Assembly (NCBI RefSeq): GCF_022669155.1
Contig: NZ_JALBVB010000024.1
Coordinates: 46,503-82,535, forward strand
Reading direction: 5' to 3'
Length of the DNA stretch: 36,033 nt
Source: Kineococcus sp. TRM81007
GTDB taxonomy: Bacteria > Actinomycetota > Actinomycetes > Actinomycetales > Kineococcaceae
Of this stretch, positions 1-36,033 are shown piece after piece (within the stretch, counting starts at the first letter, position 1; each line of letters starts with the position of its first letter). The notes beneath the pieces are model-generated. The model was not told the DNA's origin and did not search any database. It was given only the letters and a program-made list of their open reading frames with translations. Position numbers and translations under genes: made by a program.

Positions 1-191
1 CCCGGGCCGTCCGCGTGCCGTCCGCCGTGACCGGGTGGGTGGCGGGGAGGACGTGAGAACGGCCCGGACCCCGCGGGGGCCGGGCCGCGCGCACGTCGTC
101 CGTGCCGACCGGAGCAGTGCGGGTCCGCGTGGCCCGGCGACCAGCACCCCTCCCCACCCGCCAGGGCGACCCCCGGGGGCGGGCGGAGGCC

Positions 192-629
192 TCAGGCCGG
201 CTCGGGCCCGTCGTCCTGAGCCTCGGTGCCGGTGCCGGTGCCGGTGCCGGCGACCGGGCGCGGTTCCTCGTCGACGACGTCGAGCAGCTGCACGATGTTC
301 GTGGTCTCGATGAGGAACTTCACCACCGCGGGCGGCCGGATCAGCGTCACGCGGCGGCCGCGCGAACGGGAGGCGAGGCGGGCCAGGAACGCCAGCCCCG
401 TGGAGTCCATGAAGGTGACGTGGTGCGCGTCCACCTGCAGGGGGCGGCCGGAGGACAGGGCGTCCTCCGCGGCCTCGAGGAGGTCCGGGCCCAGCTCGGC
501 GTCGATCTCACCGGTCAGCACCACGCGCGTGGCGCGCGGCTCGTACAGCACGTGCACCGACCCGGGGTCGACCGAGCGGACCTCGGGCACGCGGGACGTC
601 TCGCCCGGGGGTGTCGCGTCGTTCGTCAT
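192..629 (-). CDS. STAS-domain anti-sigma factor antagonist
   Basis: This 145-residue protein is a single STAS domain of the SpoIIAA/RsbV type. Such proteins bind and sequester an anti-sigma kinase in a partner-switching module in the cytoplasm. The hallmark DSTGL motif lies at residues 75-79, and Ser76 is the predicted phosphorylation site that switches binding off. The start is the ATG at 629, preceded by a GGAGGG ribosome site about 4 nt upstream. About 25 residues before the STAS fold and about 20 after it look disordered. The C-terminal tail is (Gly-Thr)n, encoded by four perfect GGTGCC hexamers (225-248 on the plus strand). The gene diverges from a SpoIIE phosphatase/kinase, its likely partner. 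The family call is firm; the target sigma factor cannot be told. Confidence 0.93.
   Translation of the reverse strand: MTNDATPPGETSRVPEVRSVDPGSVHVLYEPRATRVVLTGEIDAELGPDLLEAAEDALSSGRPLQVDAHHVTFMDSTGLAFLARLASRSRGRRVTLIRPPAVVKFLIETTNIVQLLDVVDEEPRPVAGTGTGTGTEAQDDGPEPA
225..248. repeat. Four tandem GGTGCC hexamers
   Basis: Four exact 6-bp copies lie inside the STAS gene and encode its Gly-Thr tail. The unit is a multiple of three, so slippage would lengthen or shorten the tail without breaking the frame. Confidence 0.85.
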
Positions 630-867
630 CGTCCCTCCGCAGTGCCGCGCTGAACACCGTGCCCGGTGGCTGCAGGCAGCTGTGTGTCCGGCGCGGCTCG
701 TCGCCGCACACTAGGTCACGACGGCGCACCTGCGCGACGTGCACCCGCTCGGCGCAGCGGGACACCTTCGGCGCGCGGCCCGTCGAGGCCACCTGCATGC
801 TATCGACCGAGGTCGAGGTCGCCGTCGCGCACCTGCGACGCACCACCGCACTCGAGGAGCCCCACGG

Positions 868-3273
868 ATGCCCGGCAGCCGACCGCAGCCCCTGCTGCTG
901 AGCGCCGATCCCGCCGCGGTGCTCCTGCTGGACCTGCCCGCGGACGGTGCCGGGCCGGCCGCCGTGGCCGCCGCCGACGACGCCGCGACCCGCCTGGCCG
1001 CCTCCGCCCCGGCGGGGGAGGTGCCCGTGGACCTGCCGTCGTTCTGCCGCGCCGCCGGGCTGCCCGCCGGCGTGGCGGAACGCGCCCTGGACGGGCGGGT
1101 GCCCGGTGAGCTCGTCGCCGGCCGCTGGTGGCTCACGGTGGCGCCCGTGGCGGCCGGGCGCGCGCTGCTGGCGCTGCACGGGGCCGCGGCGGCCGCCGGT
1201 GGTCCCGGTGCGGGGCCCGAGCCCGTGGCGGCGACCGCCGGTGCCGCGCTGACGGCCGTGCCCGCCCGGGTCGCGGGTGGTGCCCCGGACGGTGTCGTGG
1301 ACGGTGTCGTGGAGTGGGCCGACTCCGGCTGGAGCAGGGTCACCGGCGTCCCCGGCACCGACGTGGTGGGCCGGGACTGCTCCGGGCTGCTGGTGGCGGT
1401 CGGCGAGGCCCCGCCCGCCCTGCGCGGGGCGGCCCGCACCGGGGAGCCCGCCGACGCGACCCTGCTGGGCGAGCGCCCCGACGGCACCCGGTTCCTGCAC
1501 CGGGTGCGCGTGACGCCGCTGCGCGACCGCACCGGTGCGGTGCGGCACGTGGTGACCTGGCACGAGGACGTCACCGCCCGCCCCGGCGACCCGCTGCCCG
1601 ACCTCCTGCGCGAGGTGGACGCCCTCGGCGGGCCGGTGCCGACCCGCGAGACGGTCGCCGCGGGGCTGGGCGCCGCGGTGCGGACGCTGGCGCGCGAGGT
1701 GGTCCCCGCCGCCCTGGTGGCGCTCGTGGACGACGGCCCGGCGCGCGCCGCGGGCGGTGGCGCGGAGGTCGTCGCCGCCGCGGGCGAGCCGTTCGAGCCG
1801 CTCGTGGGCCGGGTGTGGCGGCGTCCGCCCGGCGCCCGCGCCGACGACCCGCTGCTGCACCCGCCGGCGCCCGGGGGACCGGCGCTGCTGGCCCTGGACG
1901 GGGGCGATCCCGCGGCCCCCTCCGGGTGGCTCGCGGAGCTCACCCGGGCGGCGGGCCCGGACGTGCGGGTGCTCCCGCTGCCCGGTCACGGGCACGTCCT
2001 GGGGTGGCTGGTCGTCCTCCCTGGTGGGGCCGGCCCGGCGGACGAGGCCGTCCTGCGCGCCGCCGCCCTGCGCACCGGGCTGGCGGTGGAGAACGCGAGA
2101 CTGCGCGCACGGGAGCACGAGTTGTCGGAGACGCTGCAGCGCAGCATGTTGCCGGAGGACACCGCGGTGGAGGGGCTGGACGTCTGGGCGTTCTACGCGC
2201 CCAACGCCGACCACGCGCAGGTGGGCGGTGACTGGTACGACGTGTTCCAGGCCGCCGACGGCAGCGCCGGCGTCGTCATCGGTGACGTCGTCGGCCACGA
2301 CGTGGAGGCCGTGGCCGCGATGGGCCAGATGCGCTCGGTGGTGCGCTCGGCCGCGCAGGAGCTGGACGACCCCGGCAGCGTCCTGATGCGCGTGGACCAG
2401 CTCGCGGCCGGCGTGGGCGTCTCCCGCATGGCGAGCCTGGTGTACGCCACGCTGCAGCGGCTCGACGACGGCGGCTGGGAGGTGGCGTGGAGCAGCGCCG
2501 GGCACCTGCCGCCGCTGCTGCGGCGCGCCGACGCCGGGGGCGGCCCGGCCGTGGAGGTCCTCAACGACGCCACCGGCACCCTCGTCGGCCTGGGGGAGCG
2601 CCCCCGGCCCACCCGCGAGCGGGCGCTGCGCCCCGGCGACGTCCTCGTCCTCTACACCGACGGGCTCATCGAGGCCCGGCACCGGCCCATGCGCGACGGC
2701 ATGGAGGTCCTCGTGGAGGTGCTCGCCGGCACCCGCGCCGGTGACGCCGCCGGGGTGGGCGAGGAGCTGCTGCAGGGGCTGGGGGAGTCCCCCGAGGACG
2801 ACACCGCCATCGTCGTGGTCCGGGTCCCGGAGGAGGCCGAGGGGGCGCCGCAGCGGGTGGCGGACACGCCGCGCCGCCGCCGCTGGCAGCTGCCGTCGGA
2901 GCCGTCGTCGGTGGGCAAGGCCCGCCACGCCACGCTGCGCGCCTGCGCGGTGTGGGGCCTGGGCGTGGGCCCGCAGGCGGAGATCGTGGTCTCCGAGCTG
3001 GTCGCCAACGCGGTCCTGCACGGCTGGGGACCGGTGGGGTTGCGGCTGTTCGACCTGCCCGGCGCCCTGCGCGTGGAGGTCGAGGACGACAGCCCCGAGC
3101 AGCCGCGCGTGGTGGACGCGCGCCCCGACGGCAGCGGCGGCCACGGCATGCGCGTGGTCGCCACCCTGGGCCGCTGGGGCACCACCCCCACCCGGCGCGG
3201 CAAGATCGTCTGGGTGGAGATCCCCACCACGGCACCCGCGGCCCCGGCCGCCCCCCGAGAGGAGCACCCGTGA
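868..3273 (+). CDS. PAS/GAF SpoIIE-type phosphatase with C-terminal HATPase domain
   Basis: This is an 801-residue multi-domain regulator of the partner-switching type. A PAS-like fold lies at about residues 149-238 and a GAF-like region at about 260-415. A PP2C/SpoIIE Ser phosphatase follows at about 420-650, with the metal-binding motifs VGGDWYD (about 452), GDVVGHD (about 472), YTDGL (about 595) and DDTAIVVV (about 645). The last 120 residues are an RsbW-like ATPase with the N-box SELVANAVLHG near 709. It should dephosphorylate a STAS antagonist and possibly also phosphorylate one; the divergent STAS gene is the obvious partner. I start at the ATG at 868 because GAGGAG (854-859) sits 8 nt upstream. 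The open frame runs on to 739 but has no ribosome site there. The stop overlaps the next start (GTGA). Confidence 0.93.
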   Translation: MPGSRPQPLLLSADPAAVLLLDLPADGAGPAAVAAADDAATRLAASAPAGEVPVDLPSFCRAAGLPAGVAERALDGRVPGELVAGRWWLTVAPVAAGRALLALHGAAAAAGGPGAGPEPVAATAGAALTAVPARVAGGAPDGVVDGVVEWADSGWSRVTGVPGTDVVGRDCSGLLVAVGEAPPALRGAARTGEPADATLLGERPDGTRFLHRVRVTPLRDRTGAVRHVVTWHEDVTARPGDPLPDLLREVDALGGPVPTRETVAAGLGAAVRTLAREVVPAALVALVDDGPARAAGGGAEVVAAAGEPFEPLVGRVWRRPPGARADDPLLHPPAPGGPALLALDGGDPAAPSGWLAELTRAAGPDVRVLPLPGHGHVLGWLVVLPGGAGPADEAVLRAAALRTGLAVENARLRAREHELSETLQRSMLPEDTAVEGLDVWAFYAPNADHAQVGGDWYDVFQAADGSAGVVIGDVVGHDVEAVAAMGQMRSVVRSAAQELDDPGSVLMRVDQLAAGVGVSRMASLVYATLQRLDDGGWEVAWSSAGHLPPLLRRADAGGGPAVEVLNDATGTLVGLGERPRPTRERALRPGDVLVLYTDGLIEARHRPMRDGMEVLVEVLAGTRAGDAAGVGEELLQGLGESPEDDTAIVVVRVPEEAEGAPQRVADTPRRRRWQLPSEPSSVGKARHATLRACAVWGLGVGPQAEIVVSELVANAVLHGWGPVGLRLFDLPGALRVEVEDDSPEQPRVVDARPDGSGGHGMRVVATLGRWGTTPTRRGKIVWVEIPTTAPAAPAAPREEHP

Positions 3274-3686
3274 ACACCGGCACGAACCTGCTGGGCGGCC
3301 CCCCGCCCACCCACCTGCCCGCGCAGCCGGAGGTCGACGCCGCGCTGGCGGGCGGCGGCGGCGCCGAGGACGTGGCGGCCGCCCACCCGGCCGCCTCGCT
3401 GCCGTGGGCGCTGCTGGCCGAGCGCGCCCTGGACGAGGGCCGGGCCGTGACCGCCTACGCCTTCGCCCGCACCGGGTACCACCGCGGGCTGGACGCGCTG
3501 CGCCGCGCCGGCTGGCGCGGTCACGGGCCCGTGCCGTGGTCGCACGAGCCCAACCGGGGCTTCCTGCGCGCGCTCGCCGCCCTCCAGCGCGCCGCCGAGG
3601 CGATCGGGGAGGCGCCCGAGGCGGAGCGCTGCCGGGACTTCCTGCGCGACTGCGACCCGGCCGCGCCCGCCGAGCTGCTGCCGTGA
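3270..3686 (+). CDS. DUF3151 family protein
   Basis: This 138-residue protein of unknown function matches the actinobacterial DUF3151 family. It has the typical opening NLLGGPPPTHLP, the core ARTGYHRGLDALR and the signature GPVPWSHEPNRGFLRALA. Its length is normal for the family. The GTG start at 3270 overlaps the stop of the phosphatase gene by 4 bp, and AGAGGAG lies just upstream, so translation is probably coupled. A role alongside the phosphatase is not implied by the family. The protein is soluble, with no signal peptide or membrane segment. Confidence 0.93.
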   Translation: MNTGTNLLGGPPPTHLPAQPEVDAALAGGGGAEDVAAAHPAASLPWALLAERALDEGRAVTAYAFARTGYHRGLDALRRAGWRGHGPVPWSHEPNRGFLRALAALQRAAEAIGEAPEAERCRDFLRDCDPAAPAELLP

Positions 3687-3693
3687 GGTTCCC

Positions 3694-6639
<2,946 letters not shown>

Positions 6640-6736
6640 GCGCCGCCGTCCCGGCCCGCTGCGCCCGGGTCGTGGCCCGCGGCTTCCTCCGCCAGGATGC
6701 GGGGCGCCCGACGTCCCCGTTCGACAGGTGCCCGAC

Positions 6737-7942
6737 ATGCCCACCGACGACACCGCCGCACCAGGCGAGGCATCCGCCGGACCTCTCGTCCACGACGCGA
6801 CGGCCCCGACCCGGGCGGTGCCCCTGCTGGTGGGCCTCGCCGCCGCGGTCGTCGTCGTGGCCGGTGTGCGCTCCTTCTCCGCGACGATCGGTCCGGCGGT
6901 CCTGGCGCTCGTGCTCGTCCTCGTCGTGCACCCGGTGGAGCCGTGGCTGCGCCGGCGCGGCGTGTACGGCTGGGTCAGCACCCTGGTCGTGCTGGTGGTG
7001 CTGTACACCGTCGTGTTCGGCCTGGCCGCCGCCCTGGGGTGGTCGCTGGTGCGGCTGGCCATGCTCCTGCCGCAGTACACGAGCCGGTACTACGAGCTGC
7101 AGGGGCAGGTCCTGGAGCTGCTGGACCGCCTCGGCGTCGGCCAGTCGCAGATCACGCAGGCGGTGGCGAGCATCGACCCCTCGCGCTTCGTGGGGCTGGC
7201 GCAGACGGTGCTGGAGCAGTTCGTCGCCGCCCTCACCGCGTTCTCGTTCCTGCTCTTCCTGCTGTTCTTCCTGGCGCTGGACGCCGCCGTCTTCCCCAAG
7301 CTCCTGGCGCAGGCCAGCTGGTGGCACCCGCGGCTGGTGGGGGCCCTCACGGCGTTCGCCGCCGGCACCCGGCGCTACCTGCTGGTGGCCACGGCGTTCG
7401 GCGTGGTCGTGGCGGTGATCGACATCGGGATCCTCTACTGGCTGGCGGTGCCGCTGCCGCTGGTGTGGGGGCTGCTGGCGTTCCTGACGAACTACATCGC
7501 CAACATCGGCTTCTTCCTCGGCCTGGTGCCGCCCGCGCTGGTCGCCCTGCTCGACAGCGGCCCCCGCGACGCCCTGCTCGTCGTGGTGCTCTACACGGTC
7601 GTCAACGTCACGATCCAGGGCCTGCTGCAGCCGAAGATCGTCGGAAACGCCGTCGGGCTGTCGGCGACGCTGACCTTCCTGTCCGTGATCTTCTGGGGGT
7701 GGGCCCTGGGCAGCCTCGGCGCGCTGCTGGCGGTCCCGCTGAGCCTGCTGGTGCGCACCGTCCTCGTCGACGCGGACCCCTCGGCCCGCTGGCTGCTGCC
7801 GCTCGTCAGCGGCAACCCGCGCGGCGTGCGGCGGCAGGGCGTGCGGCTGGGGCGCACCGGGGCGATCGGCGCCACCGTGGCGCCCCCGGCAGGGTCCGAG
7901 GCCCCGCCCCCGCCGCCCCCGCCGGAGGACCGCCCGGAGTGA
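6737..7942 (+). CDS. AI-2E family (TqsA/PerM-like) transporter
   Basis: This is a polytopic membrane protein of about 401 residues in the AI-2 exporter/PerM family. The hydrophobic segments follow the family pattern: two or three early helices, a long amphipathic middle region (the stretch around LLPQYTSRYYELQGQVLELLDRL), and a cluster of C-terminal helices. The latter contain NYIANIGFFLGLVPPALVALL and the conserved VNVTIQGLLQPKIVGNAVGLS block. A proline-rich cytosolic tail ends the protein. I start at ATG 6737, with ACAGG 8 nt upstream; GTG 6728 in the same frame is possible. The transported substrate is not predictable, since members include Na+/H+ antiporters and unknowns. Confidence 0.9.
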   Translation: MPTDDTAAPGEASAGPLVHDATAPTRAVPLLVGLAAAVVVVAGVRSFSATIGPAVLALVLVLVVHPVEPWLRRRGVYGWVSTLVVLVVLYTVVFGLAAALGWSLVRLAMLLPQYTSRYYELQGQVLELLDRLGVGQSQITQAVASIDPSRFVGLAQTVLEQFVAALTAFSFLLFLLFFLALDAAVFPKLLAQASWWHPRLVGALTAFAAGTRRYLLVATAFGVVVAVIDIGILYWLAVPLPLVWGLLAFLTNYIANIGFFLGLVPPALVALLDSGPRDALLVVVLYTVVNVTIQGLLQPKIVGNAVGLSATLTFLSVIFWGWALGSLGALLAVPLSLLVRTVLVDADPSARWLLPLVSGNPRGVRRQGVRLGRTGAIGATVAPPAGSEAPPPPPPPEDRPE

Positions 7943-7953
7943 GCCGCGCCCCC

Positions 7954-7974
7954 GCGCGTCCCGGCCGGGCGCGC
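7954..7974. terminator. GC-rich hairpin after the AI-2E transporter
   Basis: GCGCG and CGCGC flank CCCGGCCGGG, with one bulged T, starting 12 bp after the transporter stop. There is no T tract and the stem has almost no loop, so this is a weak terminator call. Confidence 0.35.
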
Positions 7975-7977
7975 CCG

Positions 7978-7996
7978 GGAACCGGGTTAGGGTTCC
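7978..7996 (+). promoter_or_regulatory. Promoter with inverted repeat before the short regulator copy
   Basis: TAGGGT (7988-7993) lies 5 nt before the GTG at 7999, as in leaderless actinobacterial promoters. It sits inside an inverted repeat, GGAACC-N7-GGTTCC, whose left part contains AACC-G-GGTT. A related AACCC-N-GGGTT symmetry recurs before the next gene. Confidence 0.4.
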
Positions 7997-7998
7997 GC

Positions 7999-8250
7999 GT
8001 GACTTCCGCCCCGCACCACCGCACCACCTGGGCCCGGGTGCTCACCCACCGCGATCCGGCCGACGGCTGCGTCGCCGAGCTGGCGCGCTGGACCACCCCG
8101 GACGTCGTCGCCGAGGTGCTCGCCGACCGCGGCCGGGGCCTGACCGCGCAGCTGGACGCCCTGCCCACCGAGCGCGACTGGGTCGGCGAGTGCGGGGGCC
8201 TGTCCGGTGCGGTGCTCGTGCTCGCGGAGGTCGATGCCGCGCACCGCTGA
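7999..8250 (+). CDS. Truncated paralogue of the downstream HTH protein
   Basis: This is an 83-residue protein I do not recognise by family. Over 55 residues (from ELARWTTP to AEVDAA) it shares 42 identities, counted by hand, with the product of the gene 63 bp downstream. It stops exactly where that protein continues into its helix-turn-helix part, so only the N-terminal domain remains. It may be a functional N-domain protein or a pseudogene left by a tandem duplication followed by deletion. The frame is clean, the codon use is normal, and a plausible leaderless promoter precedes the GTG start. Confidence 0.55.
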   Translation: MTSAPHHRTTWARVLTHRDPADGCVAELARWTTPDVVAEVLADRGRGLTAQLDALPTERDWVGECGGLSGAVLVLAEVDAAHR

Positions 8251-8267
8251 CGCGGTTCCTGAAAGTG

Positions 8268-8305
8268 CAACCCCGGGTCGACGAAGCCGTCAACCCGGGG
8301 TTGAC
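8268..8305. promoter_or_regulatory. Double palindrome, candidate operator of the HTH gene
   Basis: Two symmetric elements stand 23 bp centre to centre. The first, CAACCC-C-GGGTCG (8268-8280), has one mismatch. The second, GTCAACCC-G-GGGTTGAC (8289-8305), is perfect. The pair also forms a larger inverted repeat, 15-nt arms with a 6-nt spacer and one mismatch. The second element ends 8 bp before the GTG at 8314, where a -10 region would lie if the gene is leaderless. Autoregulation by the encoded HTH protein is an inference. Confidence 0.5.
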
Positions 8306-8313
8306 TCGTCCCC

Positions 8314-8712
8314 GTGGAGCTGTTGTCGCACCAGGTGCCGGACTGGACGCAGGTGCTCGCGCACCGCGCCCCCGGCGACCACGCCGACGCCGCGGAGCGC
8401 CTGGCGCGCTGGACCACCCCCGCCGTCGTCGCCGACGTCCTCGCCGACTCCGGCCGCGGGCTGCTCGCGCAGGTCGAGGGCGCACCCGCCGGGCGCGACT
8501 GGGTCGCCGAGTGCGGCGGGCTGCTCGGCGCCGTCCTGGTCCTCGCCGAGGTCGACGCCGCCGCGTCCGCGCTGCGCTCCGCCGTGGCCCGCGCCCGCTC
8601 GCACGCGCTCGCCGAGCTGGTCCTGGACCACAGCCTCGTCGAGCTCGCCGCCGAGCTCGGCGTCACGCGCCAGGCGCTGCACAAGAGCGTGAGGGGGGTC
8701 CGGGGGCTGTGA
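8314..8712 (+). CDS. Small helix-turn-helix protein
   Basis: This is a 132-residue protein of no family I can name. The N-terminal domain (about residues 25-85, with ERLARWTTPAVVADVLAD and GRDWVAECGGLLGAVLVL) is shared with the truncated gene upstream. The C-terminal part (about 96-125) reads ALAELVLDHSLVELAAELGVTRQALHKSV, a convincing helix-turn-helix, with the recognition helix at VTRQALHKSV. It is therefore probably a DNA-binding regulator. The GTG start at 8314 has no ribosome site, but a striking double palindrome lies directly before it. The next gene starts 27 bp downstream in the same direction. Confidence 0.75.
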   Translation: MELLSHQVPDWTQVLAHRAPGDHADAAERLARWTTPAVVADVLADSGRGLLAQVEGAPAGRDWVAECGGLLGAVLVLAEVDAAASALRSAVARARSHALAELVLDHSLVELAAELGVTRQALHKSVRGVRGL

Positions 8713-8739
8713 ACCGCAGGACGAGCGAGGGGGGACGCC

Positions 8740-9354
8740 GTGGACGCGCACGTCGAGGAGCGGGCCGGGGCGCACCCGCTGCGGCAGCCGGGCGCCGGGC
8801 GGCGCCTGTACGCGGCCGGGCTTGGGCTGCAGCTGGGAGGGGTGGTCGGGGTCCTGGCGGCGCTGGTGCACCCCGCGCTGACCGCGGCCCCCGAGCTGCC
8901 GGCCGTGGTGGCCTGGGCGCCGCTGCTCAGCCTGGGCGTGCAGCTGGCCGGCCACCGGCTGTGCGCCCGCGCGTGGTGGCACGTCCCGCTGCGTTCCCCG
9001 GCGCCGCTGCCGGACCCGGTCGACCGGGTCTTCTGGACCGTGTTCGCGCTCGCCGTGTCGGCCACGGCCGCCGTCGTCTGCTTCGCCCCCGCCCGGCCCG
9101 AGCCCACGCTCGTGTGGTCGCTCGCGGTGGCCGCGTCCCTGCTGGCGCTGTCGCCGCGGCTGGAGCGTCCGGGCCCCGAACCCGACGCGGACCCCACCTG
9201 GCGCACCGTCGTCCTGCTCCTGGCCGTCGTGGTCGTCCTCGTCACCGCGGTCCTCGCCGGGCTGGTGTCTCCGCGGGCGGCCTCGCTCGCGCTCGCCGTG
9301 CTCGGGGTGGCGGTGGTGGCGCAGCGCGCCTGGCTGCGCCACCGGTACCGCTGA
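8740..9354 (+). CDS. Hypothetical membrane protein, about six helices
   Basis: This 204-residue integral membrane protein has no recognised family. Hydrophobic stretches near residues 23-45, 54-72, 97-116, 122-138, 154-174 and 180-196 predict six helices. A charged linker with LERPGPEPDADP lies between the fourth and fifth. No catalytic motif is seen. The GTG start at 8740 has a purine-rich run (GAGGGGGGA) 5-8 nt upstream. It lies 27 bp after the HTH gene and could be cotranscribed with it. It converges on aroC with only 2 bp between the stop codons, so there is no room for a dedicated terminator between them. Confidence 0.7.
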   Translation: MDAHVEERAGAHPLRQPGAGRRLYAAGLGLQLGGVVGVLAALVHPALTAAPELPAVVAWAPLLSLGVQLAGHRLCARAWWHVPLRSPAPLPDPVDRVFWTVFALAVSATAAVVCFAPARPEPTLVWSLAVAASLLALSPRLERPGPEPDADPTWRTVVLLLAVVVVLVTAVLAGLVSPRAASLALAVLGVAVVAQRAWLRHRYR

Positions 9355-9356
9355 GC

Positions 9357-10598
9357 TCAGCCCTCCGCGGGGGCGGTGCGGATCGCCAGGCCGTCCAGGT
9401 AGCTCGCCACGTTCGCGCGCACCTGCTCGACGCTGTCGCCGCCGAACTTCTCCAGCAGGGCGTCGGCCAGCACGAGGCTGACCATCGCCTCGGCGACCAC
9501 GCCCGCCGCCGGCACCGCGCACGCGTCGGAGCGCTGGGCGATGGCCTGCGCCTTGCCGCCGGAGGCGGTGTCGACCGTGTCCAGGGCCCGCGGCACCGTC
9601 GAGATCGGCTTCATGGCCGCGCGCACCCGCAGCACCTCGCCGTTGCTCATGCCGCCCTCGATGCCGCCGGCGCGATCGGTGCGCCGGCGCACCGTCATGC
9701 CCTCCGGGCCCTCTCCGCCGTCGGTGCGCTCGATCTCGTCGTGCGCGGCCGAGCCGCGCCGGCGGGCCGTCTCGAAGCCGTCGCCGACCTCCACGCCCTT
9801 GATGGCCTGGATGCCCATGAGGGCGGCGGCCAGGCGCGCGTCCAGCTTGCGGTCCCAGTGCACGTAGGAGCCCAGCCCCGGCGGCAGGCCGTGCACGACG
9901 ACCTCCACGACACCGCCGAGGGTGTCGCCGGAGGAGTGCGCGTCGTCGATCTCGGCGACCATGCGCGCGCTGGTGGCCGGGTCGGCGCAACGCACGGGGT
10001 CGGTGTCGACGCGCTCGCGCTCACCGCGGCCGGGCACCACGCCCGCCGGGGCCTCGACGGTGCCGATGGACACCACGTGGGAGACGAGGTCCACGCCGGC
10101 GGCCTGCGCGAGGAACGCGCGCGCCACCTCGCCCAGCGCCACGCGGGTGGCGGTCTCGCGCGCCGAGGCGCGCTCCAGCACGGGCCGGGCGTCGTCGAAG
10201 CCGTACTTCTGCATGCCCGTCAGGTCCGCGTGACCGGGGCGCGGGCGGGTCAGCGGCGCCGAGCGGCCGCGGGCGGGCAACCGGCCGGGCTCGTCGTAGC
10301 GGCGGCCGTCGGCGTCGGCCGGGTCGGCGGCCATGACCTCCTGCCAGCGCGGCCACTCCGAGTTGCCGATGCGCAGCGCCACCGGGCCGCCCTGGGTGCG
10401 GCCGTGGCGGATGCCGCCGATGACCTCCAGCTCGTCCTGCTCGAAGCTCATCCGCGCACCCCGCCCGTGCCCCAGGCGCCGGCGGGCCAGGGCGGCGCGG
10501 ATGTCGGCGCTCGACACCTCCACGCCCGCCGGCAGGCCCTCGAGGATGCCCGCGAGCGCCGGACCGTGGGATTCGCCTGCCGTCAGCCACCGCAACAC
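9357..10598 (-). CDS. aroC: Chorismate synthase
   Basis: AroC converts 5-enolpyruvylshikimate-3-phosphate to chorismate, using reduced FMN, at the end of the shikimate pathway. The 413 residues are a little longer than the usual 360-400. Signatures are present in order: [18 protein letters not shown] at residues 8-25, the arginine-rich [12 protein letters not shown] (about 39-50), RPRPGHADL (about 119-127), and the C-terminal MKPISTVP and [18 protein letters not shown] (about 355-372). The start is GTG 10598. CAGAAT lies 7 nt upstream on the minus strand, consistent with a leaderless transcript. Unlike the common actinobacterial arrangement, no aroK, aroB or aroE lies next to it. Confidence 0.98.
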
Positions 10599-10652
10599 GC
10601 GCCCGATTCTGCCGCACGCGCGCAGTGCTCCCGTCCGGGCCGGTGCTCCGGG

Positions 10653-11138
10653 TCAGTCGACGAGCTCGTTGAGCAGCGGGTCGATCCGGTACGGCACCAG
10701 CTCGCGCATGGCCAGGGAGGTGCGGGTGCGCACCACGCCGGGGATGGCGAGCACGTCCTGGCCCACCCGGTACAGGTCGTCGGCGTCGCGGGCGACGACG
10801 CGGCACATCAGGTCCCCGTCGCCGGTGATGCCGTGCACCTCGAGGACCTCCGGCGTCTCGCGCAGCCGGCGCAGGGTGTCGTCCTGCTGGCCCTGCTCGA
10901 TCTCGACCATGACGAACGCGGAGATGGAGAACCCCAGCGCCGCGGGCGACAGGCGCCGCGAGAAGCGGTGCAGCACGCCGTCGGACTCCAGGCGCTCCAG
11001 GTGCGCCTGCACCGTGCCGCGGGCCAGGCCGAGCTGGCGCGACAGGCCCAGGACGGTCGCGCGGGGGTCTTCGTCCAGCGCGAGCAGGATCCGGGCGTCG
11101 ATGGTGTCGAGGCGGCGCACCGGGACATCTTCGCGCAT
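10653..11138 (-). CDS. Lrp/AsnC family transcriptional regulator
   Basis: This is a 161-residue feast/famine regulator. The N-terminal helix-turn-helix (about residues 12-55) contains LDTIDARILLALDEDPRATV and LSRQLGLARGTVQAHLERLE. The C-terminal RAM effector domain (about 75-150) contains VHGITGDGDLMCRVVARD, whose Gly-Asp-Gly-Asp turn usually forms the ligand pocket. I start at the ATG at 11138; a GTG in the same frame at 11120 is the alternative. Its 3' end is 55 bp from the aroC start, in the same direction, so readthrough into aroC is possible. The regulated genes cannot be told from sequence. Confidence 0.93.
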   Translation of the reverse strand: MREDVPVRRLDTIDARILLALDEDPRATVLGLSRQLGLARGTVQAHLERLESDGVLHRFSRRLSPAALGFSISAFVMVEIEQGQQDDTLRRLRETPEVLEVHGITGDGDLMCRVVARDADDLYRVGQDVLAIPGVVRTRTSLAMRELVPYRIDPLLNELVD

Positions 11139-11203
11139 CCGACCCGCCCGTGAGTGTGCATCGTGCTCAGCGAGCGGTGAGGTCGCTGGGCACCCGGCCG
11201 GTG

Positions 11204-11542
11204 TCAGCCGCGGGGGACGCCGACGTGCACGAGGACCCGCCCGCCGACGACCTCGACGCGGTGGGTGCGCACCGGGCTCGTGGCCGGCGGGCCGGAGGGG
11301 ACGCCGGTGCGCAGGTCGAACGCGGAGGCGTGCCGCGGGCACTCCACGGCGCAGTCCTCCACCCACCCGTCGGCCAGCGACTCGGCGGCGTGGGAGCAGG
11401 TGTCGTCGATGGCGTACAGCTCGCCGTCCACGTTGAACACCGAGACCGGGGCCGTCGTGCCGGGGCCGTCGTAGCGGACGACGCCGCCGTCGGGCAGCGC
11501 CTCGAGAGGGCACACGTCGACCGGTGCGGGGGTGTCGGGCAC
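11204..11542 (-). CDS. Rieske [2Fe-2S] ferredoxin-like protein
   Basis: This is a 112-residue small Rieske protein of the NirD/BphF ferredoxin type. The cluster ligands are complete: Cys49-x-His51 in DTCSHAAESL and Cys68-x2-His71 in CPRHASAFD. It has no membrane anchor or catalytic domain, so it is probably an electron carrier for an oxygenase or a sulfur/nitrogen enzyme. No such partner lies next to it. The GTG start at 11542 is fixed by a strong AGGAGG site (11549-11554 on the plus strand, reversed) 6 nt upstream. It diverges from the glycosylase-family gene, with 94 bp between the start codons. Confidence 0.93.
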   Translation of the reverse strand: MPDTPAPVDVCPLEALPDGGVVRYDGPGTTAPVSVFNVDGELYAIDDTCSHAAESLADGWVEDCAVECPRHASAFDLRTGVPSGPPATSPVRTHRVEVVGGRVLVHVGVPRG

Positions 11543-11623
11543 GGGGGACCTCCTGGTGCGGGTTCGGGCCGGGCCAGTGTGCCGGACGCGCCCGCGCGGC
11601 GCGGGCGGGGTGCGCGCCGTCGG

Positions 11624-11629
11624 TACGGT
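11624..11629 (+). promoter_or_regulatory. Leaderless-type -10 hexamer TACGGT
   Basis: TACGGT lies 7 nt before the GTG at 11637, and no ribosome site is present. This matches leaderless TANNNT promoters. Confidence 0.5.
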
Positions 11630-11636
11630 TGACCCG

Positions 11637-12524
11637 GTGGAAGCGGATGCGGTGCTCACCGGTCGCCGGGCGCTGGAGCGGCCGGCGTGGGGCGCGCGGG
11701 AGGCCGCGCACGCCCAGCGCGCGCGGGCGCTGACCGGCGCCGCCGCCGAGCGCCGCCGCCGCGGCGGGGCGCACCCGGTGGAGGACTTCCTGTTCACCTA
11801 CTACTCGTGGGCGCCGGGCAAGCTGCTGCGCTGGCACCCCGGGGTGGGCGTGGAGCTGCTGGACGCCGGTGAGCGGGCGGGGTGGGCGCACTACGCGAGC
11901 ACCGGCCGCGGTGCGGTGGTGGACGCCGCGTCGCTGCGCGCGCAGCGCGAGCCCACGGTGCGCCTGGCGCGCGACGTGCTGGCCGCCACCCGCACCCGCC
12001 CGGCGCAGCTGGGCTGCTTCGGGCTGCACGAGTGGGCGATGGTGCACCGCGCCGCGCCGGAGGAGGTGCGGCACGCGGGCCTGCCGCTGCGGCTCGGGCA
12101 CGCCGGCACCGACGCGGTGGTGGAGTCGCACCGCATCCGGTGCAGCCACTACGACGCGTTCCGGTTCTTCACGCCGAGCGCGGTGCCGCGCAACGAGCTG
12201 ACCCCCACCCGCGAGGGGCAGGCCGCGCAGGAGCAGCCGGGGTGCCTGCACGCGACGATGGACTGCTACCGGTGGGCGGTGAAGCTCTCACCGGCGGTGC
12301 CGGGGGAGCTGCTGCTGGACTGCTTCGAGCTGGCGCGGGACGTGCGGGAGCTGGACATGCGGGCCTCGCCGTACGACGTGACGTCGCTGGGGTACGAGCC
12401 GGTGCCGATCGAGACGCCGGAGGGCAAGGCGCAGTACGTGCGCGCCCAGCGGGCGTTCGCCGAGCGGGCCGACCCGTTGCGCGCGGCGCTGGTGGAGGTC
12501 TGCGACGCCGTCCTGGCCGCATGA
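11637..12524 (+). CDS. Protein of the family annotated as 3-methyladenine DNA glycosylase
   Basis: This 295-residue protein belongs to an actinobacterial family that databases usually label 3-methyladenine DNA glycosylase. Recognisable blocks are HPVEDFLFTYYSWAPGKLLRWHPG (about residues 47-70), GLHEWAMVHR (about 129-138), LPLRLG, and the histidine/cysteine-containing IRCSHYDAFRFFTP (about 167-180). CLHATMDCYRWAVKLSP and SPYDVTSLGYEPVPIETPEG follow. I see no AlkA/Tag helix-hairpin-helix, so the enzymatic label is weak and the true function should be treated as unknown. The GTG at 11637 is chosen because TACGGT lies 7 nt upstream and the family similarity begins soon after. A strong hairpin follows the stop. 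Confidence 0.75.
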   Translation: MEADAVLTGRRALERPAWGAREAAHAQRARALTGAAAERRRRGGAHPVEDFLFTYYSWAPGKLLRWHPGVGVELLDAGERAGWAHYASTGRGAVVDAASLRAQREPTVRLARDVLAATRTRPAQLGCFGLHEWAMVHRAAPEEVRHAGLPLRLGHAGTDAVVESHRIRCSHYDAFRFFTPSAVPRNELTPTREGQAAQEQPGCLHATMDCYRWAVKLSPAVPGELLLDCFELARDVRELDMRASPYDVTSLGYEPVPIETPEGKAQYVRAQRAFAERADPLRAALVEVCDAVLAA

Positions 12525-12531
12525 CTCCCCA

Positions 12532-12576
12532 CCCCGTCCCCTCCTCGCCCCCGCCCGGGGCGAGGAGGGGACGGGG
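12532..12576. terminator. Perfect 20-bp stem, bidirectional terminator
   Basis: The arms at 12532-12551 and 12557-12576 are fully complementary over 20 bp, with a 5-nt loop (CGCCC). The hairpin fills the gap between two convergent genes and ends directly at the stop of the minus-strand gene. There is no T tract, as is usual in such GC-rich genomes. Confidence 0.85.
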
Positions 12577-13443
12577 TCAGGCGGGGGAGGGCACGGCGGT
12601 GTCGTCGGAGGCCACCGAGGCGTTCCAGTCCTGCTTCTCCTCGCGCCAGCCCTCCTCGGTGCGCCCGCGGCGCCAGTACCCGGAGGCGGACAGCAGCTCG
12701 CGCGGCACCCCCAGGTCGGTGCGCGCCCAGCGGCGCACCGCGCGCACGCAGTCGGCCTCGCCGTGCAGGAACGCGTGCGGGGCTCCGGGAGGCAGCTCCA
12801 GCGAGCGCAGCAGCGCCACCAGGCCCTCCGGGTCCGGTCCGTCGCCGTGCAGCCAGTGCACGCGCAGCTCACCCGGGCACGGCAGCGCCTGGTGCTCGGC
12901 CGGCCCGTGCACCTGCAGGACCGCGACGGCGGTGGCGCCGGCGGGCACCCGCTCCAGGGAAGCGGCGATCGCCGGCAGGGCGCTGGCGTCGCCCACCATC
13001 AGGTGCCACGGCGCGGCCGGGTCCGGCGAGTACGCCCCGCCGGGGCCCATCAGGTGCACGACGTCACCGGGCCGGGCGGCGGCCGCCCACGGCCCCGCCA
13101 GGCCCTCGTCGCCGTGGACGACGAAGTCGACCGTCACCTCACCGCGCTCGGCGTCCACGGCGCGCACCGTGTAGGTGCGCAGCACCGGCCACTCGGTGCG
13201 CGGGCGCGACTCGCGGACCGCGGCGACGTCGAGCGGCTCGTCGTAGGTCACCCCGGCCGGGGGGAAGAGGAGCTTGACGTAGGAGTCGGCGTGCTCGGCG
13301 CGCAGGTCGGCGAGGTCCTCCCCGCCGAGCACCACGCGGACCATCCCCGGCGTGATCCGCTCGGTGCGGACGACGACGGCGCGGCGCTGCCGCCGGCCGC
13401 CCCGGTCCGGGCCGCCGCGCTCGCGGCGGAGGGGGTTCTTCAA
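12577..13443 (-). CDS. Siderophore-interacting protein (FAD-binding, ViuB-like)
   Basis: This is a 288-residue cytoplasmic ferric-siderophore reductase-type flavoprotein of the SIP/ViuB family. The FAD-binding domain comes first, with the RTYTVRAVD motif (residues 89-97). The NAD(P)H-binding domain follows, with HLMVGDASALPAIAASLE (about 147-164). The family C-terminus SGYWRRGRTEEGWREEK is present. It would use NAD(P)H or reduced flavin to release iron from imported siderophores. It is the second gene of a two-gene operon, 25 bp after a paralogue, and falls under that operon's iron box. I accept the ATG at 13443, although the first 20 residues are basic and unconserved. Confidence 0.93.
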   Translation of the reverse strand: MKNPLRRERGGPDRGGRRQRRAVVVRTERITPGMVRVVLGGEDLADLRAEHADSYVKLLFPPAGVTYDEPLDVAAVRESRPRTEWPVLRTYTVRAVDAERGEVTVDFVVHGDEGLAGPWAAAARPGDVVHLMGPGGAYSPDPAAPWHLMVGDASALPAIAASLERVPAGATAVAVLQVHGPAEHQALPCPGELRVHWLHGDGPDPEGLVALLRSLELPPGAPHAFLHGEADCVRAVRRWARTDLGVPRELLSASGYWRRGRTEEGWREEKQDWNASVASDDTAVPSPA

Positions 13444-13468
13444 CTCGGGTTCCTCCAGATCCGGGCGC

Positions 13469-14467
13469 TCAGGCGCCCTCGGCGCGACCCTCGCGCCAGT
13501 AGCCCATGAAGGCGACGGAGGCGCGCGGCAGCCCCACGTCGCGCACGAGGTGGCGCCGCAGCCGCTTGACGACGCCCGCCTCGCCGGCCAGCCACGCGTA
13601 CAGGCACTCCGGGCCGGCGGCGACCGCTTGCTCGGGCACCTCCCACAGGATCCCGGCGTCCAGGTCGACGTCCTCCGGGTCCACCGCGCTCGCCCGGGAC
13701 GCCTCGTCGACCAGGGGGCCGGCGATCTCCTCCACGCGCGGCACCAGCAGCTCGCCGTGCGCGTGGCGGCCGGCTCGGGGCAGCCACTGCACCGTCAGGT
13801 CGGCGCGGGAGCGCACGTCCACGGCGTCGCCGATCTCGGGCACCTCCAGCACCGCCACGGCGCGCGCCGTGGCCGGCAGCTGCTCCAGCACCGCGCACAC
13901 GGCCGGCACGGCGGTCTCGTCGCCGGCCAGCAGCAGGGTGCGGGCCTCCGCGGGCGGTGCCCACTCCACGCCCCACATCCGCCCGGTGCCGGGGGCCGAG
14001 GGCCCCACGAGCACCACCTCGTCGCCGGGGCGGGCGGTCGCCGCCCAGGAGGCCGCGGGCCCGGGGGCGCCGCCGCCCACGCCGTGCAGCACGAAGTCGA
14101 CGTCCAGCTCGGCGTCGGACGCGGCGGTGGCGGGGCGCAGCGCCCGCACGGTGTAGGTGCGCATCACGGGGCGCACGTCGTCGGGCAGCGCCCGGTACCA
14201 GGCGTACCAGTCGTCGCCGGGTGCGCCGAGGGCGTCCCAGGGGGCCGTGGGCAGCAGCACCTTCAGGCGCTGGTCGAAGCCGCCGGGGCCGAAGCCGGCC
14301 AGCTCGGGGGAGGAGAAGGTCAGGCGCACCGAGCTGGGGCAGGACTGCTCCCGGCGCACCACCGCCACCCGGAACAGCCGGTAGTCGGGCCGGGGCTGCT
14401 CGCGCACCACCTGCAGGCCCCTTCGTGCGCCGGCCGCGGTCGCGGTGCGCTCGGTCGTGACCGTCAT
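13469..14467 (-). CDS. Siderophore-interacting protein, paralogue
   Basis: This 332-residue protein belongs to the same SIP/ViuB family as the gene after it. RTYTVR lies at residues 103-108, a TLLLAGDETAVPAVCAVLEQLP NAD(P)H-site segment in the second domain, and GYWREGRAEGA at the end. The start is ATG 14467, with a GGGGG-containing ribosome site 5-10 nt upstream. An in-frame GTG further up, at 14506, would lie inside the predicted iron box and promoter, so it is rejected. It is longer than its paralogue, with a 30-residue N-terminal extension and an insert before RTYTVR (around WDALGAPGDDWYAWYRALPD). No siderophore biosynthesis or ABC uptake genes are nearby. Confidence 0.93.
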   Translation of the reverse strand: MTVTTERTATAAGARRGLQVVREQPRPDYRLFRVAVVRREQSCPSSVRLTFSSPELAGFGPGGFDQRLKVLLPTAPWDALGAPGDDWYAWYRALPDDVRPVMRTYTVRALRPATAASDAELDVDFVLHGVGGGAPGPAASWAATARPGDEVVLVGPSAPGTGRMWGVEWAPPAEARTLLLAGDETAVPAVCAVLEQLPATARAVAVLEVPEIGDAVDVRSRADLTVQWLPRAGRHAHGELLVPRVEEIAGPLVDEASRASAVDPEDVDLDAGILWEVPEQAVAAGPECLYAWLAGEAGVVKRLRRHLVRDVGLPRASVAFMGYWREGRAEGA

Positions 14468-14488
14468 CGGGTCCCCCTCGTCGATCGG

Positions 14489-14507
14489 TGAGGACAGCCT
14501 AACCACA
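14489..14507 (-). promoter_or_regulatory. IdeR/DtxR-like iron box on the SIP operon promoter
   Basis: On the minus strand the site reads TGTGGTTAGGCTGTCCTCA. It matches the 19-bp IdeR/DtxR consensus TTAGGTTAGGCTAACCTAA at 14 positions, including the whole GGTTAGGCT core. TAGGCT within it (14496-14501) is also a plausible -10, so bound repressor would block RNA polymerase. It begins 22 bp before the start codon of the first SIP gene. Confidence 0.75.
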
Positions 14508-14595
14508 ACGGGCGGGGTGAGGGGAAGCGCCGGTGACCACCGTCACCCGGTCGTCACCCGCCCGTCACCCCGCCCCCGCCGCCCTCCCGCACGCG

Positions 14596-14633
14596 CGACG
14601 GCCCGCCTCCCGGGTGCGGGCGGCGGGCCGTCG
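14596..14633. terminator. 12-bp stem-loop after the DUF4383 gene
   Basis: CGACGGCCCGCC (14596-14607) pairs perfectly with GGCGGGCCGTCG (14622-14633) across a 14-nt loop. It lies downstream of the minus-strand DUF4383 gene and upstream of the SIP operon promoter. Confidence 0.7.
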
Positions 14634-14651
14634 GGTCGGCTCGGCGGGACG

Positions 14652-15122
14652 TCAGAGGACGCCCTTGTCCTTCACGTACTTCTCCTTGGCGGCCTTGGAC
14701 CCGACGAGGATCGCCAGGCCGAGCCCCAGGTGCAGCCAGTTGGTGGCGTCGTCCACCGGCAGCTCCGGGTTGGGGGAGTTGAAGACGAGGCCGGCGCCGC
14801 CGATGGCGGCCGTGATCAGCAGCAGGCCCGTCCACACGACGGTCTTGTGCCCCTGGCGCGGGGAGCCGGAGAACGCCACGCACAGCGCGCCGACCGTCAT
14901 CGTCAGGATCGCTCCGGTGGCGGACACCGTGAACAGCCCGAACAGCTGCGCGCCCGAGCCCCACGCCTCGAGCTCGTCGTAGTTCGTGGTGACGCCGGGG
15001 ACGAACTGCAGGGCGCCCAGCACGATCAGCAGCGCGCCGACCGCGCGGGCGAACTTCGCGATGGGGCCGTCGTCGGCGGGTGGGGCCTCGATGGCCACCG
15101 GGGTGCTCGGGGAGGCGCTCAT
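14652..15122 (-). CDS. DUF4383 membrane protein
   Basis: This 156-residue protein has four predicted membrane helices: residues about 22-42, 58-78, 92-112 and 128-146. It matches DUF4383, including the ATNWLHLGLGLAILVG segment typical of that family's last helix. Function is unknown. A 20-residue acidic, proline-containing N-terminal tail precedes the first helix, and a lysine-rich tail (KAAKEKYVKDKGVL) ends the protein. The start is ATG 15122. It is transcribed away from the FUSC gene's 3' end in the same direction with 57 bp between them, and its own terminator hairpin lies downstream. Confidence 0.85.
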   Translation of the reverse strand: MSASPSTPVAIEAPPADDGPIAKFARAVGALLIVLGALQFVPGVTTNYDELEAWGSGAQLFGLFTVSATGAILTMTVGALCVAFSGSPRQGHKTVVWTGLLLITAAIGGAGLVFNSPNPELPVDDATNWLHLGLGLAILVGSKAAKEKYVKDKGVL

Positions 15123-15179
15123 GACCGCATCATCCCAGGACGTGCGCGGCCCGTCACCGCGGGCGGTGGGGCGGGCGGT

Positions 15180-16286
15180 TCAGCGGGGCAGCAGCCGGTG
15201 CGTCTCCGCCGGCGGCACGCCCTGCGCCTGCAGCAGGTCCACCACCACCGAGCGCAGCTGCGCCACCACCACCGTCGCCGACAGCGACTCCGCGCCGAGG
15301 GTGCGCGGGCCCAGCTGCGCGGCCAGCTCCCTCAGCGTCGCCGCGGACGGCGGAGCCGTCTCCCCCGGGTAGGGAGGCTGCCCCAGCGAGCGCACCGACG
15401 CCGCCAGGGAGTGCATCACCCCGGCGAGCGGGTCCGGCAGCTGCTCGCCGTACTCCAGGGCGGTGGTCACCCGCCGCAGCGCCACCCGGGCGTTGCGGGT
15501 CGCGCGGTCCACCCCCGACTGCAGCCGCTGCTGCTCGCGGACCTCCGCGCGCCCCCGGCGGCGCAGCGGGGACAGCCGCTGCACCTCCAGGGCCGCGCTC
15601 ACCGACTGCGCCCACGCGTCCAGCTCCCGCTGCGTGCCGCGGGCCCGCTCCAGCACCGCCGCGGCGGCTCCGGCGTCGCGGGCGCGCACCGCCTCGGCGG
15701 CGTCGTCCAGCAGGTCGGCGAGCTGCCCGCTGAACGCGGCCGCCCGCGCCCGCACGTCGCGCCGGGGGTCCGACGGCAGCAGCGCCGCGATCGCCAGCGC
15801 CACCACCACGCCCGTCATCGCGTCCAGCCAGCGCGCGGACCCGCCACCGGGCTGCGGGGGGAAGGCGACGATGAACGTCGCCTGCAGCGCCGCCTGGTTC
15901 ACCAGCAGCATCCCGGAGTCCAGGAACCGGGCGATGAGCATGGCGGCGACGACGATGAGGGAGATCTGCCACGCGCCGCGGCCGATGAGGTGGACGACGG
16001 CGGTGCCCAGCAGCACCCCCACGGTGACCCCGACCCCCAGCTCCGCCACGCGCCGCAGCCGGGCGTTGTTCTGCACGCCCAGGCACACGACGACCGCCAC
16101 GCACGCGAACACCGGGTACGCCTGGTCCCACAGCGCCCGCGCGAGCGTCCACGCCACGCCGGCGCCCAGCCCGCACTGCAGGACCTGCCACCACGAGCCC
16201 TGCCAGCGCTGCCAGCCGGTGCGGGCCCGCCGCCGGACGGCGACGGCGAGCGGCGCGGTTCGGGGCACGGGCGGATCATCCCGCAC
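15180..16286 (-). CDS. FUSC-family (aromatic acid exporter-like) membrane protein
   Basis: This is a 368-residue membrane protein with a FUSC/ArAE-type N-terminal half. Helices lie in about residues 35-170, with the conserved region around LARALWDQAYPVFACVAVVVCLG and VGVTVGVLLGTAVVHLIG. The C-terminal 190 residues are a soluble helical region rich in Ala and Arg, with heptad-like character. Related proteins export aromatic acids or other amphiphiles, but the substrate here is unknown. I use GTG 16286; GTG 16268 (VPRTAPL) is a reasonable alternative, and neither has a clear ribosome site. It diverges from purD, with 56 bp between the starts. Confidence 0.82.
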   Translation of the reverse strand: MRDDPPVPRTAPLAVAVRRRARTGWQRWQGSWWQVLQCGLGAGVAWTLARALWDQAYPVFACVAVVVCLGVQNNARLRRVAELGVGVTVGVLLGTAVVHLIGRGAWQISLIVVAAMLIARFLDSGMLLVNQAALQATFIVAFPPQPGGGSARWLDAMTGVVVALAIAALLPSDPRRDVRARAAAFSGQLADLLDDAAEAVRARDAGAAAAVLERARGTQRELDAWAQSVSAALEVQRLSPLRRRGRAEVREQQRLQSGVDRATRNARVALRRVTTALEYGEQLPDPLAGVMHSLAASVRSLGQPPYPGETAPPSAATLRELAAQLGPRTLGAESLSATVVVAQLRSVVVDLLQAQGVPPAETHRLLPR

Positions 16287-16328
16287 CGGCCCGCCGCGCG
16301 CGCGTCACGGACCCCTCCGGCCAGGGCC

Positions 16329-16334
16329 TACGCT
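16329..16334 (+). promoter_or_regulatory. Leaderless-type -10 hexamer for purDC
   Basis: TACGCT lies 8 nt before the purD GTG, with no ribosome site between. purD is therefore probably read from a leaderless message. Confidence 0.5.
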
Positions 16335-16342
16335 CACTCGCC

Positions 16343-17605
16343 GTGGACGTCCTCGTCATCGGTTCCGGCGCCCGTGAGCACGCACTGGTGCGCGCCCTGC
16401 TCGACGACCCGGGGGTGGAGCGCGTCGTCGCCGCACCGGGCAACGCGGGCATCTCGCTGGTGGCCCCGTGCGAGCCGGTCGACGCCACCGACCCGGCGGC
16501 CGTGGCGGCCCTCGCCCGCCGCCTGGGCGCCGGCCTCGTCGTCGTCGGCCCCGAGGCCCCCCTCGTGGCGGGCGTGGCCGACGCGGTGCGTGCGGAGGGG
16601 ATCGCCTGCTTCGGCCCCTCGGCCGAGGCCGCCCGGCTGGAGGGCTCCAAGGCGTTCGCCAAGGAGGTGATGGCCGCCGCCGCGGTGCCCACCGCGATGG
16701 CGCACGTGTGCACCACCGAGGACGAGGTCGCCGCCGCGCTCGACGCGTTCGGCGCCCCGCACGTCGTCAAGGACGACGGCCTCGCCGCCGGCAAGGGCGT
16801 CGTCGTCACCGACGAGCGCGAGGAGGCGCTCGCGCACGCGCGCACCTGCCTGGAGCACGGGCCGGTGGTGGTGGAGGAGTTCCTCGACGGCCCCGAGGTG
16901 TCGGTGTTCTGCCTCACCGACGGCGAGAGCGTCGTGGCGCTGGCGCCCGCGCAGGACTTCAAGCGCGCCCTGGACGGCGACGCCGGCCCGAACACCGGCG
17001 GCATGGGCGCCTACTCGCCGCTGCCGTGGGCACCGGCGGACCTCGCCGACGACGTCGTGCGGCGCGTCGCGCAGCCGGTGGTGGCGGAGATGGCCAAGCG
17101 CGGCACCCCGTTCAGCGGCGTCCTGTACTGCGGGCTGGCGCTGACCTCCCGGGGCCTGCGGGTGGTGGAGTTCAACGCCCGCTTCGGCGACCCGGAGACG
17201 CAGGTGGTCCTGGCCCGGCTGGCGACCCCGCTGTCGGAGGTGCTGCGCGCGTGCGCGACGCCGGGTGCGCTGCGCGACCTGCCGCCGCTGCGCTGGCGCG
17301 AGGACGCCGCCGTCACCGTGGTGCTCGCCGCGCCCGGGTACCCGGAGGCGCCCGAGCCCGGTGGTGCGCTGGGCGGCCTGGAGGACGCCGGCGCGGTGGA
17401 GGACGCGCACGTCCTGCACGCCGGCACCGCGCTCGCGGCCGACGGCACGGGCATCGTCAGCTCCGGCGGGCGGGTGCTGTCCGTGGTCGGCACCGGCGCG
17501 GACCTGGCGGCGGCGCGCGAGGCCGCCTACGCGGCGGTGCGCTCGGTGCACCTGGCCGGCGGGCGCTTCCGCACCGACATCGCGGCCGCGGCGGCCGGCG
17601 CGTGA
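16343..17605 (+). CDS. purD: Phosphoribosylamine-glycine ligase
   Basis: PurD joins glycine to phosphoribosylamine with ATP, the second step of purine synthesis. The length of 420 residues is standard. The N-terminal VIGSGAREHAL is at residues 4-14, VGPEAPLVAGVAD at about 70-82 and FGPSAEAARLEGSK at about 92-105. The ATP-grasp core has DDGLAAGKGVVV (about 144-155), NTGGMGAYSP (about 218-227) and EFNARFGDPETQ (about 275-286). The GTG start at 16343 follows a TANNNT hexamer directly, so the message is probably leaderless. Its stop overlaps the purC start (GTGA), which makes a tight two-gene operon. Confidence 0.98.
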   Translation: MDVLVIGSGAREHALVRALLDDPGVERVVAAPGNAGISLVAPCEPVDATDPAAVAALARRLGAGLVVVGPEAPLVAGVADAVRAEGIACFGPSAEAARLEGSKAFAKEVMAAAAVPTAMAHVCTTEDEVAAALDAFGAPHVVKDDGLAAGKGVVVTDEREEALAHARTCLEHGPVVVEEFLDGPEVSVFCLTDGESVVALAPAQDFKRALDGDAGPNTGGMGAYSPLPWAPADLADDVVRRVAQPVVAEMAKRGTPFSGVLYCGLALTSRGLRVVEFNARFGDPETQVVLARLATPLSEVLRACATPGALRDLPPLRWREDAAVTVVLAAPGYPEAPEPGGALGGLEDAGAVEDAHVLHAGTALAADGTGIVSSGGRVLSVVGTGADLAAAREAAYAAVRSVHLAGGRFRTDIAAAAAGA

Positions 17606-18498
17606 GCGCCCCGCAGCCGCCCGCGCCGGTGGAGCTGCCCGGTTGGCGGCACGCCTACTCCGGCAAGGTGCGCGACCTGTACGTGCCCGCGGACGGCGAG
17701 CGCGGCCGGGTCCTCGTCGTGGCCAGCGACCGCATCAGCGCCTACGACCACGTCCTCAGCAGCGAGATCCCCGGCAAGGGGGCGGTGCTGACGGCGATGT
17801 CGCTGTGGTGGTTCGAGCGGCTGGCGGACCTCGTGCCGCACCACGTGCTGTCCATCGACGTGCCCGCCGCGGTCGCCGGGCGGGCGATGGTGTGCCGGGA
17901 GCTGGAGATGTTCCCCGTGGAGTGCGTCGCCCGCGGTTACCTGACCGGTTCGGGGCTCGCCGAGTACCGCGCGGGCGGGGCGGTGTGCGGGATCCCGCTG
18001 CCGGCCGGCCTGGTGGACGGCTCGCGGCTGCCGGAGCCGATCTTCACGCCCGCCACGAAGGCGCAGCTCGGAGAGCACGACGAGAACGTCACCTTCGACC
18101 ACGTCGCCGGTGAGGTCGGTGCGGACGCGGCGGCGCAGCTCCGCGCGCTGACCCTGGCGGTGTACGAGCGCGCCGAGGCGATCGCGCGGGAGCGCGGTGT
18201 CGTGCTGGCCGACACGAAGCTGGAGTTCGGGCGCGCCGACGGGCGCACCGTCCTGGGCGACGAGGTCCTCACCCCGGACTCCTCCCGGTTCTGGCCGGCG
18301 GAGGAGTGGGAGCCGGGCCGGGCGCAGCCCAGCTTCGACAAGCAGTTCGTGCGCGACTGGCTGACCTCGCCGGCCTCCGGGTGGGACCGCACCGGTGACG
18401 CGCCGCCCCCGCCGCTGCCCGCGGAGGTCGTGGAGCGCACCCGCGCCCGCTACGTGGAGGCGTACGAGCGGCTGACCGGCGAGTCGTTCGCGGGGTGA
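17602..18498 (+). CDS. purC: SAICAR synthase
   Basis: PurC condenses CAIR with aspartate, using ATP, to form SAICAR in purine synthesis. The protein has 298 residues, the longer actinobacterial/yeast-like form. YSGKVRDLYV (about residues 18-27), VASDRISAYDHVL (about 42-54), PVECVARGYLTGSG (about 103-116), the metal-binding LADTKLEFG region (about 202-210) and DEVLTPDSSRFW (about 219-230) are all present. The GTG start overlaps the purD stop by 4 bp. A perfect 14-bp terminator hairpin follows 5 bp after the stop, so purSQL are not downstream and must lie elsewhere. Confidence 0.98.
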   Translation: MSAPQPPAPVELPGWRHAYSGKVRDLYVPADGERGRVLVVASDRISAYDHVLSSEIPGKGAVLTAMSLWWFERLADLVPHHVLSIDVPAAVAGRAMVCRELEMFPVECVARGYLTGSGLAEYRAGGAVCGIPLPAGLVDGSRLPEPIFTPATKAQLGEHDENVTFDHVAGEVGADAAAQLRALTLAVYERAEAIARERGVVLADTKLEFGRADGRTVLGDEVLTPDSSRFWPAEEWEPGRAQPSFDKQFVRDWLTSPASGWDRTGDAPPPPLPAEVVERTRARYVEAYERLTGESFAG

Positions 18499-18503
18499 GG
18501 GCC

Positions 18504-18535
18504 CGTCCCGCTCCCGCTGCGGCGGGAGCGGGACG
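18504..18535. terminator. Perfect 14-bp stem-loop after purC
   Basis: CGTCCCGCTCCCGC (18504-18517) pairs with GCGGGAGCGGGACG (18522-18535) around a TGCG loop. It lies between convergent purC and the copper-protein gene and can serve both. Confidence 0.85.
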
Positions 18536-18555
18536 CCGCTGCCCTCGTGCCGGTG

Positions 18556-18963
18556 TCAGCCCAGGGTGGCGAGCAGGTCCTGGCAGGCCTTCTCGCACGC
18601 CCGGCACGCCTCGGCGCACACGCGGCAGTGCTCGTGCATGGACGCGTGCTGCCCGCACTCGTCGCCGCACGCCTTGCAGGCGGCCGCGCACGCCTGCAGC
18701 ACGGCGCGGGTGACGTTCGCGTCGTAGCCGGTGTGCCGCGAGAGCACCCGGCCGGTGGTGTCGCACACGTCCGCGCAGTCGGTGTTGGTGCGGATGCACT
18801 TGGTGAGTTCGGCGACCGAGTCCTCGCTGAGGCACGCGTCCGCGCACGCGGTGCACGCCTGCGCGCAGCGGAAGCACTCCTCGATGCAGGCGATGAGCTT
18901 CTCGCGGTCCACGCCGCCGAGGTCCTTCGGGTAGGTGCTGACCATGTCGCTGACGGTGCTCAT
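18556..18963 (-). CDS. Cysteine-rich four-helix copper-storage-type protein
   Basis: This 135-residue protein holds 18 cysteines in Cys-x2-Cys and Cys-x3-Cys steps along helical segments. They fall at residues 26-44, 56-67, 92-103 and 113-127 (for example CIEECFRCAQACTACADAC). This is the pattern of Csp/DUF326 four-helix bundles, whose cysteines line the core and bind many Cu(I) ions. There is no signal peptide, so it resembles the cytosolic Csp3 type. The start is ATG 18963, with GAGAGGAG about 7 nt upstream. No copper ATPase, CsoR or CopZ gene lies nearby. An inverted repeat in the upstream gap (19045-19066) may be regulatory. Confidence 0.92.
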   Translation of the reverse strand: MSTVSDMVSTYPKDLGGVDREKLIACIEECFRCAQACTACADACLSEDSVAELTKCIRTNTDCADVCDTTGRVLSRHTGYDANVTRAVLQACAAACKACGDECGQHASMHEHCRVCAEACRACEKACQDLLATLG

Positions 18964-19044
18964 GTCGTGCTCCTCTCCGCAGGGGACGGCGCCGGTGCGC
19001 CCCGGTGGCCACCTCGGTGCAGCGCCGCTCCCACCACCGGGGGA

Positions 19045-19066
19045 TACCCGTACGGCCGCTCGGGTA
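19045..19066. promoter_or_regulatory. TACCCG-N10-CGGGTA inverted repeat
   Basis: Perfect 6-bp arms with a 10-bp spacer lie in the divergent gap between the copper-protein gene and the MpaB-like gene. The arms resemble the TACCC/GGGTA half-sites reported for CsoR copper repressors, but the spacing is longer than those sites, so the assignment is weak. Confidence 0.3.
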
Positions 19067-19113
19067 ACGCGCTCCGGCGCGCGGGTCCCGGCGGGCCGGG
19101 TGAGGCTGCACGA

Positions 19114-20061
19114 GTGGTGCCGCTCCTGCCGCCGTCCGTGACCGGCCTGCCCGCCCGGGCCCGCCGCACCTTCCGGGAACGCGTCTCCGGCGACCCGACG
19201 GGCGCACCGGGGTGGGTGCACGACATCGCCCTCGTGGGGGAGGGGCCCGGCTGGTTCGAGCCCGGCGGGGTGGTGTGGCGGGTCCACGGCGACCTGTCCA
19301 CCCTGGTCGGCGGGGTCGTGGCGCTGCTCGGGCAGGGCGCGCACCCGCTGGCGATGGCCGGGGTGCAGCGGCACTCCGGTTACCGGCAGGACCCGTGGGC
19401 GCGGCTGGCCGGCACCGCCCGCTGGCTCGTGGTCTCCACGTTCGGTTCCGCGCAGCTGGCCGAGCGGGAGGCGGCGCGGGTGCGCGCGATGCACGAGCGG
19501 GTCCGCGGCACCGACGACGCGGGGCGCGCCTACTCCGCCTCCGACCCCGGCCTGCTGCGCTGGGTGCACCTCGTCTTCACCGACGCCTTCCTCGCCGCCC
19601 AGCGCGAGGTCGGCACGGACCGGCTGGCGCCGCGGTTCGGCCGGCGCTGGCCGGACGCGTACGTGCGCGAGTGGGCCCGCACCGCCCGCGCGCTGGGGGC
19701 CGCGGACCTGCCCGGCAGCGCGGCGGAGCTGGCGCAGGCGCTGGAGGCGTTCGCGCCCGCGCTGGAACCGGTGCCGGCGCACCTGCTGCGGTTCCTCGCC
19801 GCCCCACCCGGCCTGGGCCGCGCGGAGGGCGCCTTCTACGGCGGCCTGGCGGGTGCGGGGGCGCTGCTGCTGTCCCCGGTGGTGGCGCCCCTGGCGGGGG
19901 TGCCCGGCCGGGCGGTGCGGGGACCGCGCGAGCGGGCGCGCCTGGCGGCCACCGGTGCCCAGCTGCGCGCGGCGCGGGCCCTGCTCGGCCCGTACAGCCC
20001 CTCCGAGGAGGCGGCCCGCCACCGCCTCGGGCTGGGGCCCGCGCCCTCCTGGCTGCGCTGA
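19114..20061 (+). CDS. MpaB-like (DUF2236) oxygenase
   Basis: This is a 315-residue protein of the DUF2236/oxygenase-MpaB family. The family includes latex-clearing protein and fungal MpaB, which use a b-type haem. Characteristic blocks are GVVWRVHGDLSTLVGGVVALLGQGAHPLAMAGV (about residues 52-84), the DPWARLAGTARWLVVSTFGS segment, and DPGLLRWVHLVFTDAFLAA (about 147-165). The putative haem-ligand histidines are His80 and His155 by position; this is an inference. Start: GTG 19114 has GAGG 8 nt upstream, and GTG 19117 directly follows it. The gene stands alone; its substrate is unknown. Confidence 0.88.
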   Translation: MVPLLPPSVTGLPARARRTFRERVSGDPTGAPGWVHDIALVGEGPGWFEPGGVVWRVHGDLSTLVGGVVALLGQGAHPLAMAGVQRHSGYRQDPWARLAGTARWLVVSTFGSAQLAEREAARVRAMHERVRGTDDAGRAYSASDPGLLRWVHLVFTDAFLAAQREVGTDRLAPRFGRRWPDAYVREWARTARALGAADLPGSAAELAQALEAFAPALEPVPAHLLRFLAAPPGLGRAEGAFYGGLAGAGALLLSPVVAPLAGVPGRAVRGPRERARLAATGAQLRAARALLGPYSPSEEAARHRLGLGPAPSWLR

Positions 20062-20092
20062 GCTGCCGGGGTCTCCGCCCGAGACGGGACCG

Positions 20093-20107
20093 ACCACCTC
20101 CGGTGGT
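20093..20107. terminator. Weak hairpin after the MpaB-like gene
   Basis: ACCACC-TCC-GGTGGT is a perfect but short 6-bp stem with a 3-nt loop, 31 bp after the stop. Terminator function is uncertain. Confidence 0.35.
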
Positions 20108-20214
20108 GGCGGCGCCCCACCGCCGCGATGCGCGTCCTTCGAAGGTCGGGGAGGGGTGACGTCGGAGCGCGGGCCGCCCGGGCAGGCTCGTCGCCGGTGG
20201 CCCGGCGCAGGACG

Positions 20215-20276
20215 GAACCCCGGGTTCGGTGAAGTCCGTCTCGGAAGGCTGTCGATCCGGGCTGGTGGCGTTCGTG
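20215..20276 (+). promoter_or_regulatory. ECF42-type promoter with upstream palindrome
   Basis: TGTCGA (20250-20255), then 17 bp, then CGTG (20273-20276). ECF42-group promoters are described as TGTCGA at -35 and CGAC or CGTC at -10, so this site matches all six -35 bases and three of four -10 bases. The predicted start near 20283 leaves a leader of about 43 nt before the YCII gene. A perfect 13-bp palindrome, GAACCC-C-GGGTTC (20215-20227), lies 22 bp above the -35. Confidence 0.6.
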
Positions 20277-20325
20277 TGGAGGATGAGCGCCGGCACCGGA
20301 CCGGCCCAGGACACCAGGAGGAACC

Positions 20326-20676
20326 GTGACCCAGTACCTGCTCAGCGTGATCCAGCCCGTGGGTGAGCGGCCCGCTCCCGAGGCCGTGGCGCGCATCGGT
20401 GCGGACGTGGCCGCCTTCCACGAGGAGCTGCGCGCGGCCGGGGCGTGGGTCTTCGCCGGTGGCCTGCACGGGCCGGAGTCGGCCACGGTGGTGCGCGTCG
20501 GCGGTGACGGGGGGCAGGAGGTGCTGTTGACCGACGGGCCGTGGATCGAGGCCGAGGAGCACCTGGGCGGGGTGTGCGTCGTCGAGGCCGCGGACCTGGA
20601 CGCGGCGCTGGAGCGGGGCCGCGAGGCGGCCAGGGCCACGACCTTGCCCATCGAGGTGCGGCCCTTCCTCGGCTGA
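20326..20676 (+). CDS. YCII-related (DGPF) domain protein
   Basis: This is a 116-residue YCII/DGPF-type protein with a ferredoxin-like fold. The DGPF motif appears as [14 protein letters not shown] at residues about 66-79. The family opening is [10 protein letters not shown], and [19 protein letters not shown] lies near 39-57. The biochemical role of such proteins is unknown. They are typically encoded directly upstream of ECF42-group sigma factors, and that is the arrangement here. The GTG start at 20326 has a good AGGAGG site. The upstream promoter looks ECF42-dependent, yet the neighbouring sigma gene is broken, so this gene may be silent or driven by another ECF42 copy. Confidence 0.92.
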
Positions 20677-20681
20677 GCCCC

Positions 20682-21614
20682 GTGCCTGCTCCCGTGCCCG
20701 CGGCGCAGCTGAGCGTCGGCGTGGACGACGTCGAGGGCGTCTTCCGCGCTGAGCACGGCCGCGCGCTCTCCGTCCTGATCCGCTTCCTCGGCGACATCGA
20801 CGCCGCCGAGGAAGCGGTGCAGGACGCCTTCACCACCGCCGTGCAGCGTTGGCCGCCCCCAGCCCGGCGGGGTGGATCATCACCACCGCCCGCCACCGGG
20901 CGGTGGACCGCCACCGGCGCAGGTCGCCTTGACGCTGCGCCTGCTGGGGGCTTGAGCACCCCGCAGATCGCCCGGGCGTTCCTGGTGCCGGAGGCGACGA
21001 TGGCCCAACGGCTGGTCCGGGCGAAGAGGAAGATCCGCGACGCCGGCATCCCCTACCGGGTGCCGCACGAGGCGGACCTGCCGGCACGGCTGCGCGGGGT
21101 GCTGGCGGTGCTCTACCTCATCTACACCGAAGGGCACTCGGCGACCTCGGGGGAGGACCTGGTGCGCGCCGACCTGTGCGCCGAGGCGGTGCGCCTGACG
21201 CGGTCGCTGGCCGCGCTGATGCCCGATGAGCCCGAGGTCCTCGGGTTGCTGGGTCTGCTGCTGCTCTCGGAATCGCGCCGCCGTGCACGCCGACGCGCGG
21301 GCGCCGCAGGACACCGACTGGCGGCAGGTGCTCGCGTTGTACGACCACCTGCTCGCCCTGCTCCCCACCCCCGTCGTCGTCCTCAACCGGGCCGTCGCCC
21401 TCGCCGAGGTCGAAGGACCAGCCGGGGCGCTGGCCGTCGTCGAGGGTCTCGACCTGCCCGGGTACCCCCGCTGCACGCCGTCCGCGCCGACCTGCTGCGC
21501 CGACTGGGACAGCGGGAGCAGGCCCTCCACGCCTACGACGAGGCCATCAGGACGGCCGGCAACGACGCCCAGCGCGCTCACCCCACCCGGCGACGCACCG
21601 AGCTCGAGACGTGA
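20682..21614 (+). pseudogene. Decayed ECF42-type RNA polymerase sigma factor gene
   Basis: The remnant is of an ECF sigma factor with the long C-terminal extension of the SigJ/ECF42 kind. Region 2 ([31 protein letters not shown]) is in one frame. [20 protein letters not shown] continues in a second, and [11 protein letters not shown] in a third. Region 4 and after ([28 protein letters not shown] to [16 protein letters not shown]) returns to the first. The TPR-like extension ([19 protein letters not shown]) is in the third frame again, and the end ([13 protein letters not shown]) is in the first. There are at least five lesions: a short indel near 20853, a deletion of roughly 40 codons near 20917, a 1-bp loss in a G run near 20947, a deletion of roughly 50 codons near 21275, and a shift near 21465. 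No intact sigma factor can be made. Confidence 0.88.
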
Positions 21615-21940
21615 TCGGTCGAACGTGATCCGCGAGCCGGTCCACGCGCCCCCTCGCTGCACCGACCACGGCGGCGAGCCCTTCGCACCGTCGCCGTGAC
21701 CGCGCGGGCGTCGACAAGACCGCGCGGTGTTCGCGGCTGCTTGTTCACCGGACCACGACCGAGCAGTCGGGTACCGTCACGTCCCCGACGGCAGCACGGG
21801 TCCCTCGGCGCGGACAGGACCCGGATGGAGGCTGGTGATGGGCGAGGTGGGCCGAGGACGGCAGCGAGAGCACGGTGCGGAGGACACCGGAGAGGTGGTC
21901 CTCGCCCTGGACGGAGGGCCCGCCCGGCACCCGGAGCACC
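21615..21940. other. Gene-poor stretch after the sigma remnant
   Basis: No convincing gene is found in about 325 bp. The open frames here have no recognisable protein similarity and no good start. It is probably the remains of the sequence between two decayed genes, possibly including the lost N-terminal part of the hydrolase. Confidence 0.5.
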
Positions 21941-22263
21941 TCGGCGATCAGCGCCCACCGCGGTGGGGATCCGGTCTTCGAGGCCGCCTGGACTGCGCTG
22001 CAGCAGGGCCCGGACACCAGCGACGACGATGCGTTCCTCGCGACCGCCCCCGTCTCCGACCTCGTCCAGCGCCTGCGGGCCCTGGCCGCGCCGGTGCTCG
22101 TCGTCGCGGGAGAGCAGGACGCGTTGACCGGCCTCGCACCCGTCGAGGCCCTCGCGCGGCTCTTCCCGGCCGGACACCTGGCTCTTCTCGGCGACTGCGG
22201 CCACTACCCCCCGGGTGGAACAGCCCACCGCCTCCCGCCGGGCCGGCGACCCGTTCCCGCAGT
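21941..22263 (+). pseudogene. Alpha/beta-hydrolase C-terminal remnant
   Basis: Only the last third of an alpha/beta hydrolase is legible. SDLVQRLRALAAPVLVVAGEQDAL carries the acid residue of the triad (Asp in GEQDAL). ARLFPAGHLALLGDCGHYPP carries the catalytic His. A one-base excess in a G run at about 22213 then shifts the frame: the expected continuation, VEQPTASRRAG, lies in another frame. The nucleophile elbow (GxSxG) and the N-terminal two thirds are missing. It lies directly after the decayed sigma gene, in the same orientation, and may once have belonged to the same operon. Confidence 0.7.
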
Positions 22264-22354
22264 CCCCGCAGTCCACTTCCGAGGCCGGTCGAACGACCAC
22301 CGGTGCCCGGCACCCACCCGCCGGCAGGACGCCGATCTCACCCGCCAGGGCGGT

Positions 22355-22912
22355 TCAGCCGGCGGCCGGGTGCCTTGCGCGGTGAACTCGCCAGCGCTCC
22401 GCTGTCAGCTCGAACGTCGCACGGTCGACCGTCTCGGACACGGGTGTGAAGCCGAGCTTGCGGAGCACCTCGATGGACGCCACGTTGGCGGGAACGACGA
22501 CCGCGGACGCTCGTCGCAGCCCGAGCTCCTGGAACCCGGCGTCCACGAGGGTGCTGGCCGCTTCGGTGGCCAACCCACGTCCCCAGCGGTCACGTCGGAT
22601 GGCGTAGCCCAGCACCGCCTCGTCATCGGCCTCGCGCAGCAGCAGCGCCTCGCCGATCACCGTGCCGCTGTCGATCTCCTCGACGGCGAGCACGACGGCT
22701 TCACCGGCTGCGGCAGCCTGTCGCTGCCCGATGCGCCTCGTGAGGGCGTCGTGGGTTCGTGCCCGGTCGCGGGTGGGCCAAGGCGTGTAGCGGGTCACCT
22801 CCTCGTCGCCGTGGAACACCACCAGGTCGTCGAGGTCGCCAGCGCGGTGCTCGCGGAGCCGCAGGCGCTCGGAGGTCAGGGGGAGGGGAAGCCCCCACGC
22901 CGGACGGGGCAC
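22355..22912 (-). CDS. GNAT acetyltransferase (RimJ/RimL type)
   Basis: This 185-residue GNAT protein follows the RimJ/RimL pattern. SERLRLREHRAGDLDDL (about residues 14-30) is followed by VTRYTPWPTRDRA. LGYAIRRDRWGRGLATEAASTLV is the acetyl-CoA binding loop (about 101-123), and VVPANVASIEVLRKLGFTPV (about 138-157) completes the fold. The substrate could be a protein N-terminus or a small amine. The start is GTG 22912, with a purine-rich site upstream. It is intact, although the plus-strand genes beside it are decayed, and it stands alone on the minus strand. Confidence 0.9.
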   Translation of the reverse strand: MPRPAWGLPLPLTSERLRLREHRAGDLDDLVVFHGDEEVTRYTPWPTRDRARTHDALTRRIGQRQAAAAGEAVVLAVEEIDSGTVIGEALLLREADDEAVLGYAIRRDRWGRGLATEAASTLVDAGFQELGLRRASAVVVPANVASIEVLRKLGFTPVSETVDRATFELTAERWRVHRARHPAAG

Positions 22913-23285
22913 GGGTCGAGCCTAGAGCTGCGGAACCTGTCGAGTGCAGCAAGTGATCCAGCACGTCGACCACCGTGGTCGAGCACCAGGAGCGGACGCG
23001 ATCGAGGTGCTTCGTGACCTTCCGCAGGTCGGCACGCCCGCGGAGTCGCGGCACCGTCGCCGGTGCCCTCGAACGCGTCGCCGTCGCCGTCGCCGCCGTC
23101 GCCGTCGCCGCCGTCGCCGTCGCCGCCGTCGCCGTCGCCGCCGTCGCCGTCGCCGTCGCCTGCGGACCGTCCACCCGGTTCCCCGGGCGCCGGGCGTCGG
23201 CGCCCGTGCGGTGAGCGGTGAGTCCTCCCGTCCCGGACGGTCCACCCGTCGTCCACCACGTCCGGCGCACCGACGAGGAGCGATC
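22913..23285. other. Noncoding gap with minisatellite and hairpin
   Basis: This gap separates the divergent GNAT and VOC genes. It holds a 15-bp-unit minisatellite (23077-23160) and a perfect 9-bp hairpin, CGGGCGCCG-N5-CGGCGCCCG (23184-23206). It also holds two 14-bp direct repeats differing at one base (23164-23177 and 23235-23248). Frames across it encode only Val-Ala or poly-Arg runs and are not genes. Confidence 0.6.
23077..23160. repeat. 15-bp minisatellite of GTC/GCC triplets
   Basis: Four exact copies of GTCGCCGTCGCCGCC run from 23083 to 23142, with partial copies on both sides. It is noncoding and sits between divergent genes. Replication slippage is the likely origin. Confidence 0.9.
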
Positions 23286-23801
23286 GTGCCCACCACCCTG
23301 CCCTGCCTCTGGTTCGACGGCGACGGCCTGGCCGCCGCGGAACGCTACGTCTCCCTCTTCCCGAACTCGTCGATCACCTCGGTGGCCCCGGGACCGGACG
23401 GTTCCGCGCTCCTGGTCGAGTTCTCCCTCGACGGGCGCGCGTACCTGGCCCTGAACGGCGGGCCGCAGTACGCGCTCAGCCCGGCGTTCTCCGTCCAGGT
23501 GCTGTGCGACGACCAGGCCGAGGTCGACCGCTACTGGGACGCGCTGCTGGAGGGCGGTGAGGAGAGCAGGTGCGGCTGGCTGACCGACCGGTGGGGCGTC
23601 TCGTGGCAGATCGTGCCGCGGCGGCTGCTGGAGCTGCGGGCCGACCCCGACCCGGGACGCGCCGAGCGCGCGGTGCGGGCGATGCTCGGCATGCGCCGCC
23701 TGGTGGTCGCCGACCTGGAGGCCGCGGCGGACGCCGCTCCGGCCCGGCCCTCCACCGTGCCGAGCGGTGCAGGGGTCAGCGGTTCGCCGCGAGCGCGCTG
23801 A
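23286..23801 (+). CDS. VOC/PhnB-like protein
   Basis: This is a 171-residue protein of the PhnB/3-demethylubiquinone-methyltransferase-like branch of the vicinal oxygen chelate superfamily. LPCLWFDGDGLAAAERYVSLFPNSSI opens the first beta-alpha-beta unit. SLDGRAYLALNGGPQYALSPAFSVQV follows, and VDRYWDALLEGGEESRCGWLTDRWGVSWQIVPRRL is the typical second half (about residues 79-113). The exact reaction is unknown. The GTG start at 23286 has GAGGAG 5 nt upstream. The open frame extends upstream into the minisatellite as poly-Arg, which is rejected. Its 3' end overlaps the end of the convergent HAAS-type gene by 26 bp. Confidence 0.9.
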   Translation: MPTTLPCLWFDGDGLAAAERYVSLFPNSSITSVAPGPDGSALLVEFSLDGRAYLALNGGPQYALSPAFSVQVLCDDQAEVDRYWDALLEGGEESRCGWLTDRWGVSWQIVPRRLLELRADPDPGRAERAVRAMLGMRRLVVADLEAAADAAPARPSTVPSGAGVSGSPRAR

Positions 23802-24519
23802 GCGCCACGGCGGCGACCGCGAGCAGCACCACCGCGGCCCACGCCACGGCGAGGTGGGCCGCGCCGCTGCGCCGTGCCCGGCGCACCTCACCCGCGGCGG
23901 CCAGCGGGTCCACCACCGGGTCCGGGCGCAGGGAGCCGCCCGACAACGCGCCCCACGACGCCAGGACCAGCCCGGGGAGCAGCAGCGCGAGTGCCGGCAC
24001 GGGGGCGGACAGGGCGTCGGTGAGCTGGTCCGCGAGCGCCCCGGCCACCGCCAGCGCGGAGGTCGCGGCGCCGGCCCCGGCGGCCCAGGCGAGCCCGGCG
24101 ACGCGGCGCGCGGTCGCCAGCCGCTCCACGAGGCCCGGCCCCACGAGCGCCACGACCGCGCACACCAGCAGCGAGGGCGCGGTGACGCGCGCCGCCTCGC
24201 CGCCGAGCAGCGCGCCGGCGCCGCCCACGGCCCACCAGACCCCCGTGACGAGCGCGAACCGGCGCGCGAACCCCAGGGCGCGCTCGCGCCGGGTGGGCGC
24301 CGGGGCGGCGGCGGTGAGGGCGGCCGCGTACTCGCCGGGTTCGCCGAACGCCTCGGCGGGGTCCTCGCCGCTGTCGGCGAGGTGGGCGCGGACCTCCGCG
24401 AGGACGGCGCCGATGCGCCCGCCGGGCACGTCGCGCAGCCGCAGCGCGACCACCAGGTCCTCGCACCAGCGCTCGGCGGTGCGGTCGAGGGCCGGTGCGC
24501 CGTGGGGGGAGTTCGTCAT
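23776..24519 (-). CDS. HAAS-type membrane partner of the PadR regulator
   Basis: This is a 247-residue protein. The first 75 residues form a helical HAAS-like (DUF1700-like) domain, ERWCEDLVVALRLRDVPGGRIGAVLAEVRAHLAD then GEPGEYAAAL. Five or so membrane helices follow (around LVTGVWWAVGGAGALLGG, LLVCAVVALVGPGLV and LALLLPGLVLASWGAL, plus a C-terminal AVAWAAVVLLAVAAVALSAL). Such proteins are typically encoded with PadR regulators and are thought to transduce a membrane signal. The ATG at 24519 overlaps the padR stop (ATGA), so the two are translationally coupled. Its 3' end overlaps the convergent VOC gene. Confidence 0.82.
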   Translation of the reverse strand: MTNSPHGAPALDRTAERWCEDLVVALRLRDVPGGRIGAVLAEVRAHLADSGEDPAEAFGEPGEYAAALTAAAPAPTRRERALGFARRFALVTGVWWAVGGAGALLGGEAARVTAPSLLVCAVVALVGPGLVERLATARRVAGLAWAAGAGAATSALAVAGALADQLTDALSAPVPALALLLPGLVLASWGALSGGSLRPDPVVDPLAAAGEVRRARRSGAAHLAVAWAAVVLLAVAAVALSALAANR

Positions 24520-24881
24520 CGGGTGCCTCCGGCGGTGGGGACCTCGTGCACGAGGTCGCTGGTCAGGTGGGCGAAGGCGCGCCACCGCGCGCCCTCCTCG
24601 GACAGCCGGGCCCGGCCGGCGGGGGTGGCGGAGTACCACTTGCGGCCCGGGCCGGACTCGCCCTCGCGCCAGGTGGAGACCACGTCGCCGGCGTCCTCCA
24701 GGCGGGCCAGCAGCGGGTAGAGGGTGCCGCCCTTGACGGCGCCGAGACCGAGCGCGGCGAGGTCGGTGCCGATGCGGTACCCGTACGTCTCGCCGCGCGC
24801 GACGACGGCCAGGACGGCGAGGTCGAGCACGCCGCGCAGCCACTGGGCCGGCCACGCGGGGTTGCTCGCGGGAGTGGTCAC
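24516..24881 (-). CDS. PadR family transcriptional regulator
   Basis: This is a 121-residue PadR winged-helix repressor. LRGVLDLAVLAVVARGETYGYRI (about residues 15-37) is followed by the wing region VKGGTLYPLLARLEDAGDVVSTW (about 49-71) and RKWYSATPAGRARL (about 79-92), all characteristic. It is the first gene of a two-gene unit with the HAAS-type membrane protein. A perfect TGGTG-A-CACCA palindrome lies 9-19 bp upstream of the GTG start and is a candidate autoregulatory site. The gene diverges from the lrgAB-like pair, with 92 bp between the starts, so it could also control that pair. Confidence 0.93.
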   Translation of the reverse strand: MTTPASNPAWPAQWLRGVLDLAVLAVVARGETYGYRIGTDLAALGLGAVKGGTLYPLLARLEDAGDVVSTWREGESGPGRKWYSATPAGRARLSEEGARWRAFAHLTSDLVHEVPTAGGTR

Positions 24882-24889
24882 GAAGACGA

Positions 24890-24951
24890 TGGTGACACCA
24901 CCTAGATGGCTGAGCGACCTACTTTCGTCGGACGGCCGGGTCGACCGTCCG
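24890..24951. promoter_or_regulatory. Divergent padR/lrgA control region
   Basis: It holds two symmetric sites: TGGTG-A-CACCA (24890-24900), next to the padR start, and CGGACGG-N9-CCGTCCG (24929-24951), nearer to the lrgA-like start. Both are exact. Binding by the PadR protein is an inference. Confidence 0.4.
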
Positions 24952-24973
24952 GGGGCGCTGGCACCCTGACCCG

Positions 24974-25393
24974 GTGCAAGAACCCGGTGAACACCCCCCG
25001 CACCACCTCGGCTGGGGCCGGCACGTGCCGGCCGCCCTCGCCGCGCTCGCCCTGCTGCTCGGCCTGCAGCTGCTCGGCACCCTCCTCGTCGAGCTCACCG
25101 GCCTGCCCGTGCCCGGTGCCGTCGTCGGCCTCGTCGTCCTCCTCGCCGTCGGCGCCCGCCACCGCGGCCTCGTCGCCCGCGCCCAGCCCGCCGCCGACCC
25201 GCTCCTGCGGCACCTGCAACTGCTGTTCATCCCCCCGGGCGTCGGGGCCCTCACGCAGCTGAGCGCCCTCGCGGAGAACGCCGCACCCCTCGCCGTCGCC
25301 GTCGTCGGCTCCTTCGCCGCCGGGCTCGTCGTGGCCGGTGTGCTGCTGCAGGCGCTGCTGCGCCGCCGCGCGAGCGCCCCGGTGACGTCGTGA
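24974..25393 (+). CDS. CidA/LrgA family membrane protein
   Basis: This is a 139-residue holin-like membrane protein of the CidA/LrgA family. Four helices are predicted, after a His-rich 16-residue lead. The LLGTLLVELTGLPVPGAVVGLVVLLAVG block (about residues 34-61) and LLRHLQLLFIPPGVGALTQL (about 77-96) are the family signatures. Members modulate murein turnover or export small metabolites such as pyruvate together with LrgB. The GTG start at 24974 lacks a clear ribosome site. Its stop overlaps the lrgB-like start (GTGA). Confidence 0.9.
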   Translation: MQEPGEHPPHHLGWGRHVPAALAALALLLGLQLLGTLLVELTGLPVPGAVVGLVVLLAVGARHRGLVARAQPAADPLLRHLQLLFIPPGVGALTQLSALAENAAPLAVAVVGSFAAGLVVAGVLLQALLRRRASAPVTS

Positions 25394-26100
25394 ACGCCGT
25401 CGTGAGCGCCGTCGTCCACGCCCCCGGCTTCGGGCTGGCCCTGACCCTGGCCGCCTACCTCGGCGCCGACGCGCTGCACCGGCGCCTGGGCCGGCCCGCC
25501 CTGCTCGCCCCCGTGCTCGTCGCCATGATCGCCGTCACCGTCGTCCTCGAGGTGCTCGGCGTCGGCTACGACGAGTACCTCGCGTCCGTCTCCGTCCTCA
25601 CCCTGCTGCTGGGCCCCGCCACCGTCGCCCTCGCCCTGCCGCTGCTGCGCTCCGGCGCCGCGCTGCTCGCCGACCGCGCCGCCGTCCTGATCACCCTGCT
25701 GGTCACCGGCACCGTCAGCGTGGCCGTCACCGTCGGCTCCCTCGTCGCCTTCGGCGTCGAGGACGAGGTCCTCCTCACCGCGCTGCCGCGCTCCGTCACG
25801 ACACCCGTCGCCCTCACGGTCGGCGCGACGATCGGCGCGGACACCACCCTCGTCGTCGTGCTCACCCTCGTCTCCGGCGTCCTGGGGGCCACCGTCGGGC
25901 CGTGGGTTCTCGACCGCGTCCGCGTCGACGACGGCCGTGCCCGGGGTTTCGCCCTCGGGGCCGTCTCCCACGGCATCGGCACCGCACGGGCGCTCGCGCA
26001 CTCCCACGCCGCCGGTGGGTGGTCGAGCGCCGCGATGGTGCTGAACGCGCTGCTGATGACGGTGACGCTGCCGGTCGCGGCCGCCGCGTTCACCGGCTGA
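25390..26100 (+). CDS. lrgB: LrgB family membrane protein
   Basis: This is a 236-residue polytopic membrane protein of the LrgB/CidB family. LLGPATVALALPLLRSG (about residues 72-88) and LPRSVTTPVALTVGATIG (about 134-151) are the family hallmark blocks. GFALGAVSHGIGTARAL (about 185-201) is the conserved C-terminal block. It works with the preceding LrgA-like protein, with which it overlaps by 4 bp. The physiological role (cell-wall hydrolase control or metabolite export) is not settled for actinobacteria. The next gene converges 30 bp downstream. Confidence 0.93.
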   Translation: MNAVVSAVVHAPGFGLALTLAAYLGADALHRRLGRPALLAPVLVAMIAVTVVLEVLGVGYDEYLASVSVLTLLLGPATVALALPLLRSGAALLADRAAVLITLLVTGTVSVAVTVGSLVAFGVEDEVLLTALPRSVTTPVALTVGATIGADTTLVVVLTLVSGVLGATVGPWVLDRVRVDDGRARGFALGAVSHGIGTARALAHSHAAGGWSSAAMVLNALLMTVTLPVAAAAFTG

Positions 26101-26130
26101 GCGCGCCGGTCACCGGCCGGGGCCGGCCCC

Positions 26131-27201
26131 TCAGGGGTCACCTGCGCCGGGCTCCTCGCCCGGGGGCGGGGGAGGGGCCGCCCGGTCGGCCTTGCCGGCG
26201 TACAGGGCGGCGTCCGCGTCGGCGTACAGCCCCTCCACGCCCCGCTCGGGCCGGTAGGCGGCGGTGCCGGTGGTGACGGTGACGTCCCAGCCGTCGATGG
26301 GCTGCTCGCGGACGACGTGGCGGACGCGCTGCGCCAGGTGCTCGGCCGCCGGCAGGTCGGTGTCGGGCAGCAGGACGGCGAACTCGTCGCCCCCCGTGCG
26401 TGCGAGGAGGTCGGTGCGCCGCAGGGTGTCCTGGACGCGGGCCGCGATCTCGGCGAGGACGGCGTCACCGGCCTGGTGCCCGGCGACGTCGTTGATCCGC
26501 TTGAAGGAGTCGACGTCGATCAGCGTCAGCGCCAGGGGAGCGGGGTGGCGCTCGCACCGGGCGGTCTCCTCCGCCAGGCGCTCCTGGAAGCGGCGCCGGT
26601 TGGCGGCGCCGGTCAGCGGGTCGGTGCGGGACTGCTCGTGCAGCCGGCGCGTGAGGTCGTGCAGCTGCGCCCGGGACTCCTGCAGCTCCCGGACGGTCAT
26701 GCGCAGCGCCAGCTTCGTGGAGACCACGGCGGCCAGGTCCTCCAGCAGCAGCAGGTCGTCCTCGGACCACTGCCGGGGCACGAAGTCGGCCGCGCAGAAG
26801 GCGCCCAGGGTGTGCTCGCCGTAGCGCAGCGGGTAACCGGCGTAGGCGCCGGCTCCCATCTCGACCACCGCCGCGTGCTCGCGGTAGGCGGGGTCGACGC
26901 GCGCGTCGAAGAGGACCACGGGGCCGTCCAGGTGGACCACCTGCGCGCACAGGGAGTGGCTCAGCGGCGTCGAGCGCAGCGACGCCCAGGGCTCCGGCAG
27001 GCCCACCGCGGCCTGCACGACCTCCTGGTCGGCGGCGATGAAGGAGACCATCGCCACGGGGACGCGCAGGACGCGGGCGGCCATCCGCACCAGGCGCTGC
27101 AGCCCGTCGCTGTCCTCGGCGGCTCGCACCGCTCCACGGACCGCTGCGAGGCGTTCGAGCTCCGCCAGCGGCCCCCTCGGCGGCTCCGCGGACGGGGGCA
27201 C
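26131..27201 (-). CDS. GAF-GGDEF diguanylate cyclase
   Basis: This is a 356-residue soluble enzyme that should make cyclic di-GMP from GTP. A GAF sensor domain spans about residues 27-170 (VPVAMVSFIAADQEVVQAAVGLPEPWAS; ACAGYPLRYGE-like core). A coiled linker, RELQESRAQLHDLTRRLHEQS, follows. The GGDEF domain comes next with RTDPLTGAANRRRF (about 192-205), DSFKRINDVAGHQAGD and an exact GGDEF at 270-274. The inhibitory I-site RxxD (RRTD, 261-264) is intact, so product feedback is expected. A short proline-rich tail ends the protein. The start is ATG or GTG at 27201; its context is weak. Confidence 0.93.
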   Translation of the reverse strand: MPPSAEPPRGPLAELERLAAVRGAVRAAEDSDGLQRLVRMAARVLRVPVAMVSFIAADQEVVQAAVGLPEPWASLRSTPLSHSLCAQVVHLDGPVVLFDARVDPAYREHAAVVEMGAGAYAGYPLRYGEHTLGAFCAADFVPRQWSEDDLLLLEDLAAVVSTKLALRMTVRELQESRAQLHDLTRRLHEQSRTDPLTGAANRRRFQERLAEETARCERHPAPLALTLIDVDSFKRINDVAGHQAGDAVLAEIAARVQDTLRRTDLLARTGGDEFAVLLPDTDLPAAEHLAQRVRHVVREQPIDGWDVTVTTGTAAYRPERGVEGLYADADAALYAGKADRAAPPPPPGEEPGAGDP

Positions 27202-27250
27202 CCGGCCATGCTCGCCCGCCGCGGAGCCGCTGGCAACCCGACCGCCGGGC

Positions 27251-27445
27251 TCAGTCCGTCGCGGGCGGGACCTCGTCCGGCTCGTCGGTGAGGCCGAGCT
27301 CGCGGCGCTCGTGCTCGACGCGCATCTCCAGCTCGTCGTCGTTGGGCCGGGCCGGCATCTTGCCGTGCTCCTGGCGGTCCCGCGGGGCCGCGATCTCCGG
27401 CTCGATCACGTTCTCCAGGGTGGGTTCGTCGTTCTGCTGGCTCAT
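27251..27445 (-). CDS. Small acidic hypothetical protein
   Basis: This is a 64-residue, highly charged and acidic protein with no cysteines, membrane segment or known motif. It reads as probably disordered, with a helical ELEMRVEHERRELGL stretch near residues 38-52. I do not recognise a family. The case for it being real is a TAGCGT hexamer exactly 6 nt before the ATG on the minus strand (27452-27457), the pattern of leaderless genes in this window. Normal codon bias also supports it. It lies between an AsnC regulator and a diguanylate cyclase in the same orientation. Confidence 0.6.
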   Translation of the reverse strand: MSQQNDEPTLENVIEPEIAAPRDRQEHGKMPARPNDDELEMRVEHERRELGLTDEPDEVPPATD

Positions 27446-27491
27446 GCCCCGACGCTAGGCACCGCGGTGCGGGCGCGCACCCGCAGCCGCG

Positions 27492-28004
27492 TCACGAGCG
27501 GCCGGCGGCGCGCGTGTGCTCGAAGATCAGGCTGGTCTCGGTGAGGGCGACGTCCTGGTCGCGGGAGAGGTGCTCGGCGACGAACTCGCGCAGGGCACCG
27601 GTGCTGGTGACCGCGACGTGCAGCAGGTAGTCGTTCGCGCCGGCCACGAAGTACACGTCGAGGACCTCGGGCTGGCGGCGGATGCGGGCCACGAAGGGCC
27701 CCATGCTGCCGCGGGCGTGCGCGGCGAGCCTCACGGCGATCATCGCCTGCAGGTGCAGGCCGAGGGCGTCGGGGTCCACGTCGGCGTGGAAACCGCGGAT
27801 GACGCCGGCGGCGCGCAGGGCGCGCACCCGCAGCAGGCAGGTGGAGGGCGCGATGCCGACCCGCTGGGCGAGGGCGGCGTTGGAGATCCGCCCGTCCTCG
27901 GCCAGGACGTGGAGGATCGCCCGGTCGACCGCGTCCACGGCCCGCCGAACGTTCTTCGGCGGGACGGCCCGCCCCGCACCGTCCCCCGAAGGAACCGTCG
28001 TCAT
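27492..28004 (-). CDS. Lrp/AsnC family regulator divergent from ald
   Basis: This is a 170-residue Lrp/AsnC regulator. The HTH at about residues 22-65 contains VDRAILHVLAEDGRISNAALAQRVGIAPSTCLLRVRALR. The RAM domain at about 85-155 contains LDVYFVAGANDYLLHVAV. It diverges from alanine dehydrogenase, with 99 bp between the starts. In actinobacteria such paired Lrp-type proteins (AldR in mycobacteria) control ald, so this is the likely role. The ATG at 28004 is used; the first 20 residues look unstructured. Confidence 0.93.
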   Translation of the reverse strand: MTTVPSGDGAGRAVPPKNVRRAVDAVDRAILHVLAEDGRISNAALAQRVGIAPSTCLLRVRALRAAGVIRGFHADVDPDALGLHLQAMIAVRLAAHARGSMGPFVARIRRQPEVLDVYFVAGANDYLLHVAVTSTGALREFVAEHLSRDQDVALTETSLIFEHTRAAGRS

Positions 28005-28069
28005 CCCCGGACGGTACCGAACGATCCTCGATCTCCTTGCCGACCCGTCGTCGCATCTTCACCCTGGTG

Positions 28070-28080
28070 GTGACCGTCAC
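28070..28080. promoter_or_regulatory. GTGAC-C-GTCAC palindrome before ald
   Basis: An exact 11-bp palindrome lies in the 99-bp divergent gap, 23 bp before the ald start. It may be an AsnC-type operator, but single short palindromes are common in such GC-rich DNA. Confidence 0.3.
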
Positions 28081-28103
28081 ACCCCCCGAGCCGGAGGTCC
28101 GAA

Positions 28104-29249
28104 GTGCGCATCGGCGTTCCCCGCGAGGTGAAGAACCGCGAGCACCGCGTGGCGCTGACGCCCGCGGGCGTGCACGAGCTGATCGGTCACGGCCACGAGG
28201 TGCTGGTGGAGGCGGGCGCGGGGGAGGGCAGTTCCCTGCCGGACGCCGAGTTCGAGGCGGCCGGCGCGAAGGTCGTCGCCGACGTGGAGGAGGTGTGGGG
28301 CGAGGCCGAGCTGCTGCTGAAGGTCAAGGAACCGATCGCCTCCGAGCACCACCGCCTGCGGCGCGAGCAGGTGCTGTTCACCTACCTGCACCTGGCCGCC
28401 TCGCGCGAGTGCACCGACGCCCTCCTCGCCGCCGGCACCACCGCGATCGCCTACGAGACCGTGCAGCTGCCCGACCGCTCGCTGCCGCTGCTGGCGCCGA
28501 TGAGCGAGGTCGCCGGCCGGCTCGCGCCCCAGGTGGGCGCCTACCACCTCATGAGCGCGAACTCGACCACGAACGGCCGGGCCGGTGCCGGCGGGCGCGG
28601 TGTCCTCATGGGCGGGGTGCCCGGTGTGCGGGGGGCGGACGTCGTCGTGATCGGGGCGGGCGTCTCCGGCCAGAACGCCGCCCGCGTCGCGCTCGGCATG
28701 GGGGCGGAGGTCACCGTGCTGGACCTGTCGATCCCCAAGCTGCGCGAGGTGGAGGCCCGGTTCGGCGGGGCGGTGCGCACCATCACCTCCAACGCCTTCG
28801 AGCTGGCCCGCGCCGTGCGCAGCGCCGACCTGGTGATCGGCGCCGTCCTGGTGCCCGGCGCGCGGGCGCCGAAGCTGGTGAGCGACGAGCTGGTGGCGCA
28901 GATGCGCACCGGTTCCGTGCTGGTGGACATCGCCGTCGACCAGGGCGGCTGCTTCGAGTCCACCCGGCCCACCACCCACGACGAACCCACGTTCACCGTG
29001 CACGGCTCCGTCTTCTACTGCGTGGCGAACATGCCCGGCGCGGTGCCGCACACCTCCACGTACGCGCTGACCAACGCGACCCTGCCGTACGTGACCCGGC
29101 TGGCGGACGCCGGCTGGCGCGAGGCCCTGCGCGCCGACGACGCCCTGGCGCACGGGCTGTCCACCCACGCCGGTCAGCTGACCAGCGCCGAGGTCGGGCA
29201 GGCCCACGGCCTGCCGTCGACCCCCCTCGCGCAGGCGCTGCGGGCCTGA
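28104..29249 (+). CDS. ald: Alanine dehydrogenase
   Basis: Ald interconverts L-alanine and pyruvate plus ammonia with NAD. The 381 residues are near the family norm of about 371. The N-terminus MRIGVPREVKNREHRVALTPAGV is typical. KVKEP (about residues 73-77) and YLHLAAS (about 93-99) carry the catalytic Lys and His. GAGVSGQNAARVALGMGAEVTVLD (about 179-202) binds NAD, and DIAVDQGGCFESTRPTTH (about 274-291) closes the site. The GTG start at 28104 has GGAGGT about 7 nt upstream. It is paired with the divergent AsnC regulator, the usual arrangement for alanine-responsive control. Confidence 0.98.
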   Translation: MRIGVPREVKNREHRVALTPAGVHELIGHGHEVLVEAGAGEGSSLPDAEFEAAGAKVVADVEEVWGEAELLLKVKEPIASEHHRLRREQVLFTYLHLAASRECTDALLAAGTTAIAYETVQLPDRSLPLLAPMSEVAGRLAPQVGAYHLMSANSTTNGRAGAGGRGVLMGGVPGVRGADVVVIGAGVSGQNAARVALGMGAEVTVLDLSIPKLREVEARFGGAVRTITSNAFELARAVRSADLVIGAVLVPGARAPKLVSDELVAQMRTGSVLVDIAVDQGGCFESTRPTTHDEPTFTVHGSVFYCVANMPGAVPHTSTYALTNATLPYVTRLADAGWREALRADDALAHGLSTHAGQLTSAEVGQAHGLPSTPLAQALRA

Positions 29250-29268
29250 CCGGAGCCACCCGGCCCGG

Positions 29269-29281
29269 CCCCGGCGCGGGG
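29269..29281. terminator. Short hairpin after ald
   Basis: CCCCG-GCG-CGGGG forms a 5-bp GC stem 20 bp after the ald stop. It is a weak candidate. Confidence 0.3.
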
Positions 29282-29315
29282 TCAAGCCGGTGCCCGCGGG
29301 CGCCGATGGAGCGGC

Positions 29316-30794
29316 GTGCGACCCACCGGCCCCCGCTCGCCCGCGCGCCTGCTGCTCGCGGCGGGGGCGGTGGCCGCGCTGGTGTGCGCGCTGCTGCCGC
29401 TGGGGGCCCTGCGCGACGGCGTGTACGCGCTCGTCTGCTGGGGCAGCGTCGCGGCGGTGGTGGTGGGCATCCGCCGCAACCGCCCGCGGGAGCCCGCGGC
29501 GTGGTGGCTCGTGGCCGCCGGCGTGGCCTCCTGGGGGCTGGGTGACCTGACGTGGGACGTCGTCGCCGACGTGCTCCACGGCGACCCCTTCCCCTCCGCC
29601 GCCGACGTCTTCTACCTGCTCGCCTACCCGCTGCTGGCGGCTGGGCTGTGGCGCTTCGTGCGCGCCCGCACCGACGGGCGCGACCGCGACGGGCTCATCG
29701 ACAGCGCCGTCTTCACCGTCGGCGTCGGCCTGCTCATGTGGGTCTTCCTGGTGCAGCCGGCGCTGGGCGACACCGGGGCGACGCCGCTGGCGCGGGTGGT
29801 GGCCGCCGCCTACCCGGTCGGCGACGTGCTGCTGCTGGCGCTGCTGGTGCGGCTGCTCACCACGGGCGGCGCGCGCGACACCGCGTTCCGCCTGCTGGCC
29901 GCCGCGGGTGCGCTCAGCCTGCTCGCGGACAGCGCCTTCCAGCTGCTCTCCCTGGACGGCGGCGACGGCGGCCGCCTCCTGGACGCCGTCTGGCTGGTCG
30001 CGTACACCTGCTACGGGGCCGCGGCCCTGCACCCCTCGATGCGGTGCATGACCGACCGGCAACCCCGCACCGGCGTGATCGTCGGGCGCGCCCGCCTGGT
30101 GGCGCTGACCGCCGCCAGCCTGCTGTCCCCGGCGACCCAGGTGCTCCAGCTGGCCCTCGGCCTGCGGCTGACCGGCTGGGCCGTGGCGCTCAGCTCGGTG
30201 GCGCTGTTCCTGCTCGTGGTCTGGCGCATGTCCGGGCTCGTCGCCCACCTGCAGCAGCAGGCCGCGCAGCTGGCGGCCCTGGCCCGCACCGACACCCTGA
30301 CCGGGCTGGCCAACCGGCGCAGCGGCGACGCCGAGCTGGCGCGGATGCAGGTGCGGGCCCGGCAGGACGGCACCCCCCTCAGCCTGGCGGTGCTGGACCT
30401 GGACCGCTTCAAGGTCTTCAACGACACCTTCGGCCACCAGGCCGGCGACCGGCTGCTCACCGAGGCGGCGGCGGCGTGGAAGCGCCGGCTGCGCGGCACC
30501 GGGGCGCTGCTGGTGCGCTGGGGCGGTGAGGAGTTCACCGTCCTGCTGCCCGGGCACGACCTGGAGGACGCCGCGGCGCTCGTCGAGCAGCTGAGCGCGG
30601 TCACGCCCGCCGGGCAGACCTTCTCCGCCGGCGTGGCGCGCTGGGACGGCGAGGAGGACCCCGCCGAGCTGACGGCCCGAGCCGACCGGGCGCTGTACCG
30701 GGCCAAGGCCGCCGGGCGCTCGCGCGTCCTGACCGCCGCGGCACCTCCCGGGCCGCGACCGCCGGACCCGGTCGTCCCCACCACCACGGCGTGA
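29316..30794 (+). CDS. Membrane-bound GGDEF diguanylate cyclase
   Basis: This is a 492-residue protein. The N-terminal 305 residues hold about nine or ten membrane helices with no extracytoplasmic sensor domain that I recognise. A short coiled linker (VAHLQQQAAQLAALA) leads to a GGDEF domain. TDTLTGLANRRSGDAEL (about 325-341) and DLDRFKVFNDTFGHQAGDRLL (about 361-381) are followed by the active variant GGEEF at 403-407. The I-site position reads GTGA instead of RxxD, so feedback inhibition is probably lost. The GTG start at 29316 has GGAG 7-8 nt upstream. It converges with the YbdK gene, 13 bp apart. Confidence 0.92.
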   Translation: MRPTGPRSPARLLLAAGAVAALVCALLPLGALRDGVYALVCWGSVAAVVVGIRRNRPREPAAWWLVAAGVASWGLGDLTWDVVADVLHGDPFPSAADVFYLLAYPLLAAGLWRFVRARTDGRDRDGLIDSAVFTVGVGLLMWVFLVQPALGDTGATPLARVVAAAYPVGDVLLLALLVRLLTTGGARDTAFRLLAAAGALSLLADSAFQLLSLDGGDGGRLLDAVWLVAYTCYGAAALHPSMRCMTDRQPRTGVIVGRARLVALTAASLLSPATQVLQLALGLRLTGWAVALSSVALFLLVVWRMSGLVAHLQQQAAQLAALARTDTLTGLANRRSGDAELARMQVRARQDGTPLSLAVLDLDRFKVFNDTFGHQAGDRLLTEAAAAWKRRLRGTGALLVRWGGEEFTVLLPGHDLEDAAALVEQLSAVTPAGQTFSAGVARWDGEEDPAELTARADRALYRAKAAGRSRVLTAAAPPGPRPPDPVVPTTTA

Positions 30795-30807
30795 GGCGCA
30801 CCCGCCC

Positions 30808-31962
30808 TCAGCCGGTGCGCATCTCCTCCACCAGGGAGTCCACGACGCCCACCAGCGGGTTCTCCGCACCGGCCCGGCGCGCCGCGTCGAACGCCGCCCG
30901 CTGGCGCTGGTAGCTGGCGCCCACGCGCGGGACCTCCGCCACCAGGCGCAGCTCCTCCTCGCACCGCAACCGGCGCGCCACCGGTTCCAGGCGGGTCAGC
31001 CAGTCGTCCAGGTCGTCGGTGACGAGGCGCTCGCGACCGGCGGCGTCCACGATGATCTCGGCGTCCAGGCCGTAGCGCGCCGAGCGCCACTTGTTCTCCT
31101 GCACGTGCCACGGCGGCATCGTCGGCAGTTCCCGGCCCGCCTCCAGCTCACCGTCCAGGTGCACGACCAGGCAGTGCACGAGCGCCGTCAGCGCCCGCAG
31201 CTCCCGCAGGGTGGGCGTGCCGTCGCACACCCGCACCTCGATGGTGCCCAGCTTCGGGGAGGGGCGGACGTCCCAGCGCACGTCGGACAGCCCGTCGATG
31301 ACGCCGGTGACGAGCATGTCCTCCACGTAGCCCTCGAACTGGGCCCAGGTGGCGAACTGGAACGGCAACCCGGCCGTGGGCAGCTGCTGGAACATCTGCG
31401 AGCGGTTGCTGGCGAAACCCGTGTCGTGCCCGGCCCAGTACGGCGAGGACGCCGACAGGGCCTGCAGGTGCGGGTAGTGGTTCAGCAGCGAGTTCAGGAT
31501 CGGCAGCACCTTGTGCACCGAGTCCACCCCGACGTGCACGTGCACGCCCCAGATGAGCAGCTGCCGCCCCCACCACTGGGTCCGCTCCAGCAGTTCGGCG
31601 TAGCGCGGGTCGTCGGAGACCAGCTGGTTGTCGAAGACGCCGAACGGGTGCGTCCCGGAGCACATCACGTCCAGGCCCAGCGCGTCGGTGACGCGCCGGA
31701 TCTCCGCCAGCGACGTCGTCAGGTCCTCGGTGGCCTCGGCGACGGTGTCGCACACGCCGGTGACGATCTCCAGGGTGTTGCGCAGCAGTTCCTTGGTGAC
31801 CCGCGGGCCGTTCGCGTGGTCGGGCAGCTCCAGCGCCGTCAGCACCTCGGCGGCGGAGGAGGACAGGTCGCGCGTGCGGCGGTCGACGAGCACCACCTCC
31901 CACTCCACGCCCAGCGTCGGGCGCGGTGAGGCGTTGAAGTCGATCCGCGTCGCCCTGCCCAC
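30808..31962 (-). CDS. Carboxylate-amine ligase, YbdK/GCS2 family
   Basis: This is a 384-residue ATP-dependent ligase of the glutamate-cysteine ligase type 2 (YbdK) family. FNASPRPTLGVEWEVVLVD opens the fold at about residues 8-26. GTHPFG (about 106), WGVHVHVGVD (about 138-147), ASSPYWAGHDTGFASNRSQMFQQLP and GTIEVRVCDGTP (about 231-242) carry metal and substrate ligands. The physiological product is unclear; some members have weak gamma-glutamylcysteine activity. I start at GTG 31962 because similarity begins just after it. The longer open frame adds a basic 28-residue lead and would overlap the divergent gene. TGTGAT lies 6 nt upstream, again a leaderless pattern. Confidence 0.93.
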   Translation of the reverse strand: MGRATRIDFNASPRPTLGVEWEVVLVDRRTRDLSSSAAEVLTALELPDHANGPRVTKELLRNTLEIVTGVCDTVAEATEDLTTSLAEIRRVTDALGLDVMCSGTHPFGVFDNQLVSDDPRYAELLERTQWWGRQLLIWGVHVHVGVDSVHKVLPILNSLLNHYPHLQALSASSPYWAGHDTGFASNRSQMFQQLPTAGLPFQFATWAQFEGYVEDMLVTGVIDGLSDVRWDVRPSPKLGTIEVRVCDGTPTLRELRALTALVHCLVVHLDGELEAGRELPTMPPWHVQENKWRSARYGLDAEIIVDAAGRERLVTDDLDDWLTRLEPVARRLRCEEELRLVAEVPRVGASYQRQRAAFDAARRAGAENPLVGVVDSLVEEMRTG

Positions 31963-32023
31963 CGATCGATCACACCACAGCGACCCGTGGTGCGCGCGCC
32001 GCCGCCTGCGTACCGTCCGGGGC
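31963..32023. promoter_or_regulatory. Divergent leaderless promoters, YbdK and disulfide oxidoreductase
   Basis: The 61-bp gap carries TACCGT (32011-32016), 7 nt before the plus-strand GTG. It also carries TGTGAT (31969-31974 read on the minus strand), 6 nt before the minus-strand GTG. Neither gene has a ribosome site. Confidence 0.45.
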
Positions 32024-33457
32024 GTGGACACACGGGAGCGGGACACGGACGTCGTCGTCGTCGGGGCGGGGGCGGTGGGGGAGAACGTCGCCGACCGGGC
32101 CGGCCGGACGGGCCTGGAGGTCGTCGTCGTCGAGGACGAGCTGGTGGGGGGCGAGTGCTCCTACTGGGCGTGCATGCCCAGCAAGGCGCTGCTGCGCCCG
32201 GGGCAGGTGCTGGCCGGCGCGCGGCGGCTGCCCGGCGCGGCGGAGGCGGTGACCGGGGAGCTGGACACGGCTGCGGTGCTGGCCCGGCGCACGAGCTTCA
32301 CCAGCGGCTGGGACGACTCCTCGCAGGCGCGGTGGCTGGAATCGGCGGGGCTGGGCCTGGTGCGCGGCCGCGCCCGCCTGGCCGGGCCGCGCCGGGTGGA
32401 GGTGACCGGCGAGGACGGCACCACCGTCCTGACCGCGCGGCGGGCGGTGGTGCTGGCGACCGGGTCGGTGCCGGTGCTGCCCGACGTGCCGGGGCTGGCC
32501 GCGGCGAACCCGTGGACCAGCCGGGAGGCCACCAGCGCCGACGCGGTGCCGGGGCGGCTCGCCGTCGTCGGCGGCGGGACGGTGGCCGTGGAGCTGGCGC
32601 AGGCGTACGCGCGGCTGGGCTCGCGGGTGACGCTGCTGGTGCGCTCGGCCCTGCTGGGCAAGGAGGAGGACTTCGCCGGGGACCTCGTCGCGGACGCGCT
32701 GCGCGACGACGGCGTGGACGTGCGCCTGGGCGTCTCCCCGGCGTCGGTGGAGCGCCCGCGCGCGGGCGGGGAGGTCACCGTCGCCCTGGACGACGGCTCG
32801 CGCGTGGTGGCCGACGAGCTGCTGGTGGCCACCGGCCGGCGCCCCGCCACGGAGGGGATCGGGCTGGAGACCGTGGGCCTGGAGGACGGCGGCGGCCTGG
32901 ACGTGGACGACACCGGCCTCGTCGCCGGCGTCGAGGGCGAGTGGCTGCACGCCGTCGGTGACGTCTCGGGGCGGGTGCAGCTGACCCACCAGGGCAAGTA
33001 CGAGGCCCGCGCCGTCGGCGACGCGATCGGCGCCCGCGCGCGCGGCGAGCTGGGGCGCGAGGCCCCCGCCTGGTCCCGGTACGCGGCGACCGCCACCCGG
33101 GTGGCGACCCCGCAGGTGACGTTCACCGACCCGGAGGTGGCCTCGGTGGGTCTGCGCGCCGCCGAGGCGCGCGAGCGGGGCCTGGACGTGCGGGTCGTGG
33201 ACTACGCGATCAGCGACGTCGCCGGCGCCTCCCTGCTCGCCGACGGGTACACCGGCAAGGCCCGCCTCGTCGTCGACGAGAGCCGGCACGTCGTGGTGGG
33301 CGCCACGTTCGTCGGCCAGGACGTCGCGGAACTGCTGCACTCGGCGACGATCGCGATCGTCGGCGAGGTGCCGTTGGAGCGGCTGTGGCACGCGGTGCCC
33401 AGCTACCCCACGGTCAGCGAGGTGTGGTTGCGCCTGCTGGAGACCTACGGCCTCTGA
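32024..33457 (+). CDS. Pyridine nucleotide-disulfide oxidoreductase
   Basis: This is a 477-residue FAD/NAD(P)-dependent class I disulfide oxidoreductase. VVVGAGAVGENVADRAG (about residues 11-27) binds FAD. The redox pair is Cys45-x4-Cys50 in GGECSYWACMPSKALLRP. VVGGGTVAVELAQAYARLG (about 182-200) binds NAD(P), and VGDVSGRVQLTHQG (about 311-324) is the second FAD motif. The C-terminal interface motif HAVPSYPTVSE carries the active-site His-Glu pair. It resembles dihydrolipoamide dehydrogenase and mycothione reductase, but the substrate cannot be fixed. It stands alone, without E1/E2 genes, which argues against a pyruvate dehydrogenase role. It is divergent from the YbdK ligase. Confidence 0.93.
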   Translation: MDTRERDTDVVVVGAGAVGENVADRAGRTGLEVVVVEDELVGGECSYWACMPSKALLRPGQVLAGARRLPGAAEAVTGELDTAAVLARRTSFTSGWDDSSQARWLESAGLGLVRGRARLAGPRRVEVTGEDGTTVLTARRAVVLATGSVPVLPDVPGLAAANPWTSREATSADAVPGRLAVVGGGTVAVELAQAYARLGSRVTLLVRSALLGKEEDFAGDLVADALRDDGVDVRLGVSPASVERPRAGGEVTVALDDGSRVVADELLVATGRRPATEGIGLETVGLEDGGGLDVDDTGLVAGVEGEWLHAVGDVSGRVQLTHQGKYEARAVGDAIGARARGELGREAPAWSRYAATATRVATPQVTFTDPEVASVGLRAAEARERGLDVRVVDYAISDVAGASLLADGYTGKARLVVDESRHVVVGATFVGQDVAELLHSATIAIVGEVPLERLWHAVPSYPTVSEVWLRLLETYGL

Positions 33458-33478
33458 CCCCACCCCTCGAACCGAACC

Positions 33479-33528
33479 CCGCGGTGGTCCCGCACGGTTG
33501 GAGCTCCAACCGTGCAAGACCACCGCGG
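33479..33528. terminator. 50-nt near-perfect palindrome, bidirectional terminator
   Basis: The arms are symmetric over 25 nt, with only a 2-nt internal mismatch (CC opposite AA at 33490-33491 and 33516-33517). The centre is GGAGCTCC with essentially no loop. It fills the gap between two convergent genes and is far larger than needed for a terminator. Confidence 0.75.
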
Positions 33529-33544
33529 AGGGGAGGGCAGGGGC

Positions 33545-34966
33545 CTACTCGGAGGCGGTGGAGGTGTCGCCCTGGCGCTGCTCGGCGCTGGGCGGGCCCA
33601 CCCACACCGTCTTGGCGTTCATGAACGCGTGCATCCCCAGGTCGGTGAGCTCGCGGCCGTAGCCGCTCTGCTTCACCCCGCCGAAGGGGAGTTCCGGGTA
33701 GCTGGTCGTCATCCCGTTGACGAACACCATGCCCGACTGGACGTCCCGGACGAACCGCTCGCGCTCGTCCTCGTCCTCGGTCCAGATGTTCGACCCCAGC
33801 CCGTAGGGGTGGCTGTTGGCGATGTCGATCGCCTCGTCCAGGCTGGAGACGGTGAACAGCGCGGCGACGGGGCCGAACACCTCCTCGTGGTACAGCTTCA
33901 TCTCCTCGGTGACGCCGGTGAGCAGGGTGGGCCGGTAGTACCAGCCGGGCCCGTCGACGCGCTCGCCGCCGACGACGACGGTGGCGCCCCCGTCGACGGC
34001 GTCCTCCACGTACCCCTCGACGTCGTCGCGGCCGGACTCGGTGGCCAGCGGGCCCACCTGCGTGTCCTCGTCCATCGGGTCCCCGACCCGCTGCGCCGCC
34101 AGCTTCTCGGCGAACAGGCGCGTGAACTCCTCGGCGACGTCGGCGTGCACGAAGAACCGCTTGGCGGCGATGCAGCTCTGGCCGTTGTTCTGGCAGCGGG
34201 CGGTGACCGCGACCCCGGCGGCGGTCTCCAGGTCCGCCGACGGCATGACGACGAATGGGTCGCTGCCACCGAGTTCCAGCACGGTCGGCTTCAGCGCGTC
34301 CCCGGCGATGGAGGCCACCGACTGCCCCGCCGGGGCGCTGCCGGTGAGGGTGGCGGCGACCACGCGGTCGTCGCGCAGAACCCGCTCGATCGCGCCCGAG
34401 CCGATGAGCAGGGTCTGGAACACGTCGCCGGGGAAACCGGCCTTCCGGAACAGCTCCTCCAGGTACAGCGCGGTCTGCGGCACGTTGCTGGCGTGCTTGA
34501 GCAGGCCGACGTTGCCGGCCATCAGGGCCGGGGCGGCGAAGCGCATCGCCTGCCACAGCGGGAAGTTCCACGGCATGATCGCCAGCACCGCACCCAGCGG
34601 CTGGTACGTGACGTACGCCTCCCGCGCGCCGACCGCGTCGGCGTCCGCCGGGCGCGGTTCCAGGAAGGACGGGCCGTGCTCGGCGTAGTAGCGCAGCGCC
34701 TTCACGCACTTGCCCACCTCGGCCTTCGCCGCGGCGAGCGTCTTGCCCATCTCCGTCGTCATCAGGGTGGCCACGTCGTCGGTGTCACCCTCCAGCACGT
34801 CGGCGGCCGCGCGCAGCCAGCCCACCCGCTGCTCGGGCGTCGTCAGCCGGTAGGAGGCGAACGCCGCCGACGCCCGGGCGATCCGGTCCTCCAGGGCCTC
34901 CTCGCTCAGCGGCTCGAACTCCCGCACCGTCTCGCCGGTCGCCGGGTTGATCGTCGCGATGGCCAC
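33545..34966 (-). CDS. NAD(P)-dependent succinate-semialdehyde-type dehydrogenase
   Basis: This is a 473-residue aldehyde dehydrogenase closest to the succinate-semialdehyde branch. VAIATINPATGETVREFEP opens the protein. The cofactor segment MPWNFPLWQAMRFAAPALMAGN is at about residues 132-153. The catalytic Glu lies in LELGGSDPFVV (about 228-238) and the catalytic Cys in NNGQSCIAAKRFFV (about 257-270). EVFGPVAALF (about 363-372) and LPFGGVKQSGYGRE (about 426-439) are also typical. I start at GTG 34966, with GAGGGG about 8 nt upstream; an in-frame start 10 codons earlier has no such site. It is not next to a GABA transaminase, so a general aldehyde role is possible. Confidence 0.93.
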   Translation of the reverse strand: MAIATINPATGETVREFEPLSEEALEDRIARASAAFASYRLTTPEQRVGWLRAAADVLEGDTDDVATLMTTEMGKTLAAAKAEVGKCVKALRYYAEHGPSFLEPRPADADAVGAREAYVTYQPLGAVLAIMPWNFPLWQAMRFAAPALMAGNVGLLKHASNVPQTALYLEELFRKAGFPGDVFQTLLIGSGAIERVLRDDRVVAATLTGSAPAGQSVASIAGDALKPTVLELGGSDPFVVMPSADLETAAGVAVTARCQNNGQSCIAAKRFFVHADVAEEFTRLFAEKLAAQRVGDPMDEDTQVGPLATESGRDDVEGYVEDAVDGGATVVVGGERVDGPGWYYRPTLLTGVTEEMKLYHEEVFGPVAALFTVSSLDEAIDIANSHPYGLGSNIWTEDEDERERFVRDVQSGMVFVNGMTTSYPELPFGGVKQSGYGRELTDLGMHAFMNAKTVWVGPPSAEQRQGDTSTASE

Positions 34967-34993
34967 TTCGGGTCCCCTCCCGCACGTGCTCGT

Positions 34994-35014
34994 CACCGGC
35001 CCGCCGGGCCGGTG
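34994..35014. terminator. Perfect 9-bp stem-loop after the FGD gene
   Basis: CACCGGCCC-GCC-GGGCCGGTG lies between the FGD stop and the dehydrogenase start on the minus strand. A second stem, GGCGGGGC (35043-35050) with GCCCCGCC (35063-35070), lies closer to the FGD stop. Together they can end FGD transcripts. Confidence 0.6.
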
Positions 35015-35124
35015 CTGCCGGACCCCGTCCTACCCGCCCCGCGGCGGGGCTGCCACCGCAGGGCCCCGCCCCGGTCGATCACCGGTCGTGCGGTGCCGGG
35101 TCCGCGCCGTGCCCGGCTCCGGGG

Positions 35125-36033
35125 TCAGCCGGCGCGCAGCAGGGGCACCACGTCGGCGGTGAACTGGGTCAGGAAGCGCGCCTGGTCGTGGCCGGGGGCG
35201 TGGAAGACCAGGTGGGTGAACCCGGCGTCGACGTACTCCTGCACCGCGGAGGCCACCTGCGCGGGCTCGGAGGCGACGATCCAGCGCTGGGCGACCTGCT
35301 CGATGGGCAGCTGGTCGGCCAGGCGCGCCATCTCCACCGGGTCGTGCACGGACGCCTTCTGCTCCGGGCTCAGCGACAGCGGTGCCCAGAACCGGGTGTT
35401 CTGAAGCGCCCGGGCCGGGTCCTCGTCGAAGGACAGCTTGATCTCGATGGTGCGGTCGATCGAGGTGGCCCGGCGCCCGGCGGCGGCCAGCCCCTCTTCC
35501 AGCGCCGGCAGCAGCGTCTCGCGGTACAGGTCCATGCCCTTGCCGGAGGTGCAGATGTAGCCGTCGCCGGCGCGGCCGGCGTACTTCGTCACCCCCGGCC
35601 CGCCGCCGGCGACGTAGATCGGCACCGGCTGCGTGGGCCGGTCGTAGACGGTCGCGTCGTGCAGGCGGTAGAAGTCGCCGTCGAAGGTGACGCGCTCGCC
35701 CGCCCACAGGGCCTTGATCAGGCGCACCGCTTCGCGCAGGCGGGCGAAGCGTTCCTTGGCCTCGGGGAAGGGCACGCCCACGGCGGTCTCGTTCAGCGCT
35801 TCGCCGGTGCCGATGCCCAGGATGACGCGGCCGGGGGCCAGGCAGCCCAGGGTGGCGAAGGCCTGGGCGATCACGGCGGGGTTGTAGCGCAGGGTGGGGG
35901 TCAGCACGCTGGTGCCCAGTTGCACCCGGTGGGTCTTGGCGGCCACCCACGGCAGCCAGGTCAGCGCGGCGGGGGCGTGCCCGTCCACGTGCCGCCAGGG
36001 CTGGAAGTGGTCGGAGATCCACACCGAGTCCAG
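35125..36033 (-). CDS. fgd: F420-dependent glucose-6-phosphate dehydrogenase (5' end outside window)
   Basis: About 302 residues of an enzyme usually near 336 long are visible. The N-terminus, roughly 35 residues, lies beyond the window end; the frame is open to position 36033. FGD oxidises glucose-6-phosphate to 6-phosphogluconolactone and reduces coenzyme F420 (luciferase-like TIM barrel). [17 protein letters not shown] with the catalytic His, [67 protein letters not shown] and QRWIVAS all match FGD closely. The organism therefore very likely makes F420. An ATG or GTG at the WISDHF position (36024) would be an internal start and is not credible. Confidence 0.95.

Follow-up and report, generated by a model that had tools for sequence, protein, structure and literature searches.

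A well-kept ECF42-type promoter, probably orphaned, upstream of a YCII gene whose sigma gene is broken in Kineococcus sp. TRM81007

Does a promoter that has kept its sequence still have a sigma factor to read it? This question is raised by a YCII/DGPF-type gene of Kineococcus sp. TRM81007, which lies downstream of an ECF42-type promoter and directly ahead of a broken ECF42 sigma gene. The locus was analysed in a stretch of 36,033 nucleotides (the window; C23:46503-82535) of a 4.2 Mb, 60-contig draft genome with an estimated completeness of 100. The initial annotation had proposed that the promoter was either orphaned or read by an ECF42 paralogue, which would make the YCII gene a trans target. 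The evidence favours the former: this is quite probably the promoter of a two-gene ECF42 YCII-sigma operon that has recently lost its sigma gene by deletion and now has no known reader.

The promoter occupies positions 20250-20276 of the + strand, as delineated from the sequence, from orthologous loci and from genome motif scans. A -35 box, TGTCGA (20250-20255), is followed after an N17 spacer by a -10 box, CGTG (20273-20276), as the initial annotation had described; the extended consensus is TGTCGATCC-N10-CGTTCGTG, and the letters in the window are TGTCGATCCGGGCTGGTGGCGTTCGTG. For comparison, genome contigs were scanned for YCII relatives, and the best 80 of 519 confirmed loci were analysed. 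Nine of the 80 were excluded prior to counting: five that lack a sigma gene in the locus and whose genome has no orthologous sigma (L155, L166, L174, L178 and L196), one in which the middle of the sigma gene is deleted (L160), two that showed a tblastn frameshift (L133 and L185) and a near-duplicate (L188). TGTCGA-N17-CGT[GAT] was found in all 71 remaining loci, in which sigma is present and not visibly broken; the search pattern fixed TGTC and CGT, so that the invariance of these bases is by construction and the result is that no locus failed. The distance from promoter to YCII start is 76 nt in the window, and 59-103 nt (median 75) in the 71 loci. Scored with a matrix built from these loci, a set that includes Kineococcus xinjiangensis and leaves out the window, the site reaches 33.2 bits (range of the 71 loci, 30.8 to 51.7), compared to -15.6 bits for the second-best match on either strand of the 36 kb. 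In K. xinjiangensis the -35 box, the -10 box and their spacing are identical to those of the window and the leader is conserved, while the region upstream is unalignable.

Within its own genome, TGTCGA-N15-TTCGTG has a single occurrence, with one extra match whose spacer is one base shorter. Across 394 genomes of the class, TGTCGATCC-N10-CGTTCGTR gave 27 matches in 25 genomes, and a reversed control pattern gave none. The matrix score, the single right-spaced genome site and the 27 matches against an empty control confirm that the promoter is more than a chance match. The looser form TGTCGAT-N16to18-CGTG is matched 13 times across the genome, and the bare 10 bases singled out in the initial annotation are therefore insufficient on their own. 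These looser matches speak for a chance origin of the motif, an explanation to which we give practically no credence, as place, spacing and extended consensus are identical in the orthologous loci and the reversed control found nothing. A scan of 19990-20400 for a sigma70-type promoter or a terminator pattern found neither.

The -35 box and the N17 spacing are those of ECF42 promoters; the -10 box is CGTG, not the CGAC or CGTC that the initial annotation gave for the group (CGTC also appears in the portion of PMC6180224 drawn on here). Among the 71 loci the -10 is CGTG in 60, CGTA in nine and CGTT in two. The possibility that CGTG is a decayed CGTC was ruled out, since all 71 orthologous loci carry CGT[GAT] and CGTG or CGTA is usual in their own sigma clade. 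The initial description of the site as close to the reported ECF42 promoter thus holds for the type of promoter; the -10 does not approximate CGAC or CGTC, being instead the usual one of its sigma subclade.

A total of 68 sigma proteins, 59 from relatives and nine from the YCII-locus scan, were each labelled by the -10 of the preceding motif; 12 had no usable motif and were left unlabelled. A clade of 18 sigmas with 96% local support contains eight CGTG, seven CGTA and three unlabelled members. Beyond it are 24 CGTC, 15 CGAC, one CGTT, nine unlabelled and a lone CGTG, the last of these (L095) being a TGTCGT match with N18 spacing located 616 nt upstream. Placed on the sigma tree, the labels require 12 changes compared to a shuffled mean of 26.8; they were assigned by pattern, a few from far upstream (974 nt in L081), and individual labels may be wrong. 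The -10 type and the sigma clade thus appear to go together, CGTG and CGTA in one supported clade and mostly CGTC and CGAC in the others. One of four aligned-core residues that separate the CGTG/CGTA clade is P71 (17 of 18 members, a count that ignores kinship), and it sits in the sigma2 stretch that has been lost from the window's sigma. That stretch reads the -10 in ECF sigmas. The K. xinjiangensis genome holds both types: TGTCGATCC..CGTTCGTG and TGTCGATCC..CGTTCGTC precede two different ECF42 pairs. The second pair (L088, L262) lies behind TGTCGATCCGGGGCTGCGGCGTTCGTC at G011:C14:114504-114530, a site that departs from the window type in its spacer and in the final base of its -10. As a lead, the last -10 base may separate ECF42 subclades.

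The gene behind the promoter (20326-20676, + strand; 116 aa) was identified as an open reading frame with a match to PF03795 YCII of 38.1 bits (cut-off, 24). It starts with GTG at 20326, ends with TGA at 20674-20676 and is preceded by the RBS AGGAGGA (20316-20322, +). From spacing only, transcription is expected to start near 20283. The closest YCII orthologue is that of K. xinjiangensis (82%; tree support 100/96); no orthologue of such likeness was seen in the ten genomes of the same genus, where the best YCII reaches 43%. At 51 conserved columns the window's YCII shows two changes and that of K. xinjiangensis one, and among 70 orthologues whose sigma is unbroken, nine have two or more such changes. 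The leader between the -10 and the start codon (20277-20325, +), defined from its sequence and from related leaders, contains an inverted repeat, GCCGG/CCGGC (20289-20293 with 20301-20305, +), which forms a weak stem in the window. An inverted repeat of this kind lies between promoter and RBS across the window's lineage, in the leaders of L125, L126, L129, L134 and others. In 15 leaders, which had been picked for showing an inverted repeat, seven cells had both sides of the stem changed compared to a shuffled mean of 3.3 (3 of 500 shuffles as high); there was no excess in stem pairs with changes on both sides (three; 109 of 500 shuffles as high) or in further pair types (four; 498 of 500). The window's leader folds no better than its shuffles. 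A leader inverted repeat with some compensating changes is offered as a lead only.

A 13-bp palindrome just above the promoter, GAACCCCGGGTTC (20215-20227, strandless), had also been pointed out. It exists as described and carries no weight: palindromes as good occur in 22% of the window's 100-bp pieces, and one within 60 bp above the -35 box is found in 5 of 76 orthologous loci. Being neither conserved nor unusual in frequency, it was ruled out as an operator and is not judged part of the system.

Immediately after YCII, as in ECF42 operons where a YCII-domain gene lies directly upstream of sigma, comes the remnant of the sigma gene (20677-21614, +), recognised by Pfam and by comparison with K. 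xinjiangensis. That it is wrecked, as first noted, was confirmed, and several deletions are responsible. The remnant retains the front of sigma2, the sigma4 helix-turn-helix, the front of DUF6596 and the C-terminal TPR part; residues 65-135 and 256-321 of the K. xinjiangensis sigma have no counterpart in the original frame. In Pfam, DUF6596 scores 82 bits, over its cut-off, sigma4 and TPR fall below theirs and sigma2 is not listed, whereas in the intact orthologue sigma2, sigma4 and DUF6596 are all over cut-off. Comparison with K. xinjiangensis shows that 12+1, 139, 1, 158 and 1 nt have been deleted from the remnant, which also carries one compensating 1-nt pair and small indels at its start; at the 139-nt deletion, two CCGGCGC repeats have been brought together. 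The two indel clusters total 153 and 159 nt, both multiples of three, so that an uninterrupted reading frame spans 20541-21614 and ends at the native sigma stop. We estimate that restoration of the frame in both clusters would arise by chance in about one of nine cases. Counted by codon position in the old frame, the out-of-frame blocks mismatch K. xinjiangensis at 8/99, 12/99 and 29/97 sites; this pile-up at third positions indicates that the divergence largely accumulated while the old constraint was in force. Private changes at 118 conserved columns number three in the remnant and one in K. xinjiangensis. The loss of sigma looks recent, as substitutions still track the old reading frame; "recent" carries no date, the substitution pattern mixing periods before and after the loss.

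Two other explanations of the broken gene were weighed. The deletions may be errors of assembly or sequencing and the organism's own sigma gene unbroken, as could be argued from the 60-contig draft, from several 1-nt indels in G+C-rich runs and from the fact that every indel cluster totals a multiple of three. The 139-nt and 158-nt deletions, the former between short repeats, are unlike the usual type of error, however, and both the adjoining YCII gene and the upstream MPAB gene are uninterrupted, making this explanation very unlikely. Even less probable, in our opinion, is that the frame-restored gene encodes a truncated but still active sigma-like protein, one that might, for instance, bind the -35 box via the kept sigma4. 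The open frame up to the native stop, the net losses of 153 and 159 nt and the recognisable sigma4 and DUF6596 parts would suit such a protein; the out-of-frame blocks track the old frame and not the new one, the stretch that reads the -10 is lost, and a codon-position look for selection on the new frame revealed none.

The orphaned promoter remains the best reading when the candidate readers in the genome are considered. A genome search with PF20239 (DUF6596, the ECF42 C-terminal domain) had the remnant itself as its sole match, and a 13-sequence ECF42 profile returned the remnant and four generic ECF matches of at most 38.8 bits. The YCII gene as the trans target of an ECF42 paralogue is therefore not supported. 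The scan for intact ECF42 sigmas and matching promoters thus yielded no intact sigma and one exact right-spaced site. With two mismatches allowed, the motif was found at seven more places compared to one for the reversed control; by a crude filter, none of the seven had a start codon, a Shine-Dalgarno-like stretch and 60 codons within ~180 nt. No TGTCG-N18-CGW match was seen in the stretch examined at the second YCII gene of the genome (C23:15478, L001). A sigma gene at G000:C43:192519 (L235) that looks ECF41-like has TGTCAC-N17-CGTC ~800 nt upstream, at position 608 of L235. One possible scenario is that another sigma of the genome, such as this one, cross-reads the promoter and keeps YCII expressed; we consider it improbable, if less so than the errors discussed above. 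There are 19 Sigma70_r2 matches in the genome, YCII is mostly conserved, and TGTCAC-N17-CGTC resembles TGTCGA-N17-CGTG. On the other hand, TGTCAC and CGTC differ from the window in both boxes, the last -10 base tracks the sigma clade, the next-best match to the ECF42 profile has just 38.8 bits, and the ECF41 label was given by eye, the SnoaL extension of L235 not being found by Pfam.

Can a promoter without a reader be so well kept? Damaged motifs were seen in three sigma-less loci (L196, 18.4 bits; L178, 13.7; L174, -40.6), while L155, also sigma-less, has one -35 change and still scores 39.5 bits, higher than the window. The motif is perfect in sigma-less L166 (50.4 bits) and in L160 (45.7 bits), where the middle of sigma is deleted. 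L178 stands apart from L155 and L196 on the tree, which points to at least two separate losses of sigma, and probably more. Of the 27 exact matches, 18 precede both YCII and sigma, one belongs to the window, two (L285 and L297) have YCII with no sigma match in the stretch examined, three (L286, L292 and L293) have the operon deleted or rearranged, and three (L295, L298 and L302) have no YCII. In L292 the deleted segment begins within the first YCII codons and ends midway through sigma, leaving the promoter followed by the YCII start joined to the sigma middle; in L293 (reverse strand) sigma continues in frame from the front part of YCII, as a fusion. These three wrecked loci were found via the motif, and so show that an intact promoter can stand before a broken operon but give no measure of how frequent this is. 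Since wrecked YCII-sigma operons elsewhere keep the promoter too, its intactness is no proof that some reader is hidden in the genome; several other losses carry changes in the -35. In two Streptomyces sigma orthologues (L133, near 5172; L185, near 5230) the frame changes at about residue 300-302 of the C-terminal extension, owing to either sequencing error or recurrent loss.

Taken together, the locus would be a two-gene YCII-sigma operon of the ECF42 subclade that reads TGTCGA-N17-CGTG/A. The ancestral sigma presumably drove its own operon, judging from the way promoter type follows sigma clade. Deletions, including one between CCGGCGC repeats, would then have taken the sigma2 stretch expected to read the -10, together with the linker and a portion of the C-terminal extension, and YCII would since have been silent or expressed at a low level via read-through or another sigma. 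With no other ECF42 sigma found in the genome, the promoter would be orphaned, and it is most likely intact through recency of the loss and not through maintenance. Counting against this are the largely kept YCII, as if still useful, the promoters that have not decayed at other losses (perfect in L166, 39.5 bits in L155), the frame restored in both indel clusters and the 19 sigma70-region-2 matches in the genome. The mechanism is ordinary and the case clean: it offers a natural view of a regulatory promoter soon after the death of its regulator, with relatives at other stages of loss, and it cautions against taking a well-kept promoter as a sign that the regulator is still alive.

ECF42 sigmas with a YCII neighbour include Sven_0747, Sven_7131 and Sven_4377 of Streptomyces venezuelae and ECF-10 of Pseudomonas putida, according to the portion of PMC8999054 drawn on here. 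As in the window's locus, YCII there adjoins a sigma whose C-terminal extension, ~200 residues long, bears TPRs; among the remnant and its orthologues, matches to sigma2, sigma4, DUF6596 and TPR are seen, those of the remnant to sigma4 and TPR being below cut-off. In the window the sigma is broken and the -10 is CGTG. For RpoE10 (ECF42) of Sinorhizobium meliloti, the portion of PMC6180224 cited above gives TGTCGG-N17-CGTC at the mapped starts of two targets, reports trans targets and names glyoxalase-like genes among the targets of RpoE10; the spacing is the same as in the window and the boxes are near-identical, whereas the -10 ends in C, the -35 in GG, and the sigma is intact. The closest orthologous pair, in K. 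xinjiangensis (G011:C3, NZ_PTJD01000003.1), also has an intact sigma, of 421 aa, unlike the window; its genome encodes two further DUF6596 sigmas, one of them behind a promoter with CGTTCGTC replacing CGTTCGTG.

The -10 variant is the more general lead. In other genomes the subclade motif precedes a RibD_C gene (L295, 1501-2156, and L298, 1501-2180; two genomes) and a DUF998 membrane-protein gene (L302, 1501-2250); the genomes of L298 (G315) and L302 (G024) each also carry a motif-bearing YCII-sigma pair (L303 and L279, respectively). The RibD_C and DUF998 genes may be candidate trans targets of the sigma subclade in those genomes; no such target was seen in the window's genome. A broader proposal combines these observations: an ECF42 subclade with a -10 code of its own (CGTTCGT + purine), insulated by one base from CGTC/CGAC paralogues, would have a small trans regulon in some genomes (RibD_C-type, DUF998), and its operons would break repeatedly while the promoter persists, so that perfect orphan promoters would be recent fossils of lost circuits. 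We advance it tentatively, as a joint claim that may well fail in some part. The changed -10 expectation for the subclade bears on genome-wide promoter prediction and on the use of ECF42 sigmas as orthogonal switches.

Several features of the neighbourhood were also recorded. Just downstream of the sigma remnant, at ~21990-22215, lies what by eye is an alpha/beta-hydrolase-like remnant, with no Pfam match. A PhnB/VOC-type gene follows at 23298-23615 (PF06983, 123.5 bits), with no promoter motif noted there; it is mentioned beside the glyoxalase-like RpoE10 targets that the cited portion of PMC6180224 describes in S. meliloti. Upstream of YCII are a gene for a cysteine-rich DUF326 protein (18556-18966, -) and an MPAB/rubber-oxygenase-type gene (19114-20061, +). 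Within the 1.5-kb flanks of the loci, purC adjoins the MPAB gene in the window's own genome only, and the MPAB gene has a 72% paralogue at C39:29725.
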